Positions 1-62,168 of a DNA stretch of 62,168 nucleotides are shown here, one piece after another. The notes beneath the pieces are model-generated. The model worked only from the letters and a program-made list of their open reading frames with translations, made no database searches and was not told the DNA's origin. Position numbers and translations under genes: made by a program. Position 1 is the first letter of the stretch, and every line of letters begins with the position of its first letter. The stretch lies in NCBI GenBank assembly GCA_016930635.1, contig JAFGGI010000028.1, positions 1-62,168 of the forward strand, written 5' to 3'. The stretch comes from Sedimentisphaerales bacterium (GTDB taxonomy: Bacteria; Planctomycetota; Phycisphaerae; Sedimentisphaerales; UBA12454).

Positions 1-79
1 AGGAGAGGATTCGAACCTCCACTCCCCGAAGAGAACCAGCCCCTCAAGCTGGCGCGTCTGCCAGTTCCGCCACCTGGGC
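1..79 (-). tRNA. tRNA-Leu(GAG), 3' end cut by window edge
   Basis: On the minus strand the sequence folds as a class II tRNA. The acceptor 5' strand GCCCAGG is at 79-73, there is a D-arm, and the anticodon stem CCAGC/GCTGG closes the loop TTGAGGG, giving anticodon GAG. A long variable arm is built on CTC-TTCG-GGAG, and the T-arm reads GGAGG-TTCGAAT-CCTCT. The long variable arm and the anticodon both indicate leucine. Only the last bases of the acceptor 3' strand (GGGCA) fall outside the window, so the gene is probably intact. Confidence 0.93.
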
Positions 80-123
80 AAGGCTAAATCACTATGTTAC
101 TGAAAAGAAGAACATAATCAAGA

Positions 124-795
124 CTATTTTTCATCAGGCCAAAGTAACTGCAGGCGGGGGCTGTAAGCGAATCCGTTTGCCTTGCACAGTTCGGCAATGA
201 GAGGACTTATTTTCATATATTCTGCGGCATCTTTAGCCTGCGGCATCAGCAGAACTTTGGAGTGGTCAATGCCGTTTAAATTATCGATGACCTGGTGAAT
301 TTCAGTAATGTCCTCTATTTTTTCAGCTACGAATTTCAACTGATAGTCATAATTTTCGACAAGTTTTTGAATCTCATCAATTTTCAAGTACATGTCTTTA
401 TCCGACTGCTTTCCATAAGCGTTACTGGTTTTGGGACTAATGCTCATTAAATCGCAAGCCAGGTTTGGGACAAATTTGATACCGGCAGTTTCAATGGTTA
501 TATGAATGTTATGTTTTTTTATTTCTTCGCAGAGCAGATTAATCTGCGGGCTTACCATTGGTTCACCGCCTGTAATGACCGCGTATTTAGCGGAGTGTTT
601 TATTATTTTGTCTACCAATTCATCGACCATCATTTCTGCCCCTGCCTTGGGGTCGTGAGCGTATTTGGTATCACAGAAATCACATCTCAATGGACAGCCG
701 GCAAGACGTATAAAAACGCTGGGCCGGCCGGCAAGGAGCCCTTCGCCCTGGATGGAATAGAATAGTTCGGAGATTTGGATTTCAGCTTTTTGCAT
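124..795 (-). CDS. queE: 7-carboxy-7-deazaguanine synthase QueE
   Basis: Radical-SAM enzyme that converts 6-carboxytetrahydropterin to 7-carboxy-7-deazaguanine on the way to preQ0 and queuosine. With the start at 795 the protein has 223 residues, normal for the family. The N-terminus has the QueE signature FYSIQGEG, then the iron-sulfur motif Cx3Cx2C at C34, C38 and C41. A GGEP motif near residue 76 is the usual SAM-contact region. Starts at 814 or 828 are also open but would overlap the upstream gene and lengthen the protein beyond the family norm. It lies 10 nt after the mini ferritin-like gene and is last in a minus-strand series that begins with queC. No queD is in the window. Confidence 0.93.
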   Translation of the reverse strand: MQKAEIQISELFYSIQGEGLLAGRPSVFIRLAGCPLRCDFCDTKYAHDPKAGAEMMVDELVDKIIKHSAKYAVITGGEPMVSPQINLLCEEIKKHNIHITIETAGIKFVPNLACDLMSISPKTSNAYGKQSDKDMYLKIDEIQKLVENYDYQLKFVAEKIEDITEIHQVIDNLNGIDHSKVLLMPQAKDAAEYMKISPLIAELCKANGFAYSPRLQLLWPDEK

Positions 796-805
796 ATTGC
801 TTAAG

Positions 806-1003
806 TTATTTCTCATCGAGCATTGCAAAGAGTTCTGCTTCCAGATTTAAGTGGCGAAACTCATCGCTGTGAATGGTATTTAGAGTTTTTATGACATCGG
901 CATCTGATATTTCAGGCAGGATTTTGTCGATACACTCGATCATTTTTCTTTCAGCATTTTGCAGGTCGGTAAAATATTCTCTATAATCCTGTTCAGTAAA
1001 CAT
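806..1003 (-). CDS. 65-residue ferritin-like two-helix protein carrying an ExxH motif
   Basis: A very small acidic, all-helical protein. Helix 1 is roughly residues 4-29 and helix 2 roughly 33-63. Helix 2 has E48-F-R-H51, the ExxH iron-ligand motif of rubrerythrin/ferritin-like four-helix bundles. Helix 1 has E18, but the position seven later where rubrerythrins have Tyr is Ile. It therefore looks like half of a ferritin-like bundle that must dimerise, perhaps with the neighbouring gene's product. A good ribosome site (GAGG, 9 nt upstream) supports the start. It overlaps the upstream mini-gene by 11 nt, so translational coupling is likely. Function is inferred only; it could instead be a non-metal helical protein. 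Confidence 0.62.
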   Translation of the reverse strand: MFTEQDYREYFTDLQNAERKMIECIDKILPEISDADVIKTLNTIHSDEFRHLNLEAELFAMLDEK

Positions 1004-1229
1004 CTTTATTGTCCTCTTTGATTTTATCTATTAAGCTAAGCAGTGTTCTTTGATGGCCTTTTGATTCATTTTCCAGTATTTGTAGAATCTGCGATATGCG
1101 CTGTTGCTCATTAGTGTCGAAATCAGACAGGAATAACGTACTGCTTAAGTGCCTGGTATAAAGCGGCAGGGCGCTTTCCTCGGTTTTTGCTGCTTCTTCA
1201 AGTAAATTTATTAGTTTTTCCTTAGTCAT
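993..1229 (-). CDS. 78-residue ferritin-like two-helix protein carrying an Ex6Y motif
   Basis: Start placed at the ATG of MTKEK (1229), 11 nt after the GH8 stop; the longer reading frame would run back into the GH8 gene. Two amphipathic helices are predicted, about residues 3-31 and 41-72. Helix 1 has E17-x6-Y24, the spacing of the first ligand helix in rubrerythrin-like proteins. Helix 2 ends in E55-S-K-G-H59, resembling the usual D-E-K-G-H motif but with Ser where the ligand Glu should be. It is therefore a partial match complementary to the next gene, whose helix 2 keeps ExxH. The last 11 nt overlap that gene. No close family is recognised by name. Confidence 0.6.
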   Translation of the reverse strand: MTKEKLINLLEEAAKTEESALPLYTRHLSSTLFLSDFDTNEQQRISQILQILENESKGHQRTLLSLIDKIKEDNKDVY

Positions 1230-1240
1230 ATCAGATTCTA

Positions 1241-2401
1241 TTAGTTTGAGATGTCCTCTATTATACCTGTTTCGAGCCCTTCGGCAAGCCAACTTAGACA
1301 ATTTAAATAATAATCCTGATTATTTTCGTAAAACCATAAATCGCCGTCTCTTTTCAGGCGGCTTCTGTTTTTCTCAAGAGCTTTTGAGGCATATCGGCTC
1401 TTTGCGGCTGAAAGAGAATAGTAGTAACAGGAATAAAAGGCAGGATTGTCATGTTTTTTCAGGGCATTACCGGCATAGTCATATTCACAGAAGATAATCC
1501 CGTTTTTATCGAATTGCTGCTGGAGAAAACCGCTGAAATTTGCCAGGAATTTTTCGGCATCTTTGCTTTTGAACCAGAAATAATCCAGGCCTATCCTGAA
1601 AGGTATTCTGATTGCTTCATAGCCGAACCTGTTATCTTTTCCTTCGAGAATACCAAAATTATCTTCCATATCGACACTGCACCAGTCGGGAATAAGACCT
1701 GTGCCTGTCTGTCCGGCGAAGTTCTGCGATAACGAATTGAGCATATAATATGTTGTGTCAATCAGTTTAAGCCATCGTTTATCCTGTGTGTAGTTATAAA
1801 AAATCCTGAAATGTGCGGGTGAATAATAAGAAGGGTTAACCGCAAAAGACTCTGTTATAATATTGCCGTCGTAAATCCATGGTGAAAGATATACTCTGCC
1901 GCTCGGTGTTGAATAAGTCTCAAGATTTAATATGTCGTCGAGGATTTTTTTGGCTTTATCACCATAATTTTCAATGCTGCTGCTATCTATATTTTTCCAA
2001 CGGGCATCGGCAAAAATCAGCGCAAGGGCATAATCGATATCAGCATCACTCGCCGGCTGCCAACCTGCGACATTTCCGTCTTTCCATTGCCAGGCCAGAA
2101 GATTATCGCCTTTGGTTTTATATCTGGAGATATTATTTTCCGTCCAGGTATAGCATTTATCAAAGGTTTCCTTGTCATTCAGCCAGACAGCCCGCAACAT
2201 AGCATAAGCCTGTCCCTCGGATACGGTATCATTTGCGTCAGGCCTGTTGACTTTGCCGCTGTTGTCTATGAAATAATGCTTAAAACCTGCCCAGCTTTTC
2301 TGTACTGTGTTTTCTTCATTAGCAGGTTTTGATGTCCTGATTGCCAGAATAATTACAGCAGCGGCAAAAATGATCAGTAATAATCTGAGCAAAAGTTTCA
2401 T
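1241..2401 (-). CDS. Glycoside hydrolase family 8 (BcsZ/endoglucanase-like)
   Basis: Inverting beta-glucanase of the GH8 type, which in cellulose loci trims or edits the nascent glucan in the periplasm. The 386-residue protein starts with an uncleaved-looking hydrophobic segment (residues 2-20), so it is probably anchored in the inner membrane. SEGQAYAML contains the expected catalytic acid E62. ASDAD supplies the conserved aspartates at D119 and D121, followed by further (alpha/alpha)6-barrel helices. It begins immediately after the stop codon of the GT2 synthase (no intergenic base), so the two are co-translated. This places it in an exopolysaccharide operon. Substrate specificity (cellulose or another beta-1,4 glycan) cannot be read from sequence. 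Confidence 0.85.
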   Translation of the reverse strand: MKLLLRLLLIIFAAAVIILAIRTSKPANEENTVQKSWAGFKHYFIDNSGKVNRPDANDTVSEGQAYAMLRAVWLNDKETFDKCYTWTENNISRYKTKGDNLLAWQWKDGNVAGWQPASDADIDYALALIFADARWKNIDSSSIENYGDKAKKILDDILNLETYSTPSGRVYLSPWIYDGNIITESFAVNPSYYSPAHFRIFYNYTQDKRWLKLIDTTYYMLNSLSQNFAGQTGTGLIPDWCSVDMEDNFGILEGKDNRFGYEAIRIPFRIGLDYFWFKSKDAEKFLANFSGFLQQQFDKNGIIFCEYDYAGNALKKHDNPAFYSCYYYSLSAAKSRYASKALEKNRSRLKRDGDLWFYENNQDYYLNCLSWLAEGLETGIIEDISN

Positions 2402-3913
2402 TTAATCCTCATTGAAGTAGAAAATGCTTGTGCTGAAGGCGAAATAATAGATTATCCATATCGTATTTACAATCGCAGCGACAGAGCGGGTATATACGAA
2501 CAGGTTGATTCCCCAGACAATAGCCGCAAGGGCGATGAGCCATAGTGTAATTTGCGGCCAGAGCTTTAAATATGAAACTCTGGTACTGCCGGCTTTTGAT
2601 GTCACGTGAAAACTTCCCCTTATACCGCAGAGTCCGAGAGCGCTGCTTTTTAAGTAAACCGGCATCGCAATAAAAAACAATGCCTGTCCCTTGAGCAGGT
2701 CTTTGATTTTATAGTTTCTATTGATCATACTGGTATAGAACATATTTGTTGACAGCAGCAGATATGGGACAAAAGTCAGCCCGTAGATTAGGGGGTTCAT
2801 GAAAAACGATGGTACTCCGAAGAAAAGATAAATAATCGGACAAAGCAGCAGCATTAAGAATGCCCAGCTCGAAAGGTAATATGTGCAGCTTATAATGTAT
2901 TCCCACCATTGTATAAATCGCATTGCCGATGGATGGGTGAATAATTTTTTTATAACTTTTTTGAGTACTGCTGCGCCGCCCAGCGACCATCTATTCTGTT
3001 GTGCCAGATATGAGCCTATGTCCTGCGGTCCCTGGCCGAAGGTGCCGATGTGGTTGTAATATAGCGTCTTAAAGCCTTTCAGGTGCAGCTGCAGTGTTGT
3101 TGCGAAATCTTCTGTTACCGTGCTTTCGTCGAAACCTCCAACTGCGTCGAGCGATGACCGTTGTATTACAACGTTTGTACCACAGCACATCATAGCTCCG
3201 TTAAGACTTTTGGCTTCGCATATATTTTCGTAGAATATCGCCTGCTGCATATTGGCTCCACGGGCAACTTTATTGGAACTCAGATTGCTGTAATATTGGG
3301 GCGTTTGAACAAGAGCGAGATTTTCGTCTGTCTCGAGAATAGAAATTAATGTTGTCAAAAAACCGTTGATGGGGTTTTGGTCGGCATCAAATATAGCGAC
3401 ATATTTTCCGCTGCAGGTTTTCAAACAGTCGTTTACTATTCCAGCTTTTGCTCCATGCCTTGTCTGCCTTCGGAACAGTTTGCATCCGTATTCTTTTGCG
3501 ATTTCCTCAGCCTCATCTTTGTAACTCTGCTCGGACGAATCGTCTAATATGTGTATTATTTTTGCCGGGTAAGCAAGATTATAACAAGCTACAACTGTGT
3601 TTTCTAAAACATCTTTTGGCTCATGTCTTGATGGAATCAATATATCTACCAGCGGAAATTCTGTTAGAGCAGCTCCTGGGTGTTCGGTTTTTACGGTTCT
3701 GTTTATTTTTAAGATGCCGATGAAGTAAGCAAGAGAATGGAGCATTACATACATTTCAGAAAATAATAAAATAACCGCCAAAACCTTTTCTATAGGTCTA
3801 TATCCGGCATAAGCGGTAAATACTGTTCTCATGACAAGATAAACAATAACGCTGATGATAATGGTTATCCCCAGTGCCTGGTACAAGTTGTTATTTTTTA
3901 TTGTTTTTTTCAT
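2402..3913 (-). CDS. Cellulose synthase-like family 2 glycosyltransferase (BcsA-like, no PilZ)
   Basis: Processive inner-membrane GT2 that probably polymerises a beta-linked glucan and threads it across the membrane. Two N-terminal membrane helices (about 13-33 and 43-66) precede the cytosolic GT-A domain. That domain has DD at 124-125, DAD at 176-178, TED at 267-269 and the processivity motif QQNRW at 305-309. Several membrane helices follow to residue 503. The C-terminal PilZ domain through which cyclic-di-GMP activates classical BcsA is missing, so control must differ. It lies 8 nt downstream of the TPR/barrel exporter and directly upstream of the GH8 gene. No BcsB-like gene is present. 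Confidence 0.88.
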   Translation of the reverse strand: MKKTIKNNNLYQALGITIIISVIVYLVMRTVFTAYAGYRPIEKVLAVILLFSEMYVMLHSLAYFIGILKINRTVKTEHPGAALTEFPLVDILIPSRHEPKDVLENTVVACYNLAYPAKIIHILDDSSEQSYKDEAEEIAKEYGCKLFRRQTRHGAKAGIVNDCLKTCSGKYVAIFDADQNPINGFLTTLISILETDENLALVQTPQYYSNLSSNKVARGANMQQAIFYENICEAKSLNGAMMCCGTNVVIQRSSLDAVGGFDESTVTEDFATTLQLHLKGFKTLYYNHIGTFGQGPQDIGSYLAQQNRWSLGGAAVLKKVIKKLFTHPSAMRFIQWWEYIISCTYYLSSWAFLMLLLCPIIYLFFGVPSFFMNPLIYGLTFVPYLLLSTNMFYTSMINRNYKIKDLLKGQALFFIAMPVYLKSSALGLCGIRGSFHVTSKAGSTRVSYLKLWPQITLWLIALAAIVWGINLFVYTRSVAAIVNTIWIIYYFAFSTSIFYFNED

Positions 3914-3921
3914 ATGATTTT

Positions 3922-5958
3922 TCAGAAATAGAAAGACGTATAGAGCATCAGCCTGTTCTCGCTGTAAACATCTTCGTGTTCATATATAATTTTTGAAAAT
4001 TCAATATAACTGCTGCAGTTGTTGTTCCAGTCATGATGAAAATCGAAGTAGATTTTATGGCCAACCTGCTGATGAATATCGAAAATAGTTTCATAGCGGA
4101 GAGTATAATAGGTGTCGTTAGCTCCCCAGAAAATCTCATCCTTATTAAGAAACTGCCTCCACTCAAGAGCAATATTATTATGATGGAAGCTGTCCGGCGA
4201 AAAATAATCAATATTCTCTTCTTCAAAACTGTATTGTTCATATAGGTATGAAATTTTCAGGCTTTTAGGCTCGGTTGTCAGGTAATAACCGACATCGAGG
4301 CTGTAAGCGTTTTTCCTGTTTCCATCGCTGTAAGGCGAGAAGGTGTAATCACTGCCCAAAAGCAGTTTTCTTGTCGGCTTGTAATCAATTCTGACTTTAT
4401 AATTGTCCCTGTAGAGTTTATTTAGGAATGTCCGGCTGTTATCGGCGATTTGTTCTCTTTGGCCTGCAAAGCCGACGGTCAATCCATCAGCCGGCATAAA
4501 GTTGAAATATCCGCCAAAGGTATGTATCAATCCCTTTTCTTTCGGATAAACACTGCGTGTATAATTTGCGCCTGCCCAGAAATCAGGTCTTTGCGAATAG
4601 TCCATGGCGATGGAAAACTGCTGCTGATAGACCTGCTTATAGTTTTGAAAACTTCTCCAGATATTATCCTGCCTAATTGTGATAGAGGTTTTTTCGTTCA
4701 GAGGTTTTTTAATTGACGCAAAAACATCCCAGTATCTTTTGTCCATAGTTCTGCCGCTGCTGTCTGCCTCGAGATACTCAAAACCGGTCTTCAGACGCGT
4801 CATCTTTGAATAAATATCGATTTTTTCAAGAGCCTGTTTTGCCCTGAAGTGTGCACTGTCGTTATCAAGTGTGAGCTGATACATTTTTTTAGCATTGTCC
4901 CACTGCATTGCTCTGGCGTAAAGCTGTCCTAAATCATAAGAGGCTTCCAGGTTATTAGGTTCTTCGTCGAGCCAGCGTTTGTAATTTTTGATAGCGGTCT
5001 TATCGAATTGATTATAAAAATGGTATTTAGAAAGCATTTCGAATTTTGTTGCAGGGATAGACTTGTCTGCTTCGACGGCCTTTTTGTATTCCGCAATAGC
5101 CTCCTCATATCTGCGTGCCCAGCCTAAAGCTCTTGCCTTTTCCCTTCTTATGGTTATCTGGTTAGGATCGGCGTCTATTAATTCTGTGTATAGACTCAGG
5201 GCGGAATCATATTCTTTTTGCCAGCTCAGCAGTCTTGCCAGCCATAATTTAGCTTCTTTGTTATTTTTATCGTTTTCGAGTATCTGCCGACACAAGTTTG
5301 CTGCATTTGAAAAATCTTTTTGCCCTATATGTGTCATAGCATACCGCATAGAGATGCTACTATCCTTAGGATATTTTTTATGCAGCTCGGATAGTATGTC
5401 AAAAGCTTTGTCATATTTTTTATTCCAGGTATAAATATCAGCCAATAGTTTCATTGTCCTGATATCGTTTGGATTTTGTTTTTTTAACTGTTCGAGAGTT
5501 ATTGCAGCCTTGCCGTATTTTTTCTGCCAGGTCTGAACTTCTGCCAGCCGCATCTGCAGATTGGCATCCTGTTTTTCTGCCAGGCTTTGCTGATATAGTT
5601 TTTCTGCCTTGGCGAACTGATTTTTTCCATAGTATTTATCCGCCAGCCAGTTTTTGACTCCCAGGTTTTTACTGTTAATTTTGTGGAGAGCCTCAAGGGT
5701 TTTCAGGACGTTTTCCTGTCTGCCGAGTTTATCATAGGCCGAAGCCAGGTATAAAAGAATTTCTTCATTGTCCGGCTCAGCTGCCGAGGCAGAGTTGAGA
5801 TAAAAAAGCGCCATCATATTTCTTCCCTGCTCAAAGAAGTTTTTGCCCTTTCTAAAATCTTTCAGCGCAGAGTTTGTGTGATGAAACACTACTGTGGTGG
5901 CAGTGATAACCATCAAAGCTAAGACACACAAAACAGTTTCTCTTGTATATTTGCGCAC
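3922..5958 (-). CDS. TPR-repeat protein with C-terminal outer-membrane beta-barrel (BcsC-like exporter)
   Basis: A 678-residue envelope protein whose layout matches polysaccharide exporters such as BcsC. One N-terminal membrane/signal helix (about 8-26) leads into roughly ten TPR units spanning about residues 30-390. A region rich in alternating aromatic beta-strands follows, about 400-678, ending in Tyr-Phe as outer-membrane barrels do. The start codon is GTG; no in-frame ATG lies before the signal helix, and upstream GGGTAG is only a weak ribosome site. It is the first gene of the exopolysaccharide unit. The TPR part would bridge the periplasm to the synthase, and the barrel would release the glycan. 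Confidence 0.82.
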   Translation of the reverse strand: MRKYTRETVLCVLALMVITATTVVFHHTNSALKDFRKGKNFFEQGRNMMALFYLNSASAAEPDNEEILLYLASAYDKLGRQENVLKTLEALHKINSKNLGVKNWLADKYYGKNQFAKAEKLYQQSLAEKQDANLQMRLAEVQTWQKKYGKAAITLEQLKKQNPNDIRTMKLLADIYTWNKKYDKAFDILSELHKKYPKDSSISMRYAMTHIGQKDFSNAANLCRQILENDKNNKEAKLWLARLLSWQKEYDSALSLYTELIDADPNQITIRREKARALGWARRYEEAIAEYKKAVEADKSIPATKFEMLSKYHFYNQFDKTAIKNYKRWLDEEPNNLEASYDLGQLYARAMQWDNAKKMYQLTLDNDSAHFRAKQALEKIDIYSKMTRLKTGFEYLEADSSGRTMDKRYWDVFASIKKPLNEKTSITIRQDNIWRSFQNYKQVYQQQFSIAMDYSQRPDFWAGANYTRSVYPKEKGLIHTFGGYFNFMPADGLTVGFAGQREQIADNSRTFLNKLYRDNYKVRIDYKPTRKLLLGSDYTFSPYSDGNRKNAYSLDVGYYLTTEPKSLKISYLYEQYSFEEENIDYFSPDSFHHNNIALEWRQFLNKDEIFWGANDTYYTLRYETIFDIHQQVGHKIYFDFHHDWNNNCSSYIEFSKIIYEHEDVYSENRLMLYTSFYF

Positions 5959-6093
5959 AATCTACCCAATTCGATATATAGTAATTCGACGGTCTTTGAT
6001 GGTAACTTTATGCCCATTTAGCGGGATAAAATTATAAAAATAGTTGTACGATATTTATTTTCGGACTAAGTGGTTATAGGGTGGTATACAGTC

Positions 6094-6789
6094 CTATTTT
6101 TTATATTTGAGGGGGTCTTTCAGCCCTGCCTCGTCAAAACCTTTAAGACGAAGTTGGCAGGAATCACATTTACCGCAGGGTTTGCCGTTTTTGGCGGGGT
6201 TATAGCAGCTATGGGTTAGAGAATAGTTTACGCCCAGACGTGTTCCGGTTTTTATGATCCGGGCCTTCGACATTTTTATTATCGGCGTGTGAATTTTGTA
6301 TCTGCCTTTCTTTTGCACTGCTGCGGCGGTAGCAATATTGGCCATTTTTTCGAATGCTCTGATATATTCATTTCGGCAGTCAGGATAGCCGCTGTAGTCG
6401 GTAGCATTTACGCCGATGAAAATATCGAAGGCTTTAATCGACTCGGCAAATGCAAGGGCGTAACTTAGGAATATTGTATTTCTTGCCGGCACATAGGTAA
6501 CAGGTATTCGAGCGGTGTTAATAATTTTATTGACGGGGACCTTAATGGATTTATCAGTAAGGGCAGAGCCTGAAAAGGCGGCAGGGGAAATATCGATAAT
6601 TTTGTGCTGAATTACACCGATCGATTTTACGATTTTCTTTGCACTTTTTATCTCAATACTATGCCTTTGGCCATAGCTGAATGTCAGGGCGTAACATTTA
6701 AATCCCTTGTTTTTTGCGATTGCCAAAGTGGTGGCTGAATCCAGGCCTCCGCTGAGTAAAACAACGGCTTTTTTGGTTTTTTTTGCCAT
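6094..6789 (-). CDS. queC: 7-cyano-7-deazaguanine synthase QueC
   Basis: ATP-dependent enzyme that converts 7-carboxy-7-deazaguanine to preQ0. With the start at MAKKTKK (6789) it has 231 residues. SGGLDS at 13-18 is the PP-loop ATP-binding motif. The C-terminal zinc site is present as a Cys followed by the CGKCDSC cluster. A start at 6831 would add 14 residues and cannot be excluded; neither start has a strong ribosome site. It is divergent from queF (about 90 nt between starts) and precedes, with a 135-nt gap, the exopolysaccharide genes that separate it from queE. Confidence 0.93.
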   Translation of the reverse strand: MAKKTKKAVVLLSGGLDSATTLAIAKNKGFKCYALTFSYGQRHSIEIKSAKKIVKSIGVIQHKIIDISPAAFSGSALTDKSIKVPVNKIINTARIPVTYVPARNTIFLSYALAFAESIKAFDIFIGVNATDYSGYPDCRNEYIRAFEKMANIATAAAVQKKGRYKIHTPIIKMSKARIIKTGTRLGVNYSLTHSCYNPAKNGKPCGKCDSCQLRLKGFDEAGLKDPLKYKK

Positions 6790-6880
6790 AAATTTGGGCT
6801 GCTTTAACTTGATATTTTTATGAATTTGCATTATTATAATAACTTACCGATTTTTAACAAATGTAAAACGGAATGAGAAG

Positions 6881-7225
6881 ATGGATGAGGCGAAAATAGA
6901 GCTTTTTGACAATCCCCGGCCTGGTCGGGAGTATTCGATAGAGATATCCTGTCCGGAATTTACAAGTCTTTGTCCCAAAACAGGTCAGCCTGACTTCGGA
7001 ACGATAAATATCGAGTACTGTCCGGAGAAAAAATGTATCGAGCTGAAGAGCCTTAAATTCTATATGCAAAGCTTTAGAAATAAGGGGATATTTTATGAGG
7101 CTTTGACCAATGAAATACTTGATTATCTTGTCGCCCAATGTAAACCAAAGTGGATGAAGGTGACCGCAAAGTTTACACCTCGCGGAGGTATTACGACAGA
7201 GGTAGAAGCAAAATATAAAAAGTAG
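6881..7225 (+). CDS. queF: NADPH-dependent 7-cyano-7-deazaguanine reductase QueF (short type)
   Basis: Reduces the nitrile of preQ0 to preQ1, the last free-base step before tRNA insertion. At 114 residues it is the short, unimodular T-fold type. It shows the cysteine-containing segment [10 protein letters not shown] near residue 28, the family motif ELKSLK and the catalytic-side residues around [10 protein letters not shown] ribosome site GAGAAG immediately precedes the ATG. It is divergent from queC and 17 nt upstream of a zinc-ribbon gene, with which it is probably co-transcribed. Together with queC and queE it gives three of the four preQ1 steps; queD is not here. Confidence 0.93.
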
Positions 7226-7242
7226 AATTCGGGAGATTGGAA

Positions 7243-7734
7243 ATGCCAATAAGTTTTCAATGCGAAAATTGTGCAAAGAAGATCACGGCTCCGGATACAG
7301 CAGGAGGCAAATGGGGAAAATGCCCGGCCTGTCATCATCGATGCTATGTGCCTATGCCTAAAAGCGATGATGAAGAGGAGCTTAAACTTGCACCGATTGA
7401 TGACGAAGAAGAAAAGAAATATGAACAAGCTATGCAGGAATCGCATAGCTTAACTGGTATGCTGCTGCATCAGACAGATGATTCAGAGGAAGTCTCGAAA
7501 GACAAGGCAACATCGGCAGAGAGAGAACTGGTGGTCGAGTATCTGAGACGAATGGCAAGCGGCCAGTTAGAACAGGCTAAAAAGACATTGACTCAAATTA
7601 AATCCAGCCAGGGCAAGTCGAAAATAGTTTTGCGTGGGATGCTCAAATCGAAAGATCCCGTGCCTGAGCTGTCAGATATACCGCCGAAGGTTCTTACAGG
7701 TCTTATCAGTAATTTGCTGGAAGAAATAAGATAG
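7243..7734 (+). CDS. Small zinc-ribbon protein of unknown function
   Basis: 163 residues. The ATG at 7243 is chosen over the TTG two codons upstream because GGGAG lies at the right distance. The N-terminal 40 residues form a zinc ribbon with two paired cysteine knuckles (CENC and CPAC) around a GKWGKCP core. Such ribbons are common at the N-terminus of planctomycetal proteins. An acidic linker (about 45-65) leads to a helical C-terminal half with no recognised domain. It probably shares a transcript with queF. No function can be assigned. Confidence 0.75.
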   Translation: MPISFQCENCAKKITAPDTAGGKWGKCPACHHRCYVPMPKSDDEEELKLAPIDDEEEKKYEQAMQESHSLTGMLLHQTDDSEEVSKDKATSAERELVVEYLRRMASGQLEQAKKTLTQIKSSQGKSKIVLRGMLKSKDPVPELSDIPPKVLTGLISNLLEEIR

Positions 7735-7971
7735 TAAGGTTGGAGATATGTCATAGGATTATTCCGTCCTATAAATCTGAATTGGTGTGCCGGGGGAATT
7801 TTTTTATGAGAAAAAATCGTTACGCAAATCAAGCGAATCATACCTGATATAAGCATTTTTTACATTTGAAACAGCATATGCAACAGAACCTCTGAATTTG
7901 GATATATCTATCTTTATTCCCGACATATTTGTGCCGATTAAACGATTAAGTAGTTGTTTTAAGAAAAGACT

Positions 7972-10860
7972 ATGTCTATACATATGCACGAAAAAGAGAA
8001 AAAACCAAGGAAGGTATTAGATGTAGAAAGCTGTTTTAAAAGGTATGGCCACATCGGTTGGCTGCTCAGAAATAAGATGCATCTGTGTTTCTTTATATTC
8101 TCAATTCTGCTGTTTACCGGTACGGAATGGTATGCATGGGACGCATTCAAGCAGCTTCACGAGTTCGAGAGCCAGAGAGATGAGATGTCGGATTTATGCA
8201 GAGCTATTCTGCATTTCGATGAAATACTTACTATGTCGACCCGTATGACAGTATCTACGGGCGATTTGGAATGGGAAAAACAGCATATAAAATATAAACT
8301 GCAATTAGAAGATGCCATTAACAAGTTAAAAATAACTTCTCAAAATGCCGTAGGATACCAGTTCGTTGAAAAGACTGCCATTCTGAATGTGAAGATTGTT
8401 GGATTTGAAAAGAAAGCCTTTGATCTGGTTCGCCGGGGCAATCGCCAGGCATCTGCCGATTTAATAAGCAGCCAGGAATATAAAGACCTGAAGCTTTCTT
8501 ATGAAGAGGGCATTGTACATCTCACAATTGCGCTTAAGAATTCTGCAAAGGCGATACATAACAGACTTCATTTGAGAAACAGTACTGCAATTCTACTTGC
8601 TATTTCAACAGTATTACTTCTGACATATGGCTGGTTCTCGCTGATAAGAGTAAATAAGGAGACTTCTGAAGAATGGACGGCAACGTTTGATTCTCTTACA
8701 GATCTGGTCTCTATTCAGGACAGGGATTATAGGATTTTAAAAGCAAACAAGGCTTTTGCTCACGCTTTTAATATGACCCCTGATGAAGTTGTCGGCAAAC
8801 ATTGTTATGAACTGATGCATGGAACAAAAGAGCCGCCTGCATTCTGTCCTCACAGGCAGGCACTTGAAAATGAACATCCGGACACCATAGATTACTTTGA
8901 ACCCAATTTAAATGCTTATGTTGAGACATCTACGTCACCAATACTTGATAAGAAAGGCCGGGTCGTAGCTTCGGTCCATATTATTAAAAATATTACTGCA
9001 CGCAAAAGATCAGAAGAGCATTTGAAAGAAAGAGAGGCGATGCTCAATGAGACCGGCAGAATGGCCAGGATCGGCGGCTGGGAGCATGACCTTAATACCG
9101 GGCAAACAGTCTGGACTAAAGCGGTCTATGATATTTTTGAACTCGAGTCGGGTTTGCCTCTGAATTTAAATGAGCATTTAGACTATTATCCTCAGCCTTA
9201 TCGTGGGCAGTTGGAAGAGGCGATACAAAAGGCGATTCATGGCGGAAACACGTTTGATCTTGAGCTGCCGGGCTACACGGTAAATGGAAAACTTTCATGG
9301 TGGCGTATATTCGGTGAGCCTGTGTTCGAAAGCGGTAAATGTGTGAAAATACGCGGGATTCTCCAGGATATTACGAGCCGCAAAAAAGCGGAACTGGCAC
9401 TGGAGGAAAGCAAGGCAAAGTATCAGATGCTTTTCGATAAGGCCAATGACAGCATTTTTGTAATGAAGGGAGAGACTTTTATTGACTGCAATGCCAAAAC
9501 ACTGGAGATGTTTGGATGCAGTCGAGAACAGATAATAGGCAGACCTCCTTATTGTTTCTCGCCGCCGATGCAGCCGGACGGAAGGGATTCACGTCAAAAG
9601 GCGTTGGAGAACATAACGGCTGCGTTGAGCTTCGAGCCGCAGTTTTTCGAATGGCAGCATATGAAATATGATGGCACACTATTTGATGCCGAGGTCAGCT
9701 TGAACAGTTTTGAACTTGATGGTGAAAAATATATCCAGGCGATAGTGCGAGATATAACCGAGCGTAAACAGCAGGAAAAAGAACGCGAAAACATTGCGAG
9801 GTTTCCGAATGAAAATCCCAATCCTGTTTTACGTATTTCCAAAGACGGTGAAATCTTATACAGCAATAAAGCAGGCCAACTGCTGCTTGACGGATGGCAA
9901 AGCAGCGTAGGCGGGCAGATACCGGATAAATGGAAAGATGTAATTGCTCAGGCCTTTGCTTCTGAAATGACCCAGGAAGGGGAGGAAGAAATTGGCGGCA
10001 GGGTCTTTTCTATGGTAATTAATCCTGTAAAAGAAGACCAATACGCAAATATATATGCCGGCGATATAACTGAACGCAAGCATACTCAGGAAGAGCTGGA
10101 GAAAGTTAATAAGGACCTGGAGGCAACAGTAAAAGGTTTATATATAGCGAACAGAGAACTTCAGAATTTCTCATACATAACCGCTCACGATCTCAAGTCG
10201 CCGCTTAGGGCAATAAGTGCTTTGGCTGAATGGCTGGCGGCCGATTATATGGATAAATTTGACGAAGATGGCAAAAAGCATTTGGAACTGCTCGTGCAAA
10301 GATCGCAGAGAATGTACAATCAGATCGGAGATATACTGAGATTTTCTGAGATAGGCAGGAAGATACATGACCAGGAAGAGATAAACGTAAAAGAACTTCT
10401 TGAAGAAATAATAGTAAATCTCAATCCGCCTGAGAATATTCAAATAAATATTGGCATTGATATGCCTGCGCTGTTTTGTGCAAAGGTTTATCTGAGTCAG
10501 ATATTCAGAAATTTAATTAGTAATGCGATTGATTATATAGATAAACCGAACGGCCGGATAACAATTAGCTGTGAGGAAGATGGTGATTGCTGGAAATTCA
10601 GCGTTGCTGATAACGGCGCCGGAATTGAAGAAAAATACTTCGATAAGATATTCCAGATGTTCCAGACACTTTCTGCAGAAAGGAAATATAAAAGCACTGG
10701 TGCCGGTCTTGCCATTGCCAGAAGGGTTGTAGAGATGTATGGCGGCAGAATCTGGGTAGAATCTGAACCTGGGCAGGGTAGTACATTCTTCTTTACTTTA
10801 CAAAAACAAGAAGTGGGAGTTGAAAATGGCAGGAAATATGAGACCAATCTTGTTAGTTGA
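7972..10860 (+). CDS. Multi-PAS membrane sensor histidine kinase
   Basis: A 962-residue inner-membrane kinase. Membrane helices at about 36-54 and 205-223 bracket a periplasmic helical sensor region of about 150 residues. Four PAS-like domains follow (about 226-340, 350-475, 477-598, 600-705), three ending in a PAC-type I(T/K)xRK/ERK motif. The dimerisation domain has the phospho-acceptor H739 in AHDLKSPLR, the form seen in phytochrome-type kinases. The ATPase domain has the N box (NLISNAIDY), DNGAGI and a GAGLAIA box. The PAS domains show no obvious haem or flavin signature. The 3' end overlaps the response regulator gene, its likely partner. Confidence 0.9.
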
Positions 10861-11260
10861 TGACGATGATGTGGACATGATGATTGTCAAACGTGCATTG
10901 AAGGCACTTCAGGTTCCGAACAAGATGATCTATAAGCCTGACGGCCTGGCAGCATGGGAGTATTTGAAAGAAGAGGGCAGTGAAATGCCGAGCATGCTGT
11001 TTTTAGACCTGAATATGCCTCGAATGAACGGATGGGAATTATTGGAAAACATAATGGAAGATGATGGACTCAAAAATATTCCCATTGTGATATTGACAAC
11101 TTCTGATAATCCCGACGATATCAAAAAGGCGGGAGGACTTATGCCGCCGGTGGTCAATTATATCGTCAAACCTCCCGACTATAAGAGGACCGTTGAAAAG
11201 CTCGGCAAACAGTTAGTCGACCTCGATATTATAGACTCAATTGATGTTGCCGTAGCGTAG
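10826..11260 (+). CDS. Single-domain response regulator (Rcp1/CheY-like)
   Basis: A stand-alone receiver domain with no output domain. The acidic pocket VDDDDVD is at the N-terminus, the phospho-acceptor is D61 in FLDLNMP, the switch Thr is in ILTTSD, and the conserved Lys is in YIVKP. The ATG at 10826 is preferred because GGGAG lies 8 nt upstream; a TTG at 10820 and an ATG at 10838 are alternatives. It overlaps the kinase gene by 35 nt, so the pair is translationally coupled. The insert between beta-strands (GGLMPPVVN) is typical of the Rcp1 family that works with phytochrome-like kinases. Confidence 0.9.
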
Positions 11261-11286
11261 TTGTGTTCAATAATACAAGTGAATCG

Positions 11287-11838
11287 TTATCGGGCTTGTC
11301 TCTGCAGGAATTCCATTTCTTTTGTGGTTAACGCTTCATCTTTTATCTGTTTAACTTTTTCAATAGTGTGTTCTATATTGGATGTTTTTGTTCTCAGCAT
11401 CCAGGCTGCGGCCAGATATGAGACTCTTTTTCTGCCGCTGCTGTCGTGAACCAGGACAGGAAGATTTTTACTATCCGCCATAATTTTAAGGAATTTTTCG
11501 ACAGTTTGACTATCGGGGATGCCCTGAAATTGACCGTGTTTTTCGATCGGAAGCTCAATATAGTTTGCGCCGTTATCACGCATCCAGGTTATTTCCTCGT
11601 TGTACCAGTTTCGTTCACGATGCTCGTCTGCATCGCGGACATTGACGAAGGTAGCGATATGATATTTATACAGCAGGCGTGTGTAATCCATTCCCCTGGG
11701 CTGGCCGCTTGTGTAAAGAACTTCAGGGACAATTGTATGGAAGTTCTTTATTCGGAAGTGCCTGACCAGGCTTGTCCCGGCCAAAATAATGACGATTGTC
11801 CATAACCATATTAAAAAAGAATTCTTTTTCTTTTTCAT
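11287..11838 (-). CDS. Membrane-anchored dual-specificity phosphatase-like protein lacking the catalytic cysteine
   Basis: A 183-residue protein with one N-terminal membrane helix (about 8-26) and a DSP/PTP-like domain. The domain begins with the characteristic VLYTSGQP segment and includes FVNVRD. The active-site loop, normally HCxxGxxR, reads H131-D132-S-S-G135-R-K-R138. The His, Gly and Arg are kept but the nucleophilic Cys is Asp. The codon is GAC, two or more changes from a Cys codon, so a base-call error is unlikely. It is probably a pseudo-phosphatase that binds rather than cleaves, or it uses different chemistry. It is the last gene of a three-gene envelope cluster, 4 nt after the GT2 gene. 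Confidence 0.82.
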   Translation of the reverse strand: MKKKKNSFLIWLWTIVIILAGTSLVRHFRIKNFHTIVPEVLYTSGQPRGMDYTRLLYKYHIATFVNVRDADEHRERNWYNEEITWMRDNGANYIELPIEKHGQFQGIPDSQTVEKFLKIMADSKNLPVLVHDSSGRKRVSYLAAAWMLRTKTSNIEHTIEKVKQIKDEALTTKEMEFLQRQAR

Positions 11839-11842
11839 TTTT

Positions 11843-12814
11843 TTACCTGCTGTCCTTTGTATAAATATTTCTGACTGTGTAAATTTTTCTGTCTGTAGCT
11901 TCGAAATATACCCTGCTTATCATTTCGCCAATCAGGCCGGTGGAGATAAAGATCAGACCTATCAGCAAAAGGAGTATTCCAGCCGCACTCAATGGGGCGT
12001 GTGCGACAAATATCGGGACATTAAAATAGACTTTATCGAACAAGACATAAGCAAAGACCAGACATGCAGCGACGATGCAGTAAAACGCAGCTTTGCCGAA
12101 GAAATGCAGAGGTCTGGTTATGTAACCCAAAAAGAAACGCAATGTAATCAAGTCAAACGCCACCCTGAATGTCCGGGAGATGCCGTAATTGCTTGTACCT
12201 GACGGACGTGGAATGTTTTTGATCGGTATTTCAATTATTTTTCCGCCGCCGGAGGAAATAAGAGCAGGTATGAAACGGTGCATCTCGCCGTAAAGCTTAA
12301 CATCCTGGATTATTTGCCTGCGGTATGCCTTGAAAGTTGTGCCGAAGTCGTGAATATCAACGCCGCTCACTTTTGACGCGAGCCAGTTGGCTGCCCGGCT
12401 GGGGATTTTACGCATAATAAGATTATCCACTCTTTTTTCACGCCAGCCGCTGACGACGTCGTAACCTTCATCGATCTTTTCCAGGAAATTCGGTATCTCT
12501 TCCGGCAGATGCTGAAGATCACCGTCCATACTTATTATTATCTGACCGCGGGCATTATCAAAACCTGCCGCAAGGGCAGGGGTCTGGCCGAAATTCCTGC
12601 GCAGTTCGACGACAACGACATGTCTGTCGTTTTGGCAAATGTTTTTCAATTTTTCAAGAGTGCCGTCACTGCTGCCGTCGTTGACAAAGATAAGTTCATA
12701 TATTTCACCTGTTTGCTGCATCACCTTTGTCAGACGGTCATACAACTCCTGCACTACTGTTTCTTCGTTGTACAACGGTACTACAACAGAATATTCGATA
12801 TTCATTTGAGTCAT
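11843..12814 (-). CDS. Polyprenyl-phosphate family 2 glycosyltransferase (ArnC/DPM-like)
   Basis: Transfers a sugar from a nucleotide donor to a lipid phosphate at the inner membrane. In 323 residues it has the GT-A start VVPLYNEE, the donor site FVNDGSSDGT, and the metal/substrate motif MDGDLQHLPEE typical of ArnC, GtrB and DPM1 relatives. Two C-terminal membrane hairpin helices follow at about 235-256 and 272-302. It starts 3 nt after the deacetylase gene and ends 4 nt before the phosphatase-like gene, so the three are one transcription unit. Likely role is lipid-linked sugar modification of LPS or a related glycolipid. Confidence 0.87.
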   Translation of the reverse strand: MTQMNIEYSVVVPLYNEETVVQELYDRLTKVMQQTGEIYELIFVNDGSSDGTLEKLKNICQNDRHVVVVELRRNFGQTPALAAGFDNARGQIIISMDGDLQHLPEEIPNFLEKIDEGYDVVSGWREKRVDNLIMRKIPSRAANWLASKVSGVDIHDFGTTFKAYRRQIIQDVKLYGEMHRFIPALISSGGGKIIEIPIKNIPRPSGTSNYGISRTFRVAFDLITLRFFLGYITRPLHFFGKAAFYCIVAACLVFAYVLFDKVYFNVPIFVAHAPLSAAGILLLLIGLIFISTGLIGEMISRVYFEATDRKIYTVRNIYTKDSR

Positions 12815-12817
12815 TTT

Positions 12818-13669
12818 TTACGTTCCATCAATATTACCATAATGTACGAGCTGTATTCCTGCCTGCGTAAGCAATTTTTTTGTCGCAGGATTACAGAGAC
12901 ATTCGAGTTCGCTTCTGCGCTGCTGAACAAGACGGGTTTTTCCAAGCCCGTCAGCATAACCAGGATGCGTCATAACTTCAGCAGTCCCTGCAAACTGAGT
13001 CTGAGCTATTTCAGCCCAGAAATTATCGTCTATTCGGCCGGTATGAGCAAGGCCGAAAAAAATATCATTCTTTATAAAGCGATTATCCAGTTTTTGAGCT
13101 TTCAGAGCCATTTGCCGCACTAAAAACGCACGGAATTTATCTTTTAACTCGATATCAGGCCAGTCCTTGCTGCAAACAGTGGCCGGCTCCCAGGGCCAGC
13201 GAATAGCTCTAATACCGAACTTATCAGCCAGGGAGCATACTATTTTATATACAGGTTCCAGGCAGTGAAAATGCTTATGTGAATCCAGGTGAGTCGGCTT
13301 AATACCCTTGTCAATAACTGAGGCGATCTGCGAGGTTAATTCGATTTCGATAGCCTGGCGAGTTTTTTTGCAAAGGAGCGTTTCAATCGCAAGTTTATAA
13401 GCCGAATATTTAAATTCGCCACTATCGTTAGTCAGCAATTTGATGGAATTATCCGGTGAAAGCGGTTTGCCCTGCAGTACATTTAAATGAATACCTACTC
13501 CGAGTGAAGGGTTGTCTTTAGCGAAATGTATCGCCTGGTCTACCGCGGGCATATTGGCCATGATGGTGGTACTTGTCAGAACCCCATTTTTATGAGCTTC
13601 GATGACAGCTTTGTTCACGCCTTCACATAAGCCGAAATCATCAGCATTTATGATCATTCTTTTAGCCAT
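12818..13669 (-). CDS. YdjC/HpnK-like carbohydrate deacetylase
   Basis: A 283-residue metal-dependent deacetylase of the YdjC/ChbG superfamily, which removes acetyl groups from N-acetylated sugars. The start motif INADDFGL supplies D10 and D11. H61 in GIHLN and the THLDSHKHFH segment (H127, H131) complete the expected metal site. In other bacteria members act on chitobiose, on lipid-linked GlcNAc, or sit in hopanoid clusters as HpnK. Next to an ArnC-like transferase the lipid-linked sugar role is more likely. No hopanoid genes are visible. First gene of its cluster; no strong ribosome site is seen. Confidence 0.87.
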   Translation of the reverse strand: MAKRMIINADDFGLCEGVNKAVIEAHKNGVLTSTTIMANMPAVDQAIHFAKDNPSLGVGIHLNVLQGKPLSPDNSIKLLTNDSGEFKYSAYKLAIETLLCKKTRQAIEIELTSQIASVIDKGIKPTHLDSHKHFHCLEPVYKIVCSLADKFGIRAIRWPWEPATVCSKDWPDIELKDKFRAFLVRQMALKAQKLDNRFIKNDIFFGLAHTGRIDDNFWAEIAQTQFAGTAEVMTHPGYADGLGKTRLVQQRRSELECLCNPATKKLLTQAGIQLVHYGNIDGT

Positions 13670-13743
13670 AGGGGCTAAAGTTTAATCCTACAGGTCAGCC
13701 CGGTCAAATAAAAAGAATTATGAGCAGGCAGCCTGTTTTTATT

Positions 13744-16700
13744 TTAGAATGGGTTGACTCCCCACTCTACAACAGTAAAACCATCCCTCAAAAACGGAGG
13801 TATAACAGGCTCAGGCAGGTCAAGAGTACCTTCGTCCAAACCTTCAACCGAATAAATTACCCGAATTAGATTCTGAGGCTGTGTAGAAAATTCAAATGTG
13901 ACCATTTTCTGAAGTTCTTCATTGTACTGTGGGTAAATAGCATAGTAAGGATATTGTGTCCATCTTGGAATCCAGTATTCGATAAAGTCTTCTATTTCCT
14001 GCCCGGCAAATCCTGTCGCTGCAAGATTATTCCTGAAGAAGTCCTCCAGGTCTTCTCTGTTCACCAGCCAGCCGTACTTACGTTGGAAATAATCAGGCTG
14101 CATGGCTTCATAGAAGAGGAAGGTATATTGTCCGTCAATAAGCCCCGACGGTTCTACTGTGATGTGCCAGCCATTATTATAATCAGGAATAGATGTTGTT
14201 ACCCTGCCGCCAAACGGAAAAACTATGCTTACATCTAATTCTGTAGTTTCCTGTGGATAAAGGTAAATATTTGGTTTTGCAGACCAGCCTCCGGGATCAA
14301 AATTACCGGTTATAGGCCAGCCGTCACAGCCATTATTGATTCTGCCTCGACAGGTCATCCACTGGAACACGAAATGTTGTAGCGACCCGATACATAGAAT
14401 ATATTCTTCACCGCCTCGATCTACCTCCCAATCCTGGGCAAAGTACCAAAAATCGGCAGCGTTAACCACACAGTCATGATTCTGGTCCCACGCAGGCCAG
14501 CCTGCTGCTAAAAGAACATCAGGGTCCAGCTCATTAGGGTCGTCATAACCTAAGTCCCACGGCCAATCCCGTCCTTCCCAGTTCGGTTCCAGGCATTCCC
14601 AAGGTACTGTGCTGAAAGACCACAAATCGCTGTCAATAGTATCAAAGCCAGTGCCGAAGGTCTTGACCTGCATATAGTAAGTTGTATCCGGCATTACGTT
14701 CATGCTGACACTCTTCTGGCTGCGAACAGTTGCATCTGCTGTGCCTCTTGCAGTTGTCGGAGGACTGAACGTATCACAATAAATGGTATCTGTAGCAGCT
14801 GTTTTATTGAAACCTGAGTACCATTTCAGATCTATCTGGGTAGGTGAAGTTGGAGCATAAACTAAAACATCACCGTCTTTAGGACTTGGAGCTGAAGCTC
14901 TCCTGATGCCTTCATTAGTTACAGGTGTAAACTGTTCAATAAGGATAGTACCATTGTCACCATCGCGGGCAAGCCCCAATCCTTCGTGATGCGGATAAGT
15001 ACCGCTTTGATGAACGACACCTTTTTCACCGCCTTTAACGGAGATATTGCCGGGGACACAGGTGCCGCCGTAGAATATCGCTATACGACCGCCTGCACCG
15101 CCGCCGCCGGTATTCTGGCCTTTTTCCCAGCCGTCGCCGCCATCACCGCCGTCTGCCTCAAGAATTCCTTCGTTCGTAAAGTCGCCCTCGGCAATGATCT
15201 TTATAGAACCGCCCGAACCTCCGCCGCCCGGATATTTGGCAGTATATGGATTAGTTCCTCCGCCTGCACGGATCTGGGCATCAGGACCGATGGTTACATT
15301 GCCGGTTGCGATTATTTCAACACCGCCGCCGCCGGTTCCGCCCGGCGCACTTTGTGCCCAGCCTGCTGCACTTCCGCCAAAAGGTATCGGTACTTCTTTA
15401 TCACTGTAGGAATCGCCGCCGGAAAAGATAGCTTCATAATAACCTCTGCCGGAATCTCCGCCAACCCCGCCGTGACCTGCACCTCCGCTGTCTTTATAAG
15501 GCGCTACTGTACTTGTACCCAAACCGAAGGCGCCGTATCCGCCATCCGGATTGGCACCGGGCATTGAACTGCTGGCAGTCGGCCTGCTGTAGTAATGCTT
15601 TCGTTCTTCGCCGTAGTGAGTCTCGAACTCCATCTTCTGGTAATAGTAATCAAAATCAGTGGTCTCAAGACTGAAGTCGCCGGGGTTAATTTCTTTTCTC
15701 GACCCTCGATGGCCTCCACAACGTGCTTTAGGCGAATCATTTCGCACTGCAGGGTCTGGATCGCCGTCATCACCTGAAATATCCATCAGACCATTGAAAT
15801 AGAAATCACCATTGATACGGATACTCAACGGTGTAGGTGGGGCATCAGCATCATTTTCAGGGGTATATTCAGGTACTACGATGATATCATAATATTCGTT
15901 ATAGGAAAAATTGTTAAAGTCAAAAACCGCTACACCTGCAGAATCCAGATAACCTGTTGTCAAATATATCCACATATCGGCAGGACCTTTAAGTTCGCAG
16001 GTATATCCACCGATTATATGACTGGCGTAATTCGCATCATTGTCATCGGTATTAAAGACGACATGATAAGGTTCGGTACGAAAACTCCACATATCGCCGG
16101 GAACATAAGTATCAATAGATGCATAATTAGTATCCACGCACCAGTAATAGGTTTCGCCTAACATCGGTGTCGGCACATCATCTATATATGTATCCGCAGC
16201 AGCATAAGCGATTTGAGTAGAAATGTCTCTGGCTTCTACGAGCGATTCATCGGTGCCGAAATAGACATCAAAATATCTGTCGGACGGTGCGCTTGTTGTC
16301 CAGCTTATATCGGTTGTTCCGGAATTATCTACATCCTGTTCGCCGTCACAGGGGTCAGGATTGGCTGCTTTGCCTGTCTCAACGGTAAATGACCAGATAT
16401 GACCTGTGTGTGTAGTACCATCAATTATAGAATCAACCCGCCAGTAATACGTAGTCAATGGAACCAGCGGATTGCCGCTGTTAAGTTTGGCATTTGCCAT
16501 AATATCTGTCGTTGGGCCCGTTATACCAGTCGGCACCAGAGTAAGAGCATTCGGGTCTGTACCAAAATATATTCTCTGCTGTGCGAGATTGGGATCTTCA
16601 GACGGAGCCCAGTGCAGATTAGTTGTCATATTTACATCTTCCTGGTTCAGGGCAGGGTCTAAAGCTATCGCATTCGGGTCATCCGGGTTCCATTGAGAAA

Positions 16701-17553
16701 GGACACAGATTTGTTCAGAACTCAAAGCCTTGCTGTAATGTCTTACTTCATCCAGCATACCGTCAAAATCATACTCACCGGCTCCTATTCTCATACGGGT
16801 GTAAGTGCTGCCCATGTCAAAAGTTGACTCTGCCGTGTCGTTATAAGAATTAATAACTACCGGTACTTCGAGTCCATCTATATATATCTTACTGCCGGTC
16901 TCTGTACTTCTGTCTATAACCACGGCAGCATGGTGCCACTGGCCCGGAGCAACACCCAAATCAGCCAGAGAAGATTCTGTCTCAAAAGTAATATGCCCTC
17001 TTCCTTCGCGAAATTCAAGTTTGCCGGCGTTAATTCGCAGCTCCCACCACCAGTTACTGTAATAGTCGGTCGTTTCTGAATAAGTCAGCAGGTATCTGAC
17101 GAAACTGCTGTACTCGAGAGTACTTTGCGGAACATTGGCCTCATTGTAATCGGTATCATTGAACCATAATGTCCAGGTGTGTTTTTTATATGGAAGGCCG
17201 AGTTCATAAGCCTGGGCACCATTAAACTTGACGACAACATCGTTCGGATAACCGCCATGAGGCAAATCGTCGTTAGTGTAATGGAAATTACCGCTGGTCC
17301 TTCGAATACCATCCGGTGGAAAAACCCAGAAATCATTATGGTCCCAGCCTGGATAGGCATTATAACCCTCTATCGTTCCGGTAACAGAACCGGGAGGCTT
17401 GACGGCATAAGTCAGCATGTCCGGAATATTATTATTCTCGAAATTTAAATTTAAGGTCAGATTAGGATCTGCATTTGGATCCCACGCAGCCAGAACTGAG
17501 TTGTTGATGAAAATGATTAATGCAAGAATGAGAAACCTTTTTTTCGCATCCAT
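13744..17553 (-). CDS. Giant secreted LamG protein with glycine-rich region and dockerin-like segment
   Basis: A 1269-residue extracellular protein with a signal peptide (residues 1-22) and a perfect ribosome site (GGAGGAG, 5 nt spacing). Order: a LamG/concanavalin-like domain (about 30-285, with WHHAAVVID and FDGMLDEVRHYSKAL), two fibronectin-III-like modules (about 290-500), a beta-rich region, and a strongly glycine-rich stretch (about 640-840). Another Fn3-like module follows (about 880-990), then a dockerin-like loop (about 1020-1042, DQNHDCVVNAADF). The C-terminal domain begins KPNIYLYP. Dockerin-like endings of this form are typical of Phycisphaerae secreted proteins. It likely binds glycans at the cell surface or in the matrix; no catalytic domain is seen. 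Confidence 0.85.
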   Translation of the reverse strand: MDAKKRFLILALIIFINNSVLAAWDPNADPNLTLNLNFENNNIPDMLTYAVKPPGSVTGTIEGYNAYPGWDHNDFWVFPPDGIRRTSGNFHYTNDDLPHGGYPNDVVVKFNGAQAYELGLPYKKHTWTLWFNDTDYNEANVPQSTLEYSSFVRYLLTYSETTDYYSNWWWELRINAGKLEFREGRGHITFETESSLADLGVAPGQWHHAAVVIDRSTETGSKIYIDGLEVPVVINSYNDTAESTFDMGSTYTRMRIGAGEYDFDGMLDEVRHYSKALSSEQICVLSQWNPDDPNAIALDPALNQEDVNMTTNLHWAPSEDPNLAQQRIYFGTDPNALTLVPTGITGPTTDIMANAKLNSGNPLVPLTTYYWRVDSIIDGTTHTGHIWSFTVETGKAANPDPCDGEQDVDNSGTTDISWTTSAPSDRYFDVYFGTDESLVEARDISTQIAYAAADTYIDDVPTPMLGETYYWCVDTNYASIDTYVPGDMWSFRTEPYHVVFNTDDNDANYASHIIGGYTCELKGPADMWIYLTTGYLDSAGVAVFDFNNFSYNEYYDIIVVPEYTPENDADAPPTPLSIRINGDFYFNGLMDISGDDGDPDPAVRNDSPKARCGGHRGSRKEINPGDFSLETTDFDYYYQKMEFETHYGEERKHYYSRPTASSSMPGANPDGGYGAFGLGTSTVAPYKDSGGAGHGGVGGDSGRGYYEAIFSGGDSYSDKEVPIPFGGSAAGWAQSAPGGTGGGGVEIIATGNVTIGPDAQIRAGGGTNPYTAKYPGGGGSGGSIKIIAEGDFTNEGILEADGGDGGDGWEKGQNTGGGGAGGRIAIFYGGTCVPGNISVKGGEKGVVHQSGTYPHHEGLGLARDGDNGTILIEQFTPVTNEGIRRASAPSPKDGDVLVYAPTSPTQIDLKWYSGFNKTAATDTIYCDTFSPPTTARGTADATVRSQKSVSMNVMPDTTYYMQVKTFGTGFDTIDSDLWSFSTVPWECLEPNWEGRDWPWDLGYDDPNELDPDVLLAAGWPAWDQNHDCVVNAADFWYFAQDWEVDRGGEEYILCIGSLQHFVFQWMTCRGRINNGCDGWPITGNFDPGGWSAKPNIYLYPQETTELDVSIVFPFGGRVTTSIPDYNNGWHITVEPSGLIDGQYTFLFYEAMQPDYFQRKYGWLVNREDLEDFFRNNLAATGFAGQEIEDFIEYWIPRWTQYPYYAIYPQYNEELQKMVTFEFSTQPQNLIRVIYSVEGLDEGTLDLPEPVIPPFLRDGFTVVEWGVNPF

Positions 17554-17599
17554 TTTTGCTCCTCCAAAACCTGGATTAAAACACTATTGTACGGCAATT

Positions 17600-19201
17600 T
17601 CAGGCTTTTGTCAATGTTGAAAATCCAGATGTGTTTTTATTGCAAAATGGCCTGATTTGCCGAAATATCAGAAGGAAAATAAGGATTGCTGTTATTACCG
17701 AGGCGATTCCAATTGCCAGTGCTGTCGAACCGAAATATAAAGGGTATGAATATGGGGCTTGTCCGGATATATGTGCGATAATAAGCTTGAGACCCTTGAG
17801 CCAAACCGCGGTACCCATCAAAGTTAATGTTACCGCGATAATAAATTGGCCGGGATGAATACCTATATACAGCAGCCAGGTTGAGATCACAAATAACGCG
17901 ATGCCCCAGACCCACCATGCCAGCAGTCTTGACGGCGAAAGACTCAGGGCGTAAATCACAGTTTCAACAAAAGGGGCAAATACTGCTCTTGCAAGTGATA
18001 CCTGTTTCATCTGTCCAATAGCAATTGGAGTGATACTTGACTGGTCGCGTCGGCGAAGAATATCTAATACAGCCGCTGCCCGCTGATTGCGTGAAAGAGA
18101 ATTTGCATCAGGAATGTGAAAAGCTGTCCAGGTTCGCAGAATCGCGGTGTATCCATGCCAATCAGTCCATACTACCAATGATAGATTATGTTTATTTGTT
18201 GTATTCAATATTTCCTTCTGCAGCGAGTGGGGAAAGCCGGGATGACCATCATTGGCTATACTAAAACCGTCAATTTCCATATTAACAAACCGCTCGATTT
18301 TTTTGGAGTTAAGTGAGTAACTAAGTGCCAAAGCAGCACCTTGTGGGCAATGTTGATGAAACCATGGAGGGAAAGGTCTATGGTTACGTTCGGCAAGGGG
18401 AAGCTGTGCAAGCTGCTCCTTTGGCGCCAGGGCAATGACATGACCTAATTTAGAAAACCCGATCTCTACGCCTGGGATGACCGCAGGCAGCGAATTGTCG
18501 CTTTCGGCCAGCGATGCAGATTCCAAACCTCCATCTAACAACTCGTGGTCTGTGACCGCAACGACACTGCAGCCTCGCCGGCCATGCCATCTGAGGCAAT
18601 CGCGGGCTGAAATCAGGGCATCATGAGAGCCAAAAGTGTGGGTTTGCAGTTCGGCCAGCACTATATTGGCATCCTGCGGCACTGCCTGGAAGTTGGGGAT
18701 ATGAACCAGCAGAGCAAACATGGCATATAATGCCAGGAACAGAAGCCAGAAATCTATACCAAGCGAAATGCGTAATGCGGTTGGCCAATTCAATCGCCAA
18801 TGGTTTCTGTACAACTGGATAATTGTTATAGTGCACGCAATTATGCAAATGATCCAAATCGGTATGGAAATAAAGGCAACAAGCATATCAGGAGCTCCTG
18901 CAATGATATGAGACAAAGCTGTAATCGGCTCCAGGATTGCTCCTGCAGGTGAGAATTTTACAAGTACGCTGTCAACCGGCTCATGCGTTCTCGCGTCGAA
19001 TGGGCCGACAACATCAATTGGCAGTGCAGCTGTCAGGGTCAAAAATATCAGAACAGCAGAGGCAAGTATTAAAGCTAACCGTCTGTTTGGCTTATGTAGC
19101 CATATAGACCATATCGTAATGAGTTTTGAAAAACTTTTTTTTGGCATAATTGTACAGAATTCTGAAAATCCTGTGCCTGTCTTTAGTATAGGATTTTCCA
19201 T
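17600..19201 (-). CDS. Polytopic membrane protein with a PHP-like central domain
   Basis: 533 residues from 19201; a start at 19147 (MPKKSF, 515 residues) is equally possible, and neither has a good ribosome site. Membrane helices lie at about 42-62, 105-130 and 150-168, and four more after residue 420. Between them is a soluble domain of about 180-400 that resembles the PHP phosphoesterase fold: ELQTHTFGSHD at 184-194, VAVTDHE at 214-220, then PGVEIGF and GHVIAL. The first His of the PHP HxH motif is Gln here (Q186), while H188, D218 and H219 are kept. Activity is therefore uncertain. The domain would face the periplasm or cytosol between membrane bundles. Confidence 0.68.
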   Translation of the reverse strand: MENPILKTGTGFSEFCTIMPKKSFSKLITIWSIWLHKPNRRLALILASAVLIFLTLTAALPIDVVGPFDARTHEPVDSVLVKFSPAGAILEPITALSHIIAGAPDMLVAFISIPIWIICIIACTITIIQLYRNHWRLNWPTALRISLGIDFWLLFLALYAMFALLVHIPNFQAVPQDANIVLAELQTHTFGSHDALISARDCLRWHGRRGCSVVAVTDHELLDGGLESASLAESDNSLPAVIPGVEIGFSKLGHVIALAPKEQLAQLPLAERNHRPFPPWFHQHCPQGAALALSYSLNSKKIERFVNMEIDGFSIANDGHPGFPHSLQKEILNTTNKHNLSLVVWTDWHGYTAILRTWTAFHIPDANSLSRNQRAAAVLDILRRRDQSSITPIAIGQMKQVSLARAVFAPFVETVIYALSLSPSRLLAWWVWGIALFVISTWLLYIGIHPGQFIIAVTLTLMGTAVWLKGLKLIIAHISGQAPYSYPLYFGSTALAIGIASVITAILIFLLIFRQIRPFCNKNTSGFSTLTKA

Positions 19202-19278
19202 TGGTATTTTCTACATTTTACGTCTATATACACAGCTGGATATTTCAATGCCATAATAATATTCAGAAATTACGGTTA

Positions 19279-19341
19279 AAAACAGGTGTTTTTTGAATAA
19301 CTGCGAATCCTGTATCTATATTTTTGTTGCAAAACAGGTGT
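19279..19341. repeat. Direct repeat AAAACAGGTGT upstream of lptF
   Basis: The 11-mer AAAACAGGTGT occurs at 19279-19289 and 19331-19341, each followed by a T-rich TTTGA, 52 nt apart, directly upstream of the lptF start at 19369. The spacing is about five helical turns. It could be a paired regulator site or chance; no regulator is identified. Confidence 0.4.
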
Positions 19342-19368
19342 GTTTGACGACAATAACGGCAGGATAAT

Positions 19369-20961
19369 ATGGTTTTTATACTTCATAGATATATTTTTCG
19401 AGAGCTTATCAAGGTCTTTGTGCTGGCGACACTGGCCCTGAGTGTTATTCTGAGTCTGGGAAGTGTTCTCAGGCCCATACAGGAATATGGAGTAGGTCCG
19501 GGACAGGTCTTTGATTTGCTCGGATATTTTCTGCCGATAACCATGTCATTTGTTCTTCCGGTAGCGGCACTTTTCGCTTCATCATTTGTCTATGGCCGAT
19601 TTGCAGCGGACAATGAATTTGATGCCTGTAAAGTGAGCGGGATCAGCCCGTCAATGCTTATTTATCCGGGGCTTATACTTGCAATTATCGTTGCTATCGC
19701 AAATCTTGTTCTCGGTTTTCATGTTGTGCCGGCTTATGTGCATCGCGCAGAAACTTCTATTAAAGCCGATGCTAAACAGATTCTGTTCAGAAATATATAC
19801 AGACAGGGATATTATTGTTTGCCCGGCGGTGATTTCAGGATCTATGCTGATGCGGCTGATGTAGAGAGTTCCAATTTATTTGGTGTTGTTGTAATGGATA
19901 CGACAAGAGAGGATAGTCAAAAGCTTATTACTGCCGAAGCTGCTGTCATAAACTTTGATGAGACTAAAAGGTCAAATGAGGTGAAGGTCTTCGCCCGCAA
20001 TGCGTTCCAGTTTGATAAGCACGGCGGAGCCTTTTTCAAAGCTATTTCTGTCATAGGCCAATTCGAGTCGCTGATGACGGAAAGTGTTAAATTTCAGAAA
20101 ATCGAACAGATGAACGCAATTAAGCTTTCACCTATCAGTTATTATCCGATAGCAATTCGCGCGTGGAGTGCATATGAAAGACTTACTATTGAGATAGTAG
20201 CAGAGGAAATAAGCAATACTATAGCTGCTGACAGTAATAATTTTTATCAGTTGTATAATGATGAAAAGCTTATAAGGTTTACCGCGAAGAATCTTTCCCT
20301 TACCCCGGACAATCAGATAGAGCTTAAAGAAGGCATAGTCATGTTTGAATATGATGCTGTCAGCGGTGAGCTTATAAAGAGTTATCGGGGGAATGAACTT
20401 TATATACAGCTCTCAACCGAGACTCAATCAAGGCCGAGTACGAAACTTATCGTTACATTTCCAAATGCTGTGTGGCTGGATCATGGAATTGAGTATATCA
20501 AACCGAGGTATACTGCTTTAGACATGTCGCTGCCGACGACGGTAGCAGCGAAACTCGGAGAAAATATTATAGAGACAGTAAAACAGCATCGATATCTTCA
20601 GCAGCCTACCGGACAGCTTGAATCTCTTATAACCGAGCTTAATCGCAAGATAATGGTGACGCTTTTTGAAATAAAAGCAGAGATACATTCAAGGATGGTC
20701 TTTGGTATAGGATGTATTACGATTATAATTATTGGTATTGGTCTTGGCATTAGGTTCAGGGGAGGGCATATGCTGACTGCTTTTGGTGTAAGTTCTATTC
20801 CTGCAGCCGGGCTGTTAGTGTTTATTATGGCGGGGAAAAATATGGCAACGAACCAGTTTTCGCAGGTAAGTGCTGATATGGGTGTGGCTATTATGTGGAT
20901 AGGCCTGGTGATTTTGACAATCTTTGCTTTTGTGCTTTATAGAGGACTTTTCAGGAGTTGA
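19369..20961 (+). CDS. lptF: LptF/LptG-family LPS export permease (long form)
   Basis: Inner-membrane permease subunit of the LptB2FG machine that extracts LPS and pushes it along the Lpt bridge. Three N-terminal membrane helices (about 12-34, 50-75, 97-117), a long periplasmic jelly-roll and three C-terminal helices (about 440-528) match the YjgP/YjgQ family. At 530 residues it is much longer than the usual 350-390; the extra length is in the periplasmic part (about 120-430). AGGA precedes the ATG at the right distance. The paralogue follows after 15 nt. Which of the two corresponds to LptF or LptG is inferred from order only. Confidence 0.85.
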   Translation: MVFILHRYIFRELIKVFVLATLALSVILSLGSVLRPIQEYGVGPGQVFDLLGYFLPITMSFVLPVAALFASSFVYGRFAADNEFDACKVSGISPSMLIYPGLILAIIVAIANLVLGFHVVPAYVHRAETSIKADAKQILFRNIYRQGYYCLPGGDFRIYADAADVESSNLFGVVVMDTTREDSQKLITAEAAVINFDETKRSNEVKVFARNAFQFDKHGGAFFKAISVIGQFESLMTESVKFQKIEQMNAIKLSPISYYPIAIRAWSAYERLTIEIVAEEISNTIAADSNNFYQLYNDEKLIRFTAKNLSLTPDNQIELKEGIVMFEYDAVSGELIKSYRGNELYIQLSTETQSRPSTKLIVTFPNAVWLDHGIEYIKPRYTALDMSLPTTVAAKLGENIIETVKQHRYLQQPTGQLESLITELNRKIMVTLFEIKAEIHSRMVFGIGCITIIIIGIGLGIRFRGGHMLTAFGVSSIPAAGLLVFIMAGKNMATNQFSQVSADMGVAIMWIGLVILTIFAFVLYRGLFRS

Positions 20962-20976
20962 AAAATATATTAAAAG

Positions 20977-22080
20977 ATGAAGACGCTTGACAAATATATA
21001 ACGAAAAATTTTCTGATAGGCTATCTGATCGCATTTCTTGTGCTGATGGGGCTGCGGATAATGATAGATCTTTTTGTCAATATCGATGAGTTTACGGAGC
21101 ATGCGGACCTGAATTTCTTTCAGACCTTGTGGAATATCACTTTGTATTACGGCAGGCATGGCTTTCTGTATTTCAGAGATTTTGCGGGCATGATAACAGT
21201 TGTTGCTGCGGTTTTTTCACTGGGGAAAATGACCAAGAACAATGAACTTATCGCGATTATGGCTTCGGGAGTAAGCCTGAAGCGTATAATTGCACCAATT
21301 ATGTTTATGTCTGTTGCCCTTACTTTTATACATATAATCGACCAGGAGTTTTTTATCCCTCCTATGGCTGATAAGCTTGTCCGGTCGCATGATGCGGTGG
21401 CTGAAAAACTTTACTATGATATGTGGTTTATCAGTGACGGTAACGGCAGCTTGTTTTGTTCGCCTCAGTTTAAGGTTAAGGAAGAAGTCATTGTTTCGCC
21501 TACGATAATCACGCGTTCGGCAAGAGATGAGACCGGTTTGTATGATGTTACAGGTATTGTCAGAGCTGATTCGGCGCATTATAACGCAGACATAGCCTCA
21601 TGGGTTCTTGAGAATGGTATCTGGCTTAAAGTTGTACGCCGGCAGTCAGATAAACCTTATGAAGCAGTGACTAACTTTGCCAGCGATCTTAAGCCTAAAG
21701 ATATTCCAGTGCGGCGAAAATCTGCCCATATGGACCTGCTCAGTTCGTATGACCTTATCAAACTTGCGCGTCAGAACCCTAAAGACCTTGCCAGGCTTTA
21801 TGCTCAGAAAAACTTTCGTCTTACAGACCCGATAATAAATCTTGTTATGCTTATAATATCACTGCCTGTTTTGGTGTGCAGAGACCCTAAATCACTTAAA
21901 TCTGCTGTTTTTATCAGCTTTGCATTAACCGGATTATGTTATATAATGACATTTATATGTAAAGTTTTTGCTTCAGAAGTTATAATAGCCGGCAGAGCAT
22001 TGCCGGAGTTATGGGCCTGGCTGCCGATATTTGTTTTTCTGCCGATTGCATTTATCGAGTTGGATTCGATGAAAACGTAG
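20977..22080 (+). CDS. lptG: LptF/LptG-family LPS export permease
   Basis: A 367-residue second permease subunit, normal length for YjgP/YjgQ. N-terminal helices (about 15-35, 57-80, 100-118) include the family feature of a charged segment KMTKNNELIAIMASG after helix 2. A periplasmic beta-jelly-roll follows, then three helices from about residue 280. It is 15 nt after the first permease and 20 nt before the aminotransferase gene. With its partner it implies an LPS-type outer membrane. LptB, LptC, LptA and LptD are not in the window. Confidence 0.87.
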   Translation: MKTLDKYITKNFLIGYLIAFLVLMGLRIMIDLFVNIDEFTEHADLNFFQTLWNITLYYGRHGFLYFRDFAGMITVVAAVFSLGKMTKNNELIAIMASGVSLKRIIAPIMFMSVALTFIHIIDQEFFIPPMADKLVRSHDAVAEKLYYDMWFISDGNGSLFCSPQFKVKEEVIVSPTIITRSARDETGLYDVTGIVRADSAHYNADIASWVLENGIWLKVVRRQSDKPYEAVTNFASDLKPKDIPVRRKSAHMDLLSSYDLIKLARQNPKDLARLYAQKNFRLTDPIINLVMLIISLPVLVCRDPKSLKSAVFISFALTGLCYIMTFICKVFASEVIIAGRALPELWAWLPIFVFLPIAFIELDSMKT

Positions 22081-22100
22081 AGAAGTAAGTGAGTTAAAAA

Positions 22101-23297
22101 ATGGAAGAATTCAAAATAGAAACATCACAAAGAATTAAGCGATTGCCGCCTTATCTTTTCGGCAGGATCAATGCGCTTAAACTGGCAAAGCGTCAGCAGC
22201 AGATCGATATAATCGATCTTGGTATGGGAAACCCGCTCGACTCTACACCGCAGGTTGTAATAGACAAGTTGTGTCAGGCTGTACAGGATCCTCGCAATCA
22301 CCGGTACAGTGCCAGCAGGGGTATTTTTAATCTGCGAAGAGAGGCAGCATTGAAATATGCTAGGAAATGGGATGTTGAGCTTGATCCTGAGGCAGAAGTT
22401 CTGGCATGTGTCGGTTCAAAAGAAGGCTTTAGCCATATGTGTCTTTCGATGCTCGGGCCTGGTGATACGGCAATTGTCGCAGACCCTGCATTTCCAATAC
22501 ATATATATGCAGTGGCTCTTGCCGGGGCGAATACTGTTTCTGTACCTTTGGGTAATACGGATGACTCGCTGAAAGATATTATCCAGGTATGTGAGAAGTT
22601 ATACCCGCGTCCCAAGATGATGATCCTGAATTTCCCGCATAATCCTACGGCGATGACAATTGATGATATAGGTTATTTCGAGACCGTTGTTGATATTGCC
22701 AGGAGATTTAACATAGCAGTTATTCACGATTTTGCTTATGGTGAGACCTGCTTTGACGGCTATAAGGCGCCGAGTTTTCTTTCTGCAAAGGGAGCAAAGG
22801 ATGTTGGCGTGGAATTTACCACGATGAGCAAGGCCTACAATATGGCAGGCTGGCGGGTAGGATTTGCCGCAGGCAATAAAGATATGATAGAATCGCTTGC
22901 TACAATAAAAGGCTATTACGATTATGGAATCTTCCAGGCTATTCAGATAGCAAGTATTATTGCGATGCGTCAATGTGATAATGATACGATTGAGCAGAAT
23001 AAAAAATATCAGTTACGCAGAGATGTGGTCTGTGACGGCCTTTCAAAAATCGGTTGGGAGGTCGAAAAACCAAGAGGCTCGATGTTTGTCTGGGCACGTG
23101 TGCCCGAAGAACAATCAAAAGGAAAAGGCAGTATTGATTTTGCGATGGATTTGCTGGAATACGCGAATGTTTCTATCGCTCCGGGAAGGGCTTTTGGCGA
23201 AAACGGCGAAAATTATATGAGGGTTGCCCTGGTCGAAAATGAAAACCGTCTCAGACAGGCGATCCGAAATATCAAAAAGTTTGTGCAAAAAGGCTGA
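22101..23297 (+). CDS. alaC: AlaC-type alanine/LL-DAP-like aminotransferase
   Basis: Fold-type I PLP aminotransferase of 398 residues. Glycine-rich LGMGNPLD opens the substrate domain, NFPHNPT and AYGETCFDG follow, and the PLP lysine is K244 in TMSKAYNMAGWR. This pattern matches the AlaC group (glutamate-pyruvate aminotransferase) and is close to LL-diaminopimelate aminotransferase. The symbol is a best guess. It lies 20 nt after lptG, so it probably shares that transcript, although no functional link to LPS transport is known. Confidence 0.8.
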   Translation: MEEFKIETSQRIKRLPPYLFGRINALKLAKRQQQIDIIDLGMGNPLDSTPQVVIDKLCQAVQDPRNHRYSASRGIFNLRREAALKYARKWDVELDPEAEVLACVGSKEGFSHMCLSMLGPGDTAIVADPAFPIHIYAVALAGANTVSVPLGNTDDSLKDIIQVCEKLYPRPKMMILNFPHNPTAMTIDDIGYFETVVDIARRFNIAVIHDFAYGETCFDGYKAPSFLSAKGAKDVGVEFTTMSKAYNMAGWRVGFAAGNKDMIESLATIKGYYDYGIFQAIQIASIIAMRQCDNDTIEQNKKYQLRRDVVCDGLSKIGWEVEKPRGSMFVWARVPEEQSKGKGSIDFAMDLLEYANVSIAPGRAFGENGENYMRVALVENENRLRQAIRNIKKFVQKG

Positions 23298-23360
23298 CAG
23301 CCACTAAGGCACAAAGACACGAAAAAATTTTAAATTACCTTCTGTCTTATACTCTTTTGT

Positions 23361-23392
23361 TCTTATGCACTTATGCTCTTATGCACTTATGC
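23361..23392. repeat. Two tandem 16-nt units (TCTTATGCACTTATGC)
   Basis: Perfect tandem copies occupy 23361-23376 and 23377-23392, each itself nearly two copies of CTTATGCA. The second ends at the last base before the stop codon of the M56 gene. About 50 nt upstream is a CACTAAGGCACAAAGACACG segment, resembling a dispersed repeat common in environmental genomes (from memory). The stretch lies between convergent genes and may be a degenerate repeat element. Confidence 0.6.
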
Positions 23393-25528
23393 TTATTCAA
23401 GCTCAATTATAATATGGTCTGTCCCATCTTTTACTTCCAGGAGTTTTGTTGCTTCCAGTCCCTCATCGACCTGTTTTAGCATTTCGTCGAGCATATCTAT
23501 CAATGTCTCTGTATCGAGACCTTCGGGCAGGTCTTCATCAATTTCCAATTTTTCGACGATGAGCTGGAGTTTATCCTTCGACGGCAAAACCGAGCGAGCG
23601 ATTTTCATCGCTACAAGCGGTATATAGACGCTAACCTCAGGCTCTTCGTCCTCATCTTCATATATAGTTATTCTTAACGCCTTTGCCTGTTTTGTTTCTT
23701 TTTGAGCACTTTGCTCTGTTGGTTTTTGCAGACTTTCTGCCTCTACGACCGTCTTGACCGCCTTTAGGACGAGTTTGTCCAGGAGCACACCGGGTTCACC
23801 AAACGTAATTGAGATTGGGTATTTCTTCTTTTCCGTGATATTGAGTGATAACGTCTTGGATTTACTGAGGTCAGGATGCTTTGGGGGATAAACCCGCTTC
23901 TTGGCATCACCGACCGTGACATAGACAGCGTCGTGATCGAAGTCCTTGCCACTCATAATGAGATAGACGCTGTATTTGCCGGGCTCCAGTTCCACTTCTC
24001 CTTTGGCTTCGGCGTCTTTGACATCGAATGCCACAACCTTGCCGCCGCTGGCCTCGTTGTAGTTCTGCACCTGGGCGTTCGTGAGCTGCAGACTTTCTAT
24101 CTCTACGACCGTCCTGTCAGGTAATTGCTTAAATTCCGATACATTACTGCCTGTAATTGTTGTTGTGTTTGGTTCAAGAGCAAAATTAATTATCTTTTCC
24201 TTTTCGCTGCCGAAGAGCTTGGTTAATAAAACTTTGACATCTCTGTCGTAACCATCGGCCTGGCACTGGATATTGTGTTCTTCATACCAGGTTTTATAAC
24301 TGTAATTGCCGTTTGAGTTGGTAGTTGCCCACTGTTTTCCATCAGCATATTTATCATCGCTAACCCTTGCACCTGCTATTGGTTTGCCTGTCTGTGTATC
24401 TGTTACTCTGCCTTTGATTACAAAATCAGCTTCTCCTGAATCAGCTTTTGCCATTGGTATTACACAGATAGTCATCAGGCAAATCGCTGCGAAGACGGTC
24501 GTTATTCTCAAAGACTGATATCGCCAGGTTTTTTTCTCCAGCCAGTTCAGTCTGTCTATAAGCCAGCCTGAATTTTCGAATAAGCCGAGTAAACCTAAAC
24601 CCGGGTCAACAGGAACTGCCAATAATTGACGAGCGGTCTGGAGCAGTGTTTGGCGATAATCGACGATTTTTTCTCTCAGAAGTCTTGCGACAGTGGCATC
24701 ACAGCAGATTTCCCGCAGGTTCTGCAGCGGCCTTCGTATCATCCATAGCGGCGGATTAAACCAGTATGCAATCTGCAGGATCATATGAACAGCGTGGACG
24801 AGTAAATCACCTCTTTTTATATGAGCAAGCTCGTGCAGAAAGATGTTTTCAGCATCTTCCATAGTAAGGCTTTGCAGCTTGTCGGCAGGCATAAGCAAAA
24901 CCGGCCTAAAAATACCAAAAACGGCAGGACAGCGGACTTTATCGGTTAATATGATATGTGGAGTTCTCTTAAGTTTAAGTTTTTGGGCTGTTGCTTCCAA
25001 TAAATCGTTAAGTCTTTGTGGTAAATGATTTTGTAAAGGGTCTTTTGTGTGCTGGGCCCTTAGATTTCTTAATCTTACTGTTAGCCAAATAGATAAGATC
25101 ATAACCCCGGCCAGCCAAGCAAATAAAACATAAACTTTCCACGATAAACGCTCTACGGCGGGGGTATATGAAACCTCTGGGATGACAGGGACTATTTGGG
25201 CAGGCTGCGTAGATGTTGTAATTGGTATTAGTTCGTCAGCAGGGGGGATAATTTGCTGCGGAGGTTGTGTCTGACTGAATTTTGCTGCTGCGTGTTTGGC
25301 CATAAATGGTATCTCAGCCGTGAAACTCATCGGTGAAGTCAAAGTCGGCGGCAGAATTAATTTTACCAGAATCAAAAGCCATAATGCATAACGTACCTGC
25401 GGCCAGATCCATTTTTTTATTAAAAAGTCAAGCCCTGCAATAATTGCAATAAGTAATCCAACCTGCCAGAACATTGCCAGTTCCCATGTAAACCAATTTT
25501 GAGCGATTGTATTTAATGTATTTATCAT
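23393..25528 (-). CDS. BlaR1/M56-family membrane metallopeptidase with CarboxypepD_reg and C-terminal YvlB-like domains
   Basis: A 711-residue sensor-protease of the BlaR1/MecR1 type. Membrane helices at about 15-35, 38-58 and 130-150 frame the zinc site H232-E-L-A-H236, continuing IKRGD, typical of peptidase M56. A fourth helix near 340-360 leads out of the membrane. In place of the penicillin-binding sensor of BlaR1 there is a carboxypeptidase-regulatory beta-sandwich (about 370-450, GRVTDTQTGKPIAGA). A beta-rich linker follows, then about 90 acidic residues (about 615-711) that resemble the N-terminal domain of YvlB/LiaX proteins. The start overlaps the blaI-like stop in ATGA. Expected to cleave the repressor when an extracellular signal is sensed; the signal is unknown. 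Confidence 0.82.
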   Translation of the reverse strand: MINTLNTIAQNWFTWELAMFWQVGLLIAIIAGLDFLIKKWIWPQVRYALWLLILVKLILPPTLTSPMSFTAEIPFMAKHAAAKFSQTQPPQQIIPPADELIPITTSTQPAQIVPVIPEVSYTPAVERLSWKVYVLFAWLAGVMILSIWLTVRLRNLRAQHTKDPLQNHLPQRLNDLLEATAQKLKLKRTPHIILTDKVRCPAVFGIFRPVLLMPADKLQSLTMEDAENIFLHELAHIKRGDLLVHAVHMILQIAYWFNPPLWMIRRPLQNLREICCDATVARLLREKIVDYRQTLLQTARQLLAVPVDPGLGLLGLFENSGWLIDRLNWLEKKTWRYQSLRITTVFAAICLMTICVIPMAKADSGEADFVIKGRVTDTQTGKPIAGARVSDDKYADGKQWATTNSNGNYSYKTWYEEHNIQCQADGYDRDVKVLLTKLFGSEKEKIINFALEPNTTTITGSNVSEFKQLPDRTVVEIESLQLTNAQVQNYNEASGGKVVAFDVKDAEAKGEVELEPGKYSVYLIMSGKDFDHDAVYVTVGDAKKRVYPPKHPDLSKSKTLSLNITEKKKYPISITFGEPGVLLDKLVLKAVKTVVEAESLQKPTEQSAQKETKQAKALRITIYEDEDEEPEVSVYIPLVAMKIARSVLPSKDKLQLIVEKLEIDEDLPEGLDTETLIDMLDEMLKQVDEGLEATKLLEVKDGTDHIIIELE

Positions 25529-25902
25529 TTTTGTTTCCCTTTCTTTGTATCGTTTTGGACAATCTCCAGCAATTGTTGTCTTTGGCTTTTTGAGAGCTTT
25601 TGGTCTTCAAGAAGAAAATGCATTAGTGGACCAAATGCTCCATCGAAGGCCTGGTTAGCCAGCGACTTGAGAGCCACACGTCTTGCCTGTTGTCTGGTTA
25701 ATACAGGTTCATAGAGACTCGTATTGCCTTTTTTGCTTTCTTTGACAGCACCTTTTTCTGTCAATCGAGCCAGAAGTGTCTTTATGGTTGTGTATGCCCA
25801 GTTGATCTCCTTGGGCAGCCTTTCAGATATCCCGCGAGCGGTTGCAGGATACCTTTCCCATAAAACATTCATTACCTGCCATTCTGTATCTGTCAGCTTC
25901 AT
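25525..25902 (-). CDS. BlaI/MecI-family transcriptional repressor
   Basis: A winged-helix repressor of 125 residues from the ATG at 25902, chosen because AGGAAAG lies at the correct distance; a start at 25926 would add eight residues and overlap the predicted transcription start. The N-terminal half has the family signature LTDTEWQVMNVLWE and the recognition helix region WAYTTIKTLLARL. The C-terminal helices are for dimerisation and contain the region cut by the partner peptidase. It overlaps the M56 gene by 4 nt. The promoter upstream contains a perfect TACA/TGTA dyad, so autorepression is expected. Confidence 0.92.
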   Translation of the reverse strand: MKLTDTEWQVMNVLWERYPATARGISERLPKEINWAYTTIKTLLARLTEKGAVKESKKGNTSLYEPVLTRQQARRVALKSLANQAFDGAFGPLMHFLLEDQKLSKSQRQQLLEIVQNDTKKGKQK

Positions 25903-25925
25903 ATGAACTTTCCTTTCTACAAACA

Positions 25926-25960
25926 TAGAGGTATTCTACTACATTTGTAGAAGTTGTCAA
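25926..25960 (-). promoter_or_regulatory. Sigma-70-type promoter of the blaI-M56 operon with BlaI-type operator in its spacer
   Basis: On the minus strand a -35 TTGACA lies at 25960-25955 and a -10 TAGAAT at 25938-25933, separated by 16 nt. The spacer contains CTACAAATGTAG (25950-25939), a dyad with the TACA/TGTA arms of BlaI/MecI operators. Transcription would start near 25926, about 24 nt before the chosen blaI start codon. A repressor bound here would block polymerase directly. Confidence 0.78.
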
Positions 25961-26309
25961 GTATATTTTAAAAAATTTTTTAGAGATTTTTACCTTTTGT
26001 ACTGCCATAATGGGAAAACTTCGTTTTTATGGGACAAACACCGATTTTTATGTTAAGATAGGCAAATTCCCTTGACTTTTAAGGCAATTTTTGTTCTAAT
26101 AGCGTAAGCTGAGAGCTATTCTAAATTGGGGTAATAGTACAATCTTTGCTGTTTAAACTTCTATTGATTTTGTACACAATGTATTGATGTATCTGCAGAA
26201 TTTTTTCTTGTTTTCTGCGGTGCAAATTTAAATGGGGTAAAAATTACTAACCGCAACACAGAGATATTGCGCGCATTGATAAACAGTTGGTAAATGGGGT
26301 GACAATTAA
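25961..26309. other. AT-rich intergenic region between the divergent blaI and PEP-CTERM operons
   Basis: No gene is seen. It contains three copies of an AAATGGGGTAA-like motif on the plus strand (26123-26134 with one extra T, 26230-26240, 26292-26302); the last doubles as the ribosome site of the PEP-CTERM gene. There is also an inverted repeat GCAGAA/TTCTGC (26195-26200 and 26213-26218). No sigma-54 type TGGCAC-N5-TTGC site, sometimes found at PEP-CTERM genes, was seen. Confidence 0.5.
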
Positions 26310-26942
26310 ATGATTACAAAAGGCATACTTACAAAAACGATTTTTCTATTTGTTTGTGTATTTGTTTTTACCGCCTGTGTAGATGCATCACTATATAATG
26401 ATCCTGCTGCGATACCCGGTTTTACCGGCAGGACACCTTTCGACGTTTCACAGCTTGGTTCCTCTCTGCGAGTTGATGTCGAATATGCAGTCTATGCACC
26501 CGGGACATATCCAGGCCAGGATCTTACAGGAGGAAATCAGTATATTTACGCCTACCAGGTATTCAACAGCAGCATATCTAATGTTGCGGTTGATTTCTTT
26601 TCGGTAGGGCTTAGCGACAGTACAGATGCTGATTTGATTTATGTAGATGATACTTACGGCCACAGTCCAGGCTCAGGTATAGAACCTTTATTTGTGAATA
26701 TATTCTCCCAAAGCGCAGGTTTCATATTCGCAGGGGAGCCTCTTAATTCGAGAAAATGGTCTGACGTGTTGATATTCAGCTCGAGTGGTCCGCCGGTAAT
26801 GGGTATCGGAACTGTCAGCGGAGGAGGACTGTCTGATATGGGAGCTTTGCCTACGGTCGTTCCGGAGCCGGCAACGATCACAATAATTTCATCAGGACTT
26901 TTAATGCTGATAAGTCGGAAGAGGAATTTAGAAGCTAAATGA
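26310..26942 (+). CDS. PEP-CTERM exosortase-substrate protein
   Basis: A 210-residue exported protein. Residues 1-26 form a signal peptide. The mature part is a beta-rich domain of about 160 residues with no named family. The C-terminus carries the exosortase tripartite signal: VPEPATI, a hydrophobic helix (ISSGLLMLI) and the basic end SRKR. The protein would be cut by an exosortase (EpsH type, not in this window) and attached to the surface or exopolysaccharide. It overlaps the next gene by ATGA. Confidence 0.87.
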   Translation: MITKGILTKTIFLFVCVFVFTACVDASLYNDPAAIPGFTGRTPFDVSQLGSSLRVDVEYAVYAPGTYPGQDLTGGNQYIYAYQVFNSSISNVAVDFFSVGLSDSTDADLIYVDDTYGHSPGSGIEPLFVNIFSQSAGFIFAGEPLNSRKWSDVLIFSSSGPPVMGIGTVSGGGLSDMGALPTVVPEPATITIISSGLLMLISRKRNLEAK

Positions 26943-27550
26943 GATTTTCAGGTTTGATAATCTGTTTCATTTTTACACTGAGCGTCTTCGGCTTTGCGCA
27001 AGATTATGCCATACTTGTCCAGGAAAGTCCTGTTGGTGCAGGCCAGATCAAACCTGGTATAGGTGTTCATACATTCAATGCAAATGAAGAGGTGACACTG
27101 ACAACTGTTCCCGAACCCGGCTGGCATTTTGTTTACTGGCTTGGAGATGTTTTTAATCCCACATCAAATCGTACTATGGTTTCTGTTGACGGGCCTAAGA
27201 TAATTATAGCGGTTTTTCAGCGTAATGAGTATGAATTGCCACAGAACAGTGCAGCGATAAGTGTTGGTCCTGAAATCCTTACGCCGCGAGTTGATGCATC
27301 CGGCAGCGGCGGAGGCGGAATCAGCGTCGGACCACAAAAGACAAATGATACACCAACTCCGATACCATATCCGATACCGATTCCAATGCCCGAGCCGATT
27401 CCGGAACCGGTGCCGGAACCACATACAGCGATTTTCCTCTTTATAGGGGGTTGTATTATAAGAAACAGGAAAATATTTTTTGTTAAACAGGGCTCTAAAA
27501 TTAAGGCATCATGGACATCAAGGGCCAGGTCCCCGGAATCCTTTATGTAA
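26939..27550 (+). CDS. Secreted protein with InlB B-repeat-like domain and a degenerate PEP-CTERM end
   Basis: 203 residues, translationally coupled to the preceding PEP-CTERM gene. A signal peptide (1-20) is followed by a short beta domain (about 22-92: SPVGAGQIKPG, NEEVTLTTVPEPGWHFVYWLGD) with the pattern of divergent InlB/Listeria B-repeats. A glycine/serine linker follows, then a proline-rich rod of alternating Pro-Ile and Pro-Glu pairs. The end resembles a PEP-CTERM signal (VPEPHTAIFLFIGGCIIRNRK), but the hydrophobic stretch is short and about 26 extra residues follow, which real PEP-CTERM signals lack. It may be a decaying or unusually processed substrate. Confidence 0.72.
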   Translation: MRFSGLIICFIFTLSVFGFAQDYAILVQESPVGAGQIKPGIGVHTFNANEEVTLTTVPEPGWHFVYWLGDVFNPTSNRTMVSVDGPKIIIAVFQRNEYELPQNSAAISVGPEILTPRVDASGSGGGGISVGPQKTNDTPTPIPYPIPIPMPEPIPEPVPEPHTAIFLFIGGCIIRNRKIFFVKQGSKIKASWTSRARSPESFM

Positions 27551-27597
27551 GCGGGCAGGGCCCTGTTAATTTGATTGTAAGAGAGAAGGTGGTAACG

Positions 27598-27638
27598 GGC
27601 CGGCAGCAGACAGGTAGCAGTTGTCGGCCTAATTTTTA
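27598..27638 (+). terminator. Probable rho-independent terminator of the PEP-CTERM operon
   Basis: The stem GGCCGGCA (27598-27605) pairs with TGTCGGCC (27622-27629) with one mismatch, followed by TAATTTTTAT. The 16-nt loop is long. It lies 48 nt after the second gene and reaches the stop codon of the convergent kinase gene. Confidence 0.5.
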
Positions 27639-28856
27639 TCCGTTCGCAGCGTCTTTGTCGGTATCTGATTCAGCGGGATCGACAGGCAGATGGATCGTAA
27701 ATGTAGTTCCTTTGCCGGGCTGGCTTTCAACGAGGATTCTGCCGTTATGCCGTTTAATGATCTGGGCTACGATAGCCAAACCGAGGCCTGTGCCCTGAGT
27801 CTTATTGGCAGTCCTTTCTACACGGTAGAATTTTTCAAAGATTTTCGATAAATCCTCTTTTGGTATTCCTATCCCCGTATCGGACAGTGTTATAACAATT
27901 TCGTTGTGTTGTCGAATAGCTTCAAGGGATACACTGCCGTTTTGCGGCGTAAACTTTATCGCATTACTCAAAAGATTGGTTAGAACCTGGCTGATACGAT
28001 TGTGGTCGAAAACGGCTTCACCAATGTCGGAGGCTATATCAACCGTTAAAGTTATATTATTCTTCTTTGCCAGAAGTGTCATTATCTCTGTTACTTCACG
28101 AATAGTATCTGTTACTTTATGTAAAGTAAAATCGAATTTCATTCCGCCTGAATCCAGTCTCTGGAAGTCAAGGACATCATTTACAAGCAGGTTTAGTCTG
28201 TCAACATTTCTCTTGGCAAGTTCAAGAAACTTCCTTTGTTTCTTCTTCACTTTTCCTGCAAGCCCCTCAAGAATGATATCTATGCCTTCCTTGATTGCCG
28301 TAAGAGGCGTACGCAAATCATGCGAAACAGTTGAAATGAACTGGGATTTCATTTCCATAGCCTCGATGAGTTTTTCCTCGGCACTCTTTCTTTCGGTAAC
28401 ATCATGCAGGCATACGACGATATAATTTTTATCTTCTATAATAACAGGTTCTATGCTGAGGGCAAACCAGGGGTTCTGTTCTCTGTCCTGGAAATGAGTT
28501 TTGCTTTGAAATTCAAATTCATGAACAGGCTCTGTTGTCTGTAAGGTTTTTTGCATATTGAGTCTTAACGGACAATCCTTACAAGCCTGGCCTTTGCCGC
28601 ATTCTTTTTGGTCAATTGTTACTGTTGTACAGTTTAAAGCCTGGCCCGTGGAATGATTGATTATATCGCAATAGTCCTTATTGGTAAGTTTACGCGTTGT
28701 ATCATTAACTCTTATAATGTTCAAATGCTCATCAACGAGTAGAAGACTGACAGGGACAGAATCAAATATTGCCTCAAGATTTCTTTTCTTGCGGTCAATA
28801 AGTTCTTCAATGGAGAATTTATCAGTTACGTTCTTTGAGTTATTGTCCTGGCTCAT
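27636..28856 (-). CDS. Cytosolic PAS-domain histidine kinase
   Basis: A 406-residue kinase without membrane helices. The N-terminal PAS domain (about 20-155) contains an unusual cysteine cluster (CDIINHSTGQALNC, ECGKGQACKDCP), which could bind metal or sense redox state. The kinase core has the acceptor His in STVSHDLRTPL, the N box NLLSNAIKF, G1 DTGIGIP and G2 GTGLGLAI. The start overlaps the regulator stop by 4 nt (ATGA). The order regulator then kinase, with complete overlap, indicates a cognate pair. Confidence 0.9.
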   Translation of the reverse strand: MSQDNNSKNVTDKFSIEELIDRKKRNLEAIFDSVPVSLLLVDEHLNIIRVNDTTRKLTNKDYCDIINHSTGQALNCTTVTIDQKECGKGQACKDCPLRLNMQKTLQTTEPVHEFEFQSKTHFQDREQNPWFALSIEPVIIEDKNYIVVCLHDVTERKSAEEKLIEAMEMKSQFISTVSHDLRTPLTAIKEGIDIILEGLAGKVKKKQRKFLELAKRNVDRLNLLVNDVLDFQRLDSGGMKFDFTLHKVTDTIREVTEIMTLLAKKNNITLTVDIASDIGEAVFDHNRISQVLTNLLSNAIKFTPQNGSVSLEAIRQHNEIVITLSDTGIGIPKEDLSKIFEKFYRVERTANKTQGTGLGLAIVAQIIKRHNGRILVESQPGKGTTFTIHLPVDPAESDTDKDAANG

Positions 28857-29257
28857 TTTTCCCCAAGTGCCTGAAGTATTTTTCCAGACAGATCTGCAAA
28901 ATCAAAAGGTTTGGTTATATAGCCGGCTACTCCGAGATCTCCTGCTGCTGTTATGTACTGCGGTTCGCAAACAGCGGTGACCATAATGACAGGTGTATTT
29001 TTCAGGTCCGGATTTTCCCTTATTATTGAGAGCATCTCGAGGCCTGTCATCTTGGGCATATGATTGTCGAGAAGTATCAAATCGGGCTTTTGTTTTGTTG
29101 CGACATCAAGACCTTCGTGGCCGTTCGATGCAGTAATGACATTGTAGTTGCTGCCCTGAAGGCGGGTCTTAATTGTGCTCAAAATGTCCGGCTCATCGTC
29201 AACCACCAGTATTGTTGCAATTTTGTTTGATTTTTTTGATTTAAATAAACTAAGCAT
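28853..29257 (-). CDS. Single-domain response regulator
   Basis: A receiver-only protein of 134 residues from 29257, chosen because GAGGAA lies exactly 6 nt upstream; longer in-frame starts lack ribosome sites. It has the acidic pair VVDDEPD, the phospho-acceptor in LLDNHMP, the switch Thr in MVTA and the Lys in YITKPF. No DNA-binding or enzymatic output domain is present, so it must act by protein contact or pass phosphate on. It is the first gene of the pair with the PAS kinase and is divergent from the secretion operon. Confidence 0.9.
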   Translation of the reverse strand: MLSLFKSKKSNKIATILVVDDEPDILSTIKTRLQGSNYNVITASNGHEGLDVATKQKPDLILLDNHMPKMTGLEMLSIIRENPDLKNTPVIMVTAVCEPQYITAAGDLGVAGYITKPFDFADLSGKILQALGEK

Positions 29258-29487
29258 ATCATATTCCTCAAAAAAACTATTCGACTCCATTATCGGCAAT
29301 GACAGGGGTGTAAATTAGCAGAAAGCAGGATTGGAAAGGATAAAACGCAGGTATAAGAGATTACATCAGGAAGTTTTAATTTATCGGACTTACTTATTAT
29401 CTAAAAAGAGAGTCAGGTGGTTAAGAGACAAAGGATTTTTGACGATTTTTCTTATGCGCTGAAAGTATATGGAAACAGGAATATATT

Positions 29488-31197
29488 GTGTCTACTAACA
29501 TAGTACAAAATACGACTTTAGAAACAATCAGGAAGCTCGAGATTCTGGAGCCCTCTCAGCTTGCGGAGGTCGAAAAACTTGCGGGTGATTCAGGCGGGAA
29601 AAGCATCATAAGTATGCTTAAAGGTAATAACCTCGTCACTGATGAGCAGTTGGCCAGGATTATCGCAGCTATCCAGAATATAGAGTTTATAGTACTCAGC
29701 CCGGATATGGTTGACCCAATAACCGCTCATATGATTCCTTATGAATTATCCAATGAGCATAATCTCATAGGTATTAAGACAGAAGAGAACAAGTTATATG
29801 TAGCTATGAGCTCTCCGATGAATCTGGCAGCAAGAGACCAGATTGAGATGAGAACGGGCTGCAAAGTTGTGCCTTTAGCAGCAACACCCAGTGCAATCAA
29901 GACCTGCATCAGATTCCATTTTAACGTGCAGAATGTTACAAGGCAGACTATTGCCTCGATGAGACTGGAAAAACAGCAGCAAAAATCCAAGGGAGAGATT
30001 GATATATTAGACAGGCTGCAGGACAGTCAGGACCCGATAAGCAGCCTTGTGTCTTCAATAATAACCGGTGCTATCGATTCAAGAGCAAGTGATATTCATA
30101 TCGAGCCCCAGGAAAAGGATCTTGTTATCAGGTACAGGATCGATGGTGTTATGAGAAAGGAGCTCGAAATTCCCTCTACCGCTCAGGCAGAAGTGCTCAG
30201 CCATATAAAAATCCTTGCGAATATGGATATATCGGAAAAACGATTGCCTCAGGATGGACATATTACAACTGTTCGTAAGCAGGGAGAATTTGACCTTCGT
30301 GTATCTTCACTGCCGTCGGTTACAGGCGAGAAGATCGTTATCAGAATACTCGATAAGAGCGGTAATCGGTGGAACCTGGATGATATTGCTACAAATAGAG
30401 ATGATAATAAGAAATTCAGAAGCCTTGTTGAAAATCCATACGGCATGATACTAATGACCGGACCGACAGGAAGCGGTAAAACCACGACACTGTATTCGCT
30501 TTTGCAGCTTTTGAATACGGGCAGAAACAATATTGTAACTGTAGAAGACCCTGTCGAATACAGACTTGAGGGTATAACGCAGGTTCAGGTTAATACCAAA
30601 GCGGGCCTTACTTTTGCCTCGGCTCTTAGAAGTATATTAAGACAGGACCCCGACGTTATTCTTATTGGTGAAATTAGAGACCTTGAAACTGCAGAGATAG
30701 CGGTAAGTGCTGCTATGACCGGCCACCTTGTGTTGTCAACTCTGCACACAAACGACGCCGCCGGAGCGATATCACGTCTTATGAGTATCGGTGTACCACC
30801 GTTCCTTCTCGCCTCATCATTGCTGGGATCGGTTGCACAGAGACTTGTAAGGCTGTCGTGCAAGACCTGTAGAGAGACATATGTTGCCAGAAAAGAGCAG
30901 AAGGAAATTCTTACCGGCGATGCCCAAAGCGATAAGGAGATAATACTTGCGAAAAATACTGGCTGTGATAACTGCAGAAAAACAGGATGTATGGGCAGAA
31001 AGGCCATATATGAGATTTTGACCATATCCAGTCAGATACGAAGATTAATAGTAGCTGGGAAAAGCGATACTGAAATTAAAGAACAGGCAATTAAAGAAGG
31101 GATGAAGACCTTAAAGGCAAGCGGTGTCGAAGAGGTTCTTTTGCAAAATGCTTCTATGGAAGAACTGTGGCAGGTAGTTGATATGCAGGTGGATTAA
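29488..31197 (+). CDS. gspE: Type II secretion/type IV pilus assembly ATPase (GspE/PilB family)
   Basis: Hexameric cytosolic ATPase that drives pseudopilus extension. 569 residues from a GTG start with AGGA 7 nt upstream. The N-terminal MshEN/N1E-type domain (about 1-165) binds the platform protein. Then come Walker A GPTGSGKTT, the Asp box, Walker B DPDVILIGEIRD, the His box TGHLVLSTLHTND, and the zinc tetracysteine (CKTC ... CDNC) near 470-500. First gene of the operon that runs to 43857. A weak promoter candidate (TTGACG at 29439) lies upstream, with a poor -10. Confidence 0.93.
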   Translation: MSTNIVQNTTLETIRKLEILEPSQLAEVEKLAGDSGGKSIISMLKGNNLVTDEQLARIIAAIQNIEFIVLSPDMVDPITAHMIPYELSNEHNLIGIKTEENKLYVAMSSPMNLAARDQIEMRTGCKVVPLAATPSAIKTCIRFHFNVQNVTRQTIASMRLEKQQQKSKGEIDILDRLQDSQDPISSLVSSIITGAIDSRASDIHIEPQEKDLVIRYRIDGVMRKELEIPSTAQAEVLSHIKILANMDISEKRLPQDGHITTVRKQGEFDLRVSSLPSVTGEKIVIRILDKSGNRWNLDDIATNRDDNKKFRSLVENPYGMILMTGPTGSGKTTTLYSLLQLLNTGRNNIVTVEDPVEYRLEGITQVQVNTKAGLTFASALRSILRQDPDVILIGEIRDLETAEIAVSAAMTGHLVLSTLHTNDAAGAISRLMSIGVPPFLLASSLLGSVAQRLVRLSCKTCRETYVARKEQKEILTGDAQSDKEIILAKNTGCDNCRKTGCMGRKAIYEILTISSQIRRLIVAGKSDTEIKEQAIKEGMKTLKASGVEEVLLQNASMEELWQVVDMQVD

Positions 31198-32396
31198 TGG
31201 CTATTTATGAATATACAGCTCGAGATGAGACAGGAGCAGTCTTTAATGGCGTATATGAAGATATAAACAGTGTATCAGCACTGAAGAGCGAACTTGCCAA
31301 GATAGACTGTCGATTAGTCCGTGCAAAAAAAAGAGGAACAGGATTTACAACCGGAAAAGGCGGAATAAAAGAAGCCGATATTGTTGCATTTACATTTAAG
31401 TTTGCCGGTATGTGCGGGGCAGGACTTACAATTATACAATGTCTTGAAACGCTTGAAAACCAGATTGAAAAAGGAACTTTAAAAATTATCATCGGTGATA
31501 TCAAACGGAATGTGCAGAATGGTTCGTCTCTGAAGGATGCATTTGGCAAGTACCGGCAGATTTTTTCGGATTTCTTTTTAGGTATGATCGAGGCTGGTGA
31601 AGCCGGCGGAAAACTTACAGAAAGTCTTGAGATAAGCGCACAATATCTTGAGAAAAAAGCAGAGCTGTCGAACAAGATTAAAAGTGCTTTTGTATATCCG
31701 ATTATCGTGCTTGTTATGTCATTTTTAGTCATTACAGCATTAATAATATTTGTTGTGCCTACATTTACAAAGATATATAAGCAGCTCGGTGTTCCTCTGC
31801 CTTTTGCTACGCGGGTGCTGGTTTTCTTTAATCTTGCTGTGACACAGTGGTGGCCTGTACTGATAGGTGTGGCTATTGGTACGCTGCTTCTTATCAAGTA
31901 TTTGAAGAAAAGTCCTTCTTTTAAAAGATGGTGGGACTATTCCAAATACAGGCTGCCGATATTCGGCAAATTGAACAAGCTTACAGCTTCATCAGGTTTT
32001 ATCAGAAGCTTCGCCATGCTGATTTCAACCGGTGTGCCGATAATAAAAGCCTTTCATGTTGCAGGTATTGTAGTGAGCAATGAGAAAATGAGTGAGATAA
32101 GTGTTGATTTGCAGAAATCCGTACAGGCTGGAAATGGAGTAGCTGATTCGCTCAGGAAGCATGATGTTTTTCCGCCGATCATTTCTCAGTTGGCAAGTTC
32201 AGGTGAACAGGCCGGTGTCCTGGCTCTGATGCTTAATAAAGGTGTGGACTTTATGGACAAGGATATCGAACGCATGCTGAACTCGCTGCTTATCAAACTT
32301 GAACCTATACTGACTTTAGGGACGGGTGCAATTATCGGACTCATATTGCTTGCTGTATATATGCCGATGTTCGATTATATGAGCCATTTGAAGTAA
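31197..32396 (+). CDS. gspF: Type II secretion inner-membrane platform protein (GspF/PilC family)
   Basis: Polytopic platform protein that couples ATPase motion to pseudopilin extraction. 399 residues with two repeated T2SSF domains (about 65-190 and 265-390) and three membrane helices (about 168-192, 218-238, 370-395). Each domain contains the family glycine-containing motif (GEAGGKL; SGEQAG). It overlaps the gspE stop in TAATG, so translation is coupled. Confidence 0.92.
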   Translation: MAIYEYTARDETGAVFNGVYEDINSVSALKSELAKIDCRLVRAKKRGTGFTTGKGGIKEADIVAFTFKFAGMCGAGLTIIQCLETLENQIEKGTLKIIIGDIKRNVQNGSSLKDAFGKYRQIFSDFFLGMIEAGEAGGKLTESLEISAQYLEKKAELSNKIKSAFVYPIIVLVMSFLVITALIIFVVPTFTKIYKQLGVPLPFATRVLVFFNLAVTQWWPVLIGVAIGTLLLIKYLKKSPSFKRWWDYSKYRLPIFGKLNKLTASSGFIRSFAMLISTGVPIIKAFHVAGIVVSNEKMSEISVDLQKSVQAGNGVADSLRKHDVFPPIISQLASSGEQAGVLALMLNKGVDFMDKDIERMLNSLLIKLEPILTLGTGAIIGLILLAVYMPMFDYMSHLK

Positions 32397-32517
32397 AAAG
32401 TGCATAAAATAAGATTTTTAATAAGTAGTCCGGTTTTTGTGCCGACTAATTATTATACTTTAGCTGGAAAGTTTGTAGACAGATTTTGACAATTTAAGAC
32501 CATATAAGGAGATAATA

Positions 32518-32838
32518 ATGAAGTTGAGAAAAGGCTTTACATTGATCGAATTGCTGATCGTAGTGCTGATCCTTGGAGCACTTGCCGCGATAGCCATTCC
32601 GAGAATTTCGGAAAGTGCGGATACCGCTAAGGCAAATGCATGCGCCACCAACATTGACGTGATTAACGCACAAGTAGAGATATGGGCAGCAAAGAAGGGT
32701 TCTTATCCGGCGAATTTGGCTGCACTTGCTGCTGATGGAAATTATCTTCCTGACGGTGTGCCGGAATGTCCGTATGGTTCTTCGTATTCTTATTCACTGG
32801 ATGCGACTACCCATAGAGCAAGCTGTAATCACCCATAA
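32518..32838 (+). CDS. gspG: Major pseudopilin (GspG-like)
   Basis: 106-residue prepilin. The short basic leader MKLRKG is cut before the N-terminal Phe by prepilin peptidase. Mature FTLIELLIVVLILGALAAIAIP has the obligatory Glu5 and the single long helix. The small globular domain ends with a Cys pair (CPYGSS ... ASCNHP) that can form a disulfide, and is short compared with proteobacterial GspG. It has the strongest ribosome site of the operon (AAGGAG, 7 nt). A terminator-like hairpin follows, as expected for a product needed in excess. Confidence 0.9.
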   Translation: MKLRKGFTLIELLIVVLILGALAAIAIPRISESADTAKANACATNIDVINAQVEIWAAKKGSYPANLAALAADGNYLPDGVPECPYGSSYSYSLDATTHRASCNHP

Positions 32839-32899
32839 CAGGTGGATTGCATAGAAATGATTTAATGAAAAAAACGGATCCGTTATCGATAGCGACGAC

Positions 32900-32931
32900 A
32901 AGGGTGGCCTAAAAAACCACCCTTTTGTTTT
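32900..32931 (+). terminator. Hairpin with U-tract between gspG and gspH
   Basis: The stem AAGGGTGG (32900-32907) pairs perfectly with CCACCCTT (32917-32924), with a 9-nt loop, followed by TTGTTTT. It is a strong intrinsic-terminator candidate inside the operon. It would make most transcripts stop after the major pseudopilin and let a minority read into the minor pseudopilin genes. Confidence 0.78.
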
Positions 32932-32944
32932 GTCGAGGGAAATT

Positions 32945-33400
32945 ATGACAAGTTTGAGAAAAGGAGTAACGCTCGCTGAGTTGATAGTCGTTGTACTTAT
33001 TCTTGGTGCAATGTCGTTTGTGATTGTGCCGAGAATGAGCATATCATTTATTACCACCGGCAAAACCCGAACTACAGCACACAAAATTACATCAGCTATA
33101 CGATATGCCCGCAGTCTTGCCATTGCAGATGCCGCGACGAATTCGCAGGGATATATGGTCAGTATGACAGGCGGCGGCAGTTATACAGGCTATGAAGTTG
33201 CAGTTCTTGGTTCGGGCGAAATTGTTGAAACCGGTACGATAGACCCTGAGGTCTCCTGCACCGGTGCTGATGATTTCAGATTTGGGCCGCTTGGTCAAAG
33301 AACGGGCGATACCGACAGCCTGACTGTCAGCGGAGGCGGAGAAACCTATTTAGTATCGGTTGTTACTGCTACAGGACTGGTAAAATGCGAAGAACAATAA
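32945..33400 (+). CDS. gspH: Minor pseudopilin (GspH-like)
   Basis: 151 residues from the ATG at 32945 (GAGGGA 6 nt upstream); the TTG at 32930 would lie in the terminator. The leader MTSLRKG precedes mature VTLAELIVVVLILGAMSFVIVP with Glu5 in place. The C-terminal domain is beta-rich with repeated glycines, as in GspH/FimT. It overlaps the next gene by 16 nt. Confidence 0.85.
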   Translation: MTSLRKGVTLAELIVVVLILGAMSFVIVPRMSISFITTGKTRTTAHKITSAIRYARSLAIADAATNSQGYMVSMTGGGSYTGYEVAVLGSGEIVETGTIDPEVSCTGADDFRFGPLGQRTGDTDSLTVSGGGETYLVSVVTATGLVKCEEQ

Positions 33401-33777
33401 CAAGAGGCGGCTTTACACTGTCAGAAGTTGTGATGGCATCGCTGCTGCTGACGATTGCGATCGTACCTATTCTAAAAGGTCTGACAATAACAAGTCTTAA
33501 TTCTGTTATTATAGAGAGAAGAACACGAAGCCTTTGCCTGGCTCAGGGAAAACTTAATCAGATAAAGGCGAACGCACTTTATAATTTCAGTAATGATTAC
33601 GGTGAAACAGGCACAGACATGGGCGATTCGTATTTTTGCAATGTCATCCAGACTGCTGTTAACAGCAATCTCAAGGCCCTTAGCGTTTCAGTCGGTTTCG
33701 ATGATGACGGCGACAGTTTACTTTCATCGGGAGAAACCGAGATAACACTGCAAACCCAGATAGCAAAAAGGTGGTAG
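33385..33777 (+). CDS. gspI: Minor pseudopilin (GspI-like)
   Basis: 130 residues. The leader MRRTITRGG precedes mature FTLSEVVMASLLLTIAIVPIL with Glu5. The segment RRTRSLCLAQGKLNQI after the helix is characteristic of GspI/PilV-type minor pseudopilins. It forms the initiating tip complex with J and K. The gene ends 9 nt before the stop of the antisense beta-mannosidase gene that splits the operon. Confidence 0.83.
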   Translation: MRRTITRGGFTLSEVVMASLLLTIAIVPILKGLTITSLNSVIIERRTRSLCLAQGKLNQIKANALYNFSNDYGETGTDMGDSYFCNVIQTAVNSNLKALSVSVGFDDDGDSLLSSGETEITLQTQIAKRW

Positions 33778-33786
33778 CCTGAGCAC

Positions 33787-36336
33787 TTAGCCGGCTGAAA
33801 GAATCGAATTCACAGAGTACAGGATAATCTTTTTTGGTAAATCCTCAATTTTTTCTTTCGTATGAATATTCACCGTTTTAGATTTATTCTCAAAAAGGTC
33901 GAAAAAGTTATCGCTTAACTCCGCTTCAAACGGCATATCTATAAAAAGATCTTTTATTACAGATGAAGGCATTAATTTTAATTGCCAGTTATAATCATCG
34001 AATTGCTTTGACTGAATCTCGATTTTCTGCCCTGGCCAGTTAATATATTTATCAGGCAGGTAAAAGAAACTGTTATTTGCCGTTTTGCTTTTATCTATTT
34101 CCAGGGACAGATAAAGAAAACAGCTTTCAGGCTCTTTAGGCTCAATAAATGACGACGGCAGAGGAAAAGAAGCCCTGTCATAAGGGCCGATAGAGACAGG
34201 TCTTTGAAAGTTGTCCACAGATTTGAAATTCAGATTGTTCAAACTGCAGTTGAACAGCCCTGTCAGAGGCTTTGCAGAATGATTTATTATCGAAGCGGTT
34301 AATGAAGTAATACTCTTCCTGTTCAGTATCAGGTCGCTGACGTATTTTGCAGATATTGTTATGAGAACAGGAGCAAATGCCCTTTTTATATAATAGTAAA
34401 GAGCTTTAAATCTGCCGAGACAGTCGATGCATGACCAGCTTATGGCGGGGATGCAGTCATTCAGCTGCCAGAATAAAAGACCTTTATTAATATCGCAATT
34501 CCGGCGGAGATGCTCGGCGTTTTTACGAACTGCCCTTGCCTGTGTCAGTTGCGACAGATATATAAGTTCATCAATATTTTTTGGCGGGCCGAAAAGTTCA
34601 TTTATGTAATATTGCAGACGCCCCTGGCCGTTCGGCTGATAGTTGTGTTTTTCAAGTTGCTCTGATGCAGGGTGTAAATCTTTGTCTGATGTAAAATTTT
34701 GCAGTGTTTTTTTGTCAGGCAGTGACTGAAGACCGAACTCCGCGGCAAAACGAGGGATTTGTTTCTCATCAACAAGATAATTATCCGTAGGCTCAAGTCC
34801 TGCCCACACATTCCACTGATGAACAGTTCCGGTTGATGGTTCATTTGGGTATTTGGCAGAACCGAAAGGTGTCGAAGGGATATAGTCTCTATCCGGGTCA
34901 AGCTCATGCAGCAGCTGCGGCAGTAATTTATGATAGATATCCCTGCCGTAAAACTTTCTGCCTCTGCTGATTCCGTTTGTGGCGTGCTGCCAGTCGATTT
35001 CGTTGTTGCCGCACCAGAGTACCAGTGACGGATGATTGCGCAGCCTGATTATATTTTGTGCTGCTTCGGTTCTTACCATTTGATCAAACCACGGCCGGTC
35101 AGGATAATATGCACAGGCGAATGGAAAATCCTGCCAGACCATAATGCCGAGCCGGTCGCAGATATTATAGAAAGTCTCAGTCTCATATATCCCCCCGCCC
35201 CATACACGAAGCATATTAATATTGGCGTCTTTTACCGCTGTAAGCATCCTTTCATAGTCACTATCAGCAGCTGAGCCGACAAATAAAGATAGCGGCACCC
35301 AGGATGCGCCGCGAACATAAACAGGGATGTTATTGACTATGAACTCAAAACAGCTTTCGTTTTTTTCGGCTGACTGATTTAGATGTACAATTCTTATTCC
35401 GAATTTTTTCGAAGATGATTCGATGGGTTTGTTATCGCTGAAAAGCTCGGTTTTTAATTCGTAAAGAGGTTGTGAGCCGTAGAGGTTCGGCTGCCACAGT
35501 GATACAGGTTTTATTTTTAATACTGTAGAAACATTATTCCTGCTGCCGAAGTCAAATTCTGCTTCAGCTGCGATATTGCCTGCAGGGTCGTAAACTGTCA
35601 AGTGGCATTTCGCTATAGGATTCTCACGGAAATTTTCTATTTCTACTGAAATCCTTATATCAGCGACTCCCGGGTCTGCTTCGATAGTTCTTATATGCAC
35701 ATCCCGCAGTGCTGCTGCGGAAAAACCTTCGATATAAACGCTTTTCCAGATACCGCAGCCCGGCAGAGGCGGGGCGAAGTCCCAGCCGAACTGACATTGT
35801 GCCTTTCTGACATACGACCTGAACGGCAATGAGCAATCATCCCTGCCGAGCATGCCGAAACGGTTCATCAAACGGTTACCTTCTTTAATCGCCGAGTCGC
35901 ATTTTACAAGCAGACGGTTATTTTTCTCTTTAAGCAACTCCTTTACATCAAAACGGTATGAGCAGAACATATTATCACTTCGCCCGACGAGTTTATCATT
36001 GAGCCAGACCTGGCAGAAGGTATCAAGGCCCTCAAAGACAAGCTCTGCTCTGTCAAGTTTGAAAAAATCCTGCGGCAGATCGAAAAATTTCTGAAATATC
36101 CATGGTTTTTCACCTGGCCATAAGAAATCTTCAGGATTGCAATACAATTCAGAAGGTTTAATCACCCCGGCCTGTGTAAGACAGGTATAAATTGATGATG
36201 GAACCCGGCATTCGAGCCAGTTTGATTCCTGTGGTGAGTCTGTCGAACCCACATCCAAATCTCGCATCCGTCTTGCGGATTCGGGATATTCTTTAAACTG
36301 CCAGTAGCCGGTAAGGTCTAAAATCCGTTTTTCCAT
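33787..36336 (-). CDS. Glycoside hydrolase family 2 beta-mannosidase
   Basis: Retaining exo-enzyme that removes beta-mannose from the non-reducing end of manno-oligosaccharides. 849 residues with a jelly-roll domain (about 1-205), an immunoglobulin-like domain (about 206-320), and the TIM barrel. The acid/base is E446 in WCGNNEIDW and the nucleophile E533 in RFAAEFGLQS. C-terminal beta domains follow. No signal peptide is present, so it acts in the cytosol on imported sugars. It lies on the opposite strand in the middle of the secretion operon, between gspI and the J-like gene. Base composition is not visibly different from the neighbours. Confidence 0.9.
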   Translation of the reverse strand: MEKRILDLTGYWQFKEYPESARRMRDLDVGSTDSPQESNWLECRVPSSIYTCLTQAGVIKPSELYCNPEDFLWPGEKPWIFQKFFDLPQDFFKLDRAELVFEGLDTFCQVWLNDKLVGRSDNMFCSYRFDVKELLKEKNNRLLVKCDSAIKEGNRLMNRFGMLGRDDCSLPFRSYVRKAQCQFGWDFAPPLPGCGIWKSVYIEGFSAAALRDVHIRTIEADPGVADIRISVEIENFRENPIAKCHLTVYDPAGNIAAEAEFDFGSRNNVSTVLKIKPVSLWQPNLYGSQPLYELKTELFSDNKPIESSSKKFGIRIVHLNQSAEKNESCFEFIVNNIPVYVRGASWVPLSLFVGSAADSDYERMLTAVKDANINMLRVWGGGIYETETFYNICDRLGIMVWQDFPFACAYYPDRPWFDQMVRTEAAQNIIRLRNHPSLVLWCGNNEIDWQHATNGISRGRKFYGRDIYHKLLPQLLHELDPDRDYIPSTPFGSAKYPNEPSTGTVHQWNVWAGLEPTDNYLVDEKQIPRFAAEFGLQSLPDKKTLQNFTSDKDLHPASEQLEKHNYQPNGQGRLQYYINELFGPPKNIDELIYLSQLTQARAVRKNAEHLRRNCDINKGLLFWQLNDCIPAISWSCIDCLGRFKALYYYIKRAFAPVLITISAKYVSDLILNRKSITSLTASIINHSAKPLTGLFNCSLNNLNFKSVDNFQRPVSIGPYDRASFPLPSSFIEPKEPESCFLYLSLEIDKSKTANNSFFYLPDKYINWPGQKIEIQSKQFDDYNWQLKLMPSSVIKDLFIDMPFEAELSDNFFDLFENKSKTVNIHTKEKIEDLPKKIILYSVNSILSAG

Positions 36337-36602
36337 AAGCCCGATTTTAGCAGAAAAAGAGCCGATAAGCCAGAGGTTAGAGTTCTAAGTGCTATATGAC
36401 AGGCAGATTATAGGACTTTTTCAGAAGTAGCGGCAATATGTCGTTAATTTCAGTGATAAGTCCTATAAAAGCACAGTCTGCGATTACAAAATCGCCCTTT
36501 TTAGCGGTTTTCTTTTCTGTATATAAGCACTGAATTTGCGTTACTGCCGGCGGCTCGTAAGCCGATACCCTTAAAGAAGTAAAGTGTAGAAAGGGTGTAG
36601 TA
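36337..36602. other. Intergenic region between divergent beta-mannosidase and gspJ-like genes, with a 9-bp inverted repeat
   Basis: No gene is seen in these 266 bases. ATAGGACTT (36410-36418) and AAGTCCTAT (36458-36466) form a perfect inverted repeat with 39 nt between the arms. A second small hairpin GGCT-CGTA-AGCC lies near 36551-36562. The region must hold promoters for both neighbours if the operon is interrupted, but no convincing -35/-10 pair was found. Confidence 0.45.
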
Positions 36603-39524
36603 ATGCGCAGTGTAAAAAACAAATGCAATTTGATTATTGCCAATTGCCGCAGAGCAATGCGTAGAGGAGTTACACTCGTTGAACTGATAGTTGCCTTTGC
36701 TTTGATCGTTATTGTCTTTGCAGCAGTTGTGCCGCAGTTCAGAACCATAAGACTCGGCTGGGCAGGCGCTGAGGCGATGAGTTCACTCATTCAAAACGGC
36801 AGGGTGCTCTCAGAGCACATCATCAGAAATCTTTCTGCAGCAAACAGGGTTGTCTCTGTCAGTCTTGCCTCGCAGACCCAGGGTTATATAACCTTCGCAG
36901 ATGCCAACGATGATAATTACCGCTATATCTACTCCAGCGGATATGTAGCATACGGTCTTGTAGGTAGTGAACAGCAACTGGCAGGGCCGGTAAGCAGATT
37001 CCAGATAACCTGCTATAGCATCTATCCAACTGTTTCAGCGACAACTGACGGCAATGATATTCGATATGTAGAAATCGAGACCGATTTTACGAACAGCGAT
37101 TCTATGGGCACAGACAGAACCTTCAAGACAGAGGTTTTTCTGCGTACAAACACAGATGACGGCTGCGGTATAGTAGGATATTGGAAACTCGATGAAACAA
37201 GCGGGACAACAGCTGCGGATTCGTCAGGCAGCGGCAACGATGGTACGCTGGTCAATATGGATCCTGGAATGGATTGGGTTACAGGACGGATCAACAATGC
37301 ACTGGATTTCGACGGCGGCAATGATTATGTAACTCTTCCTATTGATTCTGTTATAGGCTTGCTTGAGGATTGTACTATCGCCGCATGGGTAAACTGGTCA
37401 GGTTCAGGCAGCTCCTGGCAGCGTGTCTGGGATTTCGGAACAGGTACAACTTACAATATGTTCCTTACAGTCAACTGCAGCTATACAGGTTACCCTCGTT
37501 TTGCTATTACTACCAGCGGATGGAGCAATGAAGAGCAGTTAGATGCGGATGAAGAGCTGACTGCCAATACGTGGCATCATATAGCTGTAACGATAGATGC
37601 GGATGATACTACTCATAAATTATACATAGATGGCGAGCTTGTTGATGAAGATACATCAGCTTACCTGACTCCAAGCGACCTTGGAAATACCGACCGGAAT
37701 TATCTTGCTAATTCGAATTATTCTGCCGATCCGGAACTTAACGGCAGAATAGATGATGTTCGAATCTACAACCGTGTGCTCGATGCTGAGGAAATTATAG
37801 AGATAGCTAATTCGCTTAATTTCAGAAGTTTTGAAGAAGCCAAAACACCGACTGATACAACATCTGTTACGATCTCAACACCGAATGATATAAATGAAAA
37901 TGACCTGCTTATCGCAGCAGTTGCTACAGAAGGCGATACATCATCTTCATTATCGGCTCCGGGCGGCGAAGGCTGGACAGTAATTGACGTTGATAATTAC
38001 TCCAGCGGTTCTGTAACGCCGAGTGTAACACACGACTCCGGCCTGCAATGTCTTATCGGTTTAGTAGTTAATGCCGACTCCGCATCGGTGCCGGTTGCCA
38101 TCATAGGCACATGGGATACAGATTCGTCTGCACCCATAACTCATTCAAAAGAAACCGGCTCTGACCGTGCTTTGCTTTTCTTCGCACATGCTGATACCAG
38201 TCAAACTCTGAACTCCGTAACCTATGGCGGACAGTCAATGACAATAGTTATTGATCAACCTGGAAACTGGGGTTTCAGATATGCATATGTTGCAGCCTTT
38301 ATTCTTGATGATGCTGGCATTACCGCCGCAGGTACTACGACATTTAACCCAACCTGGAGTTCCTATCCCGGCAGCAATGTTACATATTCCAGTGTATTTC
38401 TTCAGGGTGTTGACCAGTCAGACCTTTATGATGATACCGCCAGCACTTCATCCTATGGTACCGACATAACAACATCAGCACTGACTGTAACGCAGGGAGA
38501 TATGGCTATCAAAGCTGCAGCCTGCCATACAGGCGGGTCATATACAATGAACAACGGCTTTACAGAAGCTTTTGAACTTTCCACAAGCGGCTATGACGGC
38601 GCCGGAGGATACAGGTCTGCAGGAAGCGCAGTTACATTAGGTACATGGTGGAAACTTGCTGACCCGTTAGAATCGACCAGTCACCAGTTTACCTGGACAG
38701 GTGCTCGACAGGCCTATGGCTGGATAATGAGATTTACCGGCCATGATACTGATGACCCGATCAACGCCTTTTCGGTCGGTAATGATTCTGATGCTGCTCC
38801 AACCAGTCCTTCGGTGACTACAGATACGGACAACTGCCTGATAGTTCGTATTGGAGGTTTTGATGGCGGTGATATTACGATAGATGACACGGGACTGCCT
38901 TCTGATTATACCGATATTACAATGGACAGAAGTGTTGCCGTGTTGTTTGAGGATGGTTTCGAAGGGACTCCATGGGATGATCAGTGGACTACTAACTGGG
39001 AAAGTGATACCAACCCGGTATATGCCGGCAGCTACTCAGCCAGTGCTGACAGGAATGATGATGACCTGACATCTGATAATATCAATACAAGCAGTTACAG
39101 TGCTTTTGTGGTTTCATTTTGGTATAGGCACTATCACATTGAATACGATGATGATTGTTATCTGCAGTTTTATGACGGAAGCGGGTACGACAATATATTC
39201 AATTTTGAGAATTCAACGGCGGGTCAATGGAATTATTACAAAGTTACGGTTACAGATGCACAATACATCCGTTCTAATTTCCGTATAAGATTTCACACCA
39301 GTATGAACAGCAGTGATGAAAATGTATGGGTGGATGATGTAGCGGTATATATCGATGGCGGTGTTTCCGGCGGAGCAGGATACACGGTACAGGAAACTGC
39401 CGGCATCAGCGGAACAGAGGATTTTGCACTTGGCCAGCAGAATGATTCAAGAATGGTTACGGTAGCGATAACGCCGGGGGCTCTGTGCGAAGTGGCCTGC
39501 TGTTCAGAGACAATAAAACCATAA
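36603..39524 (+). CDS. gspJ: Giant minor pseudopilin (GspJ-like) with LamG and MAM-like extracellular domains
   Basis: 973 residues, about five times the usual GspJ. The leader (1-22) ends RRG; mature VTLVELIVAFALIVIVFAAVVP has Glu5. The pseudopilin globular part covers about 23-185. A LamG domain follows at about 187-396 (VGYWKLDETSG, TWHHIAVTIDADD, GRIDDVRIYNRVL). Then come a beta domain starting NENDLLIAAVATEG (about 410-713) and a second related one (about 722-960) interrupted by a MAM/LamG-like insert (about 781-919, DGFEGTPW, WYRHYH, VWVDDVAVYIDG). A ribosome site (AAGGG) precedes the ATG. The large glycan- or protein-binding part would sit at the pseudopilus tip. The assignment to J rests on the N-terminal region and order; the fused part is the novelty. 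Confidence 0.82.
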   Translation: MRSVKNKCNLIIANCRRAMRRGVTLVELIVAFALIVIVFAAVVPQFRTIRLGWAGAEAMSSLIQNGRVLSEHIIRNLSAANRVVSVSLASQTQGYITFADANDDNYRYIYSSGYVAYGLVGSEQQLAGPVSRFQITCYSIYPTVSATTDGNDIRYVEIETDFTNSDSMGTDRTFKTEVFLRTNTDDGCGIVGYWKLDETSGTTAADSSGSGNDGTLVNMDPGMDWVTGRINNALDFDGGNDYVTLPIDSVIGLLEDCTIAAWVNWSGSGSSWQRVWDFGTGTTYNMFLTVNCSYTGYPRFAITTSGWSNEEQLDADEELTANTWHHIAVTIDADDTTHKLYIDGELVDEDTSAYLTPSDLGNTDRNYLANSNYSADPELNGRIDDVRIYNRVLDAEEIIEIANSLNFRSFEEAKTPTDTTSVTISTPNDINENDLLIAAVATEGDTSSSLSAPGGEGWTVIDVDNYSSGSVTPSVTHDSGLQCLIGLVVNADSASVPVAIIGTWDTDSSAPITHSKETGSDRALLFFAHADTSQTLNSVTYGGQSMTIVIDQPGNWGFRYAYVAAFILDDAGITAAGTTTFNPTWSSYPGSNVTYSSVFLQGVDQSDLYDDTASTSSYGTDITTSALTVTQGDMAIKAAACHTGGSYTMNNGFTEAFELSTSGYDGAGGYRSAGSAVTLGTWWKLADPLESTSHQFTWTGARQAYGWIMRFTGHDTDDPINAFSVGNDSDAAPTSPSVTTDTDNCLIVRIGGFDGGDITIDDTGLPSDYTDITMDRSVAVLFEDGFEGTPWDDQWTTNWESDTNPVYAGSYSASADRNDDDLTSDNINTSSYSAFVVSFWYRHYHIEYDDDCYLQFYDGSGYDNIFNFENSTAGQWNYYKVTVTDAQYIRSNFRIRFHTSMNSSDENVWVDDVAVYIDGGVSGGAGYTVQETAGISGTEDFALGQQNDSRMVTVAITPGALCEVACCSETIKP

Positions 39525-39536
39525 GGTGTAAACGTT

Positions 39537-40106
39537 ATGAGAGATAGATATAGCAAAATGAAAATACAGATAAAAGATAAATCCGAAGCACGAAATCCGA
39601 AATCCGAAACAATATCGAATATTCGAAATCAGAATGTTCAAAACAATGCGTTTAGGTCATTTTCAGGTTTTTGTCATTTGGATTTGTTTCGTAATTCGAT
39701 ATTCGGTATTCGAATTTCTAACAGGAAAGGTTCAATATTGATCGTTGTGCTTTTTGCTATATCGCTCCTAGCGGCTTTTGTAACCGGTATGCTTCAGATG
39801 AATATGGAGCAGGCTCAGCTTATGAAGAATGAAGCTTTTATGGCAGATGCGCTTGCAATTGCCGAGGCGGGCCTTGCCGATGCGTTCGCAAGGGTCAGGA
39901 CCTATGAGGCCTTGCCGACTGATTTCGGTCCTGTAAGTTTCGCCAATGGTTCATACAGCGTGACGATTACCGGGTCGCTTCCGAATCCGAGTTTTACTTC
40001 AGTGGGTACTTCCGGGCAGGGGTATATCGCCAGGGTCGAAGCTGATGTTACTGTAGATACGGTTTCCTATGTGGTTCGCATAGATGAATACAGGATAAAC
40101 GAATGA
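39537..40106 (+). CDS. gspK: Minor pseudopilin (GspK/PilX-like) with repeat-derived long leader
   Basis: 189 residues. The predicted prepilin cut is after G65 (NRKG, then SILIVVLFAISLLAAF), and position 5 of the mature protein is hydrophobic, as in GspK, rather than Glu. The segment NEAFMADALAIAEAGLADAFARV is characteristic of GspK/PilX proteins. The mature part is short (about 124 residues). The first 64 residues are an exceptionally long leader, and residues about 15-61 are encoded by a palindromic repeat. AAGGTG precedes the ATG at 39537, and no in-frame start lies nearer the cut site. It overlaps gspL by 4 nt. Confidence 0.8.
   Translation: MRDRYSKMKIQIKDKSEARNPKSETISNIRNQNVQNNAFRSFSGFCHLDLFRNSIFGIRISNRKGSILIVVLFAISLLAAFVTGMLQMNMEQAQLMKNEAFMADALAIAEAGLADAFARVRTYEALPTDFGPVSFANGSYSVTITGSLPNPSFTSVGTSGQGYIARVEADVTVDTVSYVVRIDEYRINE
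39579..39722. repeat. Imperfect palindromic AATTCGAAAT-type repeat inside the gspK-like leader
   Basis: About 140 nt rich in CCGAAAT, TCGAATATTCGAAA and, on the other arm, ATTCGATATTCGG and TTCGAATTT, forming an imperfect inverted repeat around a T-rich centre. It resembles a small dispersed repeat seen in many environmental planctomycete and candidate-phylum genomes (from memory), whose translation gives strings such as KSEARNPKSE. Here it is in frame and provides residues of the pseudopilin leader. Confidence 0.68.
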
Positions 40107-41689
40107 AATTTGATATGAAAAAACAATTTCTTACCGCGGAGATGCGTAAAAAACTTTTCGGCATAGATGTCCGTACAAAAGTTTTCGGCATTGATATATG
40201 CAATGATAAGGCCTGTTTCGTTGAACTGCGAAAGCACGGCAGGCAGATAAAAGTTGCACGGTGCGGCACTATACCTCTTGACAAGGGTGTGGTAAAAAAT
40301 GGAGTTGTCAAAGACCCTGCAGCGCTTACGAGGATACTGAAGCAATTTAAAATCGCCGGCACATTCAGAACGGCTAATGCGGCTTTAAGTGTGTGCTCCG
40401 AGCCTGTGCTTTTGCAGATACTCGATATGCAGGATGCTCCGCCCGGCGAGACAAGGAGATTTATACAGAACGAAGTCAAGCAGTACGCGATATTGCCGCT
40501 GAAAAATGTTGAGACGGATTACTGCGGATTGAAATCATCCGATGTCCATACAAGACGGGTACTCGTCGGGGCAACACAAAGTGAAAATCTAAGTACGACT
40601 GTAGCCGCTATAGAAAAAGATAATATAAATGTTGTGGCGGTTGAGCCTGCTGTAATATCTTTTATCAGAATATGTTATGATATGATAATCAGACCGCAGA
40701 GGGAACAAAATATTATATTCCTGCTTTTGCGGGATAATACCCTGAATTTATGTCTTTTTGAAAGACAGGGACTTGATTTTCTCAGGGTGAAAAAGTTTGA
40801 TACTGAAATCGTCAACTCGCAACAGAGGGGCGACTGGCTTAGCCAGGAAGTTGAGTCTGTAATTCAGTTCCATGAACTTGAAAGAGGTTCAAGTGCAGAA
40901 AGCTGGCAGATATTTGTTGCCTGTTGTCCGGAAAATAAATACAGCGTCGAGATCGTCGATGAAATAAAAAATAAGATATCACGTCATGACGTTGAAATCG
41001 CGGCGTTTGAAAACAGCCTTATGGATATAGCCATCGACCCGGAAGATAAAAGAGAGATTCCGCCTGTTGCTGCAGGAGTGGCGATGAGGCTGCTCGATGA
41101 GGACAAAACATCGATAAAGCTGAATATGCTGCCCAAAGATATAGTCTCGACCAAGAAAGCTAAAAAACAACTGCTGGTCATTATAAATACCGCTGCGGTG
41201 ATATTCCTTATAATGCTTATGCACATAATGTTTCTGGTAAATACATCCAGAACAATAACCCTTGAATTGCAGCAGAGAAATCAGTTCCGCCAGAATATTG
41301 ACCTGGACGCATTAGCTGAACAACAGGTTCTTCTAAACCAGGGTCTTCAGAAGACTATTGCAAGCGTTAATACTATTAAGTCCGTATTTAAAGATAAGAT
41401 CTGGTATGACTGGGCTTCTATTATGACCGAGCTGGGCAGATATACACCAAGAGCCGTACAGATTCAGAGATTGCGGACAGAAGGTTTGGCCAAAATGAAT
41501 ATTCAGGGGTTAGCTGTCGGCCATGATGCGATAAACGATTTTGTGGACCAGTTGGCTTTATGCGAGGCAGTAGAGTCTGTCAAGCTTCTGGATACGAGAC
41601 AGAATACGAAATACGGTTACGGTTTAATTAATTATTCTATAAGTTGTTCTCTTGCTACCGGCAAAGATGAAGAGAAAGAAAAGGATTAA
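40103..41689 (+). CDS. gspL: GspL-like protein (PilM-type actin fold fused to PilN-type segment)
   Basis: Inner-membrane assembly protein that links the ATPase to the periplasmic ring. 528 residues. The cytosolic actin-like PilM/GspL domain spans about 20-340, starting FGIDICNDKACFVELRK. One membrane helix lies at about 358-378. A periplasmic coiled coil and ferredoxin-like PilN domain (about 380-525) ends in SISCSLATG. The fusion of PilM and PilN parts is the GspL arrangement. It overlaps both neighbours slightly. Confidence 0.85.
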   Translation: MKFDMKKQFLTAEMRKKLFGIDVRTKVFGIDICNDKACFVELRKHGRQIKVARCGTIPLDKGVVKNGVVKDPAALTRILKQFKIAGTFRTANAALSVCSEPVLLQILDMQDAPPGETRRFIQNEVKQYAILPLKNVETDYCGLKSSDVHTRRVLVGATQSENLSTTVAAIEKDNINVVAVEPAVISFIRICYDMIIRPQREQNIIFLLLRDNTLNLCLFERQGLDFLRVKKFDTEIVNSQQRGDWLSQEVESVIQFHELERGSSAESWQIFVACCPENKYSVEIVDEIKNKISRHDVEIAAFENSLMDIAIDPEDKREIPPVAAGVAMRLLDEDKTSIKLNMLPKDIVSTKKAKKQLLVIINTAAVIFLIMLMHIMFLVNTSRTITLELQQRNQFRQNIDLDALAEQQVLLNQGLQKTIASVNTIKSVFKDKIWYDWASIMTELGRYTPRAVQIQRLRTEGLAKMNIQGLAVGHDAINDFVDQLALCEAVESVKLLDTRQNTKYGYGLINYSISCSLATGKDEEKEKD

Positions 41690-41696
41690 TGAATCT

Positions 41697-42290
41697 ATGG
41701 AATATACGGGCCAGTCACAAAAAAATACATTGATCGCGGTCATTTTGATTATAGGCCTGATCGGGATGTATAACTGGTTTGTCAGACCTCAGGCCCGGTA
41801 TATTGCCGTTGCCAAGGAGTATCAGCAAACGGTGGATGATATGAAAAAAACCAGTATAGCAATGAGCAAAAAGCAGAAGATCAGCAGGGAAAGCCTGAGA
41901 GATTTCCTGCAGCAGTTAAATGACCAGAAGCAGGGGCTGTTTACTGAAAAACAGGCGAAAGAATTTCTTGCAAATCTTCAATCAATAGCAGAACAGACCG
42001 GCTGTATGGTTCTGGAGGTCAGGCATAAGCCTGTAAAACCGGTTTTTCTGGAGGACAGTAACTCTATAGATATTGACAGGCACGAGGCCAGTATGCGTCT
42101 TATGGGAGGATATGAAAATATAGTGGGATTTTTAAATTTACTCCAGGGCAGACCAACAAGGGTCTGGATCGATAAGATAAGTCTGGATATGAGAAGTCCT
42201 ACAAGCACATATCTTACCTGTGATGCTGTCTTGAGCATATATACCTTAGATATTAAGGAGATCCAAAGCGATGTTGACTCAAAAAAATAA
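41697..42290 (+). CDS. gspM: GspM/PilO-like inner-membrane protein
   Basis: 197 residues from the ATG at 41697 (AAGGA 12 nt upstream); starts at 41667 or 41652 would give a lysine-rich N-terminus overlapping gspL and are possible. One membrane helix (about 12-30, LIAVILIIGLIGMYNWFV) is followed by a coiled coil (about 40-90) and a ferredoxin-like domain containing MRLMGGYENIVGFLNLLQ, the usual PilO signature. It pairs with GspL. It overlaps the secretin gene by 20 nt. Confidence 0.83.
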   Translation: MEYTGQSQKNTLIAVILIIGLIGMYNWFVRPQARYIAVAKEYQQTVDDMKKTSIAMSKKQKISRESLRDFLQQLNDQKQGLFTEKQAKEFLANLQSIAEQTGCMVLEVRHKPVKPVFLEDSNSIDIDRHEASMRLMGGYENIVGFLNLLQGRPTRVWIDKISLDMRSPTSTYLTCDAVLSIYTLDIKEIQSDVDSKK

Positions 42291-43857
42291 AAGGATAGTG
42301 GTTTTAACGGTATTTATATTCATATGCTTTGCTTTTACGGTTTATTCCGAAGCTGCTGATGAAGTATCAGGTGCCGATATTGCCGCGGGTAATATCGATA
42401 TTGCTGCGTTAGCGCAGGATAATCCCTTTGCCCGATTTACTCAGCCGGCAACAGGAGCGTCCCCGGCACAGCAGATATCATCATCACAGCCTAAGCCGGA
42501 TCTGTTTGTTAAAACCGTAACACTGAGATTTCTCGATGCCACGAGTCTGGCTGAATCCATTGAGAATATGCTGACCGAATGGGGCAAGATGGAGCCGGAT
42601 GCAGGAAGCAACTCTTTAATCATTTGTGATACAGATGAAAACCTTGAGAAAATCCTGAAACAAATTGCCGAGGCGGATAAAAGACCAGGCCAGATCATGA
42701 TCGAAGTGGTCCTTGTTGATGTCAAACTCAATGACGACACTGAGATAGGCATAAACTGGGATATGCTTCTGTTCGAAACTGATGATTCACTTATTGGTAG
42801 TGACAGAACCACTTTCAGGCAAAATGTTGGTTTTACAAGTCGTTTGGCTTCTACTCCCGATGACAGTACAACCAATGGTATTGCAAAATATTTAACTACC
42901 GGTACCGGAGCGGATTTCAGCATTTTTTGGGGCGATATAAGAAATGTTATCCATATGCTGCAGGAAAAGAATAATGTTGAAATACTTGCAAGTCCGCGGG
43001 TAATGGTTGTCAGCGGCAAGACCGCATCGATAGAAGCGGTTGAGGAAATTCCTTATAGTGAAGTGACTGATACGGATGGCGGAGGTACACTTGAGTCAAC
43101 AGCATTTAAAGATGTTGGTGTTAAACTGGATGTTACTGCGACACTAACAGATGACAGCTCGATATTAATGACCATCGCATCTGAGCAGAAAGTAGAAACA
43201 GGTACATCAAGTACTGAAGTTCCTATTGTAGATGCCCGTACGATAGAGACATCACTTTTCCTCGAGGATGGGCAATTACTGGTTATTGGCGGCCTGCGAC
43301 GCAAACAAACGCAAAAACAAACGGAGCAGCTTCCTATACTCGGAGATCTGCCGGTTGTAGGCAATGCCTTTAAATCCACACTGACGACTCAGTATAGTTC
43401 TGAGCTGGTCGTGATTCTCTCGCCTCATATATATAAGGGTGAAATACTTACCGCAAGACAGATGAAGAAATTTAATGACATTACGAAACAGCCTCTTTTG
43501 ACAATTCCGGAAGTCGAGGAATTGGAGCAAAAGAAAAAAGAACAGGAAGAAAAGGACAGAGAAAAAGAAACTAAAGAGAAAGCTAAACTAAGCAAGAAAG
43601 AAGAAAAAGAAAGAAGAAAGGCAGAAAAGAAAAGAGCAGAAATGCTTAAGAAAGAAGCCAAAGAAAGGGAAAGAATAAGTAAACAAGAAGCAAAAGAGAA
43701 GAAAAGGATAGCTGAAAGAGAAGCCAAAGAAAGAGAAAAGATGCGAAAAGAGGCCGAAGCAGAGAGAAGAGAAAGGATAAGCAGGGCACAGGAAATGGAA
43801 AAAGGGCAAACAGAATCAGAAGGAATTTTCGATGTTTTGTTTTCCAAAAGTGAATAA
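42271..43857 (+). CDS. gspD: Secretin (GspD/PilQ family) with long charged C-terminal coiled coil
   Basis: Outer-membrane gate of the secretion system. 528 residues with a signal peptide (1-28), a short N-domain region (about 75-140, including TLRFLDATSLAESI) and the secretin core (about 145-405). The core has VEILASPRVMVVSGKTASI and DGQLLVIGGLRRK, followed by LPILGDLPVVGNAF. Only one ring-forming N-domain is evident, fewer than in proteobacterial GspD. Residues 414-528 are an almost uninterrupted Lys/Glu/Arg coiled coil with repeated EAKE(R/K) units. The ribosome site AAGGAG is 9 nt from the ATG. Confidence 0.9.
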   Translation: MLTQKNKRIVVLTVFIFICFAFTVYSEAADEVSGADIAAGNIDIAALAQDNPFARFTQPATGASPAQQISSSQPKPDLFVKTVTLRFLDATSLAESIENMLTEWGKMEPDAGSNSLIICDTDENLEKILKQIAEADKRPGQIMIEVVLVDVKLNDDTEIGINWDMLLFETDDSLIGSDRTTFRQNVGFTSRLASTPDDSTTNGIAKYLTTGTGADFSIFWGDIRNVIHMLQEKNNVEILASPRVMVVSGKTASIEAVEEIPYSEVTDTDGGGTLESTAFKDVGVKLDVTATLTDDSSILMTIASEQKVETGTSSTEVPIVDARTIETSLFLEDGQLLVIGGLRRKQTQKQTEQLPILGDLPVVGNAFKSTLTTQYSSELVVILSPHIYKGEILTARQMKKFNDITKQPLLTIPEVEELEQKKKEQEEKDREKETKEKAKLSKKEEKERRKAEKKRAEMLKKEAKERERISKQEAKEKKRIAEREAKEREKMRKEAEAERRERISRAQEMEKGQTESEGIFDVLFSKSE

Positions 43858-43900
43858 CTAATGAAACAGCAGCAGTGTATTTATTGAAGGGAACGACACG

Positions 43901-45688
43901 ATGAATTGCAAGACTAACATTGTTCATGTGACACACGAAGCAATCGGCAAGATAGGCGGAATCGGAGCGGTTCTTGATGGTATTCTTACCAGCAAAGCCT
44001 ACACAGAAAATACTGGAAGAACTATTCTTGTAAGTACTCTTTTTTCGACCGAAGGGCCGGTGCATAATCGTCTTGGTGTGGAAGGTGAAGTTCTTTATTC
44101 AAGTGCCGACGGCCTGATAAAAACCGGATATGCCGCAGGGTTCAAAGGTGTTGAAAGACATTTCAATGTTGAGATTGTTTATGGAAGAAGGCTTTTTGAA
44201 GACAGACGTACTGGTATAAAGAGCATGCCGGAAGTTATTCTAATTGATGTTCGTCAGATAAATCTTGCTCCGATTAATGAGTTTAAAAAGCAGCTGTTCG
44301 ATAATTTCGGCATTATGAGCCATATGTACGAACATCTATGGGAATTTGAAGAATGGATGAGACTTGCTCCGCCTGCTATAGCAGCCCTGAAAGCAATAGG
44401 CGCTGCTCCCCACGACGGCCATACTATAGTTGTAGCTCATGAATTTATGGGTATGCCTACCGCGCTTGCGGCTAAAATGGATCCTGATCACGACTTCAAA
44501 ACCGTTTTTCATGCCCATGAGGTTGCACCTGTTCGGAAGATCGTTGAGGAAATGGATGGCCATGACACTATGTTCTATAATGTTATGGAAGCCGCCCAAA
44601 AAGAAGGTCTGTCTTTGCCGGATGTCTTTGGGAATCAAAACCACTATTTCAAACATGTTCTCGTTGAGGCATCCAGGCACTGCGATAATATCCTTGCTGT
44701 TGGAGATTATGTCGCAAAAGAGCTGAGATTTCTTGCCCCTGAATTTAAAAATGCAGATATTGAACTGACCTATAACGGTATTCCTGCTTATCATATAGGG
44801 CTGGAAGAGAAAAAAGCCTCGAAGACCAAACTTGTGCAGTATTGTGAAAATCTGCTCGGGTTCAAACCTGATTATATTTTTACTCACGTAACAAGGCTCG
44901 TCAGAAGCAAAGGATTATGGCGTGATTTAAGAGTGCTTGAGCATGTAGAAAAAGAACTAAGACCATTACATAAGAGTGCTGTGATGTTTCTGCTCAGTAC
45001 AGAAATCGGGCCTCGAAGGCTGCGTGATATCCAAAGGATGGAAGCCGAGTATCATTGGCCCGTAGCGCATCGCGAGGGACTGCCTGATTTAAGCGGAGGA
45101 GAAGCGGTTGTTTATGCCGCTATACAGGAGTTTAACACAAGGAGCAGAAACATAAAGGTAGTCTTTGTCAACCAGTTTGGTTTTGACAAACACAGATGTG
45201 GAAACAGGATGCCCGAGGATATAGAGTTTATGGATATACGAAAGGGCAGTGATGTTGAATTCGGACAGAGCATTTATGAACCATTCGGCATAGCCCAGCT
45301 TGAACCTTTAAGTTTTGGTGGAATCTGCGTTGTGACTAATGTCTGCGGCTGTGCGGGTTTCGTTAAAAAAATAAATCATTCTGAAGAGGTACGCAATGTG
45401 ATAATTGCCGACTATACGGATCTTGACGAGATGAACTTTGAAGATAGCGAAGATATGCTCAAAATAGACCGGACCACCAGGGACAAGATTGAGCACCATA
45501 TAAGTGAAAAGGTTGCTATGGAGATTTTTGCGAGACTGCCTAAAAACGACGAGGAATTACTCGATATGATAAACTCCGGCTATGATCTTGCCGCTCATAT
45601 GAGCTGGGAGGTAGTTGTTGAGAACTATATCTTCAAGAGCTTTGCAAAAGCGGTAGAAAAACAGAGAGAACCATCTATTGTAGCTTAA
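43901..45688 (+). CDS. GlgA-like glycosyltransferase (GT5/GT4 superfamily)
   Basis: 595 residues of a GT-B glycosyltransferase. The N-terminal loop KIGGIGAVLDGIL matches the donor-binding KxGGLGDV motif of glycogen/starch synthases, and VFHAHEVAP corresponds to their HDW region. YEPFGIAQLEPLSFGGICVVTN is the C-terminal nucleotide-sugar site with the E-x7-E motif. It could be a glycogen synthase or a related polysaccharide synthase; the long insert around 130-260 sets it apart from E. coli GlgA (about 480 residues). It is 43 nt after the secretin gene with its own ribosome site (GAAGGGA), so read-through from the secretion operon is possible but a functional link is not evident. Confidence 0.75.
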   Translation: MNCKTNIVHVTHEAIGKIGGIGAVLDGILTSKAYTENTGRTILVSTLFSTEGPVHNRLGVEGEVLYSSADGLIKTGYAAGFKGVERHFNVEIVYGRRLFEDRRTGIKSMPEVILIDVRQINLAPINEFKKQLFDNFGIMSHMYEHLWEFEEWMRLAPPAIAALKAIGAAPHDGHTIVVAHEFMGMPTALAAKMDPDHDFKTVFHAHEVAPVRKIVEEMDGHDTMFYNVMEAAQKEGLSLPDVFGNQNHYFKHVLVEASRHCDNILAVGDYVAKELRFLAPEFKNADIELTYNGIPAYHIGLEEKKASKTKLVQYCENLLGFKPDYIFTHVTRLVRSKGLWRDLRVLEHVEKELRPLHKSAVMFLLSTEIGPRRLRDIQRMEAEYHWPVAHREGLPDLSGGEAVVYAAIQEFNTRSRNIKVVFVNQFGFDKHRCGNRMPEDIEFMDIRKGSDVEFGQSIYEPFGIAQLEPLSFGGICVVTNVCGCAGFVKKINHSEEVRNVIIADYTDLDEMNFEDSEDMLKIDRTTRDKIEHHISEKVAMEIFARLPKNDEELLDMINSGYDLAAHMSWEVVVENYIFKSFAKAVEKQREPSIVA

Positions 45689-45778
45689 GTATAGAATACA
45701 GGATTGGGTTGAATACAAATCGAATATCTGCCTAAACAGTTGATTGACTTATAACTGTTAAGAAAGTAGATTATCCCT

Positions 45779-46390
45779 GTGGAGCAGACCGGCAAAAAAA
45801 ATATAATCGGGATAATGGGCGGCATAGCATCGGGGAAAAGTACCGTTGCAAAGGCGCTTGCCGCCAGAGGCTGTGCTGTTATTGATGCCGACCAGATAGC
45901 TAAAGAATTCCTGAAAAAAGATGAAGTAAAAGCACAGATTCGAGACGAATTCGGTGATGGAGTATTTGACAATAATGGCGAAATTGACAATAAAAAGCTT
46001 GCCGATGTGGTTTTTTCCAGTCCTGATATGGTCAAAAAAATAAATGCTGTTATTCATCCGATGGTTTTGGCCCAAACCCAGCGTCTTGTTGAAAAGTACC
46101 AGAAACAGCCGGTAAAAGCCATTGTACTTGATATGCCGTTGTTGACTGAGGTCGGATGGGATGCCCGGTGTGACAAGCTTATTTTTGTTCAATGTGACGA
46201 AAAAATAAGGCTTAAAAGGGCTCAAAAAACAGGTTTTTTGAGCGAAAATGAGCTAAAAAAAAGGGAAAATTTACAAATTTCTCTGGACAAAAAAGCCGAT
46301 ATGGTACAATATAGAGTCGAGAATAATGACCTGTCAGAGTTGACTAAACAGATCGAAAAATTGTTTCCCATTTTAATAGCCAAAAGATAG
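45779..46390 (+). CDS. coaE: Dephospho-CoA kinase
   Basis: Last step of coenzyme A synthesis: phosphorylates the ribose 3' hydroxyl of dephospho-CoA. 203 residues, normal size. The P-loop GGIASGKS is followed by VIDADQIAKE, then IHPMV, and the lid region around VQCDEKIRLKRA. The start is GTG; no in-frame ATG occurs before the P-loop. A dyad AACAGTT/AACTGTT lies at 45735-45759 just upstream, without a U-tract. The rho gene follows after 200 nt. Confidence 0.93.
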   Translation: MEQTGKKNIIGIMGGIASGKSTVAKALAARGCAVIDADQIAKEFLKKDEVKAQIRDEFGDGVFDNNGEIDNKKLADVVFSSPDMVKKINAVIHPMVLAQTQRLVEKYQKQPVKAIVLDMPLLTEVGWDARCDKLIFVQCDEKIRLKRAQKTGFLSENELKKRENLQISLDKKADMVQYRVENNDLSELTKQIEKLFPILIAKR

Positions 46391-46591
46391 CTTTTTACAG
46401 GTTCTTGATTCCGGGTTGCGAAAGAGCAAAAAGCACATAGCAATTTATAACATTTTTTAATAAATAACCAAATCAGGCAGCAAGTTCCTTATATTCTGTC
46501 CGAATTTGAGCCTGTGGAGTATAACGTAATTTATCATTATTGCAGGAAAATTATTAAAAACTGAACAAACAGTATTTGCAAAGGAGAAGTA

Positions 46592-48052
46592 ATGGCCAAG
46601 GCAGCCGCAAAAACCAGTTCCAGAGGGTCTAAAAAGAAAAGAAGCATGAAAAAAGATGATAACGGCAGCGACCAGCAAGCCGAGCAGAACAATGGTTCTG
46701 CTGAGGCTAAAGTCGAACAGACCGGCAAGCATGACAATGGTAAGGATAAATTTGAGTCAACCCATGCCAAATATGAACGTGTTAAACGTGGTAACTTACA
46801 CATAACTGATTTGCAGAAGATGACTGTTGCCGAACTGCACGCAGTCTGTAAGAAAGAAAATGTCAAAGAATTTACCGGCCTAAAGAAGCAGGAGCTCATT
46901 TTCAAAATCCTGAAAGAGCGTATCCAGCAAAACGGCCTGATGTATGGCGAAGGTGTTCTCGAAGTTCTGCCAGATGGTTATGGTTTCCTCAGAACCCCGG
47001 AGTATAACTACCTGTCCAGTCCTGACGATATATATGTTTCTCCATCACAGATAAAAAGATTTGGTCTGCGGACCGGTGCTGTTGTCAGCGGTCAGATTCG
47101 TCCGCCAAAAGAGTCAGAAAAATACTTCGCACTGCTCAGGGTCGAGGCCATAAACTTCCAGGAGCCGGACAAACTGACAGAGAAAGTTAATTTCAGCGAC
47201 CTGACCCCTCTGCATCCGGAACAAAGGATTATTCTTGAGACATCTACCGAAGAACTGAATATGCGAATAATTGATTTGGCTACTCCGGTCGGTAAGGGAC
47301 AAAGAGGCTTGATAGTTGCACCGCCGAGAACAGGAAAAACAGTCCTCCTGCAGAAGATCGCTAATTCCATAAGTACGAATTGTCCGGAAGTAAAGCTGAT
47401 AGTTCTGCTTATCGATGAAAGACCTGAAGAAGTAACAGAAATGGAGCGCAAGACAGCCAGGGATGTTGAAGTTATAAGCTCAACATTTGACGAACCGGCC
47501 TCAAGACACTGCCAGGTTGCCGAAATGGTTATCGAAAAAGCAAAGAGACTGGTCGAATACGGCGAAGACGTTGTTATCCTGCTTGACTCGATAACAAGAC
47601 TGGCAAGGGCATACAATACCGAAGTGCCTCACTCAGGAAAGATCCTTACCGGCGGCGTCGATGCAAATGCTATGCAGATGCCCAAGAAATTCTTCGGTGC
47701 TGCCAGGAATATCGAAGAGGGCGGCTCACTGACTATCTTTGCGACGGCTCTTATCGACACAGGCTCGAAAATGGATGAGGTTATTTTCGAGGAATTCAAG
47801 GCTACCGGAAATATGGAGCTTCACCTGGACAGAAAACTCGTCGAAAGAAGGATTTGGCCTGCCATCGATATCAGCAAGAGCGGCACAAGAAGGGAAGAGT
47901 TGCTGCTTGATGCAAGAGAACTCGATCTGGTCTTTAGACTCAGACGTGTTCTTAGTGAGCTCAACCCGGTCGAAGCAGTGGAACTTCTAAAGAGCAGACT
48001 TGCCAAGTGCAGAACAAACGCTGAATTCCTTATGACAATGAAGATAGACTAA
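46592..48052 (+). CDS. rho: Transcription termination factor Rho, with charged N-terminal extension
   Basis: Hexameric RNA helicase that ends untranslated transcripts. 486 residues against about 420 in E. coli. An excellent ribosome site (AAAGGAGAAG) fixes the start. Residues 1-70 are a Lys/Asp/Asn-rich disordered extension, then the Rho N-domain (about 75-115) and the RNA-binding cold-shock-like domain (about 120-195, [14 protein letters not shown]). The ATPase has Walker [10 protein letters not shown], Walker [17 protein letters not shown] and the Q/R-loop region. The C-terminus is normal. Such N-terminal extensions are known in Actinobacteria and Bacteroidetes, where some bind RNA or form condensates. 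Confidence 0.95.
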
Positions 48053-48087
48053 GAGCAGGTGACAGGTGAATAGTTGAGCAGGAGAAT
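48053..48087. repeat. GGTGA/CAGG short-unit repeat directly after rho
   Basis: The bases immediately after the rho stop codon contain units AGCAGGTGAC, AGGTGAATAG and GAGCAGGAGAA. Inverted, longer copies of the same units begin at the lon stop codon (49162-49226). Together they bracket the two-gene islet 48149-49130. Confidence 0.6.
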
Positions 48088-48148
48088 GTAGATGTTCTGT
48101 TGTTGCCTATCTAATATATTCTTGATGCTAAGGAAGGGGGTTACGTTT

Positions 48149-48724
48149 ATGGATCAACATGCTTCTTCTACTTTAGCAATTTTAACAGGACTGTATGTTG
48201 TTTTAACATATCTAATATTACGTTCTAGTAAGAAAGCTTTTATAGAAAGTATACGTCCTTATATAACCATCAAAACGGATATCGACCCAGCTAGCAGGAC
48301 GGTATGCTTAAAAATATCAAATACAGGCAAAACAAGTGCAGAAAATTTAAGACTTAGCATGAATAAGGTTTTTTGTCCTATAGATATAAAAAGGGATGAA
48401 AATAATAACGGCAAACTCGTACCATATCAGAGAAGTGCTCTTAATGATGTATATCTTTTTAAAAAAGAAATACAGACATTTCCTCCTGGCCAAGAAATAA
48501 TATTTTATCTTGGCGAAGCATCTCATATCTTTAAAGATGATTTTAGAGAAAAAACACCCCTTCAGTTTAGTATAACCGCAGAGTATAATTATCAAAAAAG
48601 CAAGAAAAAAGAAGAAACTGTTATTGATCTCGAAGTTTACAGATTATCTCAATTAGAGCCACTTGGTAGAACGATAAAAACACTTCAGGGGATTGAAAAT
48701 GCTATTAGAAAACTGAAGAAATAA
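48149..48724 (+). CDS. Membrane-anchored protein of unknown function
   Basis: 191 residues from the ATG at 48149; the GGAAGGGGG stretch upstream supports this over the in-frame ATG at 48092, which would add 19 cysteine- and hydrophobic-rich residues. One N-terminal membrane helix (about 6-24) is followed by a soluble beta-sandwich-like domain (about 38-160) containing CLKISNTGKTSAENL, a pattern common in single-pass membrane proteins near phage or mobile regions. The C-terminus is basic. The coding sequence is AT-richer than rho and lon and uses codons such as ATA and TTA more often, suggesting recent acquisition. No family is recognised. Confidence 0.7.
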   Translation: MDQHASSTLAILTGLYVVLTYLILRSSKKAFIESIRPYITIKTDIDPASRTVCLKISNTGKTSAENLRLSMNKVFCPIDIKRDENNNGKLVPYQRSALNDVYLFKKEIQTFPPGQEIIFYLGEASHIFKDDFREKTPLQFSITAEYNYQKSKKKEETVIDLEVYRLSQLEPLGRTIKTLQGIENAIRKLKK

Positions 48725-48767
48725 CACTTTATATCGAATTGTTTTCTCTCAAACAATTGTGATAATA

Positions 48768-49130
48768 TTATTTATTTCTTTTTTCTGTTCCTTTTATTAA
48801 TCCGCTGAGCATTTTGGCTATGGTTTCCAATTCTTCGCAGAAATTATTATGCAATGTCTTATTGATTAGCTTTCGTCTGCAAGCCAATTCAAGCGGTGGG
48901 ATACATTCATGTGCTGAACCGCGAGCTATAATAAAAAAGTGTTTTCTGTCCGCTTTGGTGAATCGGCCATTACCTTCTGCTATATTATTAGCAATAGAAA
49001 GTGATGCCCTGTTTAACTGGTCTGATAGAAAATAATAACGTCTGGGAAAAGACTCTGTTGTTTGTATCGTTTTGTCGGCGAAGTTTACGGCTTTCTGATA
49101 AACTTCAAGATTTTCAAACATAAAGGACAT
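48768..49130 (-). CDS. Four-helix bundle protein (23S rRNA IVS-type)
   Basis: 120 residues with the signature FENLEVYQKAVNFADKTI, FPRRYYFLSDQLNRASLSIANNIAEG and a C-terminal helix ending in a short basic tail. This is the four-helix bundle family first met in intervening sequences of 23S rRNA genes, and also scattered as single genes. Function is unknown. Start at 49130 with AGGAGAAACGAGCA upstream; a second ATG at 49121 is possible. It lies convergent to the preceding gene inside the repeat-bounded islet. Confidence 0.9.
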   Translation of the reverse strand: MSFMFENLEVYQKAVNFADKTIQTTESFPRRYYFLSDQLNRASLSIANNIAEGNGRFTKADRKHFFIIARGSAHECIPPLELACRRKLINKTLHNNFCEELETIAKMLSGLIKGTEKRNK

Positions 49131-49161
49131 TGCTCGTTTCTCCTTTCATTTTTCTAATTAT

Positions 49162-49226
49162 CCACCTACTCACCTGTTCTCCTATTCAATTCCTCTCCTG
49201 TTCACCTATCTCCTGTTCACCTGTCC
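49162..49226. repeat. GGTGAACAGGAG short-unit repeat at the end of lon (minus-strand reading)
   Basis: On the minus strand about 65 nt consist of degenerate 5-6 nt units: ACAGGTGA, ACAGGAGA, TAGGTGA, ACAGGAGA, then ATAGGAGA and ACAGGTGA, GTAGGTGG. The lon stop codon TGA lies inside the first unit. The array is inverted relative to the shorter copy after rho at 48053-48087. Confidence 0.72.
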
Positions 49227-51616
49227 TGCAGCGCAGCTTTAAGCACATCTGTTGCTTTTTTGACAAAGGTGAATTTCATTCCTCTTTTTGCCTCTGCCGG
49301 TACTTCTACCATATCCTTTTTATTTCTGTCCGGCAGAATAACGGTTTTTATACCGGCCTGCTTTGCAGCTAATATTTTTTCCTTAAGCCCGCCGATTGGC
49401 AGCACAAGACCTTTTAAAGTGATCTCACCGGTCATTGCAATTTCAGGTTGGGCAGGTATCTTTGTAAGCAGTGAAACAAGCGAACAAAACATAGCTGCTC
49501 CGGCACTGGGACCGTCTTTTGGGACTGCACCGGCAGGGACGTGAATATGAAAATCGTATTTCTTGAATTCAGAAGGGTTAATCCCGAGCTTTTTATGATT
49601 TTCCTTAACGATTGAAAAAGCCGCCTGGGCACTTTCCTTCATTACATTACCGATTTGGCCCGTGAGGATAAGTTGACCTCTACCGGGCACCAAAGCGGAC
49701 TCAACAAACAAAATTTCTCCGCCGAAAGGAGTATAAGCAAGACCGGTAACAACCCCCGGCACCGCTGTACGCATCGCAAGCTCAGAGACATATTTGATCG
49801 GACCGAGAATTTTAAACAGGCTTGTTTTTTTGATCGTTTTGGAGTATCTCAACCCCTTTGCTATCCTGGTTGCAGCGAATCGACAGACAGCGGCGATGTT
49901 GCGTTCAAGGTTACGAACACCTGCCTCAGCAGTATAACTGTGGATTAGCTCTTTAACAGCCTCATCGGTTATTTTCAGTTGAGTCTTTTTTATGCCGTGC
50001 TCGGCCAATTGCCTCGGGATAAGATATTTCTTTGCGATATTCAATTTTTCATTTTCAGTATAGCCCGGCAGTTCGATAATCTCCATCCTGTCCATCAGGG
50101 CAGGGGGGATAGGTTCGGTATAATTAGCCGTGCCGATGAACATCACGCTTGATAAGTCAAAAGGCTGGTCAAGGTAATGGTCCGTAAAGGTGTTATTCTG
50201 CTCGGGGTCAAGCACTTCCAATAGTGCACTTGCCGGGTCACCCCTGAAGTCGATGCCGATTTTGTCCATTTCATCCAGCATAAAAACAGGATTCTTGCTG
50301 CTGCACTTGCGCAGCTCCTGAAGAATCCTGCCAGGCAAAGCGCCAATATATGTTCTTCTGTGGCCTCTGATATCAGCTTCGTCTCTTATCCCGCCCAAGG
50401 AAATTCGTACAAATTTTCTTCCCATCGCGCGGGAGATAGATTTGCCCAGACTTGTCTTACCGACGCCGGGCGGCCCGATGAAACAAAGGATTGGACTTTT
50501 ACCTGAAGGATTGAGCTTTCTTACAGCCAGGAATTCAAGAATACGTTTCTTGATCTTTTCCAGCCCGTAATGGTCCTTGTTCAAAATCCGCTGAGATTTT
50601 CTGATATCTAATGAATCTGTAGTTCTTTTGTTCCACGGCAGCTCACAGACCCAGTCAAGATATGTCCTGATTACACCATAGTCCGGCGACATAACGGGAA
50701 TTTTCGACAATCTATCGAGTTCACGAAACGCTTCTGTCTGGACTTTTTCCGGCATCTTTGCTTTTTTTATCTTGGCCTTAAGTTCCTTTATTTCAGATGT
50801 TTTTTTATCATCTTCACCAAGTTCGGTCTGGATTGCTTTTAACTGTTCCTGCAGAAAGTATTCTCGTTGATTCTTTTCTACTGCCTGTTTGACCTGGCCC
50901 TGGATTTTATGACTCAGCTCAAGGACTTCAAGCTGATTAGCAAGAGCAAGGGATATTTTTTCAAGACTTTTCCTGGCATCAAGCTGTTCAAGTATCTGCT
51001 GCTTTTGGGCGATTGGAATACTCAAATTTGCCGCCAGGAAATCTGCAAGAGCCGAAGGTGTTTCGATATTTTCCAGTAATATAGATGCTTCTTCCGGGAT
51101 GCTCGGGCTTAAGTCAACAACCCTGTGGGCAGCATCACGAACACTAACCATCAGAGCCTTGAGTTTTTTAGTTGTTTTTGTCTTTACTGTCAGCGGTTCG
51201 ATCTTGACTTTTATATATGGGTTTGTCGCGACGAGTTCTAAAATCCTGAATCTTATCAGGCCGTGGATAATAACATTTAAGGTGTTCTGCGGCATCTTGA
51301 CTACCTTTAATACGGATGAAGCGGTGCCGATGCGATAAAGGTCGCTTATTTTGGGGTTGTCGATTTCCGCCTTTTTCTGGGTGACAAGACCTATTGTGGC
51401 GCCGGTTGCCTTTGAATCTTCCAGAAGTTTTCTGCTTTTTTCCCTGCCTATGGCCAAAGGTGCAACGGTGCCTGGGAATATAACGGCATTTCGTACCGGC
51501 AGAATACCGATAACCTCAGGCAGCTCGATTTCCTTCAGATTGTCTATCGAGTCGGCACTTTCGCCGTCAAAAAAAGGCTCTGGATGTACAATATCAACAA
51601 GTCTTAATTTTTCCAT
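49217..51616 (-). CDS. lon: ATP-dependent Lon protease
   Basis: 799-residue LonA. The N-terminal LAN substrate-binding domain (about 35-225, LPVRNAVIFPGTVAPLAIG) is followed by a coiled coil and the AAA+ module (Walker A GPPGVGKT, Walker B FMLDEMDK). The C-terminal protease has the catalytic serine in DGPSAGAAM and the lysine in LKEKILAAKQAG. Degrades misfolded and regulatory proteins in the cytosol. Ribosome site AGGTAAATT upstream. The gene ends within a short-unit repeat array. Confidence 0.96.
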   Translation of the reverse strand: MEKLRLVDIVHPEPFFDGESADSIDNLKEIELPEVIGILPVRNAVIFPGTVAPLAIGREKSRKLLEDSKATGATIGLVTQKKAEIDNPKISDLYRIGTASSVLKVVKMPQNTLNVIIHGLIRFRILELVATNPYIKVKIEPLTVKTKTTKKLKALMVSVRDAAHRVVDLSPSIPEEASILLENIETPSALADFLAANLSIPIAQKQQILEQLDARKSLEKISLALANQLEVLELSHKIQGQVKQAVEKNQREYFLQEQLKAIQTELGEDDKKTSEIKELKAKIKKAKMPEKVQTEAFRELDRLSKIPVMSPDYGVIRTYLDWVCELPWNKRTTDSLDIRKSQRILNKDHYGLEKIKKRILEFLAVRKLNPSGKSPILCFIGPPGVGKTSLGKSISRAMGRKFVRISLGGIRDEADIRGHRRTYIGALPGRILQELRKCSSKNPVFMLDEMDKIGIDFRGDPASALLEVLDPEQNNTFTDHYLDQPFDLSSVMFIGTANYTEPIPPALMDRMEIIELPGYTENEKLNIAKKYLIPRQLAEHGIKKTQLKITDEAVKELIHSYTAEAGVRNLERNIAAVCRFAATRIAKGLRYSKTIKKTSLFKILGPIKYVSELAMRTAVPGVVTGLAYTPFGGEILFVESALVPGRGQLILTGQIGNVMKESAQAAFSIVKENHKKLGINPSEFKKYDFHIHVPAGAVPKDGPSAGAAMFCSLVSLLTKIPAQPEIAMTGEITLKGLVLPIGGLKEKILAAKQAGIKTVILPDRNKKDMVEVPAEAKRGMKFTFVKKATDVLKAALQDR

Positions 51617-51681
51617 AATTTACCTGCCTGCTTATACCACACAATCACAGATATGAAAAGTTAAAAGGAAATTAGAGGGAC

Positions 51682-52272
51682 TTAGACAGCATCTCGAAGG
51701 GCAACAGGTTTGCCGAGGATTTCAGAATACAGTATTGCGGTTCGCAAATCTCGAGGCGAAGAGAAGAGCATATTATAAGCATTTTCAGCCTGAGCCTGTC
51801 CTGGTGCTGCATCTGTAGTATGAGATACCTTTTTGCTGATTTGTTTGGCAGGTAGTCTTGCGGCCTTTGGGTGTTGTTGGATGGGTCTTACAACTCTTTT
51901 TTCGGGCTTTGGTTCAGTATATCTCTGCACAACAGGTCTCGGCCGGGTAGCAGGGGGATGTGGCGTTACAAGTTTTTTCTCTTCGGGCGGCGTCGGTATT
52001 CCAAAAGCTGCCCGGATCTGTGCCTTTTTTTCCTCGCGAATCTGCTCAAGAGTTTTATGTTCATAGTTCTTGTCGACTGCATACTTCCTATGTGCAGGCT
52101 TCGATCTCTGCGGAGAGTCTTTGTCAGATTCCCTTTGCTTCATCTCAGCCCTGGCCCGAATGAAGGTTTTGATAACTGAAAAGCCGATAATAGCTGTTAT
52201 TACAAGGAGCTCTACCAGGCCCTCTTTAGGCCCGTTTCGCGCTGCCAGCAAATTTTCAAAAGGATTAAACAT
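51682..52272 (-). CDS. Single-pass membrane protein of unknown function
   Basis: 196 residues. A hydrophobic segment at about 18-36 is followed by a long basic, proline-rich, probably disordered region (about 40-165). The short C-terminal motif LRTAILYSEILGKPVALRD resembles a tail found on otherwise dissimilar planctomycete proteins (from memory). It follows floA after 19 nt in the same direction and may belong to that membrane-microdomain cluster. No ribosome site is obvious. Confidence 0.7.
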   Translation of the reverse strand: MFNPFENLLAARNGPKEGLVELLVITAIIGFSVIKTFIRARAEMKQRESDKDSPQRSKPAHRKYAVDKNYEHKTLEQIREEKKAQIRAAFGIPTPPEEKKLVTPHPPATRPRPVVQRYTEPKPEKRVVRPIQQHPKAARLPAKQISKKVSHTTDAAPGQAQAENAYNMLFSSPRDLRTAILYSEILGKPVALRDAV

Positions 52273-52291
52273 AATTTCAGTTCAGAATCTT

Positions 52292-53320
52292 TTATTCCTT
52301 CTTGGGCGGCTTAGCTATCGAATCTCTCATACTTGTATCAGCCATAATGTTTTTCATCTTGTAATAGTCCATTACGCCGAGATTTCCTTTCTTAAATGCC
52401 TCAGCCATTGCAAGCGGAACTTCCGCCTCGGCCAGGACTACCTTAGCGCGATTTTCCTGGACTAAAGCCTGCATTTCCTGCTCGCGTGCGACGGCCATTG
52501 CCCTGCGTTTTTCAGCTTCAGCCTGTGCCCGTACCAAATCCGCTTTAGCCTGGTCGGCCTGGAGCTTTGCACCGATGTTATCACCGACATCGATATCGGC
52601 GATATCAATCGAAAGAATCTCAAAAGCTGTACCGGCATCAAGACCCTTGGCCAGAACCTGCTTGGAGATATTATCCGGGTTTTCCAACACGCTCTTATGT
52701 GTCACAGCACTGCCGATAGTAGTAACAATACCTTCACCGACACGAGCGATAATAGTCTCTTCTGTTGCACCGCCGATAAGCCGTTGAATGTTGGCTCGGA
52801 CAGTTACCCTTGCTTTGGCCTTTAGCTGAATACCATCCTGAGCAACCGCATCTACGGTTTCCCTGCCTTTACTCGGATTGGGACAGTCGATAACCTTTGG
52901 ATTTACCGAGGTCTGCACCGCATCGAGAATATCACGACCGGCCAGATCGATAGCTGTTGCTGTTTGGAGCGTCAGGTCGATATTTGCACGATTTGCCGCA
53001 ACCAGTGCCCGAACTACGTTAGGCACACGTCCGCCGGCCAGGTAATGACTTTCAAGATCGCGTCTGCTTAAATCAATACCTGCCTGTACCGCGGTTATTC
53101 TGCTGATGACAATTGTGCGGGAATTCACCTTTCGAAGAGTCATTCCTATAAGCTCGCCGATTGATACCGGCGCACCGGACAGTCTTGCCTGGAGCCACAT
53201 CCCGCCATATTTCAAGATTAGCAGAAATAAAATAAATATAAAAATAAATAGAATTATCAGCCCGATCGCGATTGCGGGTTTAGGAGCTGCGGCCAGAATA
53301 AAGAGATTTTCAATCATCAT
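52292..53320 (-). CDS. floA: Flotillin-like protein FloA
   Basis: Scaffold of functional membrane microdomains. 342 residues. A membrane-inserted N-terminus (about 15-45) is followed by the SPFH/band-7 core (about 50-230, [21 protein letters not shown]) and an Ala/Glu/Lys-rich coiled coil (about 235-310) with repeated [23 protein letters not shown] pattern. This is the YqfA/FloA family, usually encoded with NfeD proteins, as here. AAAGGA precedes the ATG. It starts 15 nt after the short nfeD gene. Confidence 0.92.
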
Positions 53321-53335
53321 TTTTAAATCCTTTCA

Positions 53336-53830
53336 TTAAGAATTTTCTATTTCCCTGACAGTAAGCTGCGTACCTTCAACTTTTATGACCTCGATGGTTT
53401 TTCCTTTATCAACATAACCGCTTTCAGCGACACATTCAAGCCTTTGACCGTTGAAATCACACATTCCTACCGGCCGAAGCGGAGTGTTTACCACGGCTTT
53501 TTTGCCTAAAAGGCTCTTTAACTGGTCAGTATCTGGTATTGCATCACCTTTGGGCCTTTTTGGCTTTGTCATTAAAATCGCCTGACCGAAGCTGGTTTTC
53601 GGGAAAATCTTATATGCAATTATAAATACCACCGGAATTATAACAGCAGCGGTTAGTATGCCTGTCCAGCCTATAGCATCACCTTGCTTAAAGAAGATAG
53701 CAATTCCGCCTGCGAGGCAGGCCAATGCAAAAACAGAGATCAAGCCGAAACTCGGCACAAAGATTTCTGTTACAAACAGGACGGCACAGAGTATAAAAAG
53801 AAAGACAGCAAAGAGTATCCACCAGATCAT
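53336..53830 (-). CDS. Short NfeD-like membrane protein
   Basis: 164 residues with three or four membrane helices (about 3-22, 28-48, 56-76) and a C-terminal OB-fold NfeD domain (about 100-160, GKKAVVNTPLRPVGMCDFNGQRLE). It lacks a protease domain. In other bacteria this short form works with flotillin; the order here is long nfeD, short nfeD, floA. Ribosome site AAGGAT. Confidence 0.88.
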   Translation of the reverse strand: MIWWILFAVFLFILCAVLFVTEIFVPSFGLISVFALACLAGGIAIFFKQGDAIGWTGILTAAVIIPVVFIIAYKIFPKTSFGQAILMTKPKRPKGDAIPDTDQLKSLLGKKAVVNTPLRPVGMCDFNGQRLECVAESGYVDKGKTIEVIKVEGTQLTVREIENS

Positions 53831-53878
53831 ATATTTATCCTTAAAAAACCCAAAATTTAAAGTTAAAAACCAAAAACC

Positions 53879-53932
53879 AAAACTTAAAAATAAAAATTCA
53901 CGGCTAAAAGCCGTTCCGTAGTTTTAAGTTTT
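53879..53932. repeat. Nested perfect inverted repeat between the two nfeD genes
   Basis: The inner dyad ACGGCT-AAA-AGCCGT (53900-53914) is enclosed by an outer perfect 11-bp dyad AAAACTTAAAA (53879-53889) and TTTTAAGTTTT (53922-53932). The surrounding AT-rich sequence has further AACCAAAA units. It lies immediately downstream of the long nfeD stop. It could act as a hairpin moderating read-through, but its nested form suggests a small mobile repeat. Confidence 0.65.
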
Positions 53933-53937
53933 CCATT

Positions 53938-55473
53938 TTAACTTTCAAGCTCGTTTTTAATTTGATGAACTACAACACGATTACCCTGGATCAGGATTAC
54001 TTTTATCTTACAGCCTTTTTCAATGAAATCACCTTCAGCGACGATATCCACAATCGCGTGACCGAATCGTCCCTGGCCTGCAGGCCTGAGCTTTGTTGTT
54101 GCAACTCCAGTATCGCCTATGTTTAGCTTACCTGTCTTATCTGCCGGGGCGGTCATATCTATCTGCATAGTCTCTCCGCCTTTAGCGCGGGCAAGTACAA
54201 GACCTGCGAATGGTCCGGTTTTGGGCAGGAATTTTGCCAGAAAATAGGCAACAATAGCGAATCCTATAAATCCAAGAGAAAGTGCCAGTGTGCCTTCTGA
54301 AAGCAGTTCAAAATCAATATTGTGTTTAGGCCAGGGCAGCTCATCAGGTCTATTCGGGACCAGGATCGCAAAAAGGCCGATGAGAATAAGCAGAATCCCT
54401 GCAATACCTGTAACGCCGAAACCGGGAATGACGAAAATCTCGATCATTAATAATACGATGCCGACTGCAAATAAGGCCACCTCCCACCATGTTGCCAGAC
54501 CTACAAGAAATCTGCTGCCGAAGATTATCGCAAAGCATATTACCGCTACCAGGCCGGGCAGACCCAGGCCGGGCGTTTTAAGCTCGGTATAAACTCCGAG
54601 GAGGCCGAGCATAAAAAGAATACCCGTCAAAGTCGGATGGTTAAGCATCCGTACAAGCTGCTCAGACCAGTTAGGCTCGAGTCTGACAGGCTTTGATGAA
54701 AATTCTATATTATCCCGCTTTGCAAGAAATGTGATCGCCTCATCTATATCACTTACTACCTCTCTTGCAATACCGTATTTCTTTGCCTTTTCAGCGGTAA
54801 GAGTTAAAATTTCATTGTCACTGATGACAAGATCCTTGCCGGCTATATCATAAACATTGGGGTCTTTAGGCAGTTTCTCTTCCTCATAAAATTCATAAAG
54901 ACCTGTTTGGGTATTTTTTATCTGCCAGACTTTTTTATGCCTGCTCACCATAGCTTCCAAAAGTGCCTCAGGATAATTGTTAGCCTGGGCAGCCCTTTGA
55001 AATGTTGCGCGGATAAAACTCTCGGTCTTTTCCCGCTCTACACCTTCGAGCTTTTCACCCATCTGTATCGGTGCACAATCTCCGATGGTGGTATTCTTCT
55101 TCATTATTATATCTTTGCAGGAAACACTTATCATTGCTCCTGCGCTGATAGCCTCTGTCTTAACATAGGCGACTGTATGTGTTTTCTCGCCGATATCGAG
55201 AATAAGGAATTTTGAGATGTCATCTGCACTTTTGACGAGTCCGCCGTAGGTGCCGATTTCCAGGATTATATAATCTGCCCCTGATTCAATAGCGGTATTT
55301 GCCCGGCGCTTTATGGAAGCGAACAGGCCGTCATCAATCAGCCCTGTGCAGGAAATAATAGCAGCAGATACTGTATCTGGTGTGTTGATATCATCCGGCA
55401 GAGCCGCGACCGTAAGGGAGCGGTCAGTTAAAAAAACCACACATAACAAAATAAGTAAAAACCTCATCCGCAT
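53938..55473 (-). CDS. Long NfeD protein (ClpP-like membrane serine protease fused to NfeD)
   Basis: 511 residues. A signal peptide (1-24) leads to a ClpP/crotonase-fold protease domain (about 35-250). This holds the nucleophile region EAISAGAMISVSC and the downstream lysine region of the Ser-Lys dyad. Four to five membrane helices follow at about 275-415. The C-terminal OB-fold NfeD domain spans about 435-508 (GVATTKLRPAGQGRFG). Thought to trim membrane proteins at flotillin platforms. First gene of the cluster. Confidence 0.9.
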   Translation of the reverse strand: MRMRFLLILLCVVFLTDRSLTVAALPDDINTPDTVSAAIISCTGLIDDGLFASIKRRANTAIESGADYIILEIGTYGGLVKSADDISKFLILDIGEKTHTVAYVKTEAISAGAMISVSCKDIIMKKNTTIGDCAPIQMGEKLEGVEREKTESFIRATFQRAAQANNYPEALLEAMVSRHKKVWQIKNTQTGLYEFYEEEKLPKDPNVYDIAGKDLVISDNEILTLTAEKAKKYGIAREVVSDIDEAITFLAKRDNIEFSSKPVRLEPNWSEQLVRMLNHPTLTGILFMLGLLGVYTELKTPGLGLPGLVAVICFAIIFGSRFLVGLATWWEVALFAVGIVLLMIEIFVIPGFGVTGIAGILLILIGLFAILVPNRPDELPWPKHNIDFELLSEGTLALSLGFIGFAIVAYFLAKFLPKTGPFAGLVLARAKGGETMQIDMTAPADKTGKLNIGDTGVATTKLRPAGQGRFGHAIVDIVAEGDFIEKGCKIKVILIQGNRVVVHQIKNELES

Positions 55474-55514
55474 AGCCGAATTTTAGCGATTGCAGTCTGG
55501 ATAAACAAGAAGAA

Positions 55515-57221
55515 TTATTTTTGAAAAATTGGTATATCTGGTTTTACCTCGGCACCATCCCACTGGAGTCCGCCTATCACGGCCTGCGCGATATTGGTCA
55601 AATGGTCTCCGATTTTCTCCATATTATCGACCAAATCGATAAAAATCAAACCTGCCGATGCGTTGCACAAGCCATCGGTCATTCGCTGAACATGATTGCG
55701 TCTGAAATCTATCTGCATTCTATTAAGGGCGTTTTCGTTTAGAAGTGAGGCTTTGGCGGAAGCGATGTCGCCGTTTTCAAGAGCCAATTTTATTCGACCG
55801 AACATTTCGTTTACCTGTTTTCTTAGTGCCCTTACTTCGCTCCTTGCGGACTCGCTGAAGAAAAAGTTTTGATAAATTTTGCGTTCGGCAATTTCGGCAA
55901 TATTAACGGCGTGATCTCCGATTCGCTCGAGGTCATTAACCGTGTGCAGAAGCACAGGCAGTTCTCTTGATGTATGCTCTGATAGTTGTCTTTGGGAAAG
56001 AGCCGCCAGATACGCTGTAATTTCGTACTGGAAAACATCTGTTGTATCTTCGGTTTTCCTGGTTTGCTGCAGCCTGCCGGAATTGTTGTTAAGCAGTCCG
56101 GAAATTGACAGGCAAACGGCTTCTCTCGCATACTTAGCCATTCTGACAATTTCATGCCGGGCTTGTTCCAGGGCAATCTCCGGAGTACCGAGAAGACGAT
56201 ACTCCAAAACTACAGGCGGTATCTGCCGCTGACCGGGCTTTTCTTTAATCAGTTGCAGAACAACCTTTTCAAGCAATCCGGTTGCCGGTAAGAACAGTAC
56301 CGCTTCAATGACTTTTATGGAAGTATGAGCGATAGCAATACTGGCAGCAATTGTACTTGATGACAATTCCCACGGAGCAATAGTATTTACTAATTGGTTG
56401 ATTGTAGGAATAAACCAGAAACAGATAAATGCGCCAATTATATTAAATACCGTATGTGCCCAGGCAGTTCTGCGGGCGTTTATATTTGTCCCGATTGATG
56501 CTAACTGAGCCGTAATTGTAGTGCCGATATTGCTGCCGAGAATAAACGGTATGGCAATACTTAAGACTACATTCCAGTCTGTGCCGAAAGCTCCGCCTAC
56601 AGCCAAAAGCTGGACACTGGCGACAGCAGCCGAGCTGCTCTGGATGAGCATGGTAATTAAAATACCTGCCAGAACAGCTAACATCGGATTATGCGCCACC
56701 TTTATGAAGAGCTGTTGTACCTGGGGGCTTTGCTCCAGACCGCCGAAAGCATCTTTCATAAAACCTATACCGATAAAAAGAATTCCGAAACCGAGTAATA
56801 TTTGGCCGGTATTTCTTAGTGATTGCTTTTTTGCGAAAGTCTGCATAACAAAACCGATTGCAACAGCAGGCAGCGCATAAGAGGTGATTTTAAATGCCTC
56901 TATGCCCGATATCGAAACAAGCCATGCAGTAGCAGTGGTACCAATATTTGTACCGATGATAACTGGTATTGCCTGAGCTAAGGTTAAAAGGCCTGCATTG
57001 ACAAAACCGACGATCATAACTGTTGATGCTGAACTCGATTGAATTAAAGCAGTAACCCCGGCCCCAACCAGACAGCCTATAACTCGTTTCTTGGTCATTG
57101 AGCCGAGGATTTTTCTTAGTCTCTCACCGGCCGCGTTTTTTAGACCGTCAGACATAAGGCCCATACCAAAAAGGAATAGACCAAGACCCCCAATAGTTCC
57201 GAAGATGACTTCCCTGACCAT
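55515..57221 (-). CDS. Na+/phosphate cotransporter (NptA/YjbB family) with PhoU-like domain
   Basis: 568 residues. Two inverted transport repeats each carry the QSSSA signature (LIQSSSASTVMIVGFVN and LIQSSSAAVASVQLL), with eight or nine membrane helices over about 1-330. The C-terminal half (about 345-560) is a PhoU-like helical domain with its paired ERIGDHAVNIAE and EKIGDHLTNIAQ motifs, which bind metal clusters. Imports or exports phosphate in a sodium-linked way. AGGAAG precedes the ATG. A 17-bp palindrome lies 37 nt upstream of the start. Confidence 0.93.
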   Translation of the reverse strand: MVREVIFGTIGGLGLFLFGMGLMSDGLKNAAGERLRKILGSMTKKRVIGCLVGAGVTALIQSSSASTVMIVGFVNAGLLTLAQAIPVIIGTNIGTTATAWLVSISGIEAFKITSYALPAVAIGFVMQTFAKKQSLRNTGQILLGFGILFIGIGFMKDAFGGLEQSPQVQQLFIKVAHNPMLAVLAGILITMLIQSSSAAVASVQLLAVGGAFGTDWNVVLSIAIPFILGSNIGTTITAQLASIGTNINARRTAWAHTVFNIIGAFICFWFIPTINQLVNTIAPWELSSSTIAASIAIAHTSIKVIEAVLFLPATGLLEKVVLQLIKEKPGQRQIPPVVLEYRLLGTPEIALEQARHEIVRMAKYAREAVCLSISGLLNNNSGRLQQTRKTEDTTDVFQYEITAYLAALSQRQLSEHTSRELPVLLHTVNDLERIGDHAVNIAEIAERKIYQNFFFSESARSEVRALRKQVNEMFGRIKLALENGDIASAKASLLNENALNRMQIDFRRNHVQRMTDGLCNASAGLIFIDLVDNMEKIGDHLTNIAQAVIGGLQWDGAEVKPDIPIFQK

Positions 57222-57257
57222 CTTATTCTTCCTGCAGGTTAAATATATCTTACTATT

Positions 57258-57274
57258 CTGTAGAAATTCTACAG
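57258..57274. promoter_or_regulatory. Perfect palindrome upstream of the Na/Pi cotransporter gene
   Basis: CTGTAGAA-A-TTCTACAG is an 8-bp perfect dyad with one central base, ending 37 nt before the start codon. Its ends CTGT/ACAG recall LexA boxes, but the spacing (9 instead of 8) does not fit. On the plus strand it is followed by TTTTTT, yet no plus-strand gene lies upstream, so an operator is more likely than a terminator. Confidence 0.5.
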
Positions 57275-57317
57275 TTTTTTGTCTGAATAGACAAGCAGAA
57301 TTATTTGTGCCGAACCG

Positions 57318-58427
57318 TTATGCTAAACTGCACAAGATTTCAATTCCCTGCTTCAATTTATCGTTGGTTGTTGTGAAGCAGAGCCTGAAATGAGTATCTT
57401 TTTCACTGAAAACCGAACCCGGAATGATAAGGACATTGTTTTTGATGGCCTTTTCGACAAATTCAGAACCTTTGCCGCCAGGGGCCTTGATAAATGAATA
57501 GAAAGCGCCGCCGGATTTTTGCAGTTCGAACTTATCTTTCAGGCCTTGGTATGTGATATCCCGCTTAGTTTTATACCCGGCCATCAGTTCACTTACATCA
57601 TAATCCATTGCTGCGATAGCTGCCTGCTGAAATGGAGCAGGAGCGCAGACAAAGGTATATTGCTGGATTTTGGTCATTTCCTCGATGAGCGGTTTTAAAT
57701 GTTCTCCCACGGCCACATAAGCAAGTCGCCAGCCGGTCATCGCAAAACTCTTGCTGAATCCCCTCAGCAAAATAGTATTGGGATAATACGATGCCATACT
57801 TTCATAAGGACCATCGTAACAGAACTTGTCATATATTTCGTCCGACAGGATGAGTATGTCCTTTTTAGAGGCAATTTCTGCCAGCCCCTGCAGGTCACTT
57901 TTTGTATAGACCGCACCGGTTGGATTGCAGGGCGAGTTTACTATGATGAGTTTTGTTTTGTCGCTGATTGCATCAGCTATTCTTTCCGGATGAAGTCCAA
58001 AATCCGGATATGTATCGATGAAGACACATTTACCGCCGAGCAGATTTACCAGGTGTTTGTACATAACAAAATATGGGTCGGGGAAGATAATCTCATCACC
58101 CGGATTTATAAGACTCATAAAAGTCAAAAGCAATGCGCCGCTTACACCGCTGGCTACCAGCGTTGCAGGATTGGACCAGTTTAATTCTGCACTGATTCTT
58201 TCTGCTATCTTTGCCTGAAGGACAGGGTCGCCTGCCGTGATAGTGTATTTGTTCTGCCCCTGTTTTATCGCTTCGATAGCAACCTGTTTGAGTTCTTCGG
58301 GAACATCATAATCGGGCTGGCCGATGGACAGATTAATGGGGTCTTTCATTGAAGCGGCAAGATTGAAAACCTTTCTTATCCCGCTTGCATCGATTTGCCT
58401 CGTCCTGTCTGCAAGATATTTTTTCAC
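57318..58427 (-). CDS. Class I PLP aminotransferase (aspartate aminotransferase-like)
   Basis: 369 residues with a GTG start; no in-frame ATG precedes the conserved region. SIGQPDYDVP opens the fold, NSPCNPTGAVY and ILSDEIYDKF supply cofactor contacts, and the PLP lysine lies in RGFSKSFAMTGWRLAY. A C-terminal RLCFTT motif binds the substrate carboxylate. The subgroup Ib pattern suggests aspartate, aromatic or related amino-acid specificity; the exact substrate is not determined. It is 28 nt downstream of the small basic protein gene. Confidence 0.88.
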   Translation of the reverse strand: MKKYLADRTRQIDASGIRKVFNLAASMKDPINLSIGQPDYDVPEELKQVAIEAIKQGQNKYTITAGDPVLQAKIAERISAELNWSNPATLVASGVSGALLLTFMSLINPGDEIIFPDPYFVMYKHLVNLLGGKCVFIDTYPDFGLHPERIADAISDKTKLIIVNSPCNPTGAVYTKSDLQGLAEIASKKDILILSDEIYDKFCYDGPYESMASYYPNTILLRGFSKSFAMTGWRLAYVAVGEHLKPLIEEMTKIQQYTFVCAPAPFQQAAIAAMDYDVSELMAGYKTKRDITYQGLKDKFELQKSGGAFYSFIKAPGGKGSEFVEKAIKNNVLIIPGSVFSEKDTHFRLCFTTTNDKLKQGIEILCSLA

Positions 58428-58455
58428 TGCCCCGGCAACCGTTCAATTAATGAGA

Positions 58456-58755
58456 TTATTTCTTGCCGCCCGGGGCAGCTTTAGCCTGACCGGCATCTTT
58501 GGCCGGTGCAGCCGGAGCAGCTTCGGCGCCCGCAGCAGCTTCACCTGCAGCACCAGCTTCGGCTGCCGGCTTGTCTTCGGCCTTCTTCTTGCCGACAGTT
58601 ACTTTCCTGTTTGCAACTTTTGGCAGACCTAAAAGATCATCGCCTTCTTCCCAGCGTTCTTCTTCTTTGAGACGCTCTATTCTCTCTGCGCGGGTAAGGA
58701 CGTTTCTATGGCGGGCAAGTGCACCTTTTAATTTCAGCGAACGGTCAATTGACAT
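58456..58755 (-). CDS. Small basic protein (PVC-type) with Ala/Pro-rich tail
   Basis: 99 residues. The first 55 (MSIDRSLKLKG, RHRNVLTRAERIERLKEE, GLPKVANRKV) match the small basic protein family of Planctomycetes, Verrucomicrobia and Chlamydiae as recalled, which is suspected to be linked to ribosomes. The remaining 44 are an Ala/Pro/Glu/Lys-rich low-complexity tail. The ribosome site AGGAG is at the ideal distance. It sits between a SPOR-like protein gene and the aminotransferase gene, same direction. Confidence 0.75.
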   Translation of the reverse strand: MSIDRSLKLKGALARHRNVLTRAERIERLKEEERWEEGDDLLGLPKVANRKVTVGKKKAEDKPAAEAGAAGEAAAGAEAAPAAPAKDAGQAKAAPGGKK

Positions 58756-58773
58756 CTGTAAACTCCTGTAAAA

Positions 58774-59523
58774 CTAATTTACCTTCATCCCATAGGCATC
58801 CTGAAAAGGCTTTGTGCCGAAAGTCTCGAACTGTGAACCTTTCGGAGGCCTGTAGTTGGCACCTATGGACATAATTTTATTTTTCATTTCAAAACCGTTA
58901 GTACCCTTTTTATCAGGGTTATCAAATCGCTCCTGCGTAATCAGCAGGTATCGCGAACCTGACTTTACAATATTTGTCGCTATGCCCAGGCCTGCATAAT
59001 ACTGCCTTACAGGTTCCAGATGGCTGCTCAGGTCATAGCTTGCGATAACAATAACATGGTCGCCCATCGGCTCAACCATTTTCACCGGCCTGGCCGGGGT
59101 ATTCTCAGCCGCCGCAGGCTCAGCAGCCTTTGGCTGCGGCATAATATTCTCTATCGAAGCAGTACTCGTCAGTGATTCTTTAACCGCTGACTTTTTTCCA
59201 GAATAAGCCTGGCCCCATCTGAAAAATACCATAAATATCGCCACCAGGGCCAGCAGGCCGATTATCATTACCTGCCACGAGAAGCACAATTCTATCCTGT
59301 CAGGATATATCCTGACAGGCCTGGGCTTTGCACTCCACAGCCGATCTATCTTAACATCGGCCTTTATATCTTTTGATTTCGTCTCGACCTTGGGCTTGAC
59401 CTCATCCGTCGAAGGCTGCTCAGACTTTACGCCGGTTGAGCATAACATCTTTTCCTGACTGGACTTAAACCGAGCCTTATTTACAAGCTCGTAAAGTGCA
59501 ACTCGTCCGGAACTTTTTGCCAT
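58774..59523 (-). CDS. Single-pass membrane protein with SPOR-like C-terminal domain
   Basis: 249 residues. A basic cytosolic N-terminus of about 85 residues is followed by one membrane helix (about 88-108), an Ala/Pro-rich linker (about 115-150) and a C-terminal alpha/beta domain (about 152-249). The segment HVIVIASYDLSSHLEPVRQYY followed by GSRYLLITQERF has the size and strand-helix pattern of SPOR/peptidoglycan-binding domains, but it is not a clear match. Not recognised by name. Likely same transcript as the small basic protein gene. Confidence 0.72.
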   Translation of the reverse strand: MAKSSGRVALYELVNKARFKSSQEKMLCSTGVKSEQPSTDEVKPKVETKSKDIKADVKIDRLWSAKPRPVRIYPDRIELCFSWQVMIIGLLALVAIFMVFFRWGQAYSGKKSAVKESLTSTASIENIMPQPKAAEPAAAENTPARPVKMVEPMGDHVIVIASYDLSSHLEPVRQYYAGLGIATNIVKSGSRYLLITQERFDNPDKKGTNGFEMKNKIMSIGANYRPPKGSQFETFGTKPFQDAYGMKVN

Positions 59524-59688
59524 AATCAGGCCTTTACTTATGGTCTATCAAAAGACATACAACCCAAAAGGATACTCTATAAGTCTTTGCGTTGCAACTG
59601 GAAAATGCAAAAATGAGAAATCTGGTCATCTATTGTCTGTTGTTAGCCAAAAAGCCGGTATGCCTGGTAATATAACCTTTAAAGAGCC

Positions 59689-59773
59689 CGTCAAAAATGA
59701 CGGTCAAAACCCCGTCAAATATGACGGGCGCCTACCGTCAGAATTGGTCAAAACACCCGTCAAGAATGACGAC
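59689..59773. repeat. Tandem array of four short hairpins (CCGTCA-N4-TGACGG)
   Basis: Units start at 59689, 59712, 59736 and 59758, so the period is about 23 nt. Units 1 and 2 are perfect dyads (CCGTCA/TGACGG and CCCGTCA/TGACGGG with AAAA or AATA loops). Unit 3 is degenerate on its right arm, and unit 4 has one mismatch. Units are separated by TCAAAAC-like spacers. Confidence 0.75.
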
Positions 59774-59900
59774 CTATTAGAAAGGAATAGAAGAGAGAAT
59801 AGAAAGGCAACGCCTTTGCCTTTGCCTGTTGTAGAGCAGTCAAAGGCGTTATTAGAGAATATGCGTATGAAAGGTTCCTGTGGGTTGTTGGAAAACCTCC

Positions 59901-60006
59901 AGATTGCTTCGTCGCTTTGCTCCCCGCAATGATATAATGTGCGTTTTTGTGTCATTGCGAGCCCCCTTCTTGCTTTCGCAAGAAAGCAGGGGGCGCGGCA
60001 ATCTCA
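59901..60006. repeat. Inverted pair of ATTGCGAG/GCAATCT dispersed repeats
   Basis: The left copy (59901-59935) reads AGATTGCTTCGTCGC ... CGCAATGAT. The right copy (59951-60006) reads GTCATTGCGAGC ... GCGGCAATCT, i.e. the inverse orientation. The right copy contains a strong hairpin with GCCCCC/GGGGGC ends and an inner CTTGC/GCAAG stem. This sequence type is a widespread short dispersed repeat (from memory). Confidence 0.75.
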
Positions 60007-60062
60007 ACCATCTGATTTTGACTTTTTCAACAGTCCCCCTGGCTCTTTTTTATCTGGAAAAT

Positions 60063-60101
60063 GTAAAAATAAGGCAGACCGGCTCATTCAACCGATCTGC
60101 C
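60063..60101 (-). terminator. Rho-independent terminator of the RCC1-repeat gene
   Basis: Read on the minus strand, GGCAGATCGG (60101-60092) pairs with CCGGTCTGCC (60082-60073) with a single G-T wobble and a 9-nt loop, followed by TTATTTTTAC. It begins 22 nt after the stop codon at 60123. Confidence 0.82.
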
Positions 60102-60122
60102 CGGAAGATGTTGGCTACCGTT

Positions 60123-62168
60123 TCACTTACGGCAATGCCAACTGCCCCGAAAACGGGGTTTACCTATTACCATAATACTGTCCTGGCCATATATGTATCG
60201 GCCGGTATCGAGCTCGCTGATTAGCTGCAATTTGATTTTGCCGTTGTCAGGTATTAGCTCCATCAGCTCTTCTTTGTCGAAAAGTGCGATAACCCTAGTT
60301 TTATGAGGCCGAGGTAATATAAACTGCCGAAAGGCTTCTACACCTTCTTCACTGTCGGCCGGGTACAAGACAAAAGGCTCGTTACCCAGGTCGGCTTTTG
60401 TGATACCTTCCGGCAGTTCGATTATAGCCACTATATTTTGCACACGGCTGCGGCGATTAATTACCCGCGGAAGTATCCGCAAATCTGCTTCTAAAGGAGC
60501 CACTACTTCTATCTCTACATAGTCCGGCTGTGAGTCTACAAGACCGTCATTAACTATTAATTCGATAGTATGAACTCCAGCCGGCAGTTCGATTACAGGA
60601 TTTACACCTTCTGCTGTATAAGTATTGGCGTCAATCATCCATGTCCATTTATATGTTAGTGTGTCTCCATCAGGATCATTTGAATCCGAACCATCTAATG
60701 TAACTTCTGCTAAACCGTCTATACAGGCATAAACAGTTTGGTTGTCACCGGCATCTGTGAGACTGGCAGTATTTCTAAGCCCCAACGAATGACTTCTACC
60801 TGCTGAGATTGCTACAAAATCATTACCTTCTGGAGCGGTTGCTTGGCCATATTTATTATGGCCCCAGCCGACTATGCTGCCATCAGACTTAAGAGCAATA
60901 CTATGAAAACCACCCGTAGCTATAGCTACAAAATCATTGCCATCCGGTACCGTTGCCTGACCATCTTCATTATACCCCCAGTCTACTATACTACCATCGG
61001 ACTTGAGCCCAAGACTATGATTATAACCTGCAGCTACGGCCACAAAATCATTACCATCCGGAACTGTCGCTTGCCCAAATCCATTATTGCCCCATCCGAC
61101 GATACTGCCATCAGACTTCAGAGCCAGACTGTGTTCCTTACCCGTAGCTATGGCTACGAAATCATTGCCCAAAGGTGGCGTTGCCTGACCATAATAATCA
61201 TTTCCCCAGCCGACTATGCTGCCATCGGATTTGAGGGCGAGATTATGATAGCCACCTGCTGCTATAGCTACAAAATCATTGCCATCCGGCACTGTTATCT
61301 GATCGTCTCCATGGTGTATCCAACCGACGATACTGCCGTCGGATTTGAGAGCAAGGCTACGAAAACCACCTGTAGCTATAGCCACAAAATCATTGCCATC
61401 CGGTACCGTTGCCTGACTAGCATCATGTCCCCATCCGACTAAACTGCCATCTGACTTGAGTCCAAGATTATGATAACCATCTGCAGCTATTGCCACAAAG
61501 TCATTGACCGCAAGTGGCGTTGTCTGACCATAATCATCACTTCCCCAACCGACGATACTGCCATCTGACTTAAGGGCAAGACTATGAGAATAGCTTGCAG
61601 CCATGGCCACAAAATCATTGCTATCCGGTGGTGTTGCACGGCCATCTTCATTATACCCCCAGCCGACTATACTGCCGTCAGATTTAAGAGCAAGACTATG
61701 AAGATCACCTGCAGCAATAGCTACAAAATCATTATCATTTCCCGCAGGTGGTATTACCTGACCATAATTATTGTTTCCCCATCCGACTATACTGCCATCA
61801 GATTTAAGAGCAAGGCTGTGACCCCTACCTGCAGCAATAGCTACAAAATCATTTCCCGCAGGTGGTGTCGCCTCACCATAGTAATTACTTCCCCATCCGA
61901 CTATACTGCCGTCGGATTTAAGAGCAAGACTATAACTACCACCTGCAGCTATAGCCACAAAATCATTGCCCGCAGGTGGTGTTGCCTGACCAACCCACCT
62001 ATTATCTCCCCATCCGACTATACTGCCGTCGGATTTAAGGGCAAGACTATGACTACTACCTGCAGCTATAGCCACAAAATCATTGCCCGCAGGCGCTGTC
62101 GCCTCACCATAGTAATTGCGTCCCCATCCGACTATACTGCCATCGGATTTGAGGGCGAGATTATGATA
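60123..62168 (-). CDS. RCC1-repeat surface protein with PKD-like domain (5' end outside window)
   Basis: The reading frame is open to the window edge, so at least 682 residues are seen and the true start is missing; the GTG at 62075 lies inside a repeat and is not a start. Twelve RCC1-type units of about 40 residues are visible, each of the form NDFVAIAAGxxHSLALKSDG then SIVGWG, which fold into beta-propeller blades. After them comes a PKD-like Ig domain (VYACIDGLAEVTLDGSDSND ... PAGVHTIELIVNDG) and a C-terminal domain of about 120 residues beginning LEADLRILPRVINRRSR. Planctomycetes use such proteins extracellularly. The near-identical repeats may vary by recombination. Confidence 0.88.
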   Translation of the reverse strand, partial: YHNLALKSDGSIVGWGRNYYGEATAPAGNDFVAIAAGSSHSLALKSDGSIVGWGDNRWVGQATPPAGNDFVAIAAGGSYSLALKSDGSIVGWGSNYYGEATPPAGNDFVAIAAGRGHSLALKSDGSIVGWGNNNYGQVIPPAGNDNDFVAIAAGDLHSLALKSDGSIVGWGYNEDGRATPPDSNDFVAMAASYSHSLALKSDGSIVGWGSDDYGQTTPLAVNDFVAIAADGYHNLGLKSDGSLVGWGHDASQATVPDGNDFVAIATGGFRSLALKSDGSIVGWIHHGDDQITVPDGNDFVAIAAGGYHNLALKSDGSIVGWGNDYYGQATPPLGNDFVAIATGKEHSLALKSDGSIVGWGNNGFGQATVPDGNDFVAVAAGYNHSLGLKSDGSIVDWGYNEDGQATVPDGNDFVAIATGGFHSIALKSDGSIVGWGHNKYGQATAPEGNDFVAISAGRSHSLGLRNTASLTDAGDNQTVYACIDGLAEVTLDGSDSNDPDGDTLTYKWTWMIDANTYTAEGVNPVIELPAGVHTIELIVNDGLVDSQPDYVEIEVVAPLEADLRILPRVINRRSRVQNIVAIIELPEGITKADLGNEPFVLYPADSEEGVEAFRQFILPRPHKTRVIALFDKEELMELIPDNGKIKLQLISELDTGRYIYGQDSIMVIGKPRFRGSWHCRK

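Follow-up and report, generated by a model that had tools for sequence, protein, structure and literature searches.

A GspJ-type minor pseudopilin with exchangeable outer modules in a filament operon of Sedimentisphaerales

The Filament Operon

The window analyzed here is a stretch of 62,168 nucleotides from a Sedimentisphaerales bacterium, and it carries on its forward strand an operon for a filament system. The operon opens with E, an assembly ATPase (GspE/PilB; 29488–31197) that contains T2SSE and MshEN domains and scores 545 bits against PilB and 537 bits against GspE, followed by F, a platform protein (GspF/PilC; 31197–32396) with a T2SSF domain, and G, the major pseudopilin (32518–32838), in which both N_methyl and T2SSG lie above their cut-offs. 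The minor pseudopilins H (32930–33400; weak GspH match) and I (33385–33777; gspI at E 0.015) are assigned with the help of their conserved positions. The J gene (36603–39524) precedes K, a short minor pseudopilin (39537–40106) whose match to T2SS_GspK (E 0.0009) covers its N-terminal part only. The operon is completed by L, a PilM-PilN fusion (40103–41689; PF11104 and PF05137 above cut-offs), M, a PilO/GspM-like protein (41652–42290) placed by its position and a weak T2SSM_b match, and D, a secretin (42271–43857; PF00263, E 5e-41) that is slightly nearer PilQ (185.7 bits) than GspD (170.5 bits). The gene order E-F-G-H-I-J-K-L-M-D is common to the window and the relatives mapped. In the window a GH2 gene (33787–36336, reverse strand; beta-mannosidase-like by eye) stands reversed between I and J, and a homologue occupies the same place and relative orientation in genomes G007 (locus L040, 1218–3740) and G002 (L041, 5628–8108). 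At 26310–26942 (forward strand) lies a gene for a small secreted protein whose end is PEP-CTERM-like (VPEPATITIISSGLLMLISRKRN).

The original prediction placed this pseudopilin in a type II secretion operon. Parts of T2SS type are indeed present, as GspE, GspF, GspG, and the secretin match their Pfam families above cut-off, with the equivalog cut-offs for GspE, GspF, GspG, and GspD missed. GspF and T2SSG are T2SS-like features, whereas PilM and PilN, both above cut-off, are slightly closer to T4P, as is the secretin. A search for GspC (PF11356) found none in genomes G000–G012 with a positive E. coli control, although a diverged GspC might escape such a search. Genes of the PilT family score above cut-off elsewhere in the genome (contigs C54 and C1) and are absent from the operon. 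Judged by its gene content, the machine is here called, in a broad sense, a T2SS/T4P-type mosaic filament system rather than a plain type II secretion system.

The J Gene and Its Domains

The J gene encodes a modular GspJ-type pseudopilin of 973 residues in one open reading frame (36603–39524, forward strand) that starts with ATG and contains no internal stops. Its N-terminus is that of a class III prepilin, as predicted, with the motif MRRG|VTLVE and Glu5; the N_methyl profile (PF07963) gives 20.9 bits (cut-off 21.2) in one search and 26.4 bits, above cut-off, in another. The leader comprises residues 1–22 (36603–36668) with cleavage after Gly22 when counted from the listed ATG, and a start at Met19 would give a leader of four residues. 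The pilin module follows (residues 23–185; 36669–37157) and is joined in frame to a LamG domain (residues 187–405; 37161–37817), which is matched by LamG_3 (PF13385) at residues 237–398 with 99.8 bits against a cut-off of 27.6 (E 2e-28) and by PDB entry 4qvs at residues 195–403 (E 3e-24).

The remainder of the protein is built on a domain, here called X, that is recognized by a profile built from relatives. Domain X is unbroken in genome G018 and lies in three pieces in the window protein (residues 407–468, 37821–38006; residues 671–778, 38613–38936; residues 917–958, 39351–39476). A separate homology block, domain Y (residues 493–673; 38079–38621), sits between the first two pieces, and a MAM-like part (residues 780–916; 38940–39350) sits between the last two. 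No Pfam family name was obtained for X or Y in the Pfam search, and the MAM match (PF00629, residues 821–915; E 0.0013) scores 19.1 bits, below the cut-off of 26.4. Thus the predicted 790 or so residues of lectin-like domains hold for LamG and not throughout, and the predicted MAM-like domain stands as a segment conserved in G005 and G008 despite its weak Pfam score. Domain Y is missing at the first insertion place in G022, G034, and G056, the MAM-like part is the sole insert of X in G005 and G008, and Y occupies the MAM place in G078. Since the presence and place of Y and the MAM-like part differ among relatives, domain X appears to take up inserts. The protein ends in Ile-Lys-Pro (residues 971–973; 39513–39521), an ending that recurs among its relatives as described below.

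Several results bear on whether the long gene is real. Relatives align in frame over residues 17–468 and 673–967 with 48–55% identity, orthologues lie at the same operon position, and an operon with a long J recurs in other genomes; together with the intact reading frame, these findings rule out a frameshift or assembly fusion of two genes. An internal start that would give the distal part a signal peptide was also rejected for the window gene, as no hydrophobic segment fit for one was seen (best 15-residue hydrophobic mean 1.65, compared to 3.4 for the prepilin helix); a separate distal half does occur in two relatives (G006 and G009). Among the 35 prepilin-motif matches in the genome, J alone has an open frame of more than 400 residues.

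The Pilin Module

The identification of J as a GspJ relative rests on fold and gene position, because the sequence evidence for it is weak: no match to the GspJ sequence model TIGR01711 was listed at E 1, and Foldseek alone gives the pilin module E values of 0.04–0.05. The AlphaFold model of residues 1–186 has a pLDDT of 90, with 41 sequences in the input. When this predicted structure is compared by VIA-align, the top group (residues 54–186) consists of the Thermus pilin 5g24 (Z 12.8) and the GspJ structures XcpW (12.6), EpsJ (11.6), and ETEC GspJ (10.8). Streptococcus sanguinis PilB comes next at Z 7.2, and other folds remain below 5. The J gene also stands between I and K in the window and in relatives, so that the predicted GspJ identity of residues 23–185 is borne out by fold and gene order alike. 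The full-length model (mean pLDDT 50) is informative solely for the pilin module and parts of LamG, and is too poor for domain boundaries or docking of the tail to be visible.

Distribution in Sedimentisphaerales

The J pilin-module profile matches 75 of the 161 genomes of the order Sedimentisphaerales at E 1e-20 or better, and 81 at E 1e-8. Across 392 genomes of the phylum, strong matches occur only within the same order, the remainder being weak and N-terminal. Named records with J matches belong to Sedimentisphaerales, Anaerohalosphaeraceae, Phycisphaerae, and other Planctomycetota MAGs. Almost every clear J protein is long, with an extension beyond the pilin module of 159–990 residues (median 364; 69 J proteins), and a few short J genes are found in genera g15 and g70. 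A single chromosome (CP070830.1) carries four separate J loci (L104, L105, L108, and L129), one of which encodes a J with an altered C-terminus (L129, 10004–11713). The order also contains a second, paralogous E-F-G-H-I-J-K operon (L137, 6081–7529; L138, 6030–7469; L139, 2757–4265), whose J bears an extension of about 300 residues (VINEIMYNP..., lamin-tail-like by eye) and lacks the aliphatic-x-Pro ending.

Exchange of the Outer Module

Long J proteins recur across the order, with LamG as only one of many modules. LamG is present in 23 of the 69 J proteins, and other extensions match CBM96, CBM9, CBM3, DUF7305, and Ig-like domains, among further Pfam families. Searches with profiles of seed modules sorted the extensions into 11 kinds, whose labels, for instance PROP and THUA, serve as working names and make no claim about the fold. 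On the tree of pilin modules, many branches of which are weakly supported, the module kind changes 24 times, compared to a possible minimum of 10. Close relatives likewise differ: the sister genes of G007 and G002 (SH-aLRT 98) carry different modules, as do two tandem J genes of G147 that form a sister pair (SH-aLRT 96). In genome G147, three consecutive J genes each carry a different module, and G145, G128, G100, and G050 have two J genes each. Tandem J genes were observed at L061 (3625–7396), L065 (4999–9168), L071 (8789–11568), L072 (6232–9516), and L043 (2233–10463); at L061 there are three copies with three modules, all ending in -x-P. From these comparisons, it is concluded that the outer module has been swapped repeatedly at one orthologous J position while the carrier and operon remained constant.

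Domains of the same kinds are also found outside J, as LamG and Y are present in other large proteins of these genomes. Domain Y was seen in numerous further large proteins from the order (loci L051, 13467–15137, and G037:C2:53434–59910), among them a 3600-residue open frame and a protein beside a second pseudopilin cluster of the window's own genome. The outer module could therefore be a structural or passive addition, with planctomycetes shuffling domains widely, J tolerating C-terminal additions, and module identity meaning little. The wide occurrence of the same modules, the differences between even sister genes, and the short J proteins of two clades and some further genes fit this explanation. 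It is nonetheless very unlikely, as clear J proteins are nearly all long, no other prepilin-motif reading frame of the window's genome exceeds 400 residues, many of the modules come from binding families, and the C-terminal tail is retained through module changes.

The C-Terminal Tail

The C-terminus [IVLFM]-x-P ends 51 of 67 complete J proteins, across nine module kinds. Position -3 is Ile or Val in 42 J proteins, position -2 is often Leu or Arg, and the residues preceding the tail contain 24% Gly, compared to 10% in the rest of the extension. The 52 Pro-ending J proteins use all four proline codons (CCA 18, CCG 17, CCT 10, CCC 7) and all three stops, indicating selection at the protein level. 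The same pattern ends 21 of 835 neighboring genes, or 18 of 832 once three fragments derived from J are set aside. Of 17 proteins other than J that carry these modules, one fits (Fisher 1e-7 versus J). These comparisons are to be read with the knowledge that the tail was noticed after the fact, that the J sequences are related, and that the tail state itself needs just 8 changes on the pilin-module tree. Among tail-bearing J proteins, the tail is kept through 20 module changes. It is missing from two clades and a few others, 16 of the 67 in all (five of DUF7305 type, four of genus g15, L084–L086, two that are split, and two more) and is therefore not essential everywhere.

Other explanations of the tail were also considered. 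An origin from the ribosome-binding site of K was rejected because the proline codon and the stop differ between genes, and because tandem J genes lying upstream carry the tail too. A genome-wide secretion signal was rejected because E-[IV]-x-P-stop is not enriched in the window's genome (23 matches versus 31 for the reversed pattern); this test is partial, since the window tail T-I-K-P falls outside that pattern. The K protein ends LRINE in most operons and LRINP or RVNP in a few lineages (e.g., L088, 8517–8927; L073, 6758–7312), showing that K itself occasionally ends in aliphatic-x-Pro. Replacement of the motif by K (RINE/RINP end) where J has no tail does not hold cleanly, as neither is found in L049, L050, L080, and L082, and the two occur together in L092 and L096.

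Many carboxypeptidases act poorly on a C-terminal proline, and the tail could accordingly protect an exposed C-terminus from proteases, or else form the folding end of the last strand. Protection or folding is a rather unlikely explanation, as other proteins with the same modules mostly lack the tail, and in J it stands on a Gly-rich linker after unrelated domains. Alternatively, the -[IVL]-x-P ending may serve this filament system as a dedicated recognition signal, a C-terminal counterpart to the N-terminal secretion signal of type IVb pili, used in cis on exchangeable J modules and in trans on separately exported proteins. This proposal is tentative and held at less than even confidence. If the tail is such a signal, the filament tip could carry or tow any domain that bears it.

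A Natural Split of J

The use of the tail in trans is suggested by two relatives, G006 and G009, in which J ends after LamG without a tail. The next gene in each encodes a protein with a signal peptide of Sec type (judged by eye), followed by a new middle part and domain X, and the two products end DDVTP and DEIKP. These companions (L036, 7089–8639, and L038, 6161–7684, both on the reverse strand) directly follow the shortened J. As read from the gene pair, the tail is relocated together with the distal half, and the occurrence of a separate distal protein suggests that the parts likely cooperate.

Proposed Role

The reading that is somewhat favored is that J is a modular minor pilin displaying an exchangeable binding module at the filament tip. 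The GspJ-type N-terminal module, with H, I, and K, would start and cap the filament, and the large C-terminal module would ride to the outer filament end and bind a ligand there. We infer the tip location from the H-I-J-K tip complex, which is capped by K (PMC9934059); the predicted position of J at the pseudopilus tip thus holds insofar as J belongs to the tip complex as one of its subunits, whereas the cap itself is K. By the precedent of S. sanguinis PilC (PMC9934059), the surface probe or adhesin originally proposed would be the likeliest function, with the module exposed at the cell surface. The ligand of the LamG version would most likely be a polysaccharide. Here we infer glycan binding from the LamG and CBM families together with the polysaccharide-degrading lifestyle of the order (PMC11131199), and LamG-fold domains may bind protein instead of sugar. 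Because the carrier and operon stay while the outer module changes, lineages would re-aim one machine by swapping the outer module or inserting domains into it. The tail, often on a Gly-rich linker, would serve as a linear motif for docking or towing, by which the module is attached to the tip complex or to the machine, acting in cis in fused J and in trans on the signal-peptide companions of G006 and G009.

A T2SS-type pseudopilus may also stay in the periplasm throughout, and extended J could then be a periplasmic cargo receptor whose module picks matching substrates that the pseudopilus pushes through the secretin. In favor of this role, GspF and T2SSG agree with a T2SS, secreted enzymes that degrade polysaccharides abound in the order (PMC11131199), and other large proteins of these genomes carry LamG and Y as well. 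It is nevertheless considered unlikely, as the search of the family's genomes gave no GspC, L is a PilM-PilN fusion and the secretin is nearer PilQ, and repeated swapping would suit outside targets better than a fixed set of cargo. Display at the tip remains the preferred reading, and the J system offers a route to how polysaccharide-degrading planctomycetes contact their substrates.

Comparison with Known Systems

The fusion of a prepilin to an additional module is of a known type, that of the modular pilins, among which prepilin plus PF13385 is one of the 15 commonest architectures (PMC8179133; Raynaud et al. 2021). J shows two sequence features of this class, namely a class III prepilin motif with Glu5 and an extra domain, LamG, that is not specific to pilus biology. 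A literature search of partial coverage found no account of this planctomycete system or its tail. What is new here is the repeated exchange of modules at one orthologous J, the tandem J genes with different modules, and the shared tail.

J resembles GspJ, XcpW, and EpsJ in the fold of its pilin module and in its place in the G-H-I-J-K order. In contrast, solved GspJ chains have about 150–200 residues and no such extension, and planctomycete J is unmatched by GspJ sequence models.

A second parallel is offered by type IVb pili, in which a terminal linear motif fastens the secreted proteins TcpF and CofJ to the minor pilin at the tip, and they are towed out (PMC9565799). The CofB-CofJ and TcpB-TcpF pairs share with G006 and G009 a Sec-exported protein that is encoded with pilus genes and carries a short terminal motif. 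In CofJ and TcpF, the secreted protein bears its motif at the N-terminus, centered on an aromatic residue, whereas the planctomycete tail, here known from sequence alone, is C-terminal, consists of aliphatic-x-Pro, and in most cases belongs to a protein fused with the pilin. A docking or towing role of the tail would, if true, account for the mounting of unlike domains on one filament.

J is also close to S. sanguinis PilC, a modular pilin described in 2023 whose ConA-like lectin module is glycan-binding (PMC9934059), and to PilB, which carries a vWA module. These proteins have the same arrangement of a class III prepilin N-terminus, a pilin module, and a bulky C-terminal binding module. Planctomycete J differs in having a GspJ-fold carrier within a diderm operon that includes a secretin, in the exchange of modules at one orthologous position, and in its conserved C-terminal -[IVL]-x-P tail. 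J thereby provides a natural series of module swaps on one orthologous minor pilin, together with a short motif that is directly testable.
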